A stretch of DNA of 64,000 bases from Wenzhouxiangella sediminis (GTDB lineage Bacteria > Pseudomonadota > Gammaproteobacteria > Xanthomonadales > Wenzhouxiangellaceae). The DNA is taken from NCBI RefSeq assembly GCF_003410055.1, contig NZ_QUZK01000052.1:1-64000 (forward strand), in the 5' to 3' direction. Shown here piece by piece: positions 1 through 64,000 of this stretch. Position 1 is the stretch's first letter; the number at the start of each line of letters is the position of its first letter. The position numbers were made by a program, and so were the translations under genes. A model generated the notes under the pieces. The model saw only the letters and a list, made by a program, of their open reading frames with translations. It was not told where the DNA came from and did no database searches.

Positions 1-1
1 T

Positions 2-267
<266 letters not shown>

Positions 268-271
<4 letters not shown>

Positions 272-1197
272 GCCGAAACGGTGAGCACTCGGGGGCGGAC
301 CCATCCGCCCCCGACTCCCCCGCCTCGCCGCATGCGAGGCTGATCGACGCCTTTCTCGATTCGCTCTGGGCCGAACGCGGCATTGCCCCGGCAACCGCTG
401 AAGCCTACCGAAACGACCTGGCCGGCTTCCTGGCCCGTGTCCCCGCTCCCGTTGAACAGCTGTCCCGAGCCGATGTGCTCGAGTTTCTCGCCGCGCGGAT
501 GCGATCGGGCAACAGCACGAGCAGCATCGTCCGCCAGCTCTCCTGCCTGCGACAGTTCTTCGCCTGGGCCCTGAGGGAGCGCGTTGTCGCGCAGGATCCG
601 ATGCTCGACCTGGAAGGTCCCCGCCGCCCCCGGCCGTTGCCGGGCACCATGACGCCGCGCGAAGTCGAGGCGCTTCTCGCCGCCCCTGCCGGTGATGCGC
701 CTCTCGACCTGCGCGACAGGGCCCTGCTCGAAACGCTCTACGCCACGGGTATGCGGGTCTCCGAGCTTGCGACGCTTACGCTTTCGAGGATGAATCTCGG
801 CCAGGGCGTGATCCGCGTGCTTGGCAAGGGAGGGCGCGAGCGGCTCGTGCCGCTGGGTCGGGCCGCCATCGACGCCATCGAAGCCTGGCTCCGGGTTCGG
901 TCCAACCTGAAACCGCTTGGCGACTGCTTGTTCGTTTCCAGGAGCGGGCGCGCCCTTTCCCGCCAGGCGATCTGGGCTCGGATCCGTCAGCTTGCGCAAC
1001 GGGCCGGAATCCGGGATGCGGTTCATCCCCATCGCCTGCGGCATTCCTTCGCGACCCACCTTCTGGACAATGGCGCCGACCTTCGTGTCGTCCAGATGCT
1101 GCTGGGCCACGCAGACCTGGCGACGACCCAGATCTACACGCATGTGTCGAGAGCGCGCCTCAAATCCCTGCACCAGCGGCACCATCCAAGGGGTTAA
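268..1197 (+). CDS. xerD: tyrosine recombinase XerD
   Basis: Site-specific recombinase that, with XerC, resolves chromosome dimers at dif under FtsK control. The 309-residue protein has the N-terminal SAM-like core-binding domain (about residues 24-110) and the C-terminal catalytic domain. The full catalytic set is visible: Arg163 (TGMRVSEL), Lys187 (GKGGRE), His255 and Arg258 (HPHRLRH), His281 (LGHADL) and the nucleophile Tyr290 (IYTHV). The TTG start overlaps the previous stop (TTGA) and no better in-frame start is seen. About 15 extra N-terminal residues relative to usual XerD are rich in Ser, Asp and Pro. XerD is preferred over XerC because dsbC follows, a common xerD neighbour. Confidence 0.93.
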
Positions 1198-1310
1198 TTG
1201 GGTGAAACTTGTGCTTTCCGGCGTGTTCCAATGAACAGATCGCGGCACTCGGCTATCATTCGACGGTCCGAATGCACCGCACGACAAGTCTTGTTTCCGA
1301 GGAGTGAAGA

Positions 1311-2045
1311 ATGAGGATTTTTTCAGGAGTCATTTCGTTGCTTGCGCTCGCCTTCGCGGCGCAGGTTTCGGCCGCCGACCAGCAGGCGATCGAAGAGCGC
1401 GTACGCGCCCTGGTGCCCGAGGTCGAAACGCTGGCCATCGCTGAAACGCCTGTCGGGGGCGTCATGGAAGTCCAGCTCAACAACGAAATCATCTACATGA
1501 GCGAAGACGGTCGTTACCTCATGCAGGGTCGTCTGATCGACCTGGAAACCCAGACCGACCTGACCGACGCGGCCAAGTCCGTGCTGCGCCGTGAAAAGCT
1601 GAACGATCTGGACGACTCCCAGATGGTGTCCTTCGGCCCGGAAGATGCGGACTACGAGTTGATGGTGTTTACGGATACCGACTGCGGCTACTGCCGGCGT
1701 CTCCACGAACAGATCGACGAATATATCGACGAAGGAATTCGTATCAACTACCTGGCCTTCCCGCGCGCCGGCGTGGGTTCGGAAACCTACAACACGATGG
1801 TTTCGGTGTGGTGTTCGGACGACCGTCAGAGCGCGATGAATACCGCCAAGTCGGGTCAGCGGCCGCCGGAAGCCGAATGCGAGAATCCGGTTGAGGACCA
1901 GTATCGTCTGGGTCAGTCGCTTGGCGTGACCGGCACGCCCTCGATGATGACGCCCAACGGCGAAATGATCCCCGGCTACGTGCCGCCCAGGCAGCTTCGT
2001 CAGCGCCTGGACAATCTGGCCAAGGCCCGATCGTCGGCCGAGTAG
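1311..2045 (+). CDS. dsbC: thiol:disulfide interchange protein DsbC
   Basis: Periplasmic disulfide isomerase. A signal peptide (about residues 1-21, cut near VSAA) is followed by a small N-terminal dimerisation domain and a thioredoxin-fold domain with the active site Cys125-Gly-Tyr-Cys128, typical of DsbC. The cis-proline loop is Thr209-Pro210, and a second Cys pair (Cys168, Cys190) matches the structural disulfide of the family. A GAGGAG ribosome site precedes ATG 1311. The 113-bp gap after xerD allows its own promoter. A hairpin terminator follows the stop. Confidence 0.93.
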   Translation: MRIFSGVISLLALAFAAQVSAADQQAIEERVRALVPEVETLAIAETPVGGVMEVQLNNEIIYMSEDGRYLMQGRLIDLETQTDLTDAAKSVLRREKLNDLDDSQMVSFGPEDADYELMVFTDTDCGYCRRLHEQIDEYIDEGIRINYLAFPRAGVGSETYNTMVSVWCSDDRQSAMNTAKSGQRPPEAECENPVEDQYRLGQSLGVTGTPSMMTPNGEMIPGYVPPRQLRQRLDNLAKARSSAE

Positions 2046-2053
2046 CAATCCTC

Positions 2054-2087
2054 GCCCGGACCGCTCTGCCGGTCCGGGCATTCTGTG
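2054..2087 (+). terminator. hairpin terminator after dsbC
   Basis: A perfect 9-bp stem (GCCCGGACC 2054-2062 and GGTCCGGGC 2071-2079) with an 8-nt loop lies 9 nt after the dsbC stop. Only a weak T-rich tail follows (attctgt), so termination may be incomplete or factor-assisted. Confidence 0.6.
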
Positions 2088-2090
2088 GCC

Positions 2091-2096
2091 TATAAT
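2091..2096 (+). promoter_or_regulatory. candidate -10 box for purL
   Basis: A perfect TATAAT lies 36 bp upstream of the preferred purL ATG, just after the dsbC hairpin. No convincing -35 box is seen at 16-18 bp, where the region is taken up by the hairpin. I saw no PurR-type operator. Confidence 0.45.
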
Positions 2097-2131
2097 GTCG
2101 CGCTCACTTGAGCGTTCTCGCGGGGTCACGC

Positions 2132-5100
2132 ATGATCGTCCTGCTCGGCAGGGACTCGCTGCCGCCGTTTCGTCTTTCCCGGCTCGCCACCCGAATCTCC
2201 GCGCTAGAAGAGCGTGAGGTCCGTGTCACCGCCCGGGAACTGTTCCTCGTCGATGCCGAGCGGCTGCCCGAGCAGCCTCAGCGCGATCGATTGCTTTCCC
2301 TGCTGTCAGCCCGGCCCTTTGACGGTCAATCGCTGAGCCCGAATCAACTCCTGATCGTTCCCCGGCCCGGCACGGTGACCCCCTGGGCCAGCAAGGCCGG
2401 CGATATTCTCCGTCGATGTGGCCTTGAAGGCTTTGCCCGCCTGGAACATGCAACCCTTTTCGAGCTCGACGGTGTTGCGGCTGCCGAACTTTCGGCGGAC
2501 GCCCGACAGCTGATCCACGATCGAATGACCCAGGTCGTGATCGAGGCGCTTGGCGACCTCGACGACTGGTTTCACGAGCGCCCGCCGGCGCCGCTTTCGG
2601 TCATCCGACTCGGAGCGGACGCAGCCAGCACCCTGAAGTACCAGAACGACGAGCTCGGTCTGGCGCTCAGCGACGACGAGATCGACTACCTCGTCGATGC
2701 CTACCATCGCATGGGACGGGACCCCAGCGACGCCGAACTGATGATGTTCGCCCAGGCGAACTCCGAGCACTGCCGGCACAAGATCTTCAATGCCAGCTGG
2801 AGCGTCGATGGCCTCCCCGTGGACGGTTCGCTGTTCGGGATGATTCGCAGCACGCACGCTGCGACGCCGGCCGGCACCCTGGTGGCCTACGACGACAACG
2901 CCGCGGTAATCGAGGGCTTCGACGTCGAGTTTCTGACGACATACCGGGAGCAGCCGTCGTATGCGGGGCGCCCCGGCCGCGCCCATATCCAGATCAAGGT
3001 CGAGACACACAACCACCCCACCGCCATTTCGCCCGATTCGGGTGCCGCGACCGGTTCGGGCGGTGAAATCCGCGACGAGGCGGCGACGGGTCGGGGCGCT
3101 CGGCCGATTGCAGCGCTGTGTGGCTTCTCCGTTTCAGACCTGCGCATTCCCGGCTGGGCCCAGCCCTGGGAGACGGCTCCGGCCGAGCCTGACCGCCTGG
3201 CATCGGCACTGGAGATCATGCGCGACGGGCCCATCGGCGCCGCGCGCTTCAACAACGAATTCGGCCGGCCGGCCCTGCTCGGTTACTTCCGGACCTTCAG
3301 CGCAAGCATCGACGACCGACTGTGGGGATATCACAAGCCCATCATGATCGCCGGCGGCAGCGGCATGATCGCCGACGGGCTGACCCACAAGCAGCCGCTG
3401 GCGGCCGGAGACCGCATCATCGTGCTGGGCGGCCCGGCCATGCTGATCGGCCTCGGCGGCGGCGCGGCCTCCTCGATGAGTTCGGGCCAGTCCGACGCGG
3501 AACTCGATTTCGCTTCGGTCCAGCGCGGCAATCCCGAGATGCAGCGCCGCGCCCAGGAGGTGATCGACCGCTGCTGGATGCAGGCCGACCGCAACCCGAT
3601 CAAGTCGATCCACGATGTCGGCGCCGGCGGGCTTTCCAACGCCCTTCCCGAGCTTCTCCACGACGGCGGGGTCGGTGGGCGGCTGGAACTGCGCGAGATC
3701 CCGACCAACGATCCCGCGCTTTCGCCCATGGAGCTGTGGTGCAACGAGGCGCAGGAGCGCTACGTCCTGGCCGTCGCCCCGGAAGACCTGGAGCGGTTCG
3801 GCGCCCTGTGCGAACGCGAACGCTGTCCCTGGGCCGACGTGGGCGAGGCCAGCGAGGACGGCCGCTTGCTGCTCGCCGACCGCCTCGGCGAGCGACCGGC
3901 CGTCGACATGCCGCTGGAAGTGCTGCTCGGCAAGCCGCCGAAGATGCACCGGGATGCCGCCACCGTGCACCACGCGCTCGAGACCGACGTTCTCGACGGC
4001 GTCTCCCTCGACGATGCCATCGACCGGGTGCTCGCGCTGCCCGCGGTGGGCAGCAAGCAGTTCCTGGTCACCATCGGCGATCGAACGGTGGGTGGCCTGA
4101 GCGTGCGCGACCAGATGGTCGGACCGCATCAGGTGCCCGTGGCCGATTGCGCGATCACGCTTCTTGACTACAGCGGCTACGCCGGCACGGCCATGGCGAT
4201 GGGTGAGCGCACGCCGCTGGCCGTTCATGACTCGGCCGCTGCCGCCCGGATTGCCGTGGGCGAGGTCCTGACCAACCTCGCCGGCGTGGCGGTTCGCGAT
4301 GCGTCCCACATCAAGCTGTCCGCCAACTGGATGGCCGCCGCCGGCGCGCCCGGACAGGATGCCGCGCTGCGTGCTGCCGTCGAGGCCGTGGCCGAGCTGT
4401 GCCCCGAGCTGGCTTTATCCATCCCGGTCGGCAAGGACTCGCTGTCCATGCAGACCGTATGGCGCGACGATGAGGGAGACCAGCGCATGATCGCGCCGGT
4501 GTCGCTGATCGTCTCGGGTTTTGCGCCGGTGCCCGATGTGCGACGGCATGTCACGCCCGAGCTGAGCGCCGAACCCGACAGCCGCCTGCTTTTCATCGAC
4601 CTGGGACGCCGCCGACTCGGCGGTTCCTCGCTGGCGCAGGTGTTCTCCCGCCAGCTGGGCGCCGTGCCCGATATCGACGATTCCGACTCGCTCAAGGCGG
4701 CTTTTGCCGCCGTGCAGCGCTTGCTGGCCGACGGGCGCCTGCTGGCCTGCCACGACCGCTCGGACGGCGGCCTGTTCACGACGCTCCTGGAAATGGCGCT
4801 GGCCGGTCGGCGCGGCCTCCGGATCGATCTGGGCGAGACGGAAGCCGACCCGATGGCCGCCCTGTTCAACGAAGAGCTCGGGCTGGTGCTGCAGGTTTCC
4901 GGGGACGAACTCGCGGCGGTGTTGGCCGAGCTGGCGAATGCCGGGCTCGACGAACGGGTTTCGGTCATCGGGACACCGGTCGACGACGCCAGTCTCGAGA
5001 TCGTCGCCGGGGGGCGCAGCCTGGTCTCGCGTGCGCTCTCCGACCTGGCCGGGCGTTGGTCGGAAACGAGTTATCGCATGCAGCGCCTGCGCGACAACCC

Positions 5101-5968
5101 CGACTGCGCCGACGAGGAGTACGAGGCGATCCGGCAGTTCGACGGCGCCGGCCTGACCGCCGAACTGACTTTCGAACCGCCCGCGCCGGTCGCCGTCAAC
5201 ACCGGCGCGCGCCCGCGCGTCGCCATCCTGCGCGAGCAGGGCGTCAACGGACAGCGCGAGATGGCCCGGGCTTTCATGTCCGCCGGTTTCGAGGCCGTGG
5301 ACGTGCACATGAGCGACCTCGAAAGCGGCCGACAGTCGCTCCGCGATTTTCATGGGCTCGCCGCCTGCGGTGGGTTCTCTTTCGGCGACGTGCTCGGTGC
5401 CGGTCAGGGCTGGGCCCGCTCGATCCTGTTCAACGATTCCCTGCGCGACGCCTTCCAGGCCTTCTTCGACGATCCCGGCCGTTTCGCGCTGGGTGTGTGC
5501 AACGGCTGCCAGATGCTTTCGGCCCTGCGAGAGATCATTCCGGGCACGGAATCCTGGCCGGATTTCGTGGTCAATCGCTCCCGCCAGTTCGAGGCGCGAC
5601 TGAGCCAGGTCGCGGTCGAGGACAGTCCATCGCTGTTCTTTGCCGGCATGGCCGGTTCGCGCCTGCCCGTGGTGACGGCCCACGGCGAGGGCAGGGCGGA
5701 CTTCGGCGACCGACCGGCGTCGGGAGCGCCGGTCGCCATGCGCTATGTCCAGGCCGACGGCACCGCCGCCGAGTGCTACCCGGCCAATCCCAACGGCTCG
5801 CCCGAGGGCATTACCGGCCTGAGCAGCACCACCGGCCGGGCAACCGTCATGATGCCGCACCCCGAGCGTCTTCTCCGGCGCGTCAACTTTTCCTGGGCAC
5901 CCGCCGGGTGGGGGGAGCTTTCCCCGTGGATGAAGATGTTTCACAATGCAAGGTTGTGGCTTGATTGA
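2132..5968 (+). CDS. purL: phosphoribosylformylglycinamidine synthase (single-chain PurL)
   Basis: Catalyses the ATP- and glutamine-dependent conversion of FGAR to FGAM in purine synthesis. It is the long single-chain form (1278 residues from ATG 2132), with a PurS-like N-terminal domain, two AIRS-like halves and a C-terminal class I glutamine amidotransferase from about residue 1028. The glutaminase triad is visible: Cys1123 in GVCNGCQM, His1243 and Glu1245 in PHPER. A TTG eight codons upstream (2108) is possible, but ATG 2132 matches the usual family N-terminus better. It stands alone after a terminator and a TATAAT, so it probably has its own promoter. Confidence 0.96.
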   Translation: MIVLLGRDSLPPFRLSRLATRISALEEREVRVTARELFLVDAERLPEQPQRDRLLSLLSARPFDGQSLSPNQLLIVPRPGTVTPWASKAGDILRRCGLEGFARLEHATLFELDGVAAAELSADARQLIHDRMTQVVIEALGDLDDWFHERPPAPLSVIRLGADAASTLKYQNDELGLALSDDEIDYLVDAYHRMGRDPSDAELMMFAQANSEHCRHKIFNASWSVDGLPVDGSLFGMIRSTHAATPAGTLVAYDDNAAVIEGFDVEFLTTYREQPSYAGRPGRAHIQIKVETHNHPTAISPDSGAATGSGGEIRDEAATGRGARPIAALCGFSVSDLRIPGWAQPWETAPAEPDRLASALEIMRDGPIGAARFNNEFGRPALLGYFRTFSASIDDRLWGYHKPIMIAGGSGMIADGLTHKQPLAAGDRIIVLGGPAMLIGLGGGAASSMSSGQSDAELDFASVQRGNPEMQRRAQEVIDRCWMQADRNPIKSIHDVGAGGLSNALPELLHDGGVGGRLELREIPTNDPALSPMELWCNEAQERYVLAVAPEDLERFGALCERERCPWADVGEASEDGRLLLADRLGERPAVDMPLEVLLGKPPKMHRDAATVHHALETDVLDGVSLDDAIDRVLALPAVGSKQFLVTIGDRTVGGLSVRDQMVGPHQVPVADCAITLLDYSGYAGTAMAMGERTPLAVHDSAAAARIAVGEVLTNLAGVAVRDASHIKLSANWMAAAGAPGQDAALRAAVEAVAELCPELALSIPVGKDSLSMQTVWRDDEGDQRMIAPVSLIVSGFAPVPDVRRHVTPELSAEPDSRLLFIDLGRRRLGGSSLAQVFSRQLGAVPDIDDSDSLKAAFAAVQRLLADGRLLACHDRSDGGLFTTLLEMALAGRRGLRIDLGETEADPMAALFNEELGLVLQVSGDELAAVLAELANAGLDERVSVIGTPVDDASLEIVAGGRSLVSRALSDLAGRWSETSYRMQRLRDNPDCADEEYEAIRQFDGAGLTAELTFEPPAPVAVNTGARPRVAILREQGVNGQREMARAFMSAGFEAVDVHMSDLESGRQSLRDFHGLAACGGFSFGDVLGAGQGWARSILFNDSLRDAFQAFFDDPGRFALGVCNGCQMLSALREIIPGTESWPDFVVNRSRQFEARLSQVAVEDSPSLFFAGMAGSRLPVVTAHGEGRADFGDRPASGAPVAMRYVQADGTAAECYPANPNGSPEGITGLSSTTGRATVMMPHPERLLRRVNFSWAPAGWGELSPWMKMFHNARLWLD

Positions 5969-5978
5969 GCCGGATGCG

Positions 5979-6620
5979 ATGAGCGAGCAGGAACAGCAAC
6001 GAAAAAACAGCACAGAAAGCACCGACGAGCAGGGCAAGAACCCGGTCAAGGAAATGTTCGTCCTTGCTGCGCTCTACCTGCCGCTGGGCTTTTTCCTGTG
6101 GTTCTTCATGGCCAGCGGGCTGATGTTTCCCACTTCCCGGCTGGTGGAGTGGTTGCTGGCCGGCCTGTATCCGGACATCTTCGAGCAGGTCGTGCAGCTG
6201 GGTTTCCGTTTCGAGGTCCAGACCCTGGTCATCATGCCGCAGCAGGTCGACGGCCGGACCGCCGCCCTGAACCTGGATATCAATCCGATGATCTATGCCT
6301 GGGGCCTGGCCTTGTTGTTCGGTCTCACCATGGCCACGCCCACGCGCGGTGTGAGGCGGCTGGTGCAGTTGCTGATCGGCTTCGCGGTGGTCACCCTGGT
6401 CACAACCTGGGGCGTGTTCTGGGAGGTCTGGCGCGACATGGCGTTCCTGATGGGGCCGCAGGCCGCGGCGGCCGTGCAGTCGACGAATCTGTCGGCGACG
6501 ACCATCGCCCTGTGTTACCAGCTGGGCTACCTGATGTTCCCGGGCGTGGTTCCGATTGCCGCCTGGATCCTGATGAACCGACCGTTCATCGAGCAGCTGG
6601 TCGATAGCCGGCATCGATGA
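5979..6620 (+). CDS. polytopic membrane protein, resembles exosortase-associated proteins
   Basis: The protein of 213 residues has a short charged, Gln/Glu-rich cytoplasmic N-terminus and about four hydrophobic segments (LAALYLPLGFFLWFFMASG; YAWGLALLFGLTMA; LLIGFAVVTLVTTWGVFW; LGYLMFPGVVPIAAWILM). A large loop between the first two contains a stretch ending in LNLDINPMIYAWG. The NPxxYAWG-like stretch, the WGVxWE segment and the closing YQLGYLxxPxxxPxxxW pattern recall the membrane protein that accompanies exosortase H. That is a recollection of pattern, not a confirmed match. No exosortase gene is in the window. ATG 5979 is preferred; ATG 5946 would overlap the end of purL. Confidence 0.55.
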   Translation: MSEQEQQRKNSTESTDEQGKNPVKEMFVLAALYLPLGFFLWFFMASGLMFPTSRLVEWLLAGLYPDIFEQVVQLGFRFEVQTLVIMPQQVDGRTAALNLDINPMIYAWGLALLFGLTMATPTRGVRRLVQLLIGFAVVTLVTTWGVFWEVWRDMAFLMGPQAAAAVQSTNLSATTIALCYQLGYLMFPGVVPIAAWILMNRPFIEQLVDSRHR

Positions 6621-6658
6621 ACCGAAGCAGCCCGGGGCTGTCTGTTTGAGACGTGACT

Positions 6659-8416
6659 ATGGAAACTGAACCGCTGACCGCCACCGACGATACCGAGCTT
6701 CTTCCGAGCATCGGCGACCACCTCGAGGATCGGGCCGCCGACTTGTGCCGGCTGATGATCGAGCAGGAGCGCCTGCGCGAGGAAGACCTGCAGCGCGCCA
6801 AGGCCTACCGCGAACAGCACGGCGGCAACCTGCTGACGTTGCTGGTGCGCCTCGGCCTGGTGTCCGAGCGCGACCTCGCCCGCGCCCAGTCGGAGCTGCT
6901 CGAGATTCCGATGGTCACTGAGAAGGACTACCCGGAGAGCGCGCCACAGATCGAATCCGTGTCGGTGCGCTACATGAAGCAGCAGCACCTGGTGCCCGTG
7001 CGCATCGACGACGACACACTCGAAGTCGTCATGGCCGACCCCTGCGACGATTTCGCGCTGCGGGCCCTGGGCATGGCCACCGGGCGTGAAGTCAAGCCGC
7101 GCGTGGGCGTGACTTCCGAGATCGACAACACCATCGAGCGCTATTTCGGCGGCGGCAAGTCGGCCATGGGACAGATCGCCGAGCACCTCGGGGGCGAGGG
7201 CGGCGGCGGTGAAGACGAGGAAGACGTCGAGCACCTGCGCGACCTGGCTTCCGAAGCGCCGGTCATCCGCCTGGTCAACCTGATTCTCCAGCGCGCGGTC
7301 GAATCGCGCGCCTCCGACATCCACATCGAACCCTTCGAGAACCGCCTGAAGGTGCGCTATCGGATCGACGGCGTGCTGCAGGAAGTCGAGGCGCCGCCGG
7401 CGCGATCGACCGCCGCGGTCATCTCGCGCGTGAAGATCATGGCCCGGCTCAACATCGCAGAGCGCCGCCTGCCGCAGGACGGTCGCATCATGCACCGCGT
7501 CGGCGGCAAGGAGCTCGACCTGCGTGTCTCGACCGTGCCCACGGCGCACGGCGAGTCGGTGGTCATGCGTATTCTCGACCGCGAAGCCGTGGTGCTGGAC
7601 TTCGCCAGCCTGGGCTTCGCCGAGGATGTGCAGGAGAAATTCATCCACGAGCTGGAAGTGCCGCACGGCATCATCCTGGTCACCGGCCCGACGGGCTCGG
7701 GCAAGACCACCACGCTCTACACCGCGCTGTCGAAGCTCAACACGCCCGAGCGCAAGATCATCACGGTCGAAGACCCGGTCGAATACCAGCTCGAGGGCGT
7801 CAACCAGATCCAGGCCAAGTCTTCCATCGGGCTGGACTTCGCCCGTGCCCTGCGTTCCATCGTTCGTCAGGACCCCGACGTCATCATGATCGGGGAGATG
7901 CGCGACCTGGAGACGGCCAAGATCGCCATCCAGTCGGCGCTGACCGGTCACCTGGTGCTCTCGACCCTGCATACCAACGACGCGGCCGGCGGCGTGACGC
8001 GAATGATCGACATGGGCGTGGAAGACTACCTGCTGACCTCCACGGTCAACGCCATCATGGCCCAGCGCCTGGTGCGGCGCCTCGATCCCGAAACGGCCGA
8101 GCCCTACGAAGTGCTGCCGGAGATGATCGACGAACTGGGGCTGGAAAGACTGACCGACGAACGACCCATCAGGCTATACCGCCCGGGCACCTCCGAGGCC
8201 AGTCCCACCGGTTACCGCGGCCGGACCGGCATCCACGAACTGCTGGTCCTGACCGAAGAGCTCCGGCGCATGGTCATGAAGCACGCCACCTCGACCGAGA
8301 TTGAAAAGCAGGCGCGCGCCGAGGGCATGCGCACGATGTACGAGGACGGCCTGATGAAGGCGCTGCAGGGCATCACCTCGGCCGAGGAAGTCCTGCGCGT
8401 GACGCAGGAAGCCTGA
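6659..8416 (+). CDS. gspE: type II secretion ATPase GspE
   Basis: Hexameric cytoplasmic ATPase that drives pseudopilus assembly in the type II secretion system. Of 585 residues, the N-terminal part holds a GspE/MshE N-domain and the C-terminal part the ATPase core with Walker A GPTGSGKT (residues 343-350), the Asp box after it, Walker B around DVIMIGEMRD and the His box (TGHLVLSTLHTND). The usual CxxC...CxxC zinc motif is missing: the expected positions read LDPETAEPY and GTSEASPTGYRGR, so all four Cys are replaced. ATG 6659 has GAG upstream at good spacing; GTG 6653 is an alternative. It is the first gene of the gspE-D operon. Confidence 0.95.
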   Translation: METEPLTATDDTELLPSIGDHLEDRAADLCRLMIEQERLREEDLQRAKAYREQHGGNLLTLLVRLGLVSERDLARAQSELLEIPMVTEKDYPESAPQIESVSVRYMKQQHLVPVRIDDDTLEVVMADPCDDFALRALGMATGREVKPRVGVTSEIDNTIERYFGGGKSAMGQIAEHLGGEGGGGEDEEDVEHLRDLASEAPVIRLVNLILQRAVESRASDIHIEPFENRLKVRYRIDGVLQEVEAPPARSTAAVISRVKIMARLNIAERRLPQDGRIMHRVGGKELDLRVSTVPTAHGESVVMRILDREAVVLDFASLGFAEDVQEKFIHELEVPHGIILVTGPTGSGKTTTLYTALSKLNTPERKIITVEDPVEYQLEGVNQIQAKSSIGLDFARALRSIVRQDPDVIMIGEMRDLETAKIAIQSALTGHLVLSTLHTNDAAGGVTRMIDMGVEDYLLTSTVNAIMAQRLVRRLDPETAEPYEVLPEMIDELGLERLTDERPIRLYRPGTSEASPTGYRGRTGIHELLVLTEELRRMVMKHATSTEIEKQARAEGMRTMYEDGLMKALQGITSAEEVLRVTQEA

Positions 8417-9627
8417 TGCCTTTGTTTGAATACAAGGCCGTGACGCCGGCCGGCGAGACCATGACGGGCGAGATGGATGCGCCCAGCAAGGACCTGGTGA
8501 TCGCCCACCTGCAGGAGTCGGGCAACATTCCGGTCTCGGCCAGGGAGGTCGGTTCCGGATTCAGGCTCTCGACCCTGCTGCGCGGTCGGCGCGGGCTCAA
8601 GCAGGGCGAGATCGGCGATCTGACCCAGCAGCTGGCCACCCTGCTGAGTGCCGGCCTGCCGCTCGACCGCTCGCTGGGCATCCTGGCCGAGCTGGCCGAA
8701 AACGAGCGGGTGCAGGACACCGTCGAGAAGATCCGCAACCGGGTTCGCGAGGGCGGTTCATTGTCCGAAGCGCTGGAAGAACGCCACGGCGTGTTCTCGC
8801 GCTTCTACATCAACATGGTGCGCGCCGGCGAGATCGGCGGTTCGCTCGACCAGACGCTCTCGCGGATGGCCGAGTACCTCGAACGCTCGAAGGAACTCAA
8901 GGATTCGGTCATCTCCGCCATGATCTACCCGGCCTTGCTGGTGGTGCTGGCGATTGCCTCGCTGATCCTGCTCATGGGTTACGTCATTCCGCAGTTCACG
9001 CCGATGTTCGAGGAGTTCGGCGCCGAGCTGCCGCTACTGACCAAGATCGTCCTGGCGGTGGGCAATGCGCTCCAGAATTACTGGTGGGCGATGATCGGCA
9101 CTGTCATCGTGGTGTTGCTCTGGTTCCGCGGCCAGATGCGTCGACCGGCCTCGCGCCGCAAGTGGGATGCGCGCTTCCTGCACATGAGAGGCATCGGCGA
9201 CGTGATCGCCAAGATGGAAACCGCGCGGCTGGCGCGAACGGCGGGCACCCTGCTGGTCAACGGCGTGCCGATCCTGTCGGCACTTTCCATCGCCAAGAAT
9301 GTCATGAGTAATACGGTGCTGGCAGACGACGTGGCCGAAGCGGCCAAGCAGGTCAAGACCGGCACTCCCATGGCCCGTGCGCTCGCGGCCAACGACAATT
9401 TCCCGCGCCTGGCGCTGCAGATGGTCAACGTCGGTGAAGAGACCGGCAAGCTCGACGAAATGCTGCTGAAGGTGGCCGACACCTACGACCGCGAGGTTCG
9501 AACGACCATCGATCGTCTCATGGCGCTGCTGGTCCCGGGACTGACGCTCGGTCTGGCCGTGCTGATCGGCGTGATCGTCATGTCGGTGCTGGTGGCCATC
9601 CTCGGCATCAACGAAATGGTGGCCTGA
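8416..9627 (+). CDS. gspF: type II secretion inner-membrane protein GspF
   Basis: Inner-membrane platform protein contacted by GspE and GspL. Its 403 residues carry the two repeated four-helix GspF domains (about 70-195 and 270-395) and three membrane segments (about residues 170-195, 220-236 and 372-398). The N-terminal MPLFEYKAV start is typical. The start codon shares one base with the gspE stop (TGATG), so translation is coupled. Confidence 0.95.
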   Translation: MPLFEYKAVTPAGETMTGEMDAPSKDLVIAHLQESGNIPVSAREVGSGFRLSTLLRGRRGLKQGEIGDLTQQLATLLSAGLPLDRSLGILAELAENERVQDTVEKIRNRVREGGSLSEALEERHGVFSRFYINMVRAGEIGGSLDQTLSRMAEYLERSKELKDSVISAMIYPALLVVLAIASLILLMGYVIPQFTPMFEEFGAELPLLTKIVLAVGNALQNYWWAMIGTVIVVLLWFRGQMRRPASRRKWDARFLHMRGIGDVIAKMETARLARTAGTLLVNGVPILSALSIAKNVMSNTVLADDVAEAAKQVKTGTPMARALAANDNFPRLALQMVNVGEETGKLDEMLLKVADTYDREVRTTIDRLMALLVPGLTLGLAVLIGVIVMSVLVAILGINEMVA

Positions 9628-9689
9628 CGGCCGCAGATGATCGGCAACCTTAAAAACCAAGGCCCGAAAGGGGTCGGAGGAAACTCAAC

Positions 9690-10100
9690 ATGAACACTAT
9701 GCGTAATGGCGCCGGCTTCTCGCTGATCGAGTTGCTCGTCGTGCTGATGATTCTCGGTCTGATCGCCGGCCTGGTCGTGCCCAACGTGCTCGAGCGCGGC
9801 GAGGACGCCAAGCTCAAGGCGGCCGCTGCCGAAGTGCAGCGCATTTCGATGGCCGTCGACGAGTACTACCTGGACAACGGCCGGCCGCCGGAAGAACTGC
9901 GTCAGCTCGTCGACAAGCCCGGCAACGCCAGCAACTGGAACGGCCCCTACATCAACGAGTCGAACCTCAACGATCCGTGGGAGAACGCCTACCAGTACCG
10001 TTACCCCGGCCAGCATCGTTCCTACGACATCTGGTCGCACGGCGCCGATGGTTCGCCCGGTGGTGAAGGCGCCAACGCCGATATCACCAGCTGGGACTGA
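9690..10100 (+). CDS. gspG: major pseudopilin GspG
   Basis: Main subunit of the type II pseudopilus. The 9-residue leader ends at the prepilin peptidase site Gly9|Phe10 (GFSLIE, with Glu at +5), followed by the hydrophobic helix. The C-terminal half has the calcium-site region of GspG (SHGADGSPGGEG and a late ADITSWD). A strong GGAGGAAA ribosome site precedes ATG 9690, fitting high expression relative to the minor pseudopilins. The prepilin peptidase gene is not in the window. Confidence 0.95.
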   Translation: MNTMRNGAGFSLIELLVVLMILGLIAGLVVPNVLERGEDAKLKAAAAEVQRISMAVDEYYLDNGRPPEELRQLVDKPGNASNWNGPYINESNLNDPWENAYQYRYPGQHRSYDIWSHGADGSPGGEGANADITSWD

Positions 10101-10111
10101 CTTGAGCCAGG

Positions 10112-10140
10112 GGTTCAGGTTTCAGGTATCAGGTTTCAGG
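10112..10140 (+). repeat. heptamer array GGTTTCA-type between gspG and gspH
   Basis: Four successive 7-bp units (GTTTCAG with one T omitted or one T replaced by A in two of them) begin 12 nt after the gspG stop. No inverted partner array lies nearby. It belongs to the same sequence family as the arrays at 29.4, 35.9 and 36.9 kb. It sits inside an operon, so it is transcribed. Confidence 0.85.
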
Positions 10141-10151
10141 GGTGGGCATCG

Positions 10152-10619
10152 ATGAAATGGCTGCCGGGCCTTCGCGCGGGTGGATTCAGCCTTCTCGAGC
10201 TGATGGTCGTGATGCTGATCGTGTCGATGCTGTTCGCCGTGGTGGGTGTTTCGGTCAGTCGCTCCATCGAGGGCGCGGAGATCCGCAACGCATCTCGTGA
10301 GATCGTCGCCGGCATCCGCCACACCCGCGGCCAGGCCATCATCCAGCGCCAGCAGCAGGTTTTTCATGTCGATGCCGATGCCAGGACCTGGACGGCCGCC
10401 GGGCGTGAACCGGTCAAGATTCCCGAAGGCCTCGACATCACCATCGAGACGGCGCGCTCGGAACTGACCGGCGAGAACGCCGGCGGTATCCGCTTCTATC
10501 CCGACGGGGCCTCGACCGGCGGTTTCGTCGAGTTGCTGGCCAATGAACGCACCTGGAAGGTCGAGGTCTCCTGGCTGACCGGCGAGGTCAGCCTCGAGCA
10601 GGTGGCCGACGATGCTTGA
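10152..10619 (+). CDS. gspH: minor pseudopilin GspH
   Basis: Minor pseudopilin of the type II system. The 11-residue leader with two basic residues ends at Gly11|Phe12 (GFSLLE), then a hydrophobic helix (MVVMLIVSMLFAVVGV) and a soluble domain with the GspH-type FYPDGASTGG stretch near the C-terminus. The length (155 residues) is normal. The stop overlaps the gspI start region. Confidence 0.92.
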   Translation: MKWLPGLRAGGFSLLELMVVMLIVSMLFAVVGVSVSRSIEGAEIRNASREIVAGIRHTRGQAIIQRQQQVFHVDADARTWTAAGREPVKIPEGLDITIETARSELTGENAGGIRFYPDGASTGGFVELLANERTWKVEVSWLTGEVSLEQVADDA

Positions 10620-11151
10620 TCGTCGTTCCTTTCGCGCGGGTCCCGGGTCGGGGCTTCGAATGCCTGCGGGGGTGCGTCGGGAAGGTCCCGGATCGGGGTC
10701 CGGGACATCCTGCCGGCGGAGCCGGCAGGATGGCTTTACGCTGATCGAGGTGATGGCGGCCTTTATGGTCTTCGCCCTGTTGTTCGGTGTGGTCCTGCAG
10801 GTGCTTTCGACCTCGGTGGGCAATACGCGCCTGTCCGGCGAGTACACCCAGGCGGCGCTTTGGGCCCAGTCCAAGCTCGACGTGCTCGGCCTGGATGGGA
10901 TGATCGAGCCGGGCGTCACCCAGGGCAGTTTCGACGACACCTATGACTGGACCATGGAAATCAACGAAACCGAAGTCGTCGACGAGCGCGCCCTGGATGC
11001 CCAGGACGAGTTGCCGATCGCGCTCTACCACGTGCGCCTGACGGTCGAGTGGGGCGAGGGCCGCCGCCAGGCGGTGTTCGAAACCCTGCGTTCGGTGGAC
11101 ATTCACTGGGAAGAACGCCAGATGCAGATGGGCGGCGGGCCGCGGCCATGA
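10612..11151 (+). CDS. gspI: minor pseudopilin GspI with an extended repeat-derived leader
   Basis: Minor pseudopilin that joins GspJ and GspK in the pseudopilus tip. The mature part starts at Phe42 (FTLIEVMAAF) and is a normal GspI. The leader is 41 residues instead of the usual 5-10. Its second half (EGPGSGSGTSCRRSRQDG) is encoded by two adjacent hairpins at 10685-10731 that recur in gspJ and in an intergenic repeat. ATG 10612 overlaps the gspH stop by 8 bp. ATG 10660 is in frame and would still leave a leader of 25 residues that includes the hairpins. No start codon lies between the hairpins and the cleavage site, so they are translated. Confidence 0.9.
   Translation: MLDRRSFRAGPGSGLRMPAGVRREGPGSGSGTSCRRSRQDGFTLIEVMAAFMVFALLFGVVLQVLSTSVGNTRLSGEYTQAALWAQSKLDVLGLDGMIEPGVTQGSFDDTYDWTMEINETEVVDERALDAQDELPIALYHVRLTVEWGEGRRQAVFETLRSVDIHWEERQMQMGGGPRP
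10685..10731 (+). repeat. double-hairpin repeat module inside gspI
   Basis: Hairpin 1 has 8-bp perfect arms (GTCCCGGA 10685-10692, TCCGGGAC 10699-10706) and loop TCGGGG. Hairpin 2 follows with no gap: 11-bp perfect arms (ATCCTGCCGGC 10707-10717, GCCGGCAGGAT 10721-10731) and loop GGA. The module is in frame and ends just before the prepilin cleavage glycine. Confidence 0.93.
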
Positions 11152-11939
11152 GGGCGTGGCGTCGGGTTTCAGGCAGCGGATCCCGCGTTGGGCCGGCACG
11201 GCGCGTTCAGGAAGGTCCCGGATCGGGGTCCGGGACGCCCTGTCGGCGTCGCCGACAGGGCGGCTTCACCCTGATCGAGGTTCTGCTGGCCATCGCCCTG
11301 GTGTCGATCATCATGGCCATGGCCTACGGCGGGTTCCGCGCCAGCGTGCGCGCGACCAAGTCCGGCGAGGAGGTCATCGAGCAGACCAATCGCCTGAGGG
11401 TGGTGCAGCAGTTCGTGCGGCGCCAGCTCATGCAGTCGCGAGCGCTCATCATCGAGCAGTTCGAGGACGGGGAGATCGTTCGCTTCCAGGGCGATCGCGA
11501 TCACGTCCGCTTCGTCTCGCCCATGCCGGGTTATCTCAGCTACGGCGGCCCCTACGTGCAGGAGCTCAGTCTCGAGCGCGGTTCCGAAGGAATGGAGCTG
11601 GTCTACTACTACGCCATGCTCAACGGCTACGAAACCGGCGCCCTGGAAGACACCACCGACGGGCGCGTGCTGATGGAAGACATCGGGGACGGCGAATTCA
11701 TCTTCCTCGACTTCGACCCGGAGACCGGCGAGACCTTCTGGACCGATCTGTGGGAAGAGCCCGAGCGCCTGCCGCTGGCCGTCGGCGTGCTGCTCGACCT
11801 GGAATCCGATCGCGGGCTGGTCTGGCCGGACCTGATCGCGCCCGTCATGGTGGACACCAGCCAGTCGCGCGCCCGGAGCGTTCGCAGTACGCGCGACATG
11901 ATGATCCGGCAGCGCGGGGCCGGAGACTCGGACCGATGA
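11148..11939 (+). CDS. gspJ: minor pseudopilin GspJ with an extended repeat-derived leader
   Basis: Minor pseudopilin of 263 residues. The mature form begins at Phe40 (FTLIEVLLAIALV). As in gspI the leader is very long (39 residues), and its second half (EGPGSGSGTPCRRRRQGG) is encoded by the same double-hairpin module (11215-11261). The start is chosen at ATG 11148, which overlaps the gspI stop (ATGA) like the other junctions of this operon. The frame is open further upstream but lies inside gspI there. A GGTTTCAGG remnant at about 11165 links the insertion to the intergenic heptamer repeats. Confidence 0.9.
   Translation: MRAWRRVSGSGSRVGPARRVQEGPGSGSGTPCRRRRQGGFTLIEVLLAIALVSIIMAMAYGGFRASVRATKSGEEVIEQTNRLRVVQQFVRRQLMQSRALIIEQFEDGEIVRFQGDRDHVRFVSPMPGYLSYGGPYVQELSLERGSEGMELVYYYAMLNGYETGALEDTTDGRVLMEDIGDGEFIFLDFDPETGETFWTDLWEEPERLPLAVGVLLDLESDRGLVWPDLIAPVMVDTSQSRARSVRSTRDMMIRQRGAGDSDR
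11215..11261 (+). repeat. double-hairpin repeat module inside gspJ
   Basis: Hairpin 1 is identical to the gspI copy (arms 11215-11222 and 11229-11236, loop TCGGGG). Hairpin 2 has perfect 11-bp arms GCCCTGTCGGC (11237-11247) and GCCGACAGGGC (11251-11261) with loop GTC. Relative to gspI the stem differs at three pairs, and both sides have changed so that pairing is kept. Confidence 0.93.
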
Positions 11940-12829
11940 TCCCCTGCCGGTCCGGACAGCGGGGCATCGCCCTCATCGTGGTGCTGTGGATCCTGGTGCT
12001 GCTGACCATCGTGGTGGGCACCTACGCGGTCCTGGCGCGTACCGAGAGCCTGCAGTCGCGCTTCCTGTTCGACACCACCCGGGCGCGCTATGCCGCCGAG
12101 GCCGGCATTCACCGTGCGGCCTACGAGATGCGCAACATGGACATCGAGACCCGTTGGGTGCCCGATGGTCGGCCCTACACAATCGATTTCGGCGCCGCCC
12201 GGGTCGAGATCCGCATCACCGACGAGTCCGGCAAGATCGACCTCAACGGCGCCGACGCCCAGACCTTGTCGGACCTGTTCATTTCTCGCGGCATGGATGA
12301 AACCGAGGCCTGGCACCTGGCCGATGCCATCGAGGACTGGCGCGACCCCGACGAGCTGCCCCGGCTCTACGGCGCTGAAGTGGATGATTACGAGGCGGCC
12401 GGGTATCCTTACGGGCCGGCCAACGAGCCGTTCGGCTCCGTCGACGAGTTGCAGCAGGTCATCGGCATGAGCTGGGACCTGTTCCGGGAGCTGGAGCCGA
12501 TGCTGACCGTCCATGCCGGCGGTCGCATCAATCCGGCCTTTGCCTCGGCCGACGTGCTGGCGGCCAATCCGGAGATCTCCGCCGAGGATGCAGCGGCATT
12601 CGTCGAGGAGCGGCGACAGTTTCACCCCCGCGACCAGCAGGCGCTGATGCTGCCCGACGGCACGATGGTCAGCTTGCAAGGGGGTGGCCGGACCTTTAGC
12701 ATTCGCTCGCGGGCGACGCTGGACACCGGCACCTGGAGCGAAGTACAGGCCACGATTGAACTCGGTGGCGACCAGCGCGGTCGACCCTTCCGGGTGCTGC
12801 GCTGGCGCGACAATATCGAGGATCGATGA
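11936..12829 (+). CDS. gspK: minor pseudopilin GspK
   Basis: Large minor pseudopilin that caps the pseudopilus. Of 297 residues, the 10-residue leader ends Gly10|Ile11 (GIALIVVLWILVLL) without Glu at +5, as is normal for GspK. The large globular insertion contains the ESGKIDLN motif and the acidic DEL region typical of the family. The start is ATG 11936, overlapping the gspJ stop (ATGA). The frame is open for a further 780 bp upstream, but that stretch is antisense-free shadow of gspJ. Confidence 0.93.
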   Translation: MIPCRSGQRGIALIVVLWILVLLTIVVGTYAVLARTESLQSRFLFDTTRARYAAEAGIHRAAYEMRNMDIETRWVPDGRPYTIDFGAARVEIRITDESGKIDLNGADAQTLSDLFISRGMDETEAWHLADAIEDWRDPDELPRLYGAEVDDYEAAGYPYGPANEPFGSVDELQQVIGMSWDLFRELEPMLTVHAGGRINPAFASADVLAANPEISAEDAAAFVEERRQFHPRDQQALMLPDGTMVSLQGGGRTFSIRSRATLDTGTWSEVQATIELGGDQRGRPFRVLRWRDNIEDR

Positions 12830-13989
12830 ATCAGAGTGCCATCAACGAATACTGGGGCAGCGTCGTTGCCCGCTACCGCGCCGGGCCCCTGCCGGGGTTC
12901 CTGAAGTGGTGGCGTGGCGAGCTGGCGGGCCTGTTTCCGCGCTCCCTGCGCGAGCGCATGATTCCGCCTCGTCCGCAGCTGTGGCTGGTGCCGCAGGCCG
13001 AGGGCCGGGAGTTCACGGTCTGGGCAGGCGGCGATTCGCCCGATCGACGCGACACCTTCGGTGCGTCCGAAGATGCCGGCCTCTTGCGCGATCGTTGGCA
13101 GGAACTGCTGGGCGGTTTCGAAGACGGCCAGCCGGAGATCCGGCTGTGCCTGCCGCCCGAAGACATGCTCCACTGCCCGGTCGAGTTGCCGCTGGCGGTG
13201 GAAGCCAATCTCGCCGAGTCGCTGCGCTACCAGCTCGACCAGGTCACGCCGTTCAGCGCCGACCAGGTCTATTTCGACTACGACATCGTCGAGCGCGACG
13301 CCGAGCACGGCCGCCTGAAGATCGACCTGCGCCTGGCGATGCGCTCGCGCGTGGACGCCCTGCGCGAGCGCCTGGCGGCCATCGGTATCCGGCCGCACGC
13401 CATCGATTGCCTGGGCGGCGAAGCCGGGCATCCCGAGTGCGAAGGCTTCAACATGCTGCCGCTTGCCGAGCGCCCCAGGCACGTCTATCGCCGCGCGCGC
13501 ATCAACTGGCTGCTCGCCGGCGGTCTGGTGCTGGTGTTGGCGGTGGTGATGGTCGAGTCGCTGTTTCTTCACCAGCGCACGGTGGATCAATTGCAAAGCG
13601 AAGTCGACGCCCTGCGCGGCGAAGCCGACCAGGTGCTCGCCCTGCAGCGCGAACTGCAGGACGCCCTTGCGGCCGCCAACTTCCTGGCCGAGCGCCGTCG
13701 GCGCCAACCGGTCAGCGTGGAGGTGCTCGACGAGGTCACCCGAATCCTGCCCAACGACATCTGGCTGACGCAGATGCAGATTCGAGGCAACGAATTGATG
13801 ATCCAGGGCCTGGCCGACCAGTCGCAGCGGCTGATCGAGTTGATCAATGAATCCGACCTGCTGGCCGAAGCGGAATTCCGCGGCTCGGTCAGCATCGACC
13901 CCGGCAGCGGCCGCGAGCGCTTCAACGCCCAGGCCCGAATCGAGACCACAGGAGGCGAGCGTGCAGCTGCTGCCGGATCTGGAGAATAA
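12826..13989 (+). CDS. gspL: type II secretion protein GspL (XpsL-like)
   Basis: Bitopic inner-membrane protein linking GspE to GspM. The 387-residue protein has an N-terminal cytoplasmic actin-like domain, one membrane helix at about residues 226-248 (INWLLAGGLVLVLAVVMV), a short coiled coil and a C-terminal PilN-like ferredoxin fold (LTQMQIRGNELMIQG). ATG 12826 overlaps the gspK stop. The architecture and gene order match Xanthomonas xpsL more than enterobacterial gspL. Confidence 0.9.
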   Translation: MNQSAINEYWGSVVARYRAGPLPGFLKWWRGELAGLFPRSLRERMIPPRPQLWLVPQAEGREFTVWAGGDSPDRRDTFGASEDAGLLRDRWQELLGGFEDGQPEIRLCLPPEDMLHCPVELPLAVEANLAESLRYQLDQVTPFSADQVYFDYDIVERDAEHGRLKIDLRLAMRSRVDALRERLAAIGIRPHAIDCLGGEAGHPECEGFNMLPLAERPRHVYRRARINWLLAGGLVLVLAVVMVESLFLHQRTVDQLQSEVDALRGEADQVLALQRELQDALAAANFLAERRRRQPVSVEVLDEVTRILPNDIWLTQMQIRGNELMIQGLADQSQRLIELINESDLLAEAEFRGSVSIDPGSGRERFNAQARIETTGGERAAAAGSGE

Positions 13990-14566
13990 CCGCCCGCTGG
14001 CCGTCGGCCTGCTGGTCATCGTGCTGGTCGTCGTCTACTTCCTGGGCTTTCACTGGTTCGTGATGCGCCATTTGGATCTGGCCGACGAGGTCAACTCGCT
14101 CGAGGAGCGCGCGGCCCGCTTCAAGGCGGCCGTCGCCCGCCGCCCCGAACTGGAGGCGCAGCTCGACGAACTGCAGGCCGAGCGGCTGGACTCGGCGCTG
14201 TTCCTGCCCGAGTCGAACTTCAACGTCGCAGCGGCCGGTCTGACGCGCCGGCTTCGGGATATCATTCAGCGCGAGGCCGACGACGCCGACCTGTGCCGCA
14301 TCGTCTCCACCACCAACCGTCCCGACGACGAGCCTGAACGATTCGAGCAGGTGACGGTCAATGTGCGCATGAACTGCCCGCTGCCGGACCTCACGCGGAT
14401 TCTCTACCAACTGGAAAACAACGTGCCGCTGATCTTCGTCGACAACCTGATCATCAACCAGCGGATTCCGGCCGACCGCGCGGGGCGGCGCGGCAGCAAC
14501 GGCTACGGCCAGCTCGACGTGCGCTTCGACATCTACGGTTTCCTCTCCCAGCAGGTGGAAGGCTGA
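13961..14566 (+). CDS. gspM: type II secretion protein GspM (GspMb/PilO-like)
   Basis: Bitopic inner-membrane partner of GspL. From GTG 13961 it has 201 residues: a short N-terminus, one membrane helix at about residues 11-34, a coiled coil (LEERAARFKAAVARR) and a periplasmic ferredoxin-like domain (VTVNVRMNCPLPDLTRILYQ) of the GspMb/PilO type. GTG 13961 is chosen for the GGAGG 5 nt upstream. It overlaps the 3' end of gspL by 29 bp. Confidence 0.88.
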   Translation: MQLLPDLENNRPLAVGLLVIVLVVVYFLGFHWFVMRHLDLADEVNSLEERAARFKAAVARRPELEAQLDELQAERLDSALFLPESNFNVAAAGLTRRLRDIIQREADDADLCRIVSTTNRPDDEPERFEQVTVNVRMNCPLPDLTRILYQLENNVPLIFVDNLIINQRIPADRAGRRGSNGYGQLDVRFDIYGFLSQQVEG

Positions 14567-14568
14567 CC

Positions 14569-15330
14569 ATGCTCGATTTGCAGCGCAACCTGCTGACCAC
14601 CCTGCTGGCCGCCGGAATCGGCGTGCTGGTCGTCGCCGGCGGGGTGATTGCGCTGTTGATGGGGCGGCCCGACCTGGCCGCCATCGAACCGCAGGGCAGC
14701 ACCGAGGCCGCCGAGGTGCAGGTCGACGTGCCGCAGACCGGGCTGGAGGATTTCAGCGCCTATTCGGCCATCATCGAACGCCCGGTGTTCTTCTCCGACC
14801 GCCAGCTGCCGATCGTCGAAGCGCCCGGCGACGAAGAACAGATGGCCGTCGACGAGGAAGAGGTCGAAGAGGTCCAGGATCTCAAGGCCGCCCTGGCCGG
14901 GGTCGTCATCACGCCGGAGATGAAGCTCGCCATGGTTTCCGATGAGCAGGCCGGCAAGACCTTCGTGCTGCGCGAGGGTATGAGCCTGGAGGGCGAGCAG
15001 GCCGCCTGGAAGCTGGACGTCATCCAGGCCCGCCAGGTCAGCTTCGTGTCGGTGGACGGGCGGCAGACCGATCTGGAATTGCAAGTGAACACCGCCGGGC
15101 TCGATGCGCCGGCGCCACCCGTCAGCACCAGCGACGCTTCGCAGCAACAGGACGCGCAGCCGCAGGGGCAGCAGGCCGAACAGCCCGCCGACCCGCGGCA
15201 GGCCAGCGAAGAGGCGCGGGCCCGGGCAGAGGAAATCCGCCGGCGGGTCGCCGAACGGCGCGCCCAGTTGAGGGCCGAAGCCGAGCGACGCGCGCGACAG
15301 AGACAGGAACAACAGGACAACAATGGCTGA
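14569..15330 (+). CDS. gspN: type II secretion protein GspN/GspC-like (XpsN)
   Basis: Protein of 253 residues with one N-terminal membrane helix (about residues 8-30), an acidic linker, a GspC HR-like periplasmic domain (about 90-160: ALAGVVITPEMKLAMV, ..FVLREGMSLEG) and a Gln/Glu/Arg-rich coiled coil to the end. In the Xanthomonas-type locus XpsN takes the place of GspC and connects GspL/M with the secretin; that role is inferred from position and HR-like sequence. Start ATG 14569 follows gspM by 2 bp, and the 3' end overlaps gspD. Confidence 0.82.
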   Translation: MLDLQRNLLTTLLAAGIGVLVVAGGVIALLMGRPDLAAIEPQGSTEAAEVQVDVPQTGLEDFSAYSAIIERPVFFSDRQLPIVEAPGDEEQMAVDEEEVEEVQDLKAALAGVVITPEMKLAMVSDEQAGKTFVLREGMSLEGEQAAWKLDVIQARQVSFVSVDGRQTDLELQVNTAGLDAPAPPVSTSDASQQQDAQPQGQQAEQPADPRQASEEARARAEEIRRRVAERRAQLRAEAERRARQRQEQQDNNG

Positions 15331-17548
15331 ACGAATGCGACAGAGCTTGACCCGATACCGAGCGGCGCTCGCCGTGCTCATGCTGGCCGGCCTGGTGCTG
15401 TCCGGCTGTGCCTCGATGCGCGGGCGCGACGGAGAAGAAGCCGACACCCGCCTGCGTCCCGGCCAGAGCGCCGTCGACCCCGATACCCTCCGTGGCGACT
15501 CGGAAGGCATTCGCCTCGGCGGCGCCGACGAAGAAGGCGAGGAGGCGCAGTTCGACGAAACCGAGACCTATCCCGGCACCGGCGTGTTCATCGACCAGAG
15601 CGCCACCAAGCCCCGTGCCGAGCCCCCGGGCGAAGACGGCGAAATCACGCTCAACTTCGAAGGGCAGGGCATCCAGGAAGTGGTCCACGCCATCCTCGGC
15701 CACATGTTCGAGGAGAACTACGTCATCGCCCCCGGCGTCAGCGGCGAGGTGACCTTCTCCACGGCCAAGCCGATCAAGCGCGACCAGGTCATGGGCGTGC
15801 TCGAGATGCTGCTGCGCTGGAACAGCGCCACGCTGATCTGGCGCGAAGGCCGCTACCACGTCGTCCCCGTCTCGCAGGCGGTGGCCGGCAACCTGGTGCC
15901 GCGCATGGATTCGGCCAGCAAGGCCCGCGGCTACGAGGTGCTTGCCGTGCCGCTGGAATACATCTCGGCCGGCAAGATGGCCGAGATGCTCGAACCCTGG
16001 GTCAAGGAAGACGCGATCTTCAACGCCGACAATGCCCGTAATCTGCTGTTCCTGGCCGGCACCCAGTTCGAGCTGAACAACTACCTGCAGATCGTCGAGA
16101 CCTTCGACGTCGACTGGCTCGAGGGCATGTCTGTGGGTATCTTCAACCTCGAGCGCATCGAAGTCGACGAACTGTTGCCGGAGCTCGAAGGCGTCTTCGG
16201 CGCCGAGGGCGAAACGCCGCTGGCCGGCATGTTCCGCTTCATGCCGCTCAATCGCCTCAATGCCATCATGGTGATCACGCCCAACGAGCACTACCTCGAC
16301 GAGGCCGAGAAGTGGATCGAGCGCCTGGACCGCTCCAGCGCCGAGGGCGGCGCCAGGCTCTACGTCTACCGGGTCAAGAACCTCGAGGCCGATATCCTGG
16401 CCGGCTACCTGGGCGACCTGTTCGGCACCGGCGGCGGCAGCCGCTCGCGCGAGTCGCGCGGCTCCCTGGCGCCGGGCCTTGAGCGCGCTTCGGCCTCGAG
16501 CGTCAGTGATTTCCAGCAGTCGCGCTCGGGCACCGGCGGCTCGGCGTCCGACAGCAACCGCTCCAACGGCAATCGCTCCACCGGCGGCGGCAGCGTTTCC
16601 CTCGGAGAAGAGGGCGGGGTGCGCGTCACGGCGGTGATGGAAACCAATTCACTGCTCATCCAGGCCTCGCCCAGCGAATACGACGGTATCCTGTCGGCGA
16701 TCGAGCGCCTGGACCAGGAGCCGCTGCAGGTCATGATCGAGGCCCAGGTTCTGATCGTTACCCTCACTGACCAGTTGAGATACGGTGTGAGCTGGTTCCT
16801 GGCCAATGGCGGCGTCGAGGACAGCGTTCCCGGCCTGCCGGACGGCTTTGCGCCGAGTCGCGAGGCGAACGCAGCCCTGTTCGGTCAGGAGACGGGTTTT
16901 CTGGGCACCATTACGCGGCGCTCGGTCGGCCGGAACTTCGTTTCGGCGACCATCGACGCGCTGGAGACGGTTTCCGACGTACGAACGATTTCTTCGCCCA
17001 GCCTGATGGTGCGCAACAACTCCGAGGCGAGCATCAATGTGGGCGACCAGCTTCCCGTCCAGTCGACCCGTTTCGTCGGCGGCGGAATCGGGGGCGACAA
17101 CGGCACCATCGGCAATGTCCAGTACCTCAATACCGGCGTCATCATGGAGGTCACCCCGCGCGTCAATCCGGGTGGCCTCGTCTACATGAAGATCCGCCAG
17201 GAAGTGTCCTCGCCCGGCGAGTCGGGCGTGGGCGGTAACCCGTCTGTAGACACGCGCACCATCCAGACGGAAGTGGCGGTGCAGTCCGGTCAGACCATCA
17301 TGCTGGGCGGCCTGATCCAGGAAGACACGACTAACCGGAAGTCCGGTGTGCCCTTCCTTCAGCGAGTGCCGCTGCTGGGGAACCTGTTCCGCAGCACCCA
17401 GGACGACATCACGCGGACGGAAACCCTGGTCATGATCACCCCGACCGTCGTGGAGTCGACCGAGCAGCTCAAGCGCGTCTCCGATGACGTCAGGAGCCAG
17501 TTCGAGGCCCTCAAGCCGCTCCGCGGCTTCGGGAAGGGCTCCAACTAA
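15323..17548 (+). CDS. gspD: type II secretion secretin GspD (lipoprotein)
   Basis: Outer-membrane secretin channel of the type II system. The 741-residue precursor has a lipobox (LSGC, Cys29), as in XpsD, so it is probably lipid-anchored and may not need a separate pilotin. N-domains follow (about residues 100-350), with a Ser/Gly/Asn-rich insertion at about 370-425. The secretin core runs from about 490 to 715, with a conserved GLIQED-like motif and VPLLGNLFR near the end. ATG 15323 overlaps the gspN stop by 8 bp. It is the last gene of the operon. Confidence 0.95.
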   Translation: MAERMRQSLTRYRAALAVLMLAGLVLSGCASMRGRDGEEADTRLRPGQSAVDPDTLRGDSEGIRLGGADEEGEEAQFDETETYPGTGVFIDQSATKPRAEPPGEDGEITLNFEGQGIQEVVHAILGHMFEENYVIAPGVSGEVTFSTAKPIKRDQVMGVLEMLLRWNSATLIWREGRYHVVPVSQAVAGNLVPRMDSASKARGYEVLAVPLEYISAGKMAEMLEPWVKEDAIFNADNARNLLFLAGTQFELNNYLQIVETFDVDWLEGMSVGIFNLERIEVDELLPELEGVFGAEGETPLAGMFRFMPLNRLNAIMVITPNEHYLDEAEKWIERLDRSSAEGGARLYVYRVKNLEADILAGYLGDLFGTGGGSRSRESRGSLAPGLERASASSVSDFQQSRSGTGGSASDSNRSNGNRSTGGGSVSLGEEGGVRVTAVMETNSLLIQASPSEYDGILSAIERLDQEPLQVMIEAQVLIVTLTDQLRYGVSWFLANGGVEDSVPGLPDGFAPSREANAALFGQETGFLGTITRRSVGRNFVSATIDALETVSDVRTISSPSLMVRNNSEASINVGDQLPVQSTRFVGGGIGGDNGTIGNVQYLNTGVIMEVTPRVNPGGLVYMKIRQEVSSPGESGVGGNPSVDTRTIQTEVAVQSGQTIMLGGLIQEDTTNRKSGVPFLQRVPLLGNLFRSTQDDITRTETLVMITPTVVESTEQLKRVSDDVRSQFEALKPLRGFGKGSN

Positions 17549-17584
17549 ACACATTCAAATCAACTAATTAGGAGTTTTTGAAGC

Positions 17585-18016
17585 GTGACAAAGCCAGACT
17601 TCAATCCCCTTGCCGCCGCTGCGGCTGTTGCCGCATTGCTGCTGCTGGCGGCTTGCCAGCAGCCCGCGGAAGAGCGCTCGGCCGATGAAATCGTCCAGGA
17701 ACGGGCCCAGGCCCGCTGGGACGCCCTGGTCAACGAGGAGTTCGCCGCCGCCTGGGAGTACTATACGCCCGGATACCGGCAGATGAGCCCGCAGGACGCC
17801 TTTGCCGCGGACATGTCCGCCCGGCCGGTGCAGTGGAACGCCGCCACCGTCGTCTCCGCCCAGTGCCAGGAGGCGGAATCCAAGTGCACGGTCCTCACGG
17901 AAGTCACCTACCAGCCCGGCGGCGGGGCCGAAGAGCTCCGAAATGTCGAGATCACCCGCGATCTCGAGGAACAATGGATCCTCATGGACGGTCAGTGGTG
18001 GTATGCGGCGAACTGA
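17585..18016 (+). CDS. small lipoprotein with NTF2-like fold (predicted)
   Basis: A 143-residue protein with a lipoprotein signal (LLAAC, Cys24) and a single domain beginning DEIVQERAQARWDALVNEEF, which reads like an NTF2-like/SnoaL cone fold (helix, then AAWEYYTPGY and antiparallel strands). It contains one further Cys pair (Cys98, Cys105 region, SAQCQEAESKC). The GTG start at 17585 has AGGAG 10 nt upstream. It follows gspD by 36 bp with no terminator and could be the last cistron of the secretion operon. Function unknown. Confidence 0.75.
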   Translation: MTKPDFNPLAAAAAVAALLLLAACQQPAEERSADEIVQERAQARWDALVNEEFAAAWEYYTPGYRQMSPQDAFAADMSARPVQWNAATVVSAQCQEAESKCTVLTEVTYQPGGGAEELRNVEITRDLEEQWILMDGQWWYAAN

Positions 18017-18020
18017 TTGC

Positions 18021-18050
18021 TTTACATCGCTGTATCGATTAGCATAGAAT
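18021..18050 (+). promoter_or_regulatory. sigma-70-type promoter for the secreted protein at 18141
   Basis: TTTACA at 18021-18026 and TAGAAT at 18045-18050 are separated by 18 bp. Each matches the consensus at five of six positions. The resulting 5' leader would be about 85 nt. Confidence 0.6.
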
Positions 18051-18140
18051 TGAACACGCTAGGGCAGGTTCGGTCCGAACCGTTCTTGCTCGGCTGTGTT
18101 TGCACAGAGCCCTGTGTCCAACAACTTTAGGAGTGTTGTA

Positions 18141-19700
18141 ATGAAAAGAAACACCTTGACGACCGCAGTTCTGGCTGGTCTGACGGGTATGGCGGGCATG
18201 GTCAGCGTTGCGAGCGCTGTCAACGTCAACCCCGAAGGACTGGGTCAGGTTCTGCTGTACCCGTACTACACCGCCCGCGGCGGCAATGACACGGTCATCT
18301 CGATCGTGAACACCACCGAACGCGGCAAGGCGGTCAAGATTCGCTTCATCGAAGCCCTGAACTCGCGCGAAGTGCTCGACTTCAACATCTACATGTCGCC
18401 GTATGACGTGTGGACGGGTGCCGTGACCGCGGAAGGCGACGGTGGCAAGCTGGTTACCAGCGACTCCACCTGCTACGTGCCGAACTTCGGCGGCGAGCAG
18501 CCGTTCCTGCGCTTCGGTTACGCCGGCGACGGCGGCCCGCAGGGCCTCGAGCGTACCGCTTCCGGTTACATCGAAGTCATCGAGATGGGCACCATGGTCG
18601 CTCAGCCGGGTAGCCAGCCTGGCGGCGCTGATCCGGCGATCATTCCGTGGTCGGCCAAGCACGTCAACGGCGTGCCGCGCGACTGCGCCCGTCTGGAAGC
18701 CGAGTGGACCGATGGTTCCGGCCTGTTCTGGCTGGACGGCGGTGACTCGACCTTCGGTTTCGACACCCAGCAGGGCGCCAGCGGTGGCCTGTTCGGTTCG
18801 GCCAACATCATCAACGTCGCCGAAGGCACCCTGCTTTCCTACAACGCGACGGCCATTGATGGTTTCTGGGCCGCCGGCGACATGAACCACAGTGAGCCGG
18901 ACTCGGTCCTGCCCGACCTGTCGAACGGCACGAACTCCGAAAGCTTCGTGTTCGACAACGGCGTTCTGGAACAGCACACCTGGTCGGAGCCGCTGCTTGC
19001 TCTGAACTCGGCCCTGACGCTGGACCGCCTGATGAACGAATACGTCACTCAGGACGGCCTCAACGCCCAGACCGAGTGGGTTCTGACCCTGCCGACCAAG
19101 CGCTTCCACGTGGATCCGGAAATTGGCGCCGCTACCGCCAACAACCCGATTCCGCCGTTCACGCGCACCTGGCACATCAATGGCGACGGCTCCCTGAACC
19201 TGCCGTGTGAAGACATGGAATACAGCTTCTGGGACCGCGAAGAGCGCGAGCCGAGCCCGCAGGTCGGTCCGCCGATCGTCTCGCCGCGTCCGCCGCAGGA
19301 AGAAACCCCGCAGTTCCAGCTGTGCAAGGAAGCCAACGTCATTCGCTTCTCGAGCGGTGGTGAGGATCTTCCGGCTGCGACCGAAATCCTGAAGGAAACG
19401 GCTCGTGACGGCCAGTATGCTCGCCTGGGTTACACCAACTTCGAGCTGCCGTACGACGCCGGTTGGGTCCTGTTCGACCTGGCTCAGGTTCCGGCCGACT
19501 CGCCGACCTTCGGTACCTACGGCCCGCGTCGCCAGAGCGTCGCTGCCAACGACGGCACCGTTGTGGAAGGTCTGCCGGTCATCGGCTTCCAGGCCACGAC
19601 CTACACCAACGGTCAGCTGGGCGGTGGCTCCGTGCTGGCGAACTACGGTGGTGCCTTCAACCACCGCGGCTCGCGCAGCTTCGTGAGCTCGGCTCCGTAA
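18141..19700 (+). CDS. secreted protein of unknown function, probably highly expressed
   Basis: The precursor has 519 residues with a signal peptide (MKRNTLTTAVLAGLTGMAG..., cut after ASA near residue 26). The mature N-terminus reads VNVNPEGLGQVLLYPYYTAR. The body is Gly/Asn/Asp-rich and looks all-beta, with few Cys and a Pro-rich segment at about 365-385 (PQVGPPIVSPRPPQEE). I do not recognise a named family. ATG 18141 has AGGAG upstream; an in-frame ATG at 18096 lacks a signal-peptide layout. It has its own promoter and a strong terminator, and codon choice differs from neighbours (more GGT, GCT, CGT), which suggests strong expression. It may be a surface protein or a type II secretion substrate, by position only. 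Confidence 0.8.
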   Translation: MKRNTLTTAVLAGLTGMAGMVSVASAVNVNPEGLGQVLLYPYYTARGGNDTVISIVNTTERGKAVKIRFIEALNSREVLDFNIYMSPYDVWTGAVTAEGDGGKLVTSDSTCYVPNFGGEQPFLRFGYAGDGGPQGLERTASGYIEVIEMGTMVAQPGSQPGGADPAIIPWSAKHVNGVPRDCARLEAEWTDGSGLFWLDGGDSTFGFDTQQGASGGLFGSANIINVAEGTLLSYNATAIDGFWAAGDMNHSEPDSVLPDLSNGTNSESFVFDNGVLEQHTWSEPLLALNSALTLDRLMNEYVTQDGLNAQTEWVLTLPTKRFHVDPEIGAATANNPIPPFTRTWHINGDGSLNLPCEDMEYSFWDREEREPSPQVGPPIVSPRPPQEETPQFQLCKEANVIRFSSGGEDLPAATEILKETARDGQYARLGYTNFELPYDAGWVLFDLAQVPADSPTFGTYGPRRQSVAANDGTVVEGLPVIGFQATTYTNGQLGGGSVLANYGGAFNHRGSRSFVSSAP

Positions 19701-19742
19701 GGACAGCCGTCAGGCTTGCCCGAAAGGGTAATAGAGCTAAAC

Positions 19743-19776
19743 GGGGGCCATCCACAGGGTGGCCCCTGTTTTTTTA
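19743..19776 (+). terminator. rho-independent terminator after the 18141 gene
   Basis: The stem GGGGCCA (19744-19750) pairs with TGGCCCC (19760-19766), and the loop is 9 nt. It is followed by TGTTTTTTT. This is the clearest intrinsic terminator of the window, 43 nt after the stop. Confidence 0.9.
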
Positions 19777-19868
19777 GTAAAACGAACTCTTAACGCGCGA
19801 TTTGGTCTACTGTGCGTGTTGTCGCCTCACGACCCTTGCAGTCGCACCAAACACGAGAGTCATTGCAA

Positions 19869-21200
19869 ATGAACGAGTACCTTCGAATTCTCCCGGCCGC
19901 ACTCGGCCTGCTGTTCCTGGTTGGAGCGGCCACCTCCGATGCCCAGACCACCAGAAAGCTCATCATCAACGATGAGGTCGAATGCGACCTGGCGCAGATT
20001 CAGTCTCTCGGGCTCGTCGATCCCCAGAGCAACGTTCGCGTAACCGTTCAGGATCTGGCCGAATGCATTAACGAAGGCGGCGGACTCGCCGTCAGCCCGA
20101 TCGTTCTGGAGCCCGAAGTCGTCGAACCGGGCGGTTCGTTCACGGCCGTCTGGGCATCTACCGGCTCCGTCTCCTGCGAACTCAATCTGCCCAGCGGCTG
20201 GCAGGCGCCAAATGTGGCCTTGGCCGATGCCGTCAACTTGACGGTTCCCTCGGGTACGACGGAGGCGTCCTACCCCGTGGAAATCAGCTGTTCGGATGCC
20301 GGCGGCAACGTTGTCGCGGCGGACTCGTTGCTGCAAGTCGAAGCTTCTGTTCCGACCAGTCCGCCGGAAGCCCCACTCATTGCTAGAACCGTTGTGGAGC
20401 CCGTTGCACCCGGCCAGATTCGAATCGACTGGACGAGCTCGGCCACGGCCACCGACTGCGAAGCCAGCAGCAGCCCCACCGTGCCCGGTTGGAACGGCTC
20501 CGTGGGCACCGGTGTCGACCAGGAAACCCTGCTGACCGGCCTGAGTGCCGGCAGCTACAACTTTGCGCTTCGCTGCTCGAATGCGGCGGGTGATTCACCC
20601 TGGGAAGCGGTCAGTGCGACTATCGCTTCGTCAACTCAGTGCGCCAATCGACAGCCGCCCTCCGGGTGGGCCAGGCTTGGCGAAGCCGGTACGAGCAGCT
20701 GTTACTGGACCGGCAATTCCTGGGACCCCAAGGACTGCACGGTCTGGAACGGCGGAATTTCCAACACGCCGTTCTACGCAGAGTCAGGCGTTTCGCATCG
20801 CCTGGCTTATGCGGGTCGCCCCGATGCCCACCAGTATCTGGCAATTGAGCTGGACACGACCGGAATGAGCCCGACGAATACCGGAAGGCTGCAGACCTCG
20901 TCATCCGATACGTTCGCGCTTTCCGTGACAGGCATCGTGACAATATCCAGCTGCCCGGGTGACTTCCACAAGTCCGAAGTCCTTCAGGACACCGGCTGCT
21001 ATGCAAGAAGCGCGTTCTCTCCCGGGATCGAATACGGCGGCACGAGCACCAGTAAAACCTGCAAGCTCGAGTCCGGCCGGACCTACTATTTGAACATCAT
21101 CCCGACCACGTCGCTGGATGGGACGGATCCGGACCTGATCGTGCCGCACCCTAACTGTGAGGAAGGCGTCTGCGGCAGGGTGACCGCCTGGCAGGACTAA
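19869..21200 (+). CDS. secreted Cys-containing protein with Ig/fibronectin-like modules
   Basis: The precursor has 443 residues with a signal peptide (about 1-26, ATSDAQ). After a short N-terminal region (KLIINDEVECDLAQIQ) come two beta-sandwich modules, each with paired Cys (about 75-165: GSVSCELNLPSGW...VEISCSDAGG; about 180-265: ATDCEASSSP...NFALRCSNAAGD). A C-terminal domain of about 170 residues holds six to eight further Cys. The overall look is of an extracellular binding or surface protein. ATG 19869 is chosen because the signal peptide starts there; the ribosome site is weak. No family name can be given. Confidence 0.72.
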   Translation: MNEYLRILPAALGLLFLVGAATSDAQTTRKLIINDEVECDLAQIQSLGLVDPQSNVRVTVQDLAECINEGGGLAVSPIVLEPEVVEPGGSFTAVWASTGSVSCELNLPSGWQAPNVALADAVNLTVPSGTTEASYPVEISCSDAGGNVVAADSLLQVEASVPTSPPEAPLIARTVVEPVAPGQIRIDWTSSATATDCEASSSPTVPGWNGSVGTGVDQETLLTGLSAGSYNFALRCSNAAGDSPWEAVSATIASSTQCANRQPPSGWARLGEAGTSSCYWTGNSWDPKDCTVWNGGISNTPFYAESGVSHRLAYAGRPDAHQYLAIELDTTGMSPTNTGRLQTSSSDTFALSVTGIVTISSCPGDFHKSEVLQDTGCYARSAFSPGIEYGGTSTSKTCKLESGRTYYLNIIPTTSLDGTDPDLIVPHPNCEEGVCGRVTAWQD

Positions 21201-21234
21201 GCCGCCTAAAGATAGATTCAAAGGAAAGAAACGA

Positions 21235-22209
21235 ATGAAGAATTGCCTGACAAGCGCTTTGGTAATAGCGGCCCTACTGGGGCCGCTCGCGCACCAGGTT
21301 CGTGCCGAAACCGTCGAACAGTCACGATGCGTGAGCTATGAGTCGGAGCTGTTCGCCAAAAGAGACACGGCGACCGTAACCCACAGCGATGTCGATGCAT
21401 TCATTGCAGCGCAAGTGCCGCCCGACCAGCGCAAGGTCTTTCTCGACAGCCCCGACCGTATTGCAGAAATGGTCGAAACGCTTTTGTCCACCTACGCCAT
21501 GGCGAATCGCGCCCTGGACGCGGATCTGACTACTGATCCCGTGGTGTCCGCCCGCCTCAACATGAATCTCGCTCGTGAGTTGGCGTCCATGTACCGCGAC
21601 GAGTATTTGTCATCGAACCGACTCGATGACTACGAGTCCGCGGCCCGGGAGATCTATCTGACCGATCCCGAAAGTTTCGTCGGCGGGGACAGCTACGACT
21701 TGCGCCACATCCTCATCGAGGACAGGGGCAGACGCAATTCCCCGGAACTGATGAGAAAGGCGCTCGATATCTATGAGCGGCTTGCCGCGGGCGAAGACTT
21801 CGATCAGGTCTCGGCCGACGTGGTTTCAGAAAACGACCCGGCACCTGAAACCAGCCTGGAAGGAGTCCGGCCGACCGAACTTGTTTCACCGCTCCGGGGT
21901 GCGCTTTCCGACGCCGAAGAGGGTGAACTGTTGGCGCCGATCCGCAGCCAGTACGGCTGGCACATCGTTCGGCTGGACTCGGTCAACGAAGGCGAGCAGA
22001 TGCCCTGGGAAGAGGCTCGCTCCAAGGCCATCAACCTGGCAAGGCAGCGACACGAGCAAAAGCTCCTGGAGCGCCTGCGCATGGAGATCCAGGGCGAAGA
22101 GGCGCAACTGACCGAAGGCGCGGTTGCCGAATTGCTCGAACGTTACGATGTCGAATGGTCCGGCAGCGGGAACCCCGATCTGCTGATGCAACAGACGGGT
22201 TCCAACTAG
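21235..22209 (+). CDS. periplasmic parvulin-type peptidyl-prolyl isomerase
   Basis: The precursor has 324 residues with a signal peptide (about 1-24, VRAE). An N-terminal helical region resembles the SurA/PrsA chaperone arm. A PpiC-type domain (about 160-260) follows, with LRHILI, GEDFDQVSADVVSEND, a central ELVSPL...LSDAEEGEL and YGWHIVRLDSV, all standard parvulin landmarks. A helical tail rich in Glu and Arg ends the protein. AAGGAAAG precedes ATG 21235. It lies 9 bp upstream of the polysaccharide exporter permease and may be cotranscribed with it. Confidence 0.85.
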   Translation: MKNCLTSALVIAALLGPLAHQVRAETVEQSRCVSYESELFAKRDTATVTHSDVDAFIAAQVPPDQRKVFLDSPDRIAEMVETLLSTYAMANRALDADLTTDPVVSARLNMNLARELASMYRDEYLSSNRLDDYESAAREIYLTDPESFVGGDSYDLRHILIEDRGRRNSPELMRKALDIYERLAAGEDFDQVSADVVSENDPAPETSLEGVRPTELVSPLRGALSDAEEGELLAPIRSQYGWHIVRLDSVNEGEQMPWEEARSKAINLARQRHEQKLLERLRMEIQGEEAQLTEGAVAELLERYDVEWSGSGNPDLLMQQTGSN

Positions 22210-22218
22210 CCTTCTCCC

Positions 22219-22995
22219 TTGCCGGAGCATGCAAGGCAACTCCTGAGCCGCCTGATCGCACGGGAAGTGCGGTCGCGGTTCCAGGGCAGCGCAAGCGGAT
22301 GGATCTGGCTGATCCTCAATCCGCTGCTCCTGCTTGCCGTCTATTCATTCGTCTTCGGCGTCATCTTCAAGGCCCGGGTACCACCCGGGCTGGAGATGCC
22401 CTTCGTGGCCTGGCTGGCCGTCGCGCTCTGGCCCTGGCTGATGTTCTCCGAGGGCGTACTTCGCGGCGCGCAGGCCATTCGTGACCACGCCGCGCTGATC
22501 TCGAAGGTTGCCATGCCGCGCGAGATGCTCGTGCTGGCCTCGGTATCCGCCGTCTTCATCCTGCACCTGACGGGCTATGCGGCCGTCATTGCGGTCCTGG
22601 CCGCCATCGGCGTCGACCTGAACTGGCCTGGCCTGCCGCTGCTGTTGCTTTCCCTGAGCACGCTTTTCGTACTGACGGTGGGTCTTGCGCTGGCGCTGTC
22701 GGCCATCCAGGTCTACGTGCGCGACCTCGAGCAGGCCCTGCCCACTGTGTTCATGTTCTGGTTCTTCCTGACGCCCATCCTGTATGCCCCTTCGCTGCTG
22801 CCGGACGAATATGCGGCCTGGCTGGACTGGAATCCGATGACCTGGTGGATGACCGAGATCCGCAGCGCATTGCTCTACAACCAGATCCTTCCCGGTTGGC
22901 CCTTCCTGGCCCTGCTGGCCGGAAGCCTCTTGATGCTCTGGCTGGGGCGCATCGTATTCAGTCGCCTCAGTCCCTACTTCGAGGATTTCCTGTGA
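22219..22995 (+). CDS. wzm: polysaccharide ABC exporter permease (Wzm-type)
   Basis: ABC-2 family permease, 258 residues, six predicted membrane segments, with the N-terminal amphipathic LIAREVRSRFQGSASGWIW typical of Wzm/TagG/KpsM exporters. It should carry a lipid-linked O-antigen or similar glycan across the inner membrane together with the ATPase that follows. The TTG start 22219 is the only reasonable in-frame start; the frame needs the residues before the first helix. The stop overlaps the next gene (GTGA). Confidence 0.88.
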   Translation: MPEHARQLLSRLIAREVRSRFQGSASGWIWLILNPLLLLAVYSFVFGVIFKARVPPGLEMPFVAWLAVALWPWLMFSEGVLRGAQAIRDHAALISKVAMPREMLVLASVSAVFILHLTGYAAVIAVLAAIGVDLNWPGLPLLLLSLSTLFVLTVGLALALSAIQVYVRDLEQALPTVFMFWFFLTPILYAPSLLPDEYAAWLDWNPMTWWMTEIRSALLYNQILPGWPFLALLAGSLLMLWLGRIVFSRLSPYFEDFL

Positions 22996-24173
22996 ACGCG
23001 CCCCTGATGCGGCTCGACGGCGTGTCGAAGCGCTATCCGCCTACCGTGCGCTCGGGCGAGCGGATGCGTGCGTTCTGGCAGTTGCTCTGGCGCGGCCAGG
23101 CGCAGGGCGGGACCAGCGTGCTCGAGGACGTCAGCTTCGACATCATCCCCGGCGAATCCCTCGGCATCATCGGTTCCAACGGTGCCGGCAAGTCCACCCT
23201 GCTCAAGGTGATTACCGGGGTGCTCGAACCCACTCGCGGCGAGATCCAGAAGCGGGGCAGTGTGGCTGCGTTGCTGGAACTGGGCGCCGGCTTCGATCCG
23301 GAGTACACGGGGTTCGACAACCTGCGAATGAACGCCGCCTTCCTGGGCTTGTCGCGTGCGCAGGTGGAAGAACGCCTCGACGACATCCTGTCATTTGCCG
23401 ACATCGGAGACTCCATCCACGAGCCCGTCAAGCACTACTCGTCGGGGATGGTCGTCAGGCTCGGTTTCGCGGTGGTTGCCTCTGTGCGCCCGGATCTCTT
23501 GATCACCGACGAAGTCCTGGCCGTGGGCGACGAGTCCTTCCAGAAGAAATGCATTCGCTGGATCGAGGGCTACCTGGCCGACGGCGGCACCATGATGATG
23601 GTGTCGCACAACATGTACCAGGTGCAGAAGCTCTGCCGGCACGCGCTGTGGCTCGAAGCGGGCAGGGTGGCTCGCTACGGCGACGTGTTCGACGTGACGC
23701 AGTCCTACCTTGCCTGGCACGAGCGCAAGCACGCACGACAGGAAAGCCCCGCGCACGGTCGCAACGAGAACGCGCCCTATCGCATCGACAGAATGGTGTT
23801 GTCACCGGCCAACGATGGCAGCACGGTCGTGGCCATGGGCGGCAGGCTGGACGTCAGGCTGGAGCTGTCGTCCCCCGACGAGCGCCCCCCCGTGGCGGTA
23901 GTGGGCGTTGTTCGCGCCGACGGCACCCCGATTTACGGCGTCGGTACGGACCATGATGGTGTGGAGCCGGTCGAGATCGCCCCGGGCCGTTACGCGATCG
24001 AGATCAGCTTCAGCGATTTGCCGCTCCTGCCCGGCGGTTACGCCGCACGAGCCCACGCCCTGGACTCGGAAGGACTTCGAATGCACGACACGGTCGAAGA
24101 AACTTTTACCGTCACCGGTAAGACGCGTGAAGTGGGCCTGGTCCGGCTCAAGCACGAGTGGCGTCGACCATGA
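22992..24173 (+). CDS. wzt: polysaccharide ABC exporter ATPase with C-terminal carbohydrate-binding domain (Wzt-type)
   Basis: The protein has 393 residues. The nucleotide-binding domain has Walker A GSNGAGKS (about 61-68), signature YSSGM (149-153) and Walker B LLITDEVLAVGD, typical of the Wzt/TagH group. After about residue 250 comes a beta-sandwich of roughly 140 residues that fits the Wzt C-terminal domain, which reads the modified end of the O-antigen chain. Such exporters need a chain-terminating modification, and the methyltransferase downstream is a candidate. GTG 22992 overlaps the permease stop; ATG 23007 is an alternative. Confidence 0.9.
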   Translation: MNAPLMRLDGVSKRYPPTVRSGERMRAFWQLLWRGQAQGGTSVLEDVSFDIIPGESLGIIGSNGAGKSTLLKVITGVLEPTRGEIQKRGSVAALLELGAGFDPEYTGFDNLRMNAAFLGLSRAQVEERLDDILSFADIGDSIHEPVKHYSSGMVVRLGFAVVASVRPDLLITDEVLAVGDESFQKKCIRWIEGYLADGGTMMMVSHNMYQVQKLCRHALWLEAGRVARYGDVFDVTQSYLAWHERKHARQESPAHGRNENAPYRIDRMVLSPANDGSTVVAMGGRLDVRLELSSPDERPPVAVVGVVRADGTPIYGVGTDHDGVEPVEIAPGRYAIEISFSDLPLLPGGYAARAHALDSEGLRMHDTVEETFTVTGKTREVGLVRLKHEWRRP

Positions 24174-24985
24174 CGGTCGTCGTCGTACCGGTCTTCAACG
24201 CGCCCGACGCCACCCGCCGCTGCCTGGCGGCCCTCGAATCGACACTGGACCGGCGCCAGCCGGTGATCGTGATCGACGATGCCTCGGACGACCCCGCCAT
24301 TCCCGAGCTCTTCGCCTCCCTGCCTCGCAACTGGACGCAGGTCCGCAACGAGTCCAACCTGGGCTTCGTCGCCAGCGCGAATCTCGGCATGACGATGGCC
24401 ACGGGCCAGGACGTGGTCCTGCTCAATGCCGACACCCAGGTCACGCCCGGCTGGCTGACCGCCCTGGAGCGTTGCGCCCGGGGGAATGATCGCATCGCCT
24501 CGGTCACGCCCCTGACCAACAACGGCGAGATCGCCTCCATCCCCGAGTTCTGCCGACCGAATCCCTGGCCGAATGATCCTGAACGCTGGGCAACGGCCTG
24601 CCGCGAATCCGGTCCGGCCCTGTACCCGGAAGTGCCTACGGCCGTGGGCTTTTGCATGTTCATGCGGCGCGCGGCCATCGATGAGATCGGCCTGTTCGAC
24701 GAGGCGGCCTTCGGTCGCGGTTACGGCGAGGAGAACGACTGGTGCATGCGCGCGATTGAAGCCGGCTGGCGGCATGTCATCTGCGACGACGCCTACGTGG
24801 CCCACGAAGGCGGCGCGAGCTTCGGCCCGCTTGGACTCAAGCCCGGCGGTGAGGCGATGGAAACCCTCCTGGCCCGATATCCCGACTACATGGACCGCGT
24901 ACGCGCCTTTATCGAAGCCGATCCCCTGGCCAACCGGCGACAAGCCATCCTAAGCCGCTACAGAGCGCTGAACCGCGAGTCATAG
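24170..24985 (+). CDS. family 2 glycosyltransferase
   Basis: A GT-A fold glycosyltransferase of 271 residues. Motifs are the N-terminal VVVVPVFN, IDDASDD (Asp36/Asp37), NLGFVASANLG, the DxD-type NADTQ (86-90), and the acceptor-side GLFDE...GYGEENDWCMRA, which holds the catalytic-base region ED/END. No membrane segment is present. The start is ATG 24170, overlapping the wzt stop (ATGA). With the exporter it probably builds or extends the exported glycan; sugar specificity cannot be told. Confidence 0.88.
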   Translation: MTVVVVPVFNAPDATRRCLAALESTLDRRQPVIVIDDASDDPAIPELFASLPRNWTQVRNESNLGFVASANLGMTMATGQDVVLLNADTQVTPGWLTALERCARGNDRIASVTPLTNNGEIASIPEFCRPNPWPNDPERWATACRESGPALYPEVPTAVGFCMFMRRAAIDEIGLFDEAAFGRGYGEENDWCMRAIEAGWRHVICDDAYVAHEGGASFGPLGLKPGGEAMETLLARYPDYMDRVRAFIEADPLANRRQAILSRYRALNRES

Positions 24986-25027
24986 TCGCCTTAAGCGCCG
25001 ATCGCCGAAACCGATCCACTCCATCGT

Positions 25028-25061
25028 CCCGAACCCCGAACCCCGAACCCCGAACCCCTAT
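25028..25061 (+). repeat. heptamer array CCCCGAA in the 24170-25106 gap
   Basis: About four and a half copies of the 7-bp unit CCCCGAA in direct orientation. The same unit appears at 29.6 kb beside CCTGAAA arrays, so it is a variant of one family. The TTAAACTGAC that follows, just before the methyltransferase gene, may contain a promoter -10. Confidence 0.85.
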
Positions 25062-25105
25062 CCCGAGCGGTTAAACTGACCGCCACCATCGATCGATCCC
25101 GAAAC

Positions 25106-25981
25106 ATGCCCGACCCGAGACCCCTCGATTTCACCGGCGAGCGCTTCACGCCGGAGTGCGTGCGCGAGATGGCCTATGAACACTGGCACCGCTATGCCTG
25201 GGCCGCCGAGCTGGTCGAGGGGCTGGATGTGCTCGACGCCGCTTGCGGAGAGGGCTACGGCAGCCACCTTCTCGCGGCGCGCGCCCGATCGGTCACGGGC
25301 CTCGACATCGGCGAGGAGGCCGTCGCCCACGCGCGCGAAAGATATGCCCGAGACAACCTGAGTTTCGACCAGGGCGACGCCACGACGCTGCCCTACGAAG
25401 ACGACCGCTTCGACGTGGTCGTCTCCTTCGAGACGCTCGAGCATCTCGAAGCCCAGGAGACCCTGCTGGCCGAATTCCGGCGCGTGCTGCGTCCGAACGG
25501 CTTCCTGGTCATTTCCTCGCCCGATCGCAAGACCTACAGTGACGAGACGGGCTACGACAATCCCTTCCACGTGCGCGAGCTCTATCGCGACGAATTCGAA
25601 TCGCTGGTTTCGGCGACCTTTCCGGCCTTCCGGCTCTACGGGCAGAAACTCATGTTCGTATCCGCGCTCTGGAACCTAGCGACCGCCGAGGGCAGGCAAT
25701 TCCAGACCGACGAGAACGGTTCCATCCATTCGGGTTCGACGCCGGACTACCCGCCGCTGTATTTCATTGCCGTGGCGGCCGCGCGCGAGGAATCGCTTCC
25801 GCCGGTGCCGGGGCTGTCGCTGTACGGCGACCGATCGGAGTCGGTTTACCGGCACTACAACGAGGAAGTGGCCAAACACATCCGGGCCGGCCATCTGCTG
25901 GCCGAGCGCGACGCCGAGATCGAGCGCCTCAAGACCAAACTCGCGCGCCCCTGGTGGCGGCGCCTACTGGGCCGGTCATGA
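25106..25981 (+). CDS. class I SAM-dependent methyltransferase
   Basis: The protein has 291 residues. A Rossmann-type methyltransferase domain has motif I LDAACGEGYG (43-52), acidic motif II TGLDIG, DATTLPYEDDRFD, and motif post-II SFETLEHL. A C-terminal extension carries a helix with heptad character (LLAERDAEIERLKTKL) ending in a basic tail (WWRRLLGRS). Lying between two glycosyltransferases next to Wzt, it probably modifies a sugar or caps the exported chain; this is inferred from context. ATG 25106 is the first good start after a heptamer array. Confidence 0.87.
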   Translation: MPDPRPLDFTGERFTPECVREMAYEHWHRYAWAAELVEGLDVLDAACGEGYGSHLLAARARSVTGLDIGEEAVAHARERYARDNLSFDQGDATTLPYEDDRFDVVVSFETLEHLEAQETLLAEFRRVLRPNGFLVISSPDRKTYSDETGYDNPFHVRELYRDEFESLVSATFPAFRLYGQKLMFVSALWNLATAEGRQFQTDENGSIHSGSTPDYPPLYFIAVAAAREESLPPVPGLSLYGDRSESVYRHYNEEVAKHIRAGHLLAERDAEIERLKTKLARPWWRRLLGRS

Positions 25982-26841
25982 GTGCGACAAAAAGTCCGAT
26001 CTCGCGCGTCACCGCGGTCATCGTGAACTACAACTCGGGCCGCTGGCTGGCTCGCTGCATCGAGAACCTGCGCGGACGAGGTGCGGCCTCGCCGGAGGTC
26101 ATCGTCATCGACAACGCCTCGGAGGATGGTAGCGTCGACATCCTGCCCGATCTGCCGGGCGTCACGGTGCGACGGGCTCACCGCAACCTCGGCTTCGGCC
26201 GCGGCGTCAACCAGGCCCTGCGCACGGTTCGAACCGAATACATCCTGATCATCAACCCGGACTGCCTGCTCATCCCCGCCTCGCTGGCGAGCCTGGTGGA
26301 AGAACTCGACGCGCAGCCCGATGTCGCCCTGGTTTCAGGCCGGGTATTCGACATGCGCGGGGCGGAGCAGCGGGGCAGCCGGCGTCGACTGCCCACCCGC
26401 CGCCAGGTGCTCTCGGAAGTGCTGCCGTTCAGCCATGTCAACGGCATCGACCTGACGCACGAGCCCGCGCCGGATGAGCCCACCGATGTCGAAGCCGTTT
26501 CCGGCGCCTGCATGCTGGTCCGAACCGCCGCGCTCGAACAGGTCGGCGGCTTCGATCCGCGCTTCCACATGCACTTCGAGGACCTGGACATGATGGCGCG
26601 CCTGCGCGAGGCCGGATGGCGCATCCGCCTGGTGCCTTCGGTGTTCGTCTCGCACGCCGGCGGCGTGTCTTCGCGACGCCGCCCGGTCGCCGTGATGTGG
26701 GCCAAGCACAAGAGCCTGTGGCGCTATCTCAACAAGCACTGCAGCGAAGGATGGAGCTGGCTCAGCCGGTCGCTGTGGTGGCTGCTCATCCACCTTCATG
26801 CGGTGGTGATGACCCCGGTGTGCCTGGTCACGCGCCGATGA
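25978..26841 (+). CDS. family 2 glycosyltransferase (rhamnosyltransferase-like)
   Basis: A GT-A glycosyltransferase of 287 residues with VTAVIVNYNSG, VIVIDNASEDGS (nucleotide-binding Asp), NLGFGRGVNQAL, the metal-site INPDC (about 92-96), the acceptor segment GGFDPRFHMHFEDLDMMAR with the base Glu-Asp, and a C-terminal hydrophobic stretch (LWWLLIHLHAVVMTPVCLV) that may attach it to the membrane. This layout is common in rhamnosyltransferase-like enzymes of O-antigen loci. ATG 25978 overlaps the methyltransferase stop. Confidence 0.88.
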   Translation: MSATKSPISRVTAVIVNYNSGRWLARCIENLRGRGAASPEVIVIDNASEDGSVDILPDLPGVTVRRAHRNLGFGRGVNQALRTVRTEYILIINPDCLLIPASLASLVEELDAQPDVALVSGRVFDMRGAEQRGSRRRLPTRRQVLSEVLPFSHVNGIDLTHEPAPDEPTDVEAVSGACMLVRTAALEQVGGFDPRFHMHFEDLDMMARLREAGWRIRLVPSVFVSHAGGVSSRRRPVAVMWAKHKSLWRYLNKHCSEGWSWLSRSLWWLLIHLHAVVMTPVCLVTRR

Positions 26842-27670
26842 GCGAGGCCGCCATCATCCTGCTGCTCGGTGCCAGCGGTCCGGTCGGGCAGTGCTTTCTC
26901 GACCGTACCGCCGGCCAGCGAATCCGCGTCATCGCCATTTCCCGCCGCGATCCCGAAAAGGCCTGGCCCCACGTCACCTGGCTGCAGCACGACCTCGAGC
27001 GCGGCCCGGGCGATGTCCGCGCCGGCACGCTGGTCAGCTTCGGTCCGCTCGCGCATGCGCTCTCGCAGGTCGAGCAGGGCATCGGCCTGGGCCGCGTGAT
27101 CGCGCTCAGCTCCGCCAGCACCTTGTTCAAGAAGAATTCGAGGGATCGGGCCGAGCGCCGGCAAATGGCTGCCCTGGCACAGTGCGAGGAAGCGCTGGAG
27201 CGCGCCTGCCGCGAGCGCGACATCGTACTTACCCTGCTCAAGCCCACCCTGATCTACGGCGGCGGTCAGGACGCCAACGTCAGCCGCATCGCCGGCCTGG
27301 TCTCGCGCCTGCCCCTCGTGCCCGTTGCCGGCCGCGGCTTGCGCGCGCCCGTGCACGCCGACGACCTGGCCCGCCTGGCCGTCGAATGCGTCATCTCCGG
27401 CCCCAGGAGCGCCGGCACCTGGCTGCTCGCCGGCGGCGAGACCCTGACCTATCCGGACATGCTCAAGCGCGTTGCCGCGGCCGAAGGCCGGCACGTCCGC
27501 CTCCTGCGCCTGCCCGCCTGGCTGATGAAGCCCGCCGTACGCGCCGCCCACCTGGCCGGCCGCATGACCGACATCAAGCCGGCCATGATCGAACGCCAGG
27601 GCATGGACCTGGTCGTCGACGACACACCGGCGCGCGAGCAGCTGGGGTGGGATCCAAGGCCTTTCCGGCC

Positions 27671-27674
<4 letters not shown>
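26838..27674 (+). CDS. NAD(P)-dependent sugar epimerase/dehydratase family protein
   Basis: An extended short-chain dehydrogenase-fold protein of 278 residues. The nucleotide-binding glycine motif GASGPVG is at 11-17, the active-site Ser region is ALSSAS, and [11 protein letters not shown] and [12 protein letters not shown] are typical of NDP-sugar epimerases. The expected YxxxK catalytic pair is not obvious: the region after ALSSAS reads [14 protein letters not shown], so catalysis may be altered or use other residues. It is the last gene of the glycan cluster and overlaps the convergent ettA stop by 3 bp. Confidence 0.82.
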
Positions 27675-29341
<1,667 letters not shown>

Positions 29342-29413
29342 GTTGCTGCTTCGAGTCCTGGAGTCAGTTGGGAAAAGTGGGGGCGAGTGTAACGGATTGC
29401 TACCTACCAAAAG

Positions 29414-29443
29414 GGTTCAGGTTTCAGGGTTCAGGTTTCAGGG
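29414..29443 (+). repeat. left heptamer array (GTTTCAG/GGTTCAG) of the 29.4-29.85 kb composite element
   Basis: Four alternating heptamers GGTTCAG and GTTTCAG. Together with the inverted CCTGAAA array at 29667-29717 they form terminal inverted repeats around a core. The 573-bp gap between ettA and the OleD-like gene consists largely of this and related repeats. Confidence 0.88.
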
Positions 29444-29562
29444 GCGTCGTCGGAGGCTGAGGGATGGTTGCCGACAACCCATACGCCGTGCTCGCTTAAC
29501 GCATGGGGATGGATAGGACAGAGGTCCCAGGCCGATTCCGGTTCTTTGGCTCCGACCATTAC

Positions 29563-29575
29563 CCGGCGAAGCCGG
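29563..29575. repeat. conserved core hairpin CCGGC-GAA-GCCGG
   Basis: A 5-bp stem with a 3-nt loop, embedded in a longer identical stretch (CCCGGCGAAGCCGGCCC) that also occurs at 36027-36043 in the second element. It is the best-conserved part of the cores. Confidence 0.8.
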
Positions 29576-29597
29576 CCCGCAGAGCGGCCCGTGCCGC

Positions 29598-29717
29598 CGG
29601 AACCCCGAACCCCGAACCCGGAACCCCTTCTTTTCCAACCCCGAACCCGAAACCCGTCATCCTTTTCCTGAAACCTGAAACCTGAAACCTGAAACCTGAA
29701 ACCTGAAACCTGAAACC
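29598..29717 (+). repeat. right arrays: CCCCGAA units followed by CCTGAAA units
   Basis: CCCCGAA-type heptamers run to about 29656 with small interruptions. From 29667 there are about seven perfect CCTGAAA units. The second block is the reverse complement of the left array at 29414-29443. Confidence 0.9.
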
Positions 29718-29752
29718 GACGCAAAGCGTCGTCCCGGACCCCGATCCGGGAC
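29718..29752 (-). repeat. double-hairpin module, intergenic copy, opposite orientation to gspI/gspJ
   Basis: On the plus strand a short hairpin GACGC-AAA-GCGTC (29718-29730) is followed directly by arms GTCCCGGA (29731-29738) and TCCGGGAC (29745-29752) with loop CCCCGA. Read on the minus strand it is the same order as in gspI and gspJ: the identical hairpin 1, then a second hairpin with a 3-nt loop. Confidence 0.88.
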
Positions 29753-29782
29753 CTCCCAACCGAAGGCGCCACTGGATGGAAG

Positions 29783-29803
29783 GCCCCGGATCAAGTCCGG
29801 GGC
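29783..29803. repeat. hairpin GCCCCGGA-TCAAG-TCCGGGGC
   Basis: Perfect 8-bp arms (29783-29790 and 29796-29803) and a 5-nt loop. A variant of hairpin 1 of the double-hairpin module, within the same composite element. Confidence 0.85.
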
Positions 29804-29818
29804 GACGGGTGCTAGTTC

Positions 29819-29847
29819 CTGAAACCTGAACCCTGAACCCTGAAACC
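29819..29847 (+). repeat. outer CCTGAAA/CCTGAAC heptamer array
   Basis: Four CCTGAAM units close the composite element on the right. GATAAT at 29877-29882, before the OleD-like gene, lies 30 bp further on. Confidence 0.87.
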
Positions 29848-29876
29848 TTTTCACCGTGCACCCCGAAGCCACTCCG

Positions 29877-29882
29877 GATAAT
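29877..29882 (+). promoter_or_regulatory. candidate -10 box for the OleD-like gene
   Basis: GATAAT lies 33 bp upstream of the preferred ATG 29915. No clear -35 box is visible, so this is a weak call. Confidence 0.3.
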
Positions 29883-29914
29883 CTGTGGCGACTCCAATGA
29901 AGAAAGGCAAACCC

Positions 29915-30901
29915 ATGCGAGTTCTCGTAACCGGCGGAGGCGGGTTTCTGGGCCAGGCGATCGTGCGCCAGCTCCTTGCGCGCGGCGATGCGGTCTCGAC
30001 CATCAACCGCTCCGATTACCCCGAACTGGCAGATCTGGGCGTGACCTGCCATCGCGGCGATATTTCCGATCGCGAGGCGGTGATGGCCGCCGTTGACGGA
30101 GTGGATGCGGTGATCCACGTGGCCGCCAAGGCCGGGCCGGGCCTGTACGCGCCCGATTTCGTGGCCGCCAACGTGGTCGGAACCGGCAACGTCGTCGAGG
30201 CCTGCCGTGCGCACGGCGTGCGTGTGCTGGTGCACACCTCCTCGCCCAGCGTGGTGCATGCCGGCGGTGATATCGACGGCGGTGACGAGTCGCTGCCGTA
30301 CCCGGATCACTTTCCGGCGCCGTACCCGGCCACCAAGGCCGAGGCCGAGCGCCTGGCCCTGGGCGCGAATTCCGCCGGGCTGTCGGTCTGCGCCCTGCGG
30401 CCGCACCTGATCTGGGGCCCCGGCGACAATCAGCTGTTGCCGCGCCTGATCGAGAAGAACCGCGCCGGTCGGCTGAAACTGCCGGCACCCGAAAAACTGA
30501 TCGACACCGTCTACATCGACAACGCCGCCGCGGCGCACGTGCTGGCGCTCGACAACCTCACCGCTTCGGGAACGGCCGCCGGCCAGGCCTACTTCATTTC
30601 CAACGGCGAGCCGATGCCGGTCGGCGAAATGCTGTCGAGGATGCTCGAGGCGGCCGGCGAGACGCCGAGACTGGGCCGGGTGTCGCCGAAGGTGGCCATG
30701 GCTGCGGCCACGCTGGTGGAGTGGTTCTGGCGGGCGACGCGCCGCAGGAGCGATCCGCCGCTGTCGCGATTCGTCGTCGAGCACCTGGCCACGGCGCACT
30801 GGTTCGATCTCTCGGCGGCGCGCCGCGACCTGGGCTACGAGGCAAGCATCAGCATCGACGAGGGTCTGCGGCGCCTGGCGGCTTCCTGGCGGCCCTCATA
30901 G
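29915..30901 (+). CDS. OleD-like NAD(P)-dependent 3-hydroxy/keto reductase (extended SDR)
   Basis: The 328-residue protein starts MRVLVTGGGGFLGQA (NAD(P) glycine motif at 7-13), has the active-site Ser pair at 109-110 (HTSSPSVV) and the catalytic Tyr137-x-x-x-Lys141 (YPATK), then ALRPHLIWGPGDNQ and YIDNAA. These segments closely follow OleD, which reduces 2-alkyl-3-ketoacids in long-chain olefin synthesis, and related 3-beta-hydroxysteroid-type enzymes. No oleA, oleB or oleC is in the window, so the pathway is uncertain. ATG 29915 has AAAGG upstream; starts at 29885 and 29897 are possible. It overlaps the convergent gene end by 6 bp. Confidence 0.8.
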   Translation: MRVLVTGGGGFLGQAIVRQLLARGDAVSTINRSDYPELADLGVTCHRGDISDREAVMAAVDGVDAVIHVAAKAGPGLYAPDFVAANVVGTGNVVEACRAHGVRVLVHTSSPSVVHAGGDIDGGDESLPYPDHFPAPYPATKAEAERLALGANSAGLSVCALRPHLIWGPGDNQLLPRLIEKNRAGRLKLPAPEKLIDTVYIDNAAAAHVLALDNLTASGTAAGQAYFISNGEPMPVGEMLSRMLEAAGETPRLGRVSPKVAMAAATLVEWFWRATRRRSDPPLSRFVVEHLATAHWFDLSAARRDLGYEASISIDEGLRRLAASWRPS

Positions 30902-31549
30902 CCCCCGGCGCCGCGCCCAGTGGTTGACGCGTTCGATGCGCGAGCGCCGCACCAGGTGGCGATCCAGCTCGTCGACGCGGTCGTAGCTTCCGTACTTGAG
31001 CTTGACCCAGCCGTTGAGGTCGATCTGTCGAAGGTAGTCGAACAGCCACTTGTTGAGCGGATGCCAGCCGGGCCTGAGCACGATGGCCGTGCCCAGGTCG
31101 ATGATGATCGGTCGGCCGTCGCCGGCGACCATGACGTTCTGGCGGCTCTTGAGGTCGCCGTGCGCCACCCCGCGCTCGTGCATGGCCTTTATGGCGCCCC
31201 TGAGCTCCTCGAAGAACCGTTCGGGTTCGGCCGGAGTCGCGTGCTTGAGCAGGGCGCCGTCGACGTACTCCATGGCCAGGTGGCAGCCGCCGAAAAGTCC
31301 ATAACAGCGAGGGAAGCCGGGCACGCCTTCGATGCGCCGGTAGGCCCTGTGCTCGCGCCGCAGGGAGAACTGCCGCGCCCGCCAGGCGATGCCGCGCCCG
31401 CGCGGTGTCTTGACGGCCAGATCGAGACTGCCGGATCGCACGCGCACGATGAGGCCCTGGTTGCTTTCGGCCACGATGGGCCAGTCCGCGGGATCGAAAC
31501 CCTCGAACAGCGCGGAAAGATCGTCGGGTGAAGCTCCTGCCAACGGCAT
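30896..31549 (-). CDS. small protein kinase-fold protein (Kdo/RIO-kinase-like)
   Basis: The 217-residue protein has the minimal eukaryote-like kinase landmarks: Lys47 in LAVKT, Glu near residue 66 (LRREHRAY), hinge LAMEYVDG, catalytic loop His130-Gly-Asp132-Leu-Lys...Asn138 and the metal-binding Asp151-Leu-Gly153. The short N-lobe and HGDLK loop resemble LPS core (Kdo/WaaP) and RIO-like kinases. The tail is strongly basic (RRSRIERVNHWARRRGL). Substrate is unknown; LPS core sugars are one option given the glycan genes nearby. It is convergent with the OleD-like gene and divergent from the FmdB gene. Confidence 0.75.
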   Translation of the reverse strand: MPLAGASPDDLSALFEGFDPADWPIVAESNQGLIVRVRSGSLDLAVKTPRGRGIAWRARQFSLRREHRAYRRIEGVPGFPRCYGLFGGCHLAMEYVDGALLKHATPAEPERFFEELRGAIKAMHERGVAHGDLKSRQNVMVAGDGRPIIIDLGTAIVLRPGWHPLNKWLFDYLRQIDLNGWVKLKYGSYDRVDELDRHLVRRSRIERVNHWARRRGL

Positions 31550-31566
31550 GCGCCAATCATAGCGGA

Positions 31567-31596
31567 TTGGCGCGGCGCGTCAGGGCGCGCGATAAT
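31567..31596 (+). promoter_or_regulatory. candidate promoter for the fmdB-aspS pair
   Basis: TTGGCG (31567-31572) and GATAAT (31591-31596) are 18 bp apart in the 136-bp divergent gap. It would give a leader of about 80 nt. Confidence 0.4.
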
Positions 31597-31685
31597 AGCC
31601 GGTTTGGGCCCGCCCGGACTCGAAAACCGGGTCGGCGACCCCCACAATACGCACCAACCAAGGATCCAGACGGGGATTTCGAACC

Positions 31686-32009
31686 ATGCCGATCTATGAA
31701 TACCGCTGCCAGGCCTGCGGACACGAACTGGAAAAGCTGCAGAAGATTTCCGACCAGCCCCTGGTCGACTGCCCCGAGTGCGGCAAGCCGACGCTCACCA
31801 AGCTGATTTCCGCCGCCGGATTCCGGCTCAAGGGCGGCGGCTGGTACGAGACCGACTTCAAGAAGGACAACAAGCGCAATCTCGCCGGCGACGGCAAGTC
31901 GGACAAGAAGTCCGACGGGGGTTCCGAGTCGAAGGCCGACAGCAAGCCGGCCAAGTCCTCCGACAAGAGCGGCAGCGCCAGCAGCGCCCCGGCCGGCCAG
32001 GTGGCCTGA
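31686..32009 (+). CDS. FmdB family zinc ribbon protein
   Basis: A 107-residue protein with an N-terminal zinc ribbon ([12 protein letters not shown] and DCPECGK, four Cys) of the FmdB/CxxC_CxxC_SSSS family, then a Lys/Ser/Asp-rich disordered tail of about 55 residues. The family often precedes aspS in gammaproteobacteria, and here the stop and the aspS start share one base (TGATG). Molecular role unknown. Confidence 0.88.
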
Positions 32010-33775
32010 TGCGTTCCCACCTGTGCGGAGAAGTCAACGAAGCGCTCGACGGCCAGACGGTCACCGTCTGCGGCTGGGTCAACCGCGCCCGTGACCTCGG
32101 CGGGCTGATCTTCATCGGCCTGCGCGACCACGCCGGTGTGCTGCAGGTCGTGGTCGAACCCGACAACGAACCCGCCTTCGCCGAGGCCGAGAAACTCAGG
32201 AACGAGTTCTGCGTTCGCCTCAGCGGCAAGGTGCGCATGCGCCCCGAAAGCCAGTGGAACGCCGACATGCCCACCGGCAAGGTCGAGGTCGTCGCCGACT
32301 CGGTCGAGATCATCAACGCGGCAGCGCCCCTGCCGCTGCTGATGAACGACGAGGACGGTGAGGAAGTGCGGCTGAAGTACCGCTTCCTGGACCTGCGGCG
32401 GCCCCGGCTGCAGCGCAACCTCAGGCTGCGCTCGAAGCTCACGCGCGCGATCCGCAACTTCCTCGACGACCGCGATTTCGTCGACGCCGAGACGCCGATC
32501 CTGACCCGGGCCACGCCCGAGGGCGCGCGCGACTACCTGGTGCCCAGTCGTGTCCATCCCGGCAGCTTCTTCGCGCTGCCCCAATCGCCGCAGTTGTTCA
32601 AACAAATCCTGATGATGGCCGGGCTCGACCGCTATTACCAGATCGCGCGCTGCTTCCGCGACGAGGACCTGCGCGCCGACCGCCAGCCCGAGTTCACCCA
32701 ACTCGACATGGAGATGGCCTTCGTCGAGGAAGCCGACGTGCAGGGCGTTGCCGAGAACCTGATCCGCAAGGTCTTCTCCGAAGTGCTCGATGTCGAGCTC
32801 CCCGATCCCTTCCCGCGCATGACCTATGCCGAGGCGATGCGTCGCTACGGTTCCGACAAGCCGGATCTTCGCATCGACCTGGAGCTGGTCACGATCTGCG
32901 AGCACGTGCGGCACGTCGAATTCAAGGTCTTCTCCGGCCCGGCCAACGATCCGGCCTCGCGCGTGGCCGCGCTGCGCGTGCCCGGCGGCGCCGAGCTCAC
33001 GCGCAAGCAGATCGACGGCTATGCCGATTTCGTCGGCCGCTACGGCGCGAAGGGCCTGGCCTGGATGAAGGTCAACGACGCCGCTGCCGGTCTCGAAGGC
33101 GTGCAGTCGCCGGTGGCCAAGTTCCTCGACGAGCAGGCCGTCACCGGCATATTGAACGACACGGGCGCGCAGAACGGCGACATCCTGTTCTTCGGCGCCG
33201 GCGAGAAGGTCACGGTCAGCACTTTCCTGGGCGCGTTGCGCCTTCAGGTGGCCAGGGACCTCGACCTGGTCGGCGAAGGCTGGAAGCCCCTGTGGGTGGT
33301 CGATTTCCCGATGTTCGAGTACGACACCGAGGACGAGCGTTACTACGCGCTGCACCATCCCTTCACCGCGCCGGCCGTGCACGACGGCGATGCGCTCAAG
33401 GCCGATCCGGTCAACGCGCTCTCGCGCGCCTACGACATGGTGCTCAACGGCTCGGAGATCGGCGGCGGTTCGATCCGTATCCACGACCCGAAATTGCAGC
33501 AGGCCGCCTTCGACGTGCTCGGCATCGACGAGACCGAGGCGAAGGAACGCTTCGGCTTCCTGCTCGAGGCGCTCAAGTACGGTTGTCCGCCGCACGGCGG
33601 CATCGCCTTCGGCATCGACCGCATCGCCGCGCTCATGGCCGGCGAGGACTCCATCCGCGAAGTCATCGCCTTCCCCAAGACCGCCAATGCGTCCTGCCTG
33701 ATGACCGGCGCGCCGGCAGCGGTGGAGGCCGAGCAGCTTCAGGAGCTACAGCTGAAGTTGGGGTCATCGGAATGA
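32009..33775 (+). CDS. aspS: aspartyl-tRNA synthetase
   Basis: Class IIb synthetase, 588 residues (E. coli 590). An N-terminal OB-fold anticodon domain ([15 protein letters not shown]) is followed by the catalytic core with the bacterial GAD insertion domain and motif 3 (GIDRIAAL). In the RRDLGG-type loop a Leu stands where non-discriminating enzymes usually have His, so a discriminating enzyme is inferred. ATG 32009 is translationally coupled to the FmdB gene; the frame is open upstream but inside that gene. Confidence 0.97.
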
Positions 33776-33785
33776 AAACCTGTTA

Positions 33786-33940
33786 AACGCAAAGACGCGA
33801 AGACGCAAAGCTAAACAAGTGAACGAGTGAGTTCATCACCAGGGAACGCCGGAAGCCTCAGGTGAATGAGTCTTCTCATTGGTGACTTCCTTGCCTTCAA
33901 TGTAATGATTGTTTTCTTTGCGACTTCGCGTCTTTGCGTT
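33786..33940. repeat. inverted-terminal octamer repeat element, copy 1
   Basis: The left array (33786-33810) has three 8-bp units ACGCAAAG/ACGCGAAG in direct repeat. The right array (33915-33940) is its reverse complement (CTTTGCG, CTTCGCGT, CTTTGCGTT). The core of about 104 bp is AT-richer than the surroundings and has no open frame of note. The element starts 11 bp after the aspS stop. A second copy with nearly identical ends lies at 45503-45636. Confidence 0.9.
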
Positions 33941-33999
33941 AGAAGGATTATGCTTTTCCTGCACACAGGTTCCGACATGTTCCTCAGACAGGTTGCCCC

Positions 34000-34626
34000 A
34001 TGAGCCGCTCCGTGGTGCTCGTCCACGGCCTCTGGTGGGGCCCCTGGAGTATGGGGTTGCTCGGGCGTCGGCTCGGGCGCCGGGGGCTGGAGACTTGTGC
34101 TTTCGGCTACCCGACGATTCGCCGCGGCCTGCAAGACAATGCCGCGGCCTTGCGTGAGTTCATCGACACCCTCGATGCAGAGCGGGTCGATCTGGTGGGA
34201 CATTCCCTGGGCGGGCTGGTGATCCTGCGCATGCTCGACGAATACGCCGACCTGCCGCCCGGGCGGGTGGTGCTGCTCGGGTCGCCGGTGCACGGCTCCG
34301 CCGTGGGGCGTCGCGTGGCCGACCGGGGGCTGTTCCGGCCGCTGGTCGGGCGGGCGCGCACGGCACTGGAGAACGGCTTTTCGCACGCACCGGCCGGCCG
34401 TGAAACCGGCGTCGTCGCCGGCAGCCGTTCGGTGGGAGTGGGCCGCATCTTCGGTCCCCTGGACGGCCCCAACGACGGCACGGTCACCGTGGCCGAATGC
34501 CGCCTGGACGGGGCGAGCGAGTGCATCCTGCCGGTGACGCACACCGGCCTGGTCACGGCGCCGTCCGTCGCTCGCGCAGTCTCGGATTTCCTTCTCGAAG
34601 GCGATTTCCCTCACTCGCAGGACTGA
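34000..34626 (+). CDS. alpha/beta hydrolase, lipase-like
   Basis: The 208-residue protein has an oxyanion-type N-terminal HGLWWGPWS, the nucleophile elbow GHSLGG (Ser near residue 69), an acidic residue in GPNDGTVTV and His in ILPVTHTGLV, giving a full Ser-Asp-His set. No signal peptide is seen. Small lipase-class hydrolases of this type act on esters; the substrate is not evident. Confidence 0.83.
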   Translation: MSRSVVLVHGLWWGPWSMGLLGRRLGRRGLETCAFGYPTIRRGLQDNAAALREFIDTLDAERVDLVGHSLGGLVILRMLDEYADLPPGRVVLLGSPVHGSAVGRRVADRGLFRPLVGRARTALENGFSHAPAGRETGVVAGSRSVGVGRIFGPLDGPNDGTVTVAECRLDGASECILPVTHTGLVTAPSVARAVSDFLLEGDFPHSQD

Positions 34627-34642
34627 TCGCCGGGGCTTCGAG

Positions 34643-34722
34643 CGTCGGTCCGGTCCGGGTGCCATCGGCTCGGTTCGACGCGGTGGCGAGGCCCTCGCCG
34701 ATGACACCCGGATCGGACCGAC
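34643..34722. repeat. long imperfect hairpin between convergent genes
   Basis: Arms at 34643-34669 and 34697-34722 pair over about 26 bp with small bulges (CGTCGGTCC... with ...GGACCGACG), with a loop of about 27 nt. It could act as a two-way terminator for the converging genes. Confidence 0.7.
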
Positions 34723-34767
34723 GGTGGGGTGCTGCCGCCGGCGCGGCGGCCTGTCATTAGATCGACT

Positions 34768-34800
34768 GCGCGGGTCGGGAGGCCTGGTCCCGACCCGCGC
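34768..34800. terminator. perfect 12-bp hairpin downstream of the 34811 gene
   Basis: GCGCGGGTCGGG (34768-34779) and CCCGACCCGCGC (34789-34800) with a 9-nt loop, 10 bp beyond the stop of the minus-strand gene. No T run follows on either strand, so the terminator role is only likely. Confidence 0.5.
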
Positions 34801-34810
34801 GCCGTGGGGG

Positions 34811-35857
34811 TTATTGCCAGGGATTGCAGTCGTAGCCGGCCATTCTCAGCAAGCGGGTGGCCTCGAACTGTCCGGCACCCAGCCCGCCTTCGGAAAAGTT
34901 GTAGCCGACCAGCAGCGTGTTGCAGTCCAATGCCTCGATGGTCATGGTGCCGATCGAATCGATGTCGACATCGCCCGGGTCGTAGCTGCCGGGGTTGCTG
35001 GTAATGAACTCGCCGCCGGCGAACTCGAGCATGTCGAGCGTGACGATATCGAATCCGGGCTCCAGCTCGGTCGCGGCACCCAGTACCCAGAACGGCGCGC
35101 CGTTGAAGTAGGTAAAGAATATGGCGGTGACGTTGTTGGTGTCCGGCCCATTCGGGTTGTATTGCTCGCCGATCTGCAGCACCAGGCCGCTGTAGGGCAG
35201 CCCTTCGACCGTGTACTGTCCCGACATGCGCCCGTGCAGGGTGGGGAATGCATTCTGGGGCGGATCGAATTCGGGCACGTACTCCGGAATGCTGAACAGA
35301 ACGTAATGTGATTCGTCCGAGCCGGAATAGTCGCCCCAGTACATATCCAGCGTGAACAGCCCGTTGTAGTCCTCAGGCCAGAATTCGGTTTCTCCGTCGA
35401 TCGAGAAGGGGTCGACGCCGAGCATGTAGGTGATGCCCTGCTCGCCGATCTCGTTGCCCGAGGCGCCGACATTGCCCACCGCCGGGTGGCGGATCAGCTG
35501 GGCCATATGGTCGGGCACGTCGACCTCGCCGGCTTCGGCGAAGACCCGGGGAACGAGCACGCGGCCGCCGCTGACCTTGCGCAGGCGCACCATGACCACC
35601 GAATAGCCTTCGTCGTGGCAGCCGGTGCGCCAGATCCGGACCCGAACCTGCGCGGCCGGCTGGCTGGCGTTGACCGAGGGCACGGCGATGGTCTCGTTGA
35701 AAAGCTCATCGCCACCCGGCGCAGGTCCCTGCGGCAACGAGACCGCCACGCATCCCGGCGGGAAGGGCGACTTGAGATCGGTCAGCACGTTGATCTCACC
35801 GGTGGCCGAGGCCTGGCCGACGAGCAGGAAGGTCAGGGCGAGCAGCAAACTACGCAT
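34811..35857 (-). CDS. secreted protein of unknown function
   Basis: The precursor has 348 residues with a clear signal peptide (MRSLLLALTFLLVGQASA). The mature part is acidic and beta-rich, with many Gly, Tyr and Asp residues, and three or four Cys (PPGCVAV, RTGCHDEG, ALDCNTLL, GYDCNPWQ) that could form disulfides. No repeat, anchor or catalytic motif is recognised. It stands alone on the minus strand between a palindrome-rich gap and a heptamer repeat element. Confidence 0.75.
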   Translation of the reverse strand: MRSLLLALTFLLVGQASATGEINVLTDLKSPFPPGCVAVSLPQGPAPGGDELFNETIAVPSVNASQPAAQVRVRIWRTGCHDEGYSVVMVRLRKVSGGRVLVPRVFAEAGEVDVPDHMAQLIRHPAVGNVGASGNEIGEQGITYMLGVDPFSIDGETEFWPEDYNGLFTLDMYWGDYSGSDESHYVLFSIPEYVPEFDPPQNAFPTLHGRMSGQYTVEGLPYSGLVLQIGEQYNPNGPDTNNVTAIFFTYFNGAPFWVLGAATELEPGFDIVTLDMLEFAGGEFITSNPGSYDPGDVDIDSIGTMTIEALDCNTLLVGYNFSEGGLGAGQFEATRLLRMAGYDCNPWQ

Positions 35858-35934
35858 GGTCTTGGCAATCCCGTTGAATACGTCGCCAATTCTAGCGCCG
35901 GTTTCTGACCGTTGGCTGAATGGGAAATGCCGAC

Positions 35935-36097
35935 AGGTTTCAGGGTTCAGGTTTCAGGTTTCAGGGTTCAGGAGCGTGTGGAGGAGGCTGGGGGTCTGGC
36001 GCCCGTAATCCCGGCGCCGTGCATTGCCCGGCGAAGCCGGCCCAGCGCCCTCCGCGCCGCCTGAAACCTGAAACCTGAAACCTGAAACCTGAAACCT
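35935..36097. repeat. heptamer inverted-terminal repeat element upstream of yebC
   Basis: The left array (35935-35972) has GTTTCAG/GGTTCAG units; the right array (36060-36097) has five CCTGAAA units, its reverse complement. The 87-bp core contains CCCGGCGAAGCCGGCCC (36027-36043), also present in the 29.5-kb element, and similar GGAGGCTG and GCCGTGC stretches. The 292-bp gap between the secreted-protein gene and yebC holds little else. Confidence 0.9.
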
Positions 36098-36110
36098 CCG
36101 TAGCTTCGGT

Positions 36111-36116
36111 TAAAAT
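36111..36116 (+). promoter_or_regulatory. candidate -10 box for yebC
   Basis: TAAAAT lies 34 bp upstream of ATG 36150 and 14 bp past the repeat element. No -35 box is convincing; if this promoter is real, its -35 region falls within the heptamer array. Confidence 0.35.
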
Positions 36117-36149
36117 GCCCCATTACCCCGAACGAGAGGCAATCCAGGC

Positions 36150-36887
36150 ATGGCCGGTCACAGCAAATGGGCCAATATCCAGCACCGCAAGAAGGCGCAG
36201 GACGCCAAGCGGGGCAAGATCTTTACCCGACTGATCCGTGAAATTTCGGTGGCTGCGCGCGAAGGCGGCGGCGACCCGGACACCAACCCGCGGCTCAGGC
36301 TGGCCGTCGACAAGGCCAACGGCGCCAACGTGCCCAAGGACAACATCGAGCGGGCCATCAAGAAGGCGACCGGCGATCTCGAGGGCGCGTCCTACGACGA
36401 ACTGCGCTACGAGGGCTATGCGCCCGGCGGCGTGGCGGTGATGGTCGACTGCCTGACCGACAACCGCAACCGCACGGTCTCGGAGGTGCGTCACGCATTC
36501 AGCAAGCACGGCGGCAATCTGGGTACCGAAGGTTCGGTGGCTTTCCAGTTCGAGAAGAAGGGCGTGATCACCTTCGCGCCGGGGGTCGGCGAGGACAATG
36601 TGATGGAAGCGGCCCTGGAGGCCGGTGCCGAGGACATCGTCAATCACGAGGACGGCGCCATCGAGGTGCTCACCGAGCCCGAGGAATTCGAGGCCGTGCG
36701 CGACGGGTTCCGCAAGGCGGGCCTGGAATTCGAGGAGGCCGAGGTCACCGAGCGGCCCAACAACCTCATCGAAGTCGACGTCGAGACCGGGAAGAAGGTG
36801 CTGAATTTCCTCGACGTGCTCGAGGATCTCGACGACACGCAGAATGTCTGGTCGAACGCCGATATTCCGGCGGAGGCGTATGAGTAA
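36150..36887 (+). CDS. yebC: YebC/PmpR family transcriptional regulator or translation factor
   Basis: A 245-residue protein with the invariant start [14 protein letters not shown] and the three-domain YebC fold. The family includes DNA-binding regulators (PmpR) and members reported to help ribosomes through proline stretches. In many gammaproteobacteria it lies just upstream of ruvC, as here. Confidence 0.95.
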
Positions 36888-36916
36888 GGTTTCAGGGTTC
36901 GGGTTTCTTGTTTCAG
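36888..36916 (+). repeat. degenerate heptamer array between yebC and ruvC
   Basis: GGTTTCAG, GGTTCGG, GTTTCTT and GTTTCAG units follow the yebC TAA with no gap. No inverted partner is present, so this is a decayed or half element. Confidence 0.75.
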
Positions 36917-36944
36917 GGGGGCTGGCCGGCTGCGTCGGTTCGCC

Positions 36945-37433
36945 ATGAGAATCCTCGGCCTCGACCCCGGCTCGCGCAAGACCGGAGTCGGCATCATCGA
37001 CGGCGAGCGGCTGGTCCACGCCGAGACGCTGAGGCTGGGTGACGGGCCGATGCCCGAGCGGCTGGGGCTGATCTTCTCTGAGTTGCGGCGGCTGATCGCC
37101 GAGCACCGGCCCGACGTGGCGGCCGTGGAAACCGTGTTCATGAGCCGCAACGCGCAGTCGGCGATCAAGCTCGGCCAGGCGCGCGGGGCGGCGATCTGCG
37201 CGGCGGTGGAGGCCGGGCTCGAAGTGCACGAGTACGCGCCCACCGCCATCAAGCAGGCCATCGTCGGCCGCGGCCGGGCCGGCAAGGAGCAGGTCCAGCA
37301 CATGGTTCGCGCGATCCTGAAGCTGGACTTCGATCCCGGCGAGGACGCGCACGATGCACTCGCCGCGGCGCTGTGCCATCATCACACCGCACAGACCGCC
37401 AGCCGACTGCCGCCCGGAGTGGTATTGCGATGA
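36945..37433 (+). CDS. ruvC: Holliday junction endonuclease RuvC
   Basis: Dimeric RNase H-fold resolvase of 162 residues that cuts Holliday junctions in the RuvABC complex. The acidic active site is visible: Asp7 (GLDPG), Glu62 (AVETVF), Asp134 and Asp137 (GEDAHDA). The length and MRILGLDPGSRKTG start are normal. The stop overlaps the ruvA ATG. Confidence 0.96.
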   Translation: MRILGLDPGSRKTGVGIIDGERLVHAETLRLGDGPMPERLGLIFSELRRLIAEHRPDVAAVETVFMSRNAQSAIKLGQARGAAICAAVEAGLEVHEYAPTAIKQAIVGRGRAGKEQVQHMVRAILKLDFDPGEDAHDALAAALCHHHTAQTASRLPPGVVLR

Positions 37434-38013
37434 TCGTTCGACTTTCCGGAACTCTCGTCTCGCGCCAGCCCCCGTCGCTGGTCGTCGACGTGCACGGCGT
37501 CGGCTACGAGGTCGAGGCGCCGCTCAACGTCTTCGATCGCCTGCCGGCCGACGGCGAGGCGCTCTCGATCCTGACCCACATGGTGGTCAAGGAAGACGCC
37601 CACACGCTCTACGGCTTTCTTTCCGAGGCCGACCGCAAGCTGTTTCGCGAGCTGCTCAAGGTCTCCGGCATCGGCCCGCGCCTGGCCCTGGCCATCCTTT
37701 CGGGCGTGTCCGGCGACGACTTCGCCCTGATGGTCGAGGCCGGCGACAGCCAGGCCCTGACCCGCCTGCCCGGCATCGGCAAGAAGACCGCCGAGCGGCT
37801 GATCCTGGAGATGCGCGGCAAGGTGTCCGACCTGGGCGACGGCGCCGGTGGCGCCGGCGGCGGGGCGCTCAGCGCCGAGGCCGAGGCGCGCGAGGCCCTG
37901 ACCGCGCTGGGTTATTCCTCCTCCGAAGCGCTCAAGATGATCAAGGCCGTGGGTGACAAGGATCTCTCCGCCGAGGCTTTGATCCGCAACGCGCTGAAGA
38001 AGAAGATGCAGGG

Positions 38014-38017
<4 letters not shown>
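37430..38017 (+). CDS. ruvA: Holliday junction branch migration protein RuvA
   Basis: A 195-residue tetrameric junction-binding protein: OB fold ([10 protein letters not shown]...), two helix-hairpin-helix motifs ([13 protein letters not shown] and [13 protein letters not shown]), an Ala/Gly-rich linker and the RuvB-binding C-terminal domain ([17 protein letters not shown]). ATG 37430 overlaps the ruvC stop. Confidence 0.96.
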
Positions 38018-39047
<1,030 letters not shown>

Positions 39048-39051
<4 letters not shown>

Positions 39052-39469
39052 TCGAACCCTACCGCTACCGCGTCTACTGGGAAGACACGGACGCTGGCGG
39101 CGTGGTCTACCACGCCCGCTACCTGGCGTTCTTCGAGCGTGCCCGCTCCGACTGGCTTCTGGCCATGGGCTTTCCGCAGGTGCCGATGCGCACCGAGCAG
39201 AACCGCCTGTTCGTGGTGCGCCGGGTCGACACCCGCTTCGTCGCCCCGGCCCGGCTCGAAGATGAACTCGAGATCACGATCGGCGTCGAACACCTTCGAG
39301 CGGCTTCGCTGACGTTCAACCAGCGCATGACTCGTGCGGGCGACGGCGAACTGCTGGCCACGGCGCGCGTGGACGCTGCCTGCCTGGCCGCCGACCGCTT
39401 CGTGCCGGCGCGAATGCCCGAGGCGTTGCGCACGGCCATCCAACGACAACAAGAGAAACAGGAAACGCA

Positions 39470-39473
<4 letters not shown>
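39048..39473 (+). CDS. ybgC: acyl-CoA thioesterase YbgC
   Basis: Hotdog-fold thioesterase of the Tol-Pal cluster, 141 residues. The catalytic Asp and its context [14 protein letters not shown] are visible near residues 13-26. It acts on short or hydroxy acyl-CoA and associates with phospholipid enzymes in E. coli. The start overlaps the ruvB stop and the stop overlaps tolQ, joining the ruv and tol genes into one coupled run. Confidence 0.94.
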
Positions 39474-40159
<686 letters not shown>

Positions 40160-40177
40160 CAGAGGATCTGATTCGAT

Positions 40178-40612
40178 ATGTCCGATCAACCCTATATCCG
40201 GCGCCGTCGCAAGCGCATGTCGGAAATCAACGTCGTGCCCTATATCGACGTGATGCTGGTGCTGCTGATCATCTTCATGGTGACTGCCCCGCTGATGAAC
40301 CTCGGCGTGGAAGTCGAACTGCCGCAGGGCTCGGCCGAACCGCTGACCGACCAGGGTGATCCGCTGATGGTCACGGTCACCGCCGAGGGCGATCTGTATC
40401 TTGATACCGGTGATGCGCCCGAGCTGATCGACGAGCAGACCCTGGTCGATACCGTCAGCGCGATCGTGGCCCGGAACCCCCAATTGCAGGTCACCGTCAG
40501 CGGCGACCGCGACGTGGCCTACGAGCACATCTACGGCGCCATGGTCCTGCTGCAGCGCGCCGGTGTGGCCTCCGTCGGCCTGGTGGGCGACCCCGAGCCC
40601 GAATCCGAATGA
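40178..40612 (+). CDS. tolR: Tol-Pal system protein TolR
   Basis: ExbD family, 144 residues, with one membrane helix (about 22-43) bearing the essential Asp24 (PYIDVMLVLL), and a periplasmic domain (VTVTAEGDLYLDTGD...). It pairs with TolQ. The stop is followed after 6 bp by the repeat element at 40619, which separates it from tolA. Confidence 0.94.
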   Translation: MSDQPYIRRRRKRMSEINVVPYIDVMLVLLIIFMVTAPLMNLGVEVELPQGSAEPLTDQGDPLMVTVTAEGDLYLDTGDAPELIDEQTLVDTVSAIVARNPQLQVTVSGDRDVAYEHIYGAMVLLQRAGVASVGLVGDPEPESE

Positions 40613-40618
40613 AATCCC

Positions 40619-40769
40619 AGATGAACGCGGATGAACGCAGATGATCTGTTTGTCGGTTCTGCCGGTTCAGCAGCCAGTCGCCAGAGCGCGAATCGTCTGA
40701 TCACTGCAATGAAATTCCGGTTCCTTTCTTTATCTGTGTTCATCTGTGTTCATCTGTGTTCATCTGTGG
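40619..40769. repeat. decamer inverted-terminal repeat element between tolR and tolA
   Basis: The left array (40619-40644) has the unit AGATGAACGC/GGATGAACGC. The right array (40731-40769) has about four TATCTGTGTT/CATCTGTGTT units, the imperfect reverse complement. The core is about 86 bp. The period is 10 bp. The element lies inside the tol operon, so it should be transcribed and could fold into a long stem. Confidence 0.88.
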
Positions 40770-40792
40770 ACGATTTGCTTTCCTTGACTTGA

Positions 40793-41758
40793 ATGATGCT
40801 CTCCCCCCAGCGCAAACAGGCAATCAAGGACGGGCTGGCCGCCTTCGGGCTGGCCGTCGCCGTGCACATGGGTTTCGTGCTGGTGCTGGTGATCGGCACC
40901 TGGGAGTGGGAGCCCTTCGAGCACCGCCCGGTGCCGGTGCAGGTCACGCTCGTGGACCAGGGCGCGGTGGCCGAGCCGCAAGACCGGCAGGAAGAGGAAC
41001 GTCAGGAACGGGCCGACGAACAGGAAGCCGAGCGGCGTCGTCAGGAGGAGGCCGAGCGCCAACGCCAGGCCGAGTTGGAGCGCCAGCGCGAGGAAGAAGC
41101 CGAACGCCAGCGCCAGGAAGAGGAGGCGGAGCGACGCCGGCAGGAGCAGCTCGAGCAGCAGCGTCGCGAGGAGGAGCGCCGTCGCCAGGAAGAAGCCGAG
41201 CGCCGCCGCCGGGAAGACGAAGCGGCGCGCCAGCGTGCCGAGGAAGAAAGAAGACAGCTCGAGCGCGAGCGACGCGAGCGGGAGGAAGCCCGCCAGCGCG
41301 AACTCGAGGAATTGCGCCGCCAGCGTGAGGAAGCCCAGCGCGAGCGCGAGGAACAGGAACGCCGCCTGCAGGAGCTGGCCGAGCAGCGCGAACGCGATCG
41401 CCAGCAGCAACAGGCCGAAGAGGAAGCCGAGCGCCTGCGTCTCGCCCAGGAGCAGGCGGCTGCCGAGGCCCGCCGCGCCACGCTCAAGGAAGAGTATGTC
41501 GCCACTATCCGCGAGCTCGTGCGGAGAAGCTGGATCCGGCCGCCGACCACGACGCCGGGCGTGGAATGCTCGGTGCGCGTCGTGCAGATCCCCGGCGGCG
41601 AAATCATCGATGCGAGTATCGTGTCACCATGCAATGCCGACGACGCCACCCGCCGCTCGATCACTGCGGCGGTCATGCGGGTCGGAAATCTGCCCTATCG
41701 AGGTTATGAGGATGTATTCGAGCGCCAGATCACTTTTGTCTTCGTTTACGACGGCTAG
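40793..41758 (+). CDS. tolA: Tol-Pal system protein TolA
   Basis: A 321-residue bitopic protein: N-terminal membrane helix (about 12-35) with a His (AVAVHMG) that contacts TolQR, a very long Glu/Arg/Gln coiled coil (about 55-235) made of many short QEEAERQR-like repeats, and the C-terminal domain (about 240-321) with a Cys pair (VECSVRV, SPCNADD) that binds TolB and Pal. The end overlaps tolB by 47 bp. Confidence 0.93.
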   Translation: MMLSPQRKQAIKDGLAAFGLAVAVHMGFVLVLVIGTWEWEPFEHRPVPVQVTLVDQGAVAEPQDRQEEERQERADEQEAERRRQEEAERQRQAELERQREEEAERQRQEEEAERRRQEQLEQQRREEERRRQEEAERRRREDEAARQRAEEERRQLERERREREEARQRELEELRRQREEAQREREEQERRLQELAEQRERDRQQQQAEEEAERLRLAQEQAAAEARRATLKEEYVATIRELVRRSWIRPPTTTPGVECSVRVVQIPGGEIIDASIVSPCNADDATRRSITAAVMRVGNLPYRGYEDVFERQITFVFVYDG

Positions 41759-43046
41759 CCTGCTCGTCTTCGCACTGTTGTTCGCCGCTCCCGCTGCGGC
41801 GGAGCTGCGCATCGAGATCGTCGACGGCGTCGAGGGCGCCATGCCGATCGCGGTCGCGCCCTTCGAGTGGAACTCGGACATGCCCGAGCCCGAGGACGGC
41901 GTGGCCGATATCGTCAGCGCCGACCTGCATCGTTCCGGCCTGTTCGACCCGATGGACGAAAGTGAGATGGTCGATCGGCCCTCGGAGCCGACCGAAGTGC
42001 GCTTCGGCACCTGGCGACTCCTGAAGGTCGACCACCTGGTCATCGGCTCGGTACGCGAGACCAACGACGGCATGGGTTACGAAATCGAGTACCACCTCCT
42101 CGACGTCCATACCGGCCGCATCCTGCTTTCCCAGGCGCTGACCGTCGGTCTGGGCGACCTGCGCTTCGGCGCGCACCGCGTCGCCGATGCCGTCTACGAG
42201 GCCTTGCTGGGCGTGCCGGGCGCCTTCGCCACCCGTATCGCCTACGTGGCGGTTCGCGGCACGGGCGCGGACAACGAGACCTTCGAGCTCGTGGTCGCCG
42301 ACGCCGATGGGCACAATCCGCAGACGGTGGTGCGCAACAGCCAACCGATTCTCTCGCCGACCTGGTCGCCGGATGCCCGCAAGCTGGCTTACGTGTCTTT
42401 CGCCACCGGACGCTCCCAGGTCATCGTGCAGGATCTCTATACCGGCCAGAACCGGGTGGTCAGCGCCGACAAGGGCATCAACGGCGCTCCGGCCTTCTCG
42501 CCCGACGGCGACAAGCTGGCGGTCAGCCTGTCGCGCACCGGCAGCCCGGAAATCTGGGTCATCGATCTCGAGACGGGCCGCAGCGAGCAGCTCACGCACC
42601 ACTGGTCGATCAACACCGAGCCGGCCTGGTCGCCGGACGGGGAGACGATCTATTTCACGTCCGACCGGGCCGGTCGCCCGCAGATCTACGCGATGGACGC
42701 CGGCGGCGGCGATCCCGAGCGGGTGACCTGGGAAGGACGCTACAACGCGCATGCCAGCTTCGGCCTGGAGGAGCGCTACCTGGCGGTCATCTACAGCGAA
42801 GGCGACGAGGACTACAGGATCGCGATCCATGATCGCGAAACGGACCGTTTGCGTGTATTATCTGATGGTCGGCTTGACGAATCGCCGAGCTTTGCGCCCA
42901 ACGGCAGCATGGTGCTCTATGCCACGCGCCGGGACGGCAAGAGCGAGCTGGCAGCCGTTTCGGCTGACGGCCGGGTCCGTCAAAGGCTGGTCCTGAGCGA
43001 GGGTGACGATGTTCGGGAGCCGGCCTGGTCGCCAATGATTCGATAA
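41712..43046 (+). CDS. tolB: Tol-Pal system periplasmic protein TolB
   Basis: The 444-residue precursor has a signal peptide (about 1-30, APAAA), an N-terminal TolB domain (IEIVDGVEGAMPIAVAPFEW) and a six-bladed beta-propeller with WSPDG-type repeats (PTWSPDARKLAY, PAFSPDGDKLAV, PAWSPDGETIYF). ATG 41712 has GAGG 8 nt upstream; ATG 41706 is an alternative. Both starts lie inside the tolA C-terminal codons. Confidence 0.94.
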   Translation: MYSSARSLLSSFTTASLLVFALLFAAPAAAELRIEIVDGVEGAMPIAVAPFEWNSDMPEPEDGVADIVSADLHRSGLFDPMDESEMVDRPSEPTEVRFGTWRLLKVDHLVIGSVRETNDGMGYEIEYHLLDVHTGRILLSQALTVGLGDLRFGAHRVADAVYEALLGVPGAFATRIAYVAVRGTGADNETFELVVADADGHNPQTVVRNSQPILSPTWSPDARKLAYVSFATGRSQVIVQDLYTGQNRVVSADKGINGAPAFSPDGDKLAVSLSRTGSPEIWVIDLETGRSEQLTHHWSINTEPAWSPDGETIYFTSDRAGRPQIYAMDAGGGDPERVTWEGRYNAHASFGLEERYLAVIYSEGDEDYRIAIHDRETDRLRVLSDGRLDESPSFAPNGSMVLYATRRDGKSELAAVSADGRVRQRLVLSEGDDVREPAWSPMIR

Positions 43047-43092
43047 TGAGAAATTGCCCCCAACAATGCCTGTACGATTCCCAGGAGGTAGC

Positions 43093-43623
43093 ATGAAGAC
43101 TGCACTGCGATTCATCGCCCTTGTCATGCTGGCCGCCATTCTGGCTGCCTGCGCGAGGGAGACGGTTGAAGAACCGGAAGCCCCGGAACCGCCGCCGACC
43201 CAGGAGCCGGTGGACGAGCCGGAAACCGATCGGCTGAATCCGCGAGATTACACCGATCCGCGCAACCTCGACAATTCCGACAGCCTGCTGAGCCAGCGCG
43301 TCATCTACTTCGAGTTCGACCGTTCCAACGTTCGCTCGCAGTTCCGCCCGATCATCGAGGCGCACGCCGAGTACCTGCGCTCCAACCCGTCGGCCCGCGT
43401 GATGCTGGAAGGCCACGCCGACGAGCGCGGTTCGCGCGAGTACAACCTGGGCCTGGGCGAGCGCCGCGGCAACTCCGTGCAGGATCTGCTGAGCGCCAAC
43501 AACGTTCCGTCGCGCCAGGTCGAAGTGGTCAGCTATGGTGAAGAACGCCCGGTGTGCCGCGAGAGCAACGAGGATTGCTGGCAGCGCAACCGTCGCGTGG
43601 AGATCGTCTACACGGCCCGGTAA
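43093..43623 (+). CDS. pal: peptidoglycan-associated lipoprotein Pal
   Basis: The 176-residue outer-membrane lipoprotein has a lipobox LAAC (Cys20), a Pro/Glu-rich linker and an OmpA-like peptidoglycan-binding domain (LEGHADERGSREYNLGLGER). ATG 43093 has a strong AGGAGG. The stop shares a base with cpoB. Confidence 0.96.
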   Translation: MKTALRFIALVMLAAILAACARETVEEPEAPEPPPTQEPVDEPETDRLNPRDYTDPRNLDNSDSLLSQRVIYFEFDRSNVRSQFRPIIEAHAEYLRSNPSARVMLEGHADERGSREYNLGLGERRGNSVQDLLSANNVPSRQVEVVSYGEERPVCRESNEDCWQRNRRVEIVYTAR

Positions 43624-44471
43624 TGGCGTTGAGACACTTCACCAAGACACTGGTGATTGCGGCGGTCGGCCTCGTGCCGGCCGTCGTCGTTCCGGTGCAG
43701 GCACAGGACAGCAGCGACCTGGTCTACGACGTCCAGGCCCTGATGGAAGAAGTGCGCGAGTTGCGCGGCATGGTCGAGTCGCAACAGCGCGAAATCGAGA
43801 ATCTCCGTCGCCGGCAACGGGACCAGTACCTGGATCTCGACCGGCGCCTGCAGGCGCTGGAGCAGGGGGGCAGCGAGCCGGCGCCGGTGCAGGAGAGCGA
43901 CCCGGTGCAAGGACGAACCGGCCGGGAATCGCAGCCCGTTGAGCCGGCCAGCGAATCGGTGCCGCCTTCCCGGCCCGCCCGGGATGTACCCGAAGTCCGC
44001 GAACCCATCGATGCCCAGGCCGAAATCACGACCCTGGCAGAGCCGTCTACCGGCCCGGCCCGGGACCTCGACTCGGTCGGTGAAGACGAGAAAGCCGCAT
44101 ACGATCGCGCTTTCCGGGCGCTTCGCGAAACCCGATATGCGGACGCGGCCGAAGGTTTCTCGTCGTTCCTGGAACAGTATCCCCAGTCGGCCTACGCGCC
44201 CAATGCGCTCTACTGGCTGGCCGAGACCTACTACGTCACGCGCGATTTCGAAACCGCGCTCGACTATTTCGACGAGTTGCTCGAGCGCTTCCCCGATAGC
44301 GGCAAGCAGGGCGACGCGCTGCTCAAGATCGGCTTCAGCCACTACGAACAGGAACGCTGGAACGAAGCCCGCGCCGCCCTCGAGCAGGTGCGCAGCCAGT
44401 ACCCCGGAACGACCCTGGCCCGCCTGGCCGAGGGGCGCCTGCGGGATATGCGGCTGGCCGGGCATTACTGA
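43623..44471 (+). CDS. cpoB: Tol-Pal associated coordinator CpoB (YbgF)
   Basis: The 282-residue precursor has a signal peptide (about 1-26, VQAQ), an N-terminal trimerising coiled coil (VQALMEEVRELRGMVESQQR), a Pro/Glu/Ser-rich linker and C-terminal TPR repeats (about 160-282: YDRAFRALRETRYADAAEGF). CpoB links Tol-Pal with peptidoglycan synthesis at division. ATG 43623 overlaps the pal TAA by one base. Confidence 0.94.
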   Translation: MALRHFTKTLVIAAVGLVPAVVVPVQAQDSSDLVYDVQALMEEVRELRGMVESQQREIENLRRRQRDQYLDLDRRLQALEQGGSEPAPVQESDPVQGRTGRESQPVEPASESVPPSRPARDVPEVREPIDAQAEITTLAEPSTGPARDLDSVGEDEKAAYDRAFRALRETRYADAAEGFSSFLEQYPQSAYAPNALYWLAETYYVTRDFETALDYFDELLERFPDSGKQGDALLKIGFSHYEQERWNEARAALEQVRSQYPGTTLARLAEGRLRDMRLAGHY

Positions 44472-44580
44472 GGACGGAAGGCAGAAGACGGAAGACTGAG
44501 GACTGAGGACTGAATTCCGACCTCCGACCTCCGGCTCCTGTCCTCCGCTCTCCGTCCTCCGCTCCCCGTCCTCCGTCCTC
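44471..44580 (+). repeat. degenerate heptamer arrays GACGGAA/GACTGAG then CTCCGTC-type
   Basis: From the last base of the cpoB stop, units GACGGAA, GGCAGAA, GACGGAA, GACTGAG, GACTGAG and GACTGAA run in steps of 7 bp. Pyrimidine-rich heptamers (CGACCTC, CGTCCTC, CGCTCTC and others) follow to about 44580. The two halves are roughly reverse complements (GACGGA and TCCGTC), so a long imperfect hairpin can form with almost no core. Confidence 0.82.
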
Positions 44581-44641
44581 GCCCCCCGCGCCCTGAATCG
44601 GCTACCATGTCGACCTTTGGCACGCCAGGGGCTCATCCACC

Positions 44642-45502
44642 ATGATCGAAACCGTCGTCTTCCCCGTCGCCGGGCTCGGCACGCGTTTCCTTCCGGCAAC
44701 CAAGGCCATTCCGAAGGAAATGCTGCCGGTCGTCGACAAGCCGTTGATCCAGTACGCGGTGGAAGAGGCCGTAGCCGCCGGTGCGCGTCGGATGGTGTTC
44801 GTCACCGGTCGCACCAAGAACGCCATCGCCGATCATTTCGACATGGCCTACGAGCTCGAGACCGAGCTCGAGCAGCGCGGCAAGCACGAACTGCTCGAAC
44901 TGGCGCAGAAGACGGTGCCGGAGGGTGTCGAGTGCCTGTACGTCCGGCAGCGCCAGGCGCTTGGCCTGGGACACGCCGTGCTGTGCGCACGTTCGCTGGT
45001 GGCCGGGGATGCCTTCGGCCTGATCCTGCCCGACGACCTGATCGACAACGGCGACGATCCCGTCCTGTCGCAGTTGGCCCGGCATCACGCCGAAACCGGC
45101 GCATCGGTCATCAGCGTCGAGGAAGTGCCGCGCGAGAAGACCCGTTCCTACGGCGTGGTCGATGTCGAGTCGTTCTCCGGGCGCAGCGGCCGCATCCGCG
45201 GCATGGTCGAAAAGCCCGAGCCGGAGGATGCGCCGTCCAACCTGGCCATCGTGGGCCGTTACGTGCTCAGCTCGCGACTGTTCGGGCTGCTCGAGAACAC
45301 CGCTCCGGACCACCGCGGCGAAATCCAGATCACCGACGCCATCGCCGAGCTCCTGAACGAGCAGGTGGTCGATGCCTACCAGTTCGAAGGCCGGCACTAC
45401 GACTGCGGCTCCAAGCTCGGCTTCCTGCAAGCCACCGTCGACCTGGGCCGCAAGCACTCCGAGCTGGGTGCCGACTTTTCCGCGTGGCTTGAGAACCTTT
45501 AA
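44642..45502 (+). CDS. galU: UTP-glucose-1-phosphate uridylyltransferase GalU
   Basis: Makes UDP-glucose for LPS and exopolysaccharide sugars. The 286-residue length is typical. Landmarks are GLGTRFLPATKAIPKEML (nucleotide binding, with the active Lys), ARSLVAGDAFGLILPDDLI, VEKPEPEDAPSNLAIVGRY and DCGSKLGFL. It stands alone between two repeat elements. Confidence 0.95.
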   Translation: MIETVVFPVAGLGTRFLPATKAIPKEMLPVVDKPLIQYAVEEAVAAGARRMVFVTGRTKNAIADHFDMAYELETELEQRGKHELLELAQKTVPEGVECLYVRQRQALGLGHAVLCARSLVAGDAFGLILPDDLIDNGDDPVLSQLARHHAETGASVISVEEVPREKTRSYGVVDVESFSGRSGRIRGMVEKPEPEDAPSNLAIVGRYVLSSRLFGLLENTAPDHRGEIQITDAIAELLNEQVVDAYQFEGRHYDCGSKLGFLQATVDLGRKHSELGADFSAWLENL

Positions 45503-45636
45503 AACGCAAAGACGCGAAGACGCAAAGAAAACGAGAAATCAAGAAGGCGCAGAGCCGAAACCCGGAGCTTTCCCAAGCCATTCTGTCCCATGCATGAATG
45601 ACTTTTCATTCCTTCGCGTCCTGGCGTCTTTGCGTT
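45503..45636. repeat. inverted-terminal octamer repeat element, copy 2
   Basis: The left array (45503-45527) is identical over 25 bp to that at 33786-33810. The right array (45612-45636) matches the reverse complement with a few changes. The core is about 84 bp and differs from copy 1 in most positions. It begins directly after the galU TAA. Confidence 0.9.
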
Positions 45637-45682
45637 TCAAAGATCTTGCCCGAATCGAATCAATCGACTAATCGAGAAGACT

Positions 45683-46495
<813 letters not shown>

Positions 46496-46519
46496 CCCGG
46501 TCGTCCCGCCGGGCGGCGC

Positions 46520-47458
46520 TCAGGCCTGGGGTGACTTGACGCTCTTGTTGAGCGTCTGTGCCAGGCCGGCGACCACGCCGCCGATGTCCGACAGTTCGGC
46601 CGGCAGGATGAGCGTGTTGGTCTCCTTGGCCAGGTTGCCGAATTCCTCGACGTACTGCTCGGCGATGCGTAGGCTCACCGCCTCGCTGCCGCCGGGCTGA
46701 TTGATGGCCGTGGCGATGCGTTCGATCCCGGCCGCCGTGGCCTCGGCGATCAGGCGGATTTCCTCCGAACGGCCCCGCGCCTCGTTGATCTGCTTCTGCA
46801 TGTCGCCTTCGGAGACGTTGATCGTCTCCTGCTTCATGCCTTGCGAGACGTTGATCTTGGCTTCGCGTGCACCCTCGGATTCCGCCACCACGGCGCGTCG
46901 TTCGCGTTCGGCGCGCATCTGCTTCTCGAGCGCGTCGCGAATGGTCTCGGGCAGGGTGATGTCGGCCACCTCGTAGCGCAGCACCTTGATGCCCCAGGGC
47001 TCGGACGCTTCCGACAGCACTTCGACGACCTTCTCGTTGATGATCACGCGCTCCTCGAAGCTCTTGTCGAGGTCGGTCTTGCCGATCACCGAGCGCAGCG
47101 TCGTCTGTGCCAGCTGGATGGCGGCATAGCGGTAGTTCTCGATGCCGTAGGAGGCCAGTCGCGGGTCGATGACCTGCATGTAGATGACGCCGTCGACGTG
47201 GATCTGGATGTTGTCCTTGGTCACGCAGGCCTGCTGCGGCACGTCGATGGCTTCTTCCTTGAGCGTGTGCTTGTAGGCGACCTTGTCGACGAAGGGGATC
47301 ATCAGGTGGAAGCCGGCGTCGAGCACGCTGTGGAAGCGGCCGAGCCGTTCGACCACGTAGGCCGAGCGCTGCGGCACGATCTGGGCGGTCTTGACGACTG
47401 CGATGATGACGATCAGCAGGACGATCAGGGAAAGAATAGTGGCAGAGTCGAGATCCAT
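46520..47458 (-). CDS. SPFH/stomatin-like membrane protein (QmcA family)
   Basis: A 312-residue protein with one N-terminal membrane segment (about 8-26), the SPFH/band-7 domain (QRSAYVVERLGRFHSVLDAG, AVTKDNIQIHVDG-like region) and a long C-terminal coiled coil (RAERERRAVVAESEGAREAK). It forms membrane microdomain scaffolds. Its gene follows an NfeD gene, the usual partner. Confidence 0.93.
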   Translation of the reverse strand: MDLDSATILSLIVLLIVIIAVVKTAQIVPQRSAYVVERLGRFHSVLDAGFHLMIPFVDKVAYKHTLKEEAIDVPQQACVTKDNIQIHVDGVIYMQVIDPRLASYGIENYRYAAIQLAQTTLRSVIGKTDLDKSFEERVIINEKVVEVLSEASEPWGIKVLRYEVADITLPETIRDALEKQMRAERERRAVVAESEGAREAKINVSQGMKQETINVSEGDMQKQINEARGRSEEIRLIAEATAAGIERIATAINQPGGSEAVSLRIAEQYVEEFGNLAKETNTLILPAELSDIGGVVAGLAQTLNKSVKSPQA

Positions 47459-47497
47459 CGTTGGTCCCTCTGGTGGCGTTAGTAGTTGGGTTGGCGA

Positions 47498-47974
47498 TCA
47501 GCCGGCGGCCTGATCGTTCGAATGCTCGGGGCGGGTGGCGGAGACGAGCAGGGTGATGCCGCGGTGACCGACGACCCAGGCGGTGTCGCCCTCCGCGAGT
47601 TCGCCGTTTTCGCACTCTGCCTTCCAGTCGACGCCGCTGAGCCGGACCTGCCCGACGCCCTCGGAGAAGCTGCGGGTCACCGTGACCCGTTCTCCACGCG
47701 TGGCGATCAGGTCCTTGTCGCCGTCCCAGCGGTCGGAGACGTTGCCGCGAAACCAGACCTTGATGCGTTCGCGGGCGAACAGCAGGCTGCCGACCGAAAG
47801 CACGGCAAAGCTGATGACTTGTTCCGGCAGGCTGTCGAGCAGCCCGATCGCCGTGGCAATACCGACCAGGATGGCGCCCGCGCCGAAGAAGATGGCGACA
47901 ATACCGGTGATGAAGAACTCGGACAGGACCAACAAGGCCCCCAGGATCAGCCAGAACCAGGACTGTTCGATCAT
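47498..47974 (-). CDS. NfeD family membrane protein
   Basis: A short-form NfeD of 158 residues: four closely spaced membrane segments (WFWLILGALLVLSEFF, VAIFFGAGAILVGIA, LPEQVISFAVLSVGSLLF) then a small OB-fold domain (ATRGERVTVTRSFSEGVGQV). The start at 47974 (MIEQSW) has GGGAG upstream. It is upstream of the stomatin gene in one transcription unit; the two products work together at the membrane. Confidence 0.92.
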   Translation of the reverse strand: MIEQSWFWLILGALLVLSEFFITGIVAIFFGAGAILVGIATAIGLLDSLPEQVISFAVLSVGSLLFARERIKVWFRGNVSDRWDGDKDLIATRGERVTVTRSFSEGVGQVRLSGVDWKAECENGELAEGDTAWVVGHRGITLLVSATRPEHSNDQAAG

Positions 47975-48023
47975 CTTGTGCTCCCTTGAGTAGTGCAACG
48001 CCCGCCCCGGAGGCGAGACTGAA

Positions 48024-48608
48024 TTATAGCTGTTTGACCCAGAACTGCATGGGCTTGTCGGTTTCGCGTGTTTCGCCGATGTCCTGCCAGGCGAAGCTTG
48101 TCGTCAGGCCTCCGATCGGCTTGTAGCCCCGCTTCTCCCAGAATTCATCCAGCGGGCGGTAGCCGGCGGGGCGTCGCGGATGGTCGCTCGAACGCACCAC
48201 CGCGCAGAAGGCCGTGATGTCGTGGCCCAGCTTGCGTGCGTGGGCCTCGCGCTCGTCGAAGAAGGCGTGGCCTGTACCCCGGCCGCGCCAGGCGGGATCC
48301 AGTACCGACTCGCCGAAATAGAAAACGCGATCGAGCGCGTAGCCCGCTTCGCGAAAGGGTGTCCGGAACTCGTCGTGGGCGTCGAGCAGGGGCAGCCCGG
48401 TCGAACAGCCCACCACGCCGCCGGTGTCAGCCAGCGCGAGTACGAACACGCTGTTCGGAGAGGCCTGGTAGTGGGCAAGGTAGTCCCGCTCGTAATCGAG
48501 GCTACCGTCATACAGGTAGGGCCAGTCGCGAAAGACCCGGATCCGCAGCTCGGCCACGGCTTCGATCCAGGGCGTGATGCTCTGGCCGGTTTCGACCCGG
48601 ATCGTCAC
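48024..48608 (-). CDS. GNAT family N-acetyltransferase
   Basis: A 194-residue protein with the GNAT core: VFVLALADTGGVVG (beta strand 4), YFGESVLDPAWRGRGTGHAFFDEREAHAR (the acetyl-CoA-binding R-G-x-G-x-G/A segment) and a C-terminal WEKRGYKPIG. The GTG start at 48608 overlaps the stop of the amidohydrolase gene (GTGA). The substrate is unknown. Confidence 0.85.
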   Translation of the reverse strand: MTIRVETGQSITPWIEAVAELRIRVFRDWPYLYDGSLDYERDYLAHYQASPNSVFVLALADTGGVVGCSTGLPLLDAHDEFRTPFREAGYALDRVFYFGESVLDPAWRGRGTGHAFFDEREAHARKLGHDITAFCAVVRSSDHPRRPAGYRPLDEFWEKRGYKPIGGLTTSFAWQDIGETRETDKPMQFWVKQL

Positions 48609-49927
48609 AGCCCGGCCTCCGAGCCGGCAGCCGGCTGCCAGCGCTGCCGCAGGGACGCTTGCGATTGCCACTGGCCGCGAATCACGACACCCGTGACTGC
48701 GCCGACGTGGCGGATATCCTCGAGCGGATTGGCTTCCAGCACGACCAGGTCGGCCGGCTGGCCGGTCTCTATGGTCCCGCGACGATCCTTGTCCCCGAAC
48801 CAGGCGGCCGCATCCACGGTCGCCGCGGCCAGGGCCTGCTCAGGAGGCATGCCGGCTGCGACCAGTCGCTCCAGTTCCAGGTGCAGGGCACGGCCCGGAA
48901 CGAGCCAGGGGTTGGGGCTATCGGTCCCCGGCAGAATCGACCCGCCAGCCGCGATCAGCGCCCGGGTAAAGCGTTCGGCATTGCGTGACTTGCAGTTGGC
49001 CGCCCTTGCGCGCTCGCTTCCGGGCTCGGGCGTGGCGCCGAGCCAGAATTGCCCGGTAATGCCGGGTGGCAGGGCGTTGAATTCGGGCTGAGCTCGGGTA
49101 AGCTCGCGAGAATCGGCGTTGCTGGACTGGTGAAACAGGGACAGGGTCGGGACGACCGTCACGCCGGCTTCCGCCAGTCGACCGGCGAGCCTCGTCAGTT
49201 GCCACTCGGGAATGTCGCAGGCTTGTCGTCCGCCGCTGAACCAGCCGGGCAGATAACCGCCGACATGTTCCAGGCTGGCCGGATCGTGGACGAGCAGTTG
49301 CTCGAGTTCGATCGCGTCGGGCATGTGGCCGACCACCGGGAGGCTGTGCCGCTTCGCTTCTTCGGCCGTGGCGGCGAGGACCGGGGCGGTCAGGCCGTCG
49401 TAGATCTTGATGGCACGGTAGCCTTCGGACGCGTAGCGTTCGACCAGTTGTCGCGCCTGCTCCGGCGTGGTGACGGGCTCGGATTGCGGCCAAAGTGGCG
49501 GCTGCCCCTCCAATAGCGGGCTTGCCAGAAAGATGTTCGGACCGAAGATGCCGCCATCGGCAACGCCCGAGACCAGCTCGAGCAGGCTCTGGTTGCCGTT
49601 CATCACGCGGATCGAGGTCACGCCGTTGGCCACGTACATGGCCAGCATCTGCTCGGTGCCCAGGTGTACGTGCATGTCGTGCAGGCCGGGGATCACCCAG
49701 GCGCCGTTGACTTCGACGACGCGGCCTTTCGTCGTCAGGCGGCCCGTATCTTCGATTGCGACGATGCGGCTGTCGCGGATCAGGATGTCCTGCGAGGCGA
49801 TCGGGGGCGCACCGGTCATGGTCACCACGTTGGCGTCGCGCAGCAGCCACTCGCCGGACTGCGCGGCGGCGGGCAGCATGAACAGGACTGCGAGAACGCC
49901 CACAAGGGCCTTTCGGATCTGGAACAT
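48605..49927 (-). CDS. exported amidohydrolase family protein
   Basis: The 440-residue precursor has a signal peptide (about 1-22, PAAAQ). It is a TIM-barrel metal-dependent hydrolase with the HxH pair His86/His88 (LHDMHVHLG), a Lys ligand region (RAIKIYDGL), metal His in VVGHMPDA and SLEHVGGY, and Asp in LPGTDSPNPW. The closing ADLVVLEANPLEDI is typical of imidazolonepropionase/prolidase-like secreted members. The substrate is unknown. It is translationally coupled to the GNAT gene downstream. Confidence 0.88.
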   Translation of the reverse strand: MFQIRKALVGVLAVLFMLPAAAQSGEWLLRDANVVTMTGAPPIASQDILIRDSRIVAIEDTGRLTTKGRVVEVNGAWVIPGLHDMHVHLGTEQMLAMYVANGVTSIRVMNGNQSLLELVSGVADGGIFGPNIFLASPLLEGQPPLWPQSEPVTTPEQARQLVERYASEGYRAIKIYDGLTAPVLAATAEEAKRHSLPVVGHMPDAIELEQLLVHDPASLEHVGGYLPGWFSGGRQACDIPEWQLTRLAGRLAEAGVTVVPTLSLFHQSSNADSRELTRAQPEFNALPPGITGQFWLGATPEPGSERARAANCKSRNAERFTRALIAAGGSILPGTDSPNPWLVPGRALHLELERLVAAGMPPEQALAAATVDAAAWFGDKDRRGTIETGQPADLVVLEANPLEDIRHVGAVTGVVIRGQWQSQASLRQRWQPAAGSEAGL

Positions 49928-50019
49928 CGGGTCTTCGGTGGACTAAACCGATCTTCATTCTAGGCCCCGCGCGTGCTGTTGCCATGGGTGACAAGTCACG
50001 CATGGGAACAGATATTCCT

Positions 50020-50025
50020 TACAAT
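50020..50025 (+). promoter_or_regulatory. candidate -10 box for uup
   Basis: TACAAT lies 29 bp upstream of the uup ATG in the 127-bp divergent gap. No matching -35 is clear. A small palindrome TGAC-AA-GTCA sits upstream at about 49989-49998. Confidence 0.3.
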
Positions 50026-50054
50026 CGTTGCTTCTCCTGACCCCCTCGTTGTCC

Positions 50055-51929
50055 ATGTCCCTGGTTTCCATCCGCAAGCTCGACTTCAGCATCGGCGGTC
50101 CGCTGCTGCTCGAGAACGTCGAACTCGATATCGAGCCGGGCGAGCGCATCGCGCTGGTCGGCCGCAACGGCGCCGGCAAGTCGACGCTGCTGAAGCTGAT
50201 CGCCGGCTCGATCGAGCCCGACGACGGCGAAGTGACGATCGGCGACGGGGTGCGCGTGGCGAGTCTCCAGCAGGAAGTGCCCGACGATGCCCGGGGCAGC
50301 GTTTTCGACCAGGTCGCGAAGGGGCTTGGGGACGTCGGCGACCTGCTGGCCGAGTTTCATCGGGTCAGCCACGGCGACTTCGACCCCGACGCGCTGGCGC
50401 GCGTACAGGCCAAGCTCGACGCCACGGGCGGATGGGACGTCGACAGCCAGGTCGAGCGCGTGCTTGAGCACCTGGCGCTGGACGGGGAGGCGGCGTTCAC
50501 CGAACTGTCGGGCGGGATGAAGCGTCGCGTCCTGCTGGGCCGCGCGCTGGTACAGCGCCCCGATGTCCTTCTGCTCGACGAACCCACCAACCACCTCGAC
50601 ATCGAATCGATCGAGTGGTTGGAAGGCTTCCTGAAGGAATTTTCCGGCAGCCTGGTCTTCGTCACCCACGACCGGCGTTTCCTGCAGGCCCTGGCTACCC
50701 GAATCGTCGAGATCGACCGCGGGCAGGTGACGTCCTGGCCGGGTGACTGGCAGAACTACCTTCGCCGCGTGGAAGAACGCGCCCACGCCGAAGAGCTGGA
50801 GAACCGGCGCTTCGACAAGAAGCTCGCGCAGGAGGAAGTCTGGATCCGGCAGGGCATCAAGGCGCGACGAACCCGCAACGAGGGCCGGGTGCGCGCGCTC
50901 GAGAAGATGCGCCGCGAGCGCCTGCAGCGCCGCGAACGGCAGGGCAGCGTTCAGATGGAAGCCGCCAGCGCGGGCAAGTCCGGCCGCAAGGTCATCGAGG
51001 CCGAAAACGTCTCGTTTGCCTGGGATGGCCGGCCGATGGTGCGCGATTTCTCCACCACGGTGTTCCGCGGCGATCGCATCGGCCTGATTGGTGCCAACGG
51101 CAGCGGCAAGTCGACCTTGCTCAAGCTGCTGCTCGGCCAGCTCGAGCCCCAATCGGGTACGGTCTCGCTGGGTACCAACCTGGAAATCGCCTACTTCGAC
51201 CAGCACCGATCGGTGCTGCGCGACGACTGGTCCGCTGCCGAAAACGTGGCCGAGGGCCGCGATTTCGTCGAAATCAACGGCAAGCGCAAGCACATCATCG
51301 GCTACCTGCAGGATTTCCTGTTCACGCCCGAGAGGGCGCGTGCGCCGATCAGCAAGCTCTCCGGCGGCGAGCGCAATCGGCTGCTGCTGGCGCGCCTGTT
51401 CGCCCGGCCGTCGAACCTGCTGGTGATGGATGAACCCACCAATGACCTTGACGCCGAGACGCTCGAATTGCTCGAGGAGCTCCTGGCCGAATATGCCGGC
51501 ACCCTGCTGCTGGTCAGCCACGACCGCGAATTTCTCGACAACGTGGTCACCGCGACCTTCGTGATGGAGGGTGAAGGCCGGGTGGGCGAGTACGTCGGGG
51601 GCTACAGCGACTGGCTCAGGCAGCGGCGTCCGGAGACGCCGGTGACGGAAGCAGCGCGGGAACGGCCGGCTGCGCCGAAGCCGAAGCCGGCAAAGAAGAA
51701 GCCGGCCAAGCTCAGCTACAAGCTGGCGCGCGAGCTCGATCAGTTACCCGAAAAGGTCGAGGCGTTGGAAGCGCGGATGGCCGAATTGACCGAGCGGATG
51801 AACGAGCCGGACTTCTATCGGCAGGACGCCGAGGCGATCACCCGCCACACCGCGGAAGTCGAGGCACTGCAGGCCGAGCTGGATGCCGCCTACAGTCGTT
51901 GGGAGGAACTGGAAGACCAGGCCGGCTGA
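50055..51929 (+). CDS. uup: ABC-F ATPase Uup
   Basis: A 624-residue ABC-F protein with two ABC domains (Walker A GRNGAGKST and GANGSGKST; signatures LSGGMKRR and LSGGERNR), a basic linker (RTRNEGRVRALEKMRRER) and the C-terminal DNA-binding coiled coil that marks Uup (ELDQLPEKVEALEARMAELT). It acts in ribosome/DNA-repair functions linked to precise transposon excision. The ribosome site is weak. It is divergent from the amidohydrolase gene. Confidence 0.93.
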   Translation: MSLVSIRKLDFSIGGPLLLENVELDIEPGERIALVGRNGAGKSTLLKLIAGSIEPDDGEVTIGDGVRVASLQQEVPDDARGSVFDQVAKGLGDVGDLLAEFHRVSHGDFDPDALARVQAKLDATGGWDVDSQVERVLEHLALDGEAAFTELSGGMKRRVLLGRALVQRPDVLLLDEPTNHLDIESIEWLEGFLKEFSGSLVFVTHDRRFLQALATRIVEIDRGQVTSWPGDWQNYLRRVEERAHAEELENRRFDKKLAQEEVWIRQGIKARRTRNEGRVRALEKMRRERLQRRERQGSVQMEAASAGKSGRKVIEAENVSFAWDGRPMVRDFSTTVFRGDRIGLIGANGSGKSTLLKLLLGQLEPQSGTVSLGTNLEIAYFDQHRSVLRDDWSAAENVAEGRDFVEINGKRKHIIGYLQDFLFTPERARAPISKLSGGERNRLLLARLFARPSNLLVMDEPTNDLDAETLELLEELLAEYAGTLLLVSHDREFLDNVVTATFVMEGEGRVGEYVGGYSDWLRQRRPETPVTEAARERPAAPKPKPAKKKPAKLSYKLARELDQLPEKVEALEARMAELTERMNEPDFYRQDAEAITRHTAEVEALQAELDAAYSRWEELEDQAG

Positions 51930-51953
51930 CCGGCCCGGCCCAGGGGTGACGAG

Positions 51954-52091
51954 TCAGAGCCCGAAAATGCCCACGACCCCGATCACGATCAGGTAGATCG
52001 CCACGATCAGGTTGAGCAGCTTGGGCGCGATCAGGATGGCGATGCCGGCGACGAGGGACAGGACGGGAACGGCTTCGAGATGGATGGTCAT
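51954..52091 (-). CDS. DUF3096 small membrane protein
   Basis: A 45-residue protein (MTIHLEAVPVLSLVAGIA...) with two hydrophobic helices and the motif APKLLNLIVAIYLIVIG, characteristic of DUF3096 small membrane proteins. AGGAGA lies 9 nt before the start at 52091. It is convergent with uup, 24 bp beyond its stop. Confidence 0.85.
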   Translation of the reverse strand: MTIHLEAVPVLSLVAGIAILIAPKLLNLIVAIYLIVIGVVGIFGL

Positions 52092-52189
52092 GCGGATTCT
52101 CCTTGGGGATTTGATGTTGTTGTCGGCAACATCACCCTAGCAGAACGAGTTCGAAGCGTTCGGCCGAACCCATTGGGAGCTGAGGCACC

Positions 52190-52732
52190 CTAACGCCCTG
52201 AGCCGGGCGAGCATCGTTGCCGAATGCGCGCTTTGGCCCGTTGTTCCAGGTCGAAGACGTGTTCGTCGTTTTCGCCGAGTTCGCGGAGCGCGCCGGCCAG
52301 CCTGAGCAGGTACTCCAGGTTGTCGCCGCTGGGCCCCCGTGCGTCGAGTATGTGTTGCGCCATTGCCTCGGCATCGGCGGGGCCGAGAAAGGCCGGATTG
52401 TCCCGGCCGGCGACGTAGAGCGTTCCCGACACCGACTCGCCGCGCTCGAGCAGGTCGATCGCCACGCGGTGACGTTCGTAGCCGTTCTTTTCCCGGTGGT
52501 CGAGGTGTTCGAATACCGAATGCTCGACCCGGTAGGCCACGCCGCGGCATACCCGGCCCGGCTCGGGTACCAGCGTGGCCACCCGGCCGGGGGCCTCGGG
52601 CGTGCCCCGGTGGTCGTGCGAACCCTGCCAGAAGCGGCGGGTCCAGCCCACGATCTCGGCCGGCTCGCGATCCAGGTAGGGAAAATCCACCTTGTAGATC
52701 AGCGAGCCGTAACCGAAAACCCAGTCGCTCAT
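52190..52732 (-). CDS. ChaC-like gamma-glutamylcyclotransferase
   Basis: A 180-residue protein beginning MSDWVFGYGSLIYKVDFPY, the conserved YGSLI start of ChaC-type enzymes that cleave glutathione to 5-oxoproline and Cys-Gly. GTPEAPGRVATLVPEPG and the catalytic-Glu region EHLDHREKNGYER are present. The start at 52732 overlaps the stop of the lipoprotein gene upstream (ATGA). Confidence 0.9.
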   Translation of the reverse strand: MSDWVFGYGSLIYKVDFPYLDREPAEIVGWTRRFWQGSHDHRGTPEAPGRVATLVPEPGRVCRGVAYRVEHSVFEHLDHREKNGYERHRVAIDLLERGESVSGTLYVAGRDNPAFLGPADAEAMAQHILDARGPSGDNLEYLLRLAGALRELGENDEHVFDLEQRAKARIRQRCSPGSGR

Positions 52733-54873
52733 CGGCAACTCGTGGGCAGGTGCTTGTCCTCGATGGCGTCGCTGCTGCAGGTCCATCCCATGAGCCGGCC
52801 GTCTTCGATCGTCGGGCTGAGCATCAGCTTGGCGTTCTGTGCCAGGCCCTGTCCGCCGGTAAGGATCAGGCGCAGGCCCGGTGGTTCCGATTGCCAGAAA
52901 GCACTGACGAGTTCGGGGCCGAGAGCGATGCCGCCGGTCCATTCGGCCGCGACTTCGCTGTCGGGCAGGCTGCCATGCTCGGCCACGTGAGTGGCGACCC
53001 GATTCCGGAATTCGGAAGTCGCGGCCAATGCCGTGGCCAGGCGGGAGCGTGTGACGTAGTCCTGGTAGGCCGGAACGGCCACGGCGGCCAGCACCCCCAC
53101 GACCGCAATGCCGCCGAGGCTACCGCCGCCGGCATAGAACAGGTCGCCGGGGTTGTTCTCGAAAGCCAGGTCGAGGCCTAGCCGGCCTTCCACGTATTCC
53201 AGCCCGAAGCCGATCGTGCCGGCGTCGGGCAGGTCGAGTTCGCGCGCGGTCGGAAACGCCATGGCGTCGATTTCCGTGCCCAGCATGTCGGCCATCCCCA
53301 GCAAGGAGGCGATATAGGCATAGTAGTTGCGGCGAGGCGCGTCTTCGGCGTGAAGCGCGGCGAAAAGGGCGGCATGCCGGGTGTCCACGCCCGCGCTGGC
53401 GAGCCAGTCGCCGACTTCGACATCCCCTGGATGGTCCAGGCGGGCCATGAGAACCTGCGGGACCGAGGCGATCAGGATGCGATCGTTCTCGCGCATCCAG
53501 AACAGGTGGGTGCCCGCCTGCATCGATCGGGCCATGAGGAAGGCCAGTCCGGGATTGGACTCGGGCAGGTCGTCGATTTCGTCCGAGATGTCGATGCCCG
53601 GAATGACCAGGTGATGAATCTCCGCACCGCCGATCTTCTTGCTGGATTGTTCGATGTCGAAACGCCGCGACAGGGCGTCCCAGAACTGCGTCCAGCGCTC
53701 GCCGTCGCCGTCGTGAACGAGGTAGCTGCCGTTGGCGTCGTCGACCAGCATCATGCGGCCTGCGAAGGTGTCGACCACGGTGGTCAGGTCGATTCCGATT
53801 TCCGTTTCCAGCCGGTCGCTGATCTCCGCCAGTTGCATGTCGGCGTCCTCGCCCAGCGAGCCCAGCATCTGCCGCAGCCAGTCGTTGCCCGGCAGCACCG
53901 CGCCGATCACGAAATCGGGCTCGCCGCTGCTGCGGAAATCGACGGGGCCGGAAGCCGGCAGGGAAAGGTCCCAGACGCGGCCCTCGCTGCCCTCGGCAAT
54001 CACGGCCAGATGAGCCTTGCCGCCGCTGCTGCCGTAGCCCATGGCCAGCTGGCGGGTGGCGAACACACCCATCGCCTCGAACTGCGTGAGCTGCTCGTCT
54101 TCGAGTCCCTGGCGCATGATCGGGCCCAGCCGCGCCATGTCCGCCCACAGGAAGAAGCCGTGGCCCGAGGCGTCGATCCGCTCCTCGAATCCGCGGGCCG
54201 GGCTTTCGTCTGCCGGCTGCCACTCGTAGGAGGCCGCCAGGCCCTCGGCGGTGGCAGCCATCCCGGTCAGGAATCGGGCTCGCCGGGTGTCCGGATCGAA
54301 GTCGTAGAAGATCGGGAACATCGTCGCCAGGATCTGCCCGGGTCCCTCGCCCTCGGCCGGCTCGATCAGCTGCAGCAGGCCGGCCTGGCCGGTCAGCTCG
54401 GCCATCGCGGCGTCGAGCTCGGCAACCGTCTCGAAGTCGAAGCGACCCTCGATGATCAGGTCGGCTTCCAGCGGCTGCGGGCCCTCGCCCACCAGCGCGA
54501 ATTCCAGCGGCGATCGCAGGGTCTCGAGCAGCAGCGTGAGGATGGGGGCGAGCTGGCCCATGTCCTCGGCCAGCACTTCGGGCAGCCGGGTCTGAAGCGT
54601 CGTGATCGCGTCGCGATTGGCCTGGGTGTCGAGTCCCTTGCCGAGGGCGCTGGTCTTGGGCGCGCCGGCCAGTCCCCAGGGGCTGGGCAGTCGCGCATAG
54701 GCAATGGCGTTGTCGGGCAATTGCTCGACGAGTCGGGCACGGTCGGCCAGCCCGGCGTCCCAGGCCGAGAATTCGCCGCTTTGGTCGGAGTCACTGGTGG
54801 CGGGGCGTTCGCAGCCGACCGTCGCCAGTACGACGGCCAGCAGCAACGCCAGCAATACGGATCGCAGTTTCAT
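52729..54873 (-). CDS. large lipoprotein with C-terminal type IV pilin-like domain
   Basis: A 714-residue protein with a lipoprotein signal (VLATVGC, Cys near residue 21). Residues about 30-570 form an unrecognised alpha/beta region, similar in flavour to DUF3352-type proteins (repeated FDFETVAELDAAMAEL and DIEQSSKKIGGAEIHHL segments). From about residue 579 the sequence turns into a pilin: a hydrophobic helix (GGIAVVGVLAAVAVPAYQDY), then TRSRLATALAATSEFRN, and a C-terminal TCSSD...LPTSC disulfide loop like type IVa pilins. The prepilin cleavage motif (GFTLIE) is absent, so it cannot be a normal pilin subunit. Starting ATG 54873 has AGAGGG upstream. Confidence 0.8.
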   Translation of the reverse strand: MKLRSVLLALLLAVVLATVGCERPATSDSDQSGEFSAWDAGLADRARLVEQLPDNAIAYARLPSPWGLAGAPKTSALGKGLDTQANRDAITTLQTRLPEVLAEDMGQLAPILTLLLETLRSPLEFALVGEGPQPLEADLIIEGRFDFETVAELDAAMAELTGQAGLLQLIEPAEGEGPGQILATMFPIFYDFDPDTRRARFLTGMAATAEGLAASYEWQPADESPARGFEERIDASGHGFFLWADMARLGPIMRQGLEDEQLTQFEAMGVFATRQLAMGYGSSGGKAHLAVIAEGSEGRVWDLSLPASGPVDFRSSGEPDFVIGAVLPGNDWLRQMLGSLGEDADMQLAEISDRLETEIGIDLTTVVDTFAGRMMLVDDANGSYLVHDGDGERWTQFWDALSRRFDIEQSSKKIGGAEIHHLVIPGIDISDEIDDLPESNPGLAFLMARSMQAGTHLFWMRENDRILIASVPQVLMARLDHPGDVEVGDWLASAGVDTRHAALFAALHAEDAPRRNYYAYIASLLGMADMLGTEIDAMAFPTARELDLPDAGTIGFGLEYVEGRLGLDLAFENNPGDLFYAGGGSLGGIAVVGVLAAVAVPAYQDYVTRSRLATALAATSEFRNRVATHVAEHGSLPDSEVAAEWTGGIALGPELVSAFWQSEPPGLRLILTGGQGLAQNAKLMLSPTIEDGRLMGWTCSSDAIEDKHLPTSCR

Positions 54874-55015
54874 TTCGGGCCCTCTGGATTGGGTTGGGGG
54901 TGTTTGTTCCCGGCACGGCAGTATAGCCGCCCGACCGCAGGCCTTGCCGCCGGTCGCGTGCATGTAGTTGCCGGAAGAATGATCGTATGATGGGTCTTTT
55001 GCACGGGAAAGCGAC

Positions 55016-55498
55016 ATGCCTTCTTTCGATATCGTCTCCGAGGTGGACCACCACGAGCTGGCCAACGCCGTCGACCAGGCCAACAGGGAAGTGACGACGC
55101 GCTTCGATTTCAAGGGCACGGATTCGAGCTTCGAGCTTGATGGGAACCGGATCGCGCTCGAGACCGAATCCGAGTTCCAGCTCGGGCAGATGCTCGACAT
55201 CCTCTACGCGAAGCTTTCCAGACGGGGCATCGATCTCGACGGCGTCGAGGCCGACGAGCCCGAAATCGGCGCGAAGACCGCCCGGCGCAACGTGACGGTC
55301 CGGGAGGGGATCGATACCGAGACGGCGAAGAAGATGGTCAAGCTGGTCAAGCAGTCGAAGATCAAGGTGCAGGCTGCCATCCAGGGCGAGCAGGTCCGCG
55401 TCACCGGCAAGAAGCGAGACGACCTGCAGGCCGTCATGGCCCTGCTGCGCGAGGCCGGGCTGGGCCTGCCGCTGCAGTTCAAGAATTTTCGCGACTGA
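55016..55498 (+). CDS. yajQ: YajQ family nucleotide-binding protein
   Basis: A 160-residue protein with the typical start MPSFDIVSEVDHHELANAVDQ and the GVEADEPEIGAKTARRNV and FKNFRD segments. The family includes a cyclic di-GMP-binding member in Xanthomonas. It is divergent from the lipoprotein gene. A dual-domain cyclic di-GMP enzyme is encoded at 60.2 kb. Confidence 0.93.
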   Translation: MPSFDIVSEVDHHELANAVDQANREVTTRFDFKGTDSSFELDGNRIALETESEFQLGQMLDILYAKLSRRGIDLDGVEADEPEIGAKTARRNVTVREGIDTETAKKMVKLVKQSKIKVQAAIQGEQVRVTGKKRDDLQAVMALLREAGLGLPLQFKNFRD

Positions 55499-55519
55499 AT
55501 CTCACGGGAGGGCTGTGCC

Positions 55520-56008
55520 ATGAAACGCTCGATCAAGCCGGTTCTTGCTCTTGCCGGCCTACTGCTTTCCTTGTCGCTCCCGGCACTGGCTAACGACCAG
55601 GCCGACCTGGCGCGCCTGCTGCAGGATTTCCTGGCCGGCGCATCGGAAAACGACGCGGCCGTGCATGATCGTTTCTGGGCCGAAGACCTGATCTACACCA
55701 GTTCCGACGGCCGCCGATTCGGCAAGGCAGCGATCATGGAAGGCCTTACGGAGGACGGCCAGGCCGGCGACGCGGATGCGGCGACGCCGCCGGAATACTC
55801 GGCTCGCGACGTCACCATCCGCGTCTTCGGCGATACCGCTGTCGTGACCTTTCGTCTCGTGGCCGAGGTGTCGGGCGAAACCGTTGGCGAGTACTTCAAC
55901 ACCGGCGTGTTCAGACGGCGGGACCCGGGCTGGCGCGCGGTGACCTGGCAGGCTACCCGCGCTGCCGAAGCGGCCGGGGAAGCGCCTGGTTCAGGGGATC
56001 AGCGCTAG
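55520..56008 (+). CDS. exported NTF2-like (SnoaL/DUF4440) protein
   Basis: The 162-residue precursor has a signal peptide (about 1-24, ALANDQ). The single domain fits the DUF4440/NTF2 cone: DLARLLQDFLAGASENDAAVHDRFWAEDLIYTS..., VTIRVFGDTAVVTFRLV and FNTGVFRRRDPGWRAVTWQ. Its role, as enzyme or binding protein, is unknown. Its 3' end overlaps the convergent quinone oxidoreductase gene by 18 bp. Confidence 0.83.
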   Translation: MKRSIKPVLALAGLLLSLSLPALANDQADLARLLQDFLAGASENDAAVHDRFWAEDLIYTSSDGRRFGKAAIMEGLTEDGQAGDADAATPPEYSARDVTIRVFGDTAVVTFRLVAEVSGETVGEYFNTGVFRRRDPGWRAVTWQATRAAEAAGEAPGSGDQR

Positions 56009-57037
56009 CTTGCCGACGGTCTGGCCCGATTCGATCCGGCGCTGGGCTTCGGCGGCCTCCGGCAGGGGGCGCGACTCGACCGGCAGCGGTTCGAGGCGGC
56101 CGTCGGCAAAGCGCTCGAGCAGCCATTCCATGCCCTCGCGCATGGTCGGCGCGTGAGACTGCAGAAAGCTCAGGTTGGCGGCCAGCACGCTGCGGTTGGA
56201 CTGGGTCATGTCCATGGGGTTGAAACGCGGGGTGCGCAGCCAGTCCAGAGCGAGCGAAAGCCAGTTGCGCCGGCCGTTTTTCGGCAGCATGGAGGCGAAG
56301 CCGTAGACCACTAGCCGACCGGTCGGCGCCAGGTGCTCGTAGCTCTGCTTGAGCGTGGCCACGCCGTTGGCGTCGAACACGGCATCGAATCCGTCCGGGG
56401 CCAGGCGCTCGGCCTCTTCCCAGAGATCGCCCCGGGATTTGTCGATCACGGACTCGGCACCCATCGTGCGGGCGTGCTCGACCTTGTGGGCCGCGCCGAC
56501 CACGCCGACGGCGCGAACGTCGGCCAGGTGGGCCAGTTGCAGCAATGCCGAACCCACGCCGCCGGCGGCGGAGTGGATCAGCCAGGTTTCTCCCGCCTGC
56601 GGATGGAGCTGTCGGTGCACCATCCACCAGGCAGTCAGGAAGACCGTGGGAACCGTGGCCGCCTGCTCGAAATCCAGTCGGGCCGGTTTGGGGAAGACGC
56701 CTTCGGCGGGCAGGCACAAGTGGCTGGCGTAGCCGTTGAACAGCGTCAGGCCGATCACCTCGTCACCGACTCGCCAGCCCTCGACACCGTCACCGAGCGC
56801 GGCAATCGTGCCGGCCACTTCGAAACCCGGCGTGATGGGATAACCGTGGAGTTTCCTGGCCGAGGCATAGAGACCCATGCGGATGATGCCGTCGGCGTAG
56901 TTGACGCCGCAGGCCCGGCAGGCGATGACGACTTCGCCTGCTGCAGGTTCGGGAACCGGCTTCTCGAGAAGTCTGAGCACGTCGAAGCCGCCCGGCCGGT
57001 CGATCACGATCCGGCGCATCGGCCCGCCGGTGTTCAC
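55991..57037 (-). CDS. zinc-free NAD(P)H quinone oxidoreductase (MDR family, VAT-1-like)
   Basis: A 348-residue medium-chain dehydrogenase. ACGVNYADGIIRMGLY and GYPITPGFEVAGTI are typical of the quinone oxidoreductase branch, and the cofactor motif SAAGGVGSALLQLA is intact. The catalytic and structural zinc Cys clusters of alcohol dehydrogenases are absent. The GTG start (57037) overlaps the SET gene stop; ATG 57019 is an alternative. It is the last gene of a three-gene overlapping run. Confidence 0.88.
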   Translation of the reverse strand: MNTGGPMRRIVIDRPGGFDVLRLLEKPVPEPAAGEVVIACRACGVNYADGIIRMGLYASARKLHGYPITPGFEVAGTIAALGDGVEGWRVGDEVIGLTLFNGYASHLCLPAEGVFPKPARLDFEQAATVPTVFLTAWWMVHRQLHPQAGETWLIHSAAGGVGSALLQLAHLADVRAVGVVGAAHKVEHARTMGAESVIDKSRGDLWEEAERLAPDGFDAVFDANGVATLKQSYEHLAPTGRLVVYGFASMLPKNGRRNWLSLALDWLRTPRFNPMDMTQSNRSVLAANLSFLQSHAPTMREGMEWLLERFADGRLEPLPVESRPLPEAAEAQRRIESGQTVGKLALIP

Positions 57038-57399
57038 GCTTCCTCTTCTCCTTCCTCTTCTTCCTCGTCCTCGTCGTCCCAGCCGTAGTCGAAGGTGATC
57101 TCCTCGTCGGGCTCGATCGCGCGCAGGGCGTAGAGTTCATCGCCCCACCAGTCGGCGTTGGGCTCGGCGGAATGGTTGAGGAAGCGCATCTCGTTGACCC
57201 CGTCGATGCCCTCCCATTCCTCCGTGTCCTCGTTCCACAGCCACAGGACATGCATGCCGTCGTCCTCGGCGTCCGGTCCCTCGTAGGTGCCGATGTACTC
57301 CTCGGGCTGGATGCGACGGCGGGCGAACAGGCCGCGGCCGTGAATCTCGGAATCGGCCACGTAGGCGACCGGGTTGTTGTCGTATCGTTCTTCGTTCAT
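57034..57399 (-). CDS. SET domain protein
   Basis: A compact 121-residue SET domain: SEIHGRGLFARRRIQPEEYIGTYEG (SET-N), the RFLNHSAEPNA (NHS) motif and EEITFDYGW (the GEExxxDY motif), then a run of Glu/Asp at the C-terminus. The pre- and post-SET cysteine clusters are missing, as is common for bacterial SET proteins. It may methylate lysine residues. Start and stop overlap its neighbours (ATGA, GTGA), so it is in one operon with the unknown gene and the oxidoreductase. Confidence 0.88.
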   Translation of the reverse strand: MNEERYDNNPVAYVADSEIHGRGLFARRRIQPEEYIGTYEGPDAEDDGMHVLWLWNEDTEEWEGIDGVNEMRFLNHSAEPNADWWGDELYALRAIEPDEEITFDYGWDDEDEEEEEGEEEA

Positions 57400-58487
57400 G
57401 TTTCTGCGGGCCGCAGGCGGCCGGTCTCCGGATCGGTGTGGAGTTGGTCGGTGGCGTCGAAGCGCGTCAGCCCGCGCGCGGCGAGATCGCGCATCACCCG
57501 GTTGGCCGACTCCGGTCGCAACGGGTAGATATGCATCATCCGGCCGTCCTCGACCACGGTCCATGCGACCAGGCCGATGTCGGGATGGTGGTGGACGGTA
57601 ATGCCGTCGGGATGCCCGGTGGCGCCGGTGGATTCGATCATTGCACTGTAGTCTTCGTCGAAAACGACGGGGCCGGCCGGATGGGCCTGCCATGCAATGC
57701 CGTGGCTGTCGAGCAGGGTGGTCAGCGTTCGGAACGCGCGCAGCCACAGCGCGTAGTCGTCGGGCTCGCCGTCGAACTGGTCGAGGCTTGTGAAGGGCAG
57801 TTCGATGCGCCGGGTCCGGGCGTCCCAGCGAGCCGTCAGCCCGGCCGGCAGTTCGTGCTGGTGGTCGCGATCCCCCTCGACCAGCGTCTGTTCAACCACC
57901 GGCCAGAAGCCGCCCAGCCCGGCGCTGTCGAGCTGGACGTGCTGCAGGGCGACCAGGTCGGCCAGGGTCAGCAGCTGGCCGTGCACCGTATCCACCCCCG
58001 CCGCTTCAGCCAGGAGGGCGCGGGCGGGCGGGTCGATGCTGCCGCGCTCGAAAAGCGCTTCCTCGAGCTGTTCCTTCAGTGAATCGGCCTGTTCGGCCGG
58101 GCACAGAAGCGTCATCGGCAGGGCAATGAACTGGCCCTGCGGGGATTCCGCGGGCGGCTGCAGTTGCTCGTGCGGCATCTGCGAACGATGCGAGCCGATT
58201 GCCAGGATGCGCGGTTCGAACCCGCGCTCGCGAAGCGTCGACTGGGCCAGGTCTTCCAGCGCACACCAGGCCGGAAAGCCGGGGCGCATCAGCTCGAAGG
58301 GTTCGAACAGGCTCGCGCCGAGCACCAGCATGCAACTGTCGACCGATGGGACGACCCGCTGCAGGTCGGTAGCGAGATGGCCGGCCAACTGTTCGGCCCG
58401 GTGCCGATCGAGGGTTCTGCGGGGGCTTTCACCGGGCTGGATTTCCAGTCCGGCCAGGAGCCGGATATGATGCACGCTTTCATTCAT
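57396..58487 (-). CDS. conserved-looking protein of unknown function
   Basis: A 363-residue soluble protein with no signal peptide or membrane segment. The N-terminal half has one Cys pair region and an LVLGASLFEPFELM stretch. The C-terminal part (about 230-345) looks like a mixed alpha/beta domain ending ANRVMRDLAARGLTRFD. I do not recognise it. It is the first gene of the run with SET and the MDR enzyme, and its start codon overlaps, on the opposite strand, the elaA start codon. Confidence 0.7.
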   Translation of the reverse strand: MNESVHHIRLLAGLEIQPGESPRRTLDRHRAEQLAGHLATDLQRVVPSVDSCMLVLGASLFEPFELMRPGFPAWCALEDLAQSTLRERGFEPRILAIGSHRSQMPHEQLQPPAESPQGQFIALPMTLLCPAEQADSLKEQLEEALFERGSIDPPARALLAEAAGVDTVHGQLLTLADLVALQHVQLDSAGLGGFWPVVEQTLVEGDRDHQHELPAGLTARWDARTRRIELPFTSLDQFDGEPDDYALWLRAFRTLTTLLDSHGIAWQAHPAGPVVFDEDYSAMIESTGATGHPDGITVHHHPDIGLVAWTVVEDGRMMHIYPLRPESANRVMRDLAARGLTRFDATDQLHTDPETGRLRPAET

Positions 58488-58974
58488 GACGGGGTATCCC
58501 GAAGTGGCGAAGACCGGCCCTCTCGATTGGCGCGTGGAGCGCTACGAAGAACTCTCGCTCGATCGGCTCTATGCCATCCTCGCCGCCCGCGTGGCGGTGT
58601 TCGTGGTCGAGCAGGACTGTCCCTACCAGGATCTCGACGGGCTCGATGACTGCGGTTTGCACCTGAGCGCCTGGTCGGGTGAGACCGTGCTGGCCTACGC
58701 CCGGTTGTTGCCGCCGGGCAAACGTTTTGCCGAGCCTTCCATCGGCCGCGTGCTGACCGCGCAGGCCGCGCGGGGAACCGGGTTGGGCCGGGAGCTGATG
58801 CGCCGCAGCATCGATACGGCGGCGCGGGAATTTCCGCGTCGGGCCCTGCGGATTTCCGCCCAGCAATACCTCGAGCGGTTCTATACCGACTTCGGATTCG
58901 AAACGGTCAGCGAACCCTATCCCGAGGACGGCATTCCGCACGTCGAGATGTACAGGGCGCCTTCAGAACAGTGA
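58486..58974 (+). CDS. elaA: GNAT family acyltransferase ElaA
   Basis: A 162-residue GNAT with the ElaA pattern: ELSLDRLYAILAARVAVFVVEQDCPYQDLDG and GRVLTAQAARGTGLGRELM (acetyl-CoA loop). The ATG 58486 start overlaps the start of the divergent gene. GTG 58504 has GGGG upstream at suitable spacing and gives a protein closer to E. coli ElaA length, so the true start may be there. Confidence 0.88.
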   Translation: MTGYPEVAKTGPLDWRVERYEELSLDRLYAILAARVAVFVVEQDCPYQDLDGLDDCGLHLSAWSGETVLAYARLLPPGKRFAEPSIGRVLTAQAARGTGLGRELMRRSIDTAAREFPRRALRISAQQYLERFYTDFGFETVSEPYPEDGIPHVEMYRAPSEQ

Positions 58975-59532
58975 GATGGGCGACTTGCCGCCACCGCCGC
59001 CGCCGCGAACGCGCCGACGCCGGCGCCGCATGCGCGACAGCAGGGCCTGTTCGCGGGACTTGAGGAAGTCGCTCCGGTTGAGCTCTTCGGGCTTCATGCC
59101 GCGGCGCTGGGCTTCGGCATCCCGGTACTTGACGAAATCCTGGTAGGCCTCGATCTCCGGCTTGAGCTCGCGGGTCATCAGCTCGATCATGATCGCGTCG
59201 TCGAGAAAGCCCAGGCCCGGGATGTTGTCGGGGATCAGGTCGTGCGGGTCGTTGAAGTAGGCCAGTGCGGCCAGCACGCGCTGGCGACCGACCTCCTGCA
59301 TGCCCCAGCCTTCGTCTTCGAGCATGTCGATGAGCATCCGCAGCATGTCGAGGCGGCCGCGAACGAATTCGCTGCTCTTGCCCCGCCCCGAGGCTTCCTC
59401 GATCAGCTTGCGCGCGCCGGCGATGATCTGCTTCGGTTCCTGGTCGCGCGTGGTGTCCATGGCCTTCCTGGCCATGTCGCGAAAGCGTTCGAGATCCTTT
59501 TCGGAAAAGTCGAGAGTGATTCTGAGGCTCAT
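58963..59532 (-). CDS. YkvA/DUF1232 family protein
   Basis: A 189-residue protein with a DUF1232 core (ALAYFNDPHDLIPDNIPGLGFLDDAIMIELM) and helical flanks. The C-terminus has an unusual Arg-rich then Gly-rich tail (RMRRRRRRVR, then GGGGGG) that could bind nucleic acid or membrane. It is convergent with elaA, overlapping its end by 12 bp. Function unknown. Confidence 0.85.
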   Translation of the reverse strand: MSLRITLDFSEKDLERFRDMARKAMDTTRDQEPKQIIAGARKLIEEASGRGKSSEFVRGRLDMLRMLIDMLEDEGWGMQEVGRQRVLAALAYFNDPHDLIPDNIPGLGFLDDAIMIELMTRELKPEIEAYQDFVKYRDAEAQRRGMKPEELNRSDFLKSREQALLSRMRRRRRRVRGGGGGGKSPISLF

Positions 59533-59623
59533 GGGTCGTTTCCCTGCGATTCTTTACGAGAGCTGGCGGGTCAGGCGCATAGCCTAGAGCGCGGCCCGCA
59601 AGGCGTCAATGGCTCGCCCGGCG

Positions 59624-59998
59624 TCAGGCGCCCGCCACGAACAGCCAGATGCAGCACACCATCCCGCCCGTCCACATCAGTGATCGAGCGAGGTGGATGT
59701 CGGCGAGGTAGCAGATGCCGTAGGCGATCCGGAAGGCGATGAAGGCGATCGCCAGCGCGTCGATCGTGTTCTGGGCGGCCCCGGCCAGGTGGGCGACCAG
59801 CACGGCGGCGGCAAACAGCGGAAAGGCTTCGTGCGAGTTCTGCTGGGCCCACCAGGCCCGCTTGCGGTAGCCGGTGACGGATTCGTACCAGTCTCGCGGC
59901 CGTCGATTGTTGAACGACTTGTCACCCGCCTTGGCGATGCCCGCAAAGATGATCGGCATCAAGCCGGCGACCAGTACGCACCAGAAGGCGATGGTCAT
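59624..59998 (-). CDS. MAPEG family membrane protein
   Basis: A 124-residue protein with four membrane segments and the MAPEG signature (QQNSHEAFPLFAAAVLVAH, then FRIAYGICYLADIH). The family includes membrane glutathione transferases; the substrate is not known. ATG 59998 has GAGGG upstream. Confidence 0.87.
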   Translation of the reverse strand: MTIAFWCVLVAGLMPIIFAGIAKAGDKSFNNRRPRDWYESVTGYRKRAWWAQQNSHEAFPLFAAAVLVAHLAGAAQNTIDALAIAFIAFRIAYGICYLADIHLARSLMWTGGMVCCIWLFVAGA

Positions 59999-60165
59999 GG
60001 TCGGAGTTTCCCTCAAAAATTCAAGTCTACACCAGCCCGGCCGGAGTGTCCGGCTTGCCGAACGCTCGCCCGGGCCTTACTCTGGCTTGCCGAGGGATAT
60101 TGAGCCGAAAGCGGGGATTCATCCTGGATGAAGTCGTTGATTAGCCGCCGTGCCGGAGCGCTCGC

Positions 60166-62331
60166 GTGCGTGCGGGACTGAGTCTGCTTGCCGCCCTGGC
60201 GGTATTCGCCGGCGGACAACTGATGCTGGCCCGTTTCATCCACGGCGAGCAGCAGCGTGATGCCGACCTGCAGCGCTTTCTGGCACTGCAGGCGTTGTCG
60301 ACCTACCGGGCCCGGGTCGAAGGACGGCTCGACGCCAATCTGATCAGCGTTCGGACCCTGCGCGCGGAAATAGCGCTCAATCCCGACGTCGATCCGCGTC
60401 GTTTCGAACGGCTCGTGTCCGAACTGCTCACGGCCGATCTGCACACACAGCACATTGCCGCCGCGCCCGACCTGGTGGTGCGCTACATTTTTCCGCGCGA
60501 AGGCAACGAGGCCGCGCTCGGCTTCGACTATCGCACGAACCCGGAACAGTACCGCTCGATCCAGGCAGCCATCGAGGCCGGCGACATCGTGATCAACGGG
60601 CCTGTCGACCTGGTTCAGGGCGGCCGCGCCATGATCGGACGTGTGCCCGTCTATGAGCGCAGCGGGGGCGACTTCTGGGGCGTGCTCTCGGTGGTGATCG
60701 ACCACGAGAGACTGTTCAGGGACGCCGGCCTGATGGATGCGCAACGCTGGCACATCGGCCTTCGCGGAACCGACGGCAAGGGCATGGAAGGGGGTGTGAT
60801 CCTCGGAGAGGCCGATTGGTGGCGGCTCGATCCGGTGACCGTACCCGTCGAATTGCCGGTGGGTCGGTGGATACTGGCCGCGGTCCCGGCCGAGGGAGGA
60901 TGGGATCCGCCCATGGGCTCCTATCCGTGGCAGTGGCTGGGTGGTTCGGTCCTCAACCTCGCGCTGGCCCTGTTGATATTCGGTCTGCTGGTCAGCCGCA
61001 GGCGACTGCAGGGAGCGCTCTCGACGATCAGTCACCAGGCGCGCTTCGACAGTCTCACCGAGTTACCCAACCGGCAGTATTTCATGTACCAGCTCGGCGA
61101 GGCGATCCACTGGTCGAGGCGCCGGCAGGGTCGCTTCGCGCTGCTGTTCATCGACCTGGATCACTTCAAGGAAATCAACGATTCGCTGGGGCACGAGGCC
61201 GGCGACGAGTTGCTCCAGGCGGTCGGGGAGCGAATCAGGGCGGCCGTGCGGGGCCAGGACCTCGTTGGCCGTTTCGGCGGCGATGAATTCGTCGTGCTGG
61301 TGCACGAGTTGGGCGATCCGGTCGACGCGGAGATCGTGGCCGACAAGTTGCTTCGTGCCTTGCACCCGGTGATTCAGATTCACGGGCACGATGTCACCAT
61401 CGAAGGGTCGATCGGAATCGCCGTCTATCCCGAAGACGGACAGTCGGCAAGCGACCTGCTCAAGCATGCCGACCTGGCGATGTATGCCGCCAAGGCCGCG
61501 GGCCGCGGCACGAGTCACTTCTTCAACGACTCGCTGCGGCAGCAGGCCGAATCGCATCTGCGCCTGCACAACGAGATCAAGCGCGGCCTGGCCGAGAACG
61601 AGTTCGCGGTGCACTATCAGCCCATCGTGGATGCCGCGAGCCGCCGCCTTGTGGCTGTCGAGGCGCTGCTCCGGTGGCGCCACCCGCGGCGGGGGCTGGT
61701 CGGTCCCGGTCATTTCATTCCGGTCGCCGAGCGCACCGGCGTCATCCGCGCCCTGGGCGATTTCGTCCTGCGACAGAGTTGCCGCGATCTCGTGGCCATG
61801 CAGCGGGCCGGCCTGGATATCCGGCTCGCGATCAATCGCTCCTCGCGTGAATTCAACGACCGGCGGACGGTCATGAACTGGCTGGAGATCATCGACGAGA
61901 GCGGCGTCGCGCGCGACCGCCTCACACTCGAGATTACCGAGTCGGTACTGATGCCCGACAAGGCGCGGCAGCACCGCCTGCTTCGCCGGCTCAACGCCGA
62001 AGGTGTCGGACTAGCGATCGACGATTTCGGGCAGGGCTATTCCTCGGTGACCTATCTCAAGAAGTTCCCGGTCAGCCAGATCAAGATCGACCGGGTGTTC
62101 GTCCAGGACATGGGCGAAAGCCCGGAACAGCGCGCCCTGGTCGAAGCGCTGGTCAAGATGGCCCAGGCGCTGCACCTCCAGGTCGTGGCCGAAGGTGTGG
62201 AAACCACTGAACAGGCCGACCAATTGACCGGGCTGGGCTGCCAGATGCTGCAGGGTTTTCACTTCGGCCGCCCCATGCCGCTTGCCGAACTGATCGAGCG
62301 CTTCGGCCCGGCCAGATCCTCACGGGAGTGA
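60166..62331 (+). CDS. CHASE-type GGDEF-EAL dual-domain cyclic di-GMP protein
   Basis: A 721-residue protein with two membrane segments (about 4-20 and 264-281) enclosing a CHASE-like periplasmic sensor, then GGDEF and EAL domains. The diguanylate cyclase site RFGGDEF is intact (GGDEF 371-375), as are the phosphodiesterase motifs EAL (499-501), EITESVL, IDDFGQGYSS, KIDRVFV and VAEGVET, so both activities are possible. The GTG start (60166) is the first after an in-frame stop. The end overlaps the convergent apbE by 12 bp. Confidence 0.92.
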   Translation: MRAGLSLLAALAVFAGGQLMLARFIHGEQQRDADLQRFLALQALSTYRARVEGRLDANLISVRTLRAEIALNPDVDPRRFERLVSELLTADLHTQHIAAAPDLVVRYIFPREGNEAALGFDYRTNPEQYRSIQAAIEAGDIVINGPVDLVQGGRAMIGRVPVYERSGGDFWGVLSVVIDHERLFRDAGLMDAQRWHIGLRGTDGKGMEGGVILGEADWWRLDPVTVPVELPVGRWILAAVPAEGGWDPPMGSYPWQWLGGSVLNLALALLIFGLLVSRRRLQGALSTISHQARFDSLTELPNRQYFMYQLGEAIHWSRRRQGRFALLFIDLDHFKEINDSLGHEAGDELLQAVGERIRAAVRGQDLVGRFGGDEFVVLVHELGDPVDAEIVADKLLRALHPVIQIHGHDVTIEGSIGIAVYPEDGQSASDLLKHADLAMYAAKAAGRGTSHFFNDSLRQQAESHLRLHNEIKRGLAENEFAVHYQPIVDAASRRLVAVEALLRWRHPRRGLVGPGHFIPVAERTGVIRALGDFVLRQSCRDLVAMQRAGLDIRLAINRSSREFNDRRTVMNWLEIIDESGVARDRLTLEITESVLMPDKARQHRLLRRLNAEGVGLAIDDFGQGYSSVTYLKKFPVSQIKIDRVFVQDMGESPEQRALVEALVKMAQALHLQVVAEGVETTEQADQLTGLGCQMLQGFHFGRPMPLAELIERFGPARSSRE

Positions 62332-63354
62332 AACCACCCGGATCTTGCCGGGGCGGCCCTGCCACGTCACGCGCGAGGCCATCGCCGTCGTCGCCGTGAT
62401 GCTGCCGTCGGCTTCCACCCGCAGTACCGCATCGACCCCGAGCCCGGCCGCAACGACCGGCCATTCCTCGGTTCCGGCCACCGCCAGGGCCGTGGCGGCA
62501 GCATCGGCTTCGCCACCGTCCCCGTGGATCACCGTCACCGAGCTGACGTGATCGGCCGGATAGCCGTCCCGCGGGTCCAGGATATGGCCGTGCCGGACCC
62601 CCTCATGCTGGCGATAGCGCCGGTAATTGCCCGAGGTGAAGACGAACTCGCCCGGATTCACTTCGACCGTGCCGAGATAGCGGCCGCCTTCGCCGTCGGG
62701 ATGCGCCACGGCCGCCCGCCAGGGCCGATGGCCGCGTCGTCCGATCGCGCCGAGGTCGCCTCCGGCGTTGACGATGGCATGCTCGATGCCGGCCTCGGCG
62801 AGGATTTGCAGCGCGCGTTCGACGGCCAAGCCCTTGAGGTAGGCGCCGAAGTCGAGTTGAACGGCCGGGTTGCGGCTGGTGAGCGTTCCGTCGCGGATGT
62901 CGAGGTCGGACATCGAAGGCGACAGGGCCACGAGTCGCTCGATTTCGTCGGATGGCGGTGGCGGACCCTCGGGCAGGCTGCTGGCATGGAAGCCCCACAG
63001 CGCGAGTAGGCGGCCGATCGCCGGGTTGAACCGTCCCCCGCTGCGGCGTTCGAGCTGGGCGGCTTCCTCGATGACCCGCACGGCTTGCGGCGACAGGGCG
63101 ATCGGGTTGCCGGCGGCGATGGCGCGATTGATCTCGCCCAGCATGCCGGGTTCCCAGGCGTGCCAGTCGCGGTGCAGGCGCTGCAGTTCGCGATCGACTC
63201 GGGTGACGACGGCGGCGGTGTCCACCGTGCCGGACGAACGGATGGTCAGGGTGGTCTCGGTGCCGAAAACCGCGATGCGGTGGCGCCGGATGTCCGTCTC
63301 CCCGCCGCAGGCGGCGAGCAGGGCGAGGAGCGGCAGAAGCGCGAGGATGCGCAA
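62320..63354 (-). CDS. apbE: FAD:protein FMN transferase ApbE (lipoprotein)
   Basis: A 344-residue exported flavin transferase that attaches FMN to threonines of partner proteins such as Nqr or Rnf subunits. A lipobox (LLAAC, Cys16) precedes the catalytic domain with SGGRFNPAIG, DFGAYLKGLAVERA, VNAGGDLGAIG and GHILDPRDGYPADH. A TTG start (63354) with GGGGAAG upstream gives a clean lipoprotein signal; longer frames reach into the upstream gene. Confidence 0.9.
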   Translation of the reverse strand: MRILALLPLLALLAACGGETDIRRHRIAVFGTETTLTIRSSGTVDTAAVVTRVDRELQRLHRDWHAWEPGMLGEINRAIAAGNPIALSPQAVRVIEEAAQLERRSGGRFNPAIGRLLALWGFHASSLPEGPPPPSDEIERLVALSPSMSDLDIRDGTLTSRNPAVQLDFGAYLKGLAVERALQILAEAGIEHAIVNAGGDLGAIGRRGHRPWRAAVAHPDGEGGRYLGTVEVNPGEFVFTSGNYRRYRQHEGVRHGHILDPRDGYPADHVSSVTVIHGDGGEADAAATALAVAGTEEWPVVAAGLGVDAVLRVEADGSITATTAMASRVTWQGRPGKIRVVSLP

Positions 63355-63365
63355 GGGCTTCCCCG

Positions 63366-63836
63366 TCAGCGGAATCGATTCGCCTGGCCGGGCACCGGAT
63401 GGAGCCAGCCTTCGGCTCGCGTCGAGCGATCGCGGCTGCCGTCGAGTTGGAGTTTCACCTCCATGGTCCAGGGCAGCTGCTCTACGTCGCCTTTTTCGAG
63501 GGCCTCCAGCCGCTGCCTCCCGGCCGGGTCGGCGGGCAGGTCGAAACGGATCACCTCGCGGCCCCGGGCCGAGATCGTCAGCGGCAGCCGACGCTCGCCC
63601 TCGGCAAGCGCTTCGCCGTCGAGACCGAGCTTCAGCCGGGTTCCGGACAGGCTCAGCGGCGCGTCGTTGACGTTGCGCAGCGCCAGCTCGATGACGACCG
63701 AGCCGTCGTGTCGCTCGAGCCCGTAGAGGGAAACCTGTGGCGGTTCGCCCACCACCTCGCGCAGGTTGCCGCTGCAGGCCGCAAGCAGAAACGTGGCCAG
63801 GACCAGTCCCGGCCACCTCGGAGTGAGATTGTTCAT
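63366..63836 (-). CDS. LEA14/WHy-domain lipoprotein
   Basis: A 156-residue lipoprotein (lipobox LLAAC, Cys21) with a single LEA type 2/water-stress-like beta-sandwich (PQVSLYGLERHDGSVVIELALRNVND..). Eleven bp separate it from apbE, so the two are probably cotranscribed. Function unknown; membrane or stress role by family. Confidence 0.82.
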   Translation of the reverse strand: MNNLTPRWPGLVLATFLLAACSGNLREVVGEPPQVSLYGLERHDGSVVIELALRNVNDAPLSLSGTRLKLGLDGEALAEGERRLPLTISARGREVIRFDLPADPAGRQRLEALEKGDVEQLPWTMEVKLQLDGSRDRSTRAEGWLHPVPGQANRFR

Positions 63837-63915
63837 GTGCGTTGTTCCGCCCTTTTCGGATTGCTCCGGTCGATGTCGTTCATTATCACCTCCAGCACCG
63901 CGGACAGGCTTGCCG

Positions 63916-64000
63916 TCAGGCCAGTCGTTCCGTCGGGGTCCGGCGGACGCGGGGATCCAGGCGTTCCTGCAGCCCGTCGCTCAGGCTGTTGATCGACAGC
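63916..64000 (-). CDS. C-terminal end of an Opp/Dpp-type ABC transporter permease (partial)
   Basis: The minus-strand frame enters from the right edge and ends at 63916. The 27 visible residues read LSINSLSDGLQERLDPR then RVRRTPTERLA-like basic residues. The INxLxDGLxxxLDPR pattern is the usual C-terminus of oligopeptide/dipeptide/nickel permeases (OppC/DppC family). The rest of the gene is outside the window. Confidence 0.7.
   Translation of the reverse strand, partial: LSINSLSDGLQERLDPRVRRTPTERLA

Follow-up and report, generated by a model that had tools for sequence, protein, structure and literature searches.

REP elements and a second hairpin in the pseudopilin leaders of Wenzhouxiangella

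Results

The window, i.e. the whole stretch of 64,000 nucleotides of Wenzhouxiangella sediminis (contig NZ_QUZK01000052.1) that was analysed, carries gspH (10152-10619), gspI (10612-11151) and gspJ (11148-11939) on its forward strand. The open reading frame of gspI encodes an XpsI-like minor pseudopilin (NCBIfam XpsI, E 5e-21) with a prepilin motif, and that of gspJ matches NCBIfam GspJ (PRK08808, E 3e-33). The -1 glycine codons, located by the N_methyl motif, lie at 10732-10734 (gspI, prepilin cleavage site) and 11262-11264 (gspJ). Including this glycine, the leader has 41 residues in gspI (M1-G41, from the ATG at 10612) and 39 in gspJ (M1-G39, from the ATG at 11148). The original prediction set leaders of about 40 residues against a usual length of 5-10; the two leaders are indeed longer than those of comparable pseudopilins, although the latter reach up to about 25 residues with no full module.

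Both leaders contain a double hairpin (hereafter the module) which ends directly before the cleavage glycine codon, while gspH of this genome has none. Hairpin 1 (GTCCCGGATCGGGGTCCGGGAC) is found at 10685-10706 in gspI and at 11215-11236 in gspJ, and the two copies are identical. With the GGAAG tail that precedes GTCCCGGA-TCGGGG-TCCGGGAC in gspI, the element, which we call a REP, extends over 10680-10706, and in gspJ over 11210-11236. Hairpin 2 has perfect 11-bp arms and a 3-nt loop in both copies. In gspI (10707-10731, ATCCTGCCGGC-GGA-GCCGGCAGGAT) its left arm is at 10707-10717 and its right arm, which consists of the leader codons R-S-R-Q-D, at 10721-10731; in gspJ (11237-11261, GCCCTGTCGGC-GTC-GCCGACAGGGC) the arms are at 11237-11247 and 11251-11261, the right one consisting of R-R-R-Q-G codons (all on the forward strand). 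The two copies of hairpin 2 differ at three stem pairs, and at each pair both sides have changed. The positions, the identity of hairpin 1, the perfect arms with their paired differences and the end point of the module are all as originally predicted.

The two copies of hairpin 2 are the only palindromes of the window whose arms reach 11 bp or more while the loop does not exceed 3 nt; Markov shuffles of the window contain 0.21 such palindromes on average, and two were reached in 2 of 100 shuffles. Each module is predicted to form two stems side by side (-39.9 and -42.5 kcal/mol, z -4.5 and -4.2, respectively). A weaker quasi-palindrome, CCCTGCCGGTCCGGACAGCGGGG, is present in the gspK leader (11936-11965 of the window), and it encodes IPCRSGQRG, which resembles the hairpin 2 peptide.

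The gspI ATG overlaps the gspH stop region and has a Shine-Dalgarno-like AGGTGG just upstream, and the gspJ ATG overlaps the gspI stop (ATGA). Two further in-frame gspI starts, ATG 10660 and GTG 10672, are both upstream of the module, and in neither gspI nor gspJ of this genome does the stretch from the module to the cleavage codon contain an ATG, GTG or TTG. Likewise, there is no start codon 3' of the module in gspI of G003, gspH of G021 and gspJ of G022 (G numbers denote congeneric genomes), and in several genomes the upstream ATG overlaps the preceding stop and is accompanied by a Shine-Dalgarno-like sequence. The frame is preserved although loop and stem lengths vary among modules. REPs measure 22, 28 and 31 nt in the gsp leaders and 22, 32 and 21 nt between genes of this genome, i.e. 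the long-loop REPs have 31 or 28 nt in the leaders as against 32 nt in the intergenic regions. Since the frames are open, the starts lie upstream and the lengths keep the frame, translation through the module is supported, and with it the earlier view of a palindromic repeat translated in two pseudopilin leaders. Judging from the prepilin motif, the REP-containing leader would be removed by prepilin peptidase.

Hairpin 1 is a REP of the CGTC type, and this genome holds more than 50 further copies; exact GTCCCGGA/TCCGGGAC hairpins number 22, BLAST matches 43, and the pattern GTCCCGG..CCGGGAC has 66 sites as opposed to 2 for the reversed control pattern (the counts come from pattern and BLAST searches and retrieved stretches, and hairpins were counted in distinct contexts only, the raw lists having held nested or shared loci). 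The element has a short stem of 8 bp with a 6-nt loop (or 9 bp and 4 nt with a G-U pair) and many dispersed copies; loops of 4-5 nt have been published for CGTC-tagged REPs (PMC3733652). Nearly all of the other copies examined look intergenic, and most have an inverted partner (CGTCGCCCCGG...CCTTCC). Intergenic REPs terminate with GACG, after which comes a small hairpin (CGACGC-NNN-GCGTCG); an ordinary example of the same family is at 29731-29752 on the reverse strand, with an inverted partner and then this small hairpin. The terminal CGTC tag is found on most intergenic copies (GGGACGACG) and is missing from the copies at gspI, gspJ, nusG and a methyltransferase-like gene. A search for Y1/IS200-type transposases (PF01797) gave no match in this genome or in G022, and a RAYT/Y1 transposase was therefore rejected as the mobiliser; G003 has three PF01797 matches. 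Rfam returned nothing credible for the hairpins, and a plasmid collection gave no DNA match. Short tandem words, TTTCAGG and GGTTCGGG, adjoin many REPs (e.g. at 10115-10140, 25020-25070 and 29600-29700 of the window).

We compared 25 Wenzhouxiangella genomes with gspHIJ, i.e. this genome and 24 congeners. Seventeen of the 25 have no module, so that the gspI and gspJ 5' ends of most relatives lack it, a possibility that the original prediction had raised. The module is confined to one clade (this genome, G003, G010, G013, G021 and G022, with decayed forms in G017 and partly in G024); G023, which falls inside the clade, has none, and neither have the genomes outside it. The module is positioned directly 5' of the cleavage glycine codon of gspH, gspI and/or gspJ. 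It precedes gspH in G022, G021, G024 and G013 and is decayed there in G010 and G017; the gspI modules of G017 and G024 are decayed as well. Hairpins end at the cleavage codon in 14 of 75 gspH/I/J leaders, in none of 50 gspG/K leaders and at 0.3% of positions drawn at random from these loci, a background that is overstated because the control includes positions within modules.

An order-wide scan of 299 genomes for a REP plus pilin-start pattern detected clear modules in 6 genomes and decayed ones in two, all in one Wenzhouxiangella clade, and the remaining matches had no REP-plus-palindrome. A scan of named genomes gave two Wenzhouxiangella loci only, neither with a module. The idea that such hairpins are a general feature of pilin leaders was rejected, as the type IV pilin genes of five genomes are without them. 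In the genomes searched, the composite of hairpins 1 and 2 was found only at gspH, gspI and gspJ. The search for further copies thus had a divided outcome: hairpin 1 recurs throughout the genome, once in frame in a DNA polymerase gene, and the composite does not, which is at odds with the double hairpin being one inserted mobile module.

Hairpin 2 does not belong to the genome-wide REP, contrary to what had been assumed at first; its right arm appears to be host leader sequence. In gspI of relatives without the module the codons RQG|G are retained, corresponding to R-Q-(x) of the right arm, and one such relative has GCCGGCAGGGT|GGC, i.e. the full right arm. Because these relatives keep the right-arm codons, the right arm in gspI probably stems from the host, and the left arm would be its inverted copy. 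The right-arm codons are absent from gspJ of module-less relatives; here the right arm probably came with the module, and its being foreign to these relatives points to transfer from a paralogue. A different, type-B hairpin 2 (GCCTTCGCG..CGCGAAGGC) is common to three modules from two species and three genes (gspH and gspI of G022, gspJ of G003), therefore some arms moved as units. In gspI of G021 hairpin 2 is present without a REP, and the upstream units of tandem modules hold the left arm only (gspI and gspJ of G003, and the end of the methyltransferase-like gene at locus L240). Of the 50-odd REPs of this genome that were examined, few carry a long host-matching arm.

The pairing of a REP with host-matching hairpin sequence is also seen elsewhere. 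At the 3' end of nusG, the last codons and the stop are repeated as an inverted copy in all 8 congeners with a REP, as opposed to none of the 14 congeners without a REP. The nusG hairpin next to the REP spans the stop codon (loci L204-L209, L211 and L225), and its outer arm tracks the synonymous changes of the last codons, imperfectly in G021 and G023. G002, which is outside the clade, has its own version of the nusG REP and inverted copy. The end of the methyltransferase-like gene (named by inspection, with no family matched) has a 15-bp arm pair that includes the stop codon, both in this genome and in G003. Tandem REP units are located at this gene end in G003 (L240/L245, near 1424-1640), the upstream one keeping only the left arm of hairpin 2. 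In this genome, an error-prone DNA polymerase gene (dnaE2-like; contig C44 near 46700, L131 about 460-535) contains a REP and an imperfect 16-bp second hairpin, translated in frame. This segment is inserted as compared to two homologues, and REPs have been reported in dnaE2 of other species, too (PMC3733652). The leader is thus not the sole place where an in-frame REP is tolerated. The recurrence at genes unrelated to one another suggests that such elements may be built, and also repaired, by hairpin-copying mutations.

The stems vary in a paired manner. In the gsp set 92% of the cells are paired, with 11 double changes as compared to 3.3 in shuffles, and the covariation is 0.266 versus 0.140 (0.266 being reached in 0 of 500 shuffles; slid controls gave 0.04-0.11). 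The corresponding values are 0.220 versus 0.123 for nusG and 0.381 versus 0.161 for the intergenic hairpin 2 variants (0/500 shuffles in each case); in all of these statistics the species are related, so the changes are not independent events. In the nusG alignment a single loop base of G024 was removed manually so that the columns stay in register, with no effect on the stems. Compensated base changes number 11, as against 0.9 in a simple simulation in which the arms change independently. In the gsp set they are found between species as well as between paralogues, and concerted multi-base changes are seen in both the gsp and the nusG sets. Templated repair and selection are not told apart by covariation alone.

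Discussion

It is useful to compare the gsp elements to known repeats. Like the CGTC-tagged REPs of Di Nocera et al. 2013 (PMC3733652), they have an 8-bp GC-rich stem, multiple copies and paired inverted units, no dedicated transposase was found (PF01797 search of this genome and G022), and some copies lie in genes including dnaE2; unlike them, the copies at gsp, nusG and the methyltransferase-like gene have a host-complementary arm in place of the tag. The likeness to Rickettsia palindromic elements (RPE), drawn in the original prediction, holds in part. Both are palindromic repeats translated in frame within genes (here gspI, gspJ and the error-prone DNA polymerase), and RPE-4 and RPE-6 have been placed in the CGTC-tagged REP super-family (PMC3733652). 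However, the double hairpin does not appear to be a single mobile module, and its second hairpin is tied to host sequence in a removable leader. The coding palindromes of Nematomorpha mitochondria (PMC6649704) are likewise perfect inverted repeats in translated sequence, but there both arms encode conserved protein, whereas here one arm belongs to a discarded leader and lies beside a repeat element.

We lean, if only slightly, towards the explanation that REPs sit at gene junctions, that template switching during replication builds and repairs hairpin 2 beside them, and that the outcome is tolerated because the leader is clipped. In the ancestor of the clade a REP would have come to the gspH-gspI junction, beside the leader codons R-x-R-Q-G, and a template switch of the DNA polymerase at the REP would have copied the adjoining host sequence in inverted form. 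This would yield another perfect hairpin, with 3 nt in its loop and with the gene's own coding sequence as its outer arm. Later switches would keep the arms matched, giving paired changes without selection on RNA. Next, the module would have reached gspJ and gspH, most probably through recombination at the GGCTTCACCCTGATCGAG start that the genes share, i.e. by conversion between paralogues, and its units would have been duplicated in tandem. Since the gspI and gspJ starts overlap the preceding gene, the module would be translated and its length held in frame, and it would be tolerated because prepilin peptidase removes the leader. Template switching explains that hairpin 2 uses whatever host sequence adjoins the REP, and it is documented that one such event can yield both a perfect hairpin and compensatory changes (PMC8794818). 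The hairpins described here resemble the template-switch hairpins of RNA genes (PMC8794818) and the quasipalindrome mutations of E. coli (PMC7202029) in having an inverted copy beside its source, a short loop and paired multi-base changes; those cases concern RNA genes and E. coli sites and, among the papers found, not REPs or REP-adjacent coding sequence.

The main rival to template switching is selection at the RNA level, which we regard as possible, if unlikely. The double hairpin would then be an RNA element at the gspG/H, H/I and I/J junctions that slows 3'-5' decay or modulates translation, setting the ratio of GspG to minor pseudopilins, and at nusG it would be wrapped around the stop codon to a comparable end; selection on RNA pairing would underlie the paired changes. 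The strong predicted folds, the compensated changes in three independent sets (gsp, nusG and intergenic), the position at operon gene junctions and the nusG recurrence in two lineages are all consistent with this, as is the proposal that REPs affect mRNA stability (PMC3733652). However, several modules are decayed (gspI of G017 and G024, gspH of G010) and most genomes with gspHIJ do without, the hairpins lie within translated sequence where ribosomes would melt them, and intergenic copies covary too. A further, rather doubtful reading is that the target flank is copied in inverted form during REP insertion, by fold-back synthesis at the insertion site, so that the REP would bring an arm complementary to the target in the place of the tag. 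Guide-target pairing at the ends of IS200/IS605 elements is topologically like this arm, and if this reading is true, it suggests how tag-type REPs could spread without a transposase.

A selfish, RPE-like element in which hairpins 1 and 2 transpose as a unit, with the pseudopilin GGCTTCACC start as the favoured landing site, is in our judgement very unlikely. It would account for the like position and frame in gspH, gspI and gspJ and for the identity of hairpin 1 in the gspI and gspJ copies, but not for the restriction of the composite to these genes in the genomes searched, for the other pilin genes with a GFTLIE start that have no module, for the missing IS200-type transposase of this genome or for hairpin 2 following each host gene's own sequence. 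We find it more improbable still that the leaders are mis-read, i.e. that translation starts in or after the module, the hairpin is untranslated and the leaders are short. In the type-B modules the hairpin 2 loop does contain an ATG or TTG in frame, which would give short leaders such as MREG|G, some other modules have a TTG in the hairpin 1 loop, and Di Nocera et al. considered many N-terminal REPs probably extragenic (PMC3733652). In the type-B modules translation may begin inside, and not every module need be translated; the genes named above that lack a later start, the frame kept despite varying lengths and the upstream ATGs nevertheless argue for translation.

Compensatory stem changes are usually taken as proof of a functional RNA, and here they are found beside a repeat element in a discarded peptide. 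The gsp leader hairpins are thus a natural case where experiment can separate mutation bias from selection. CGTC-type REPs are here tied to a tangible footprint, namely an arm next to the repeat that is complementary to the host, and the nusG stop-codon case in two lineages suggests that the same footprint can be sought in other genomes.
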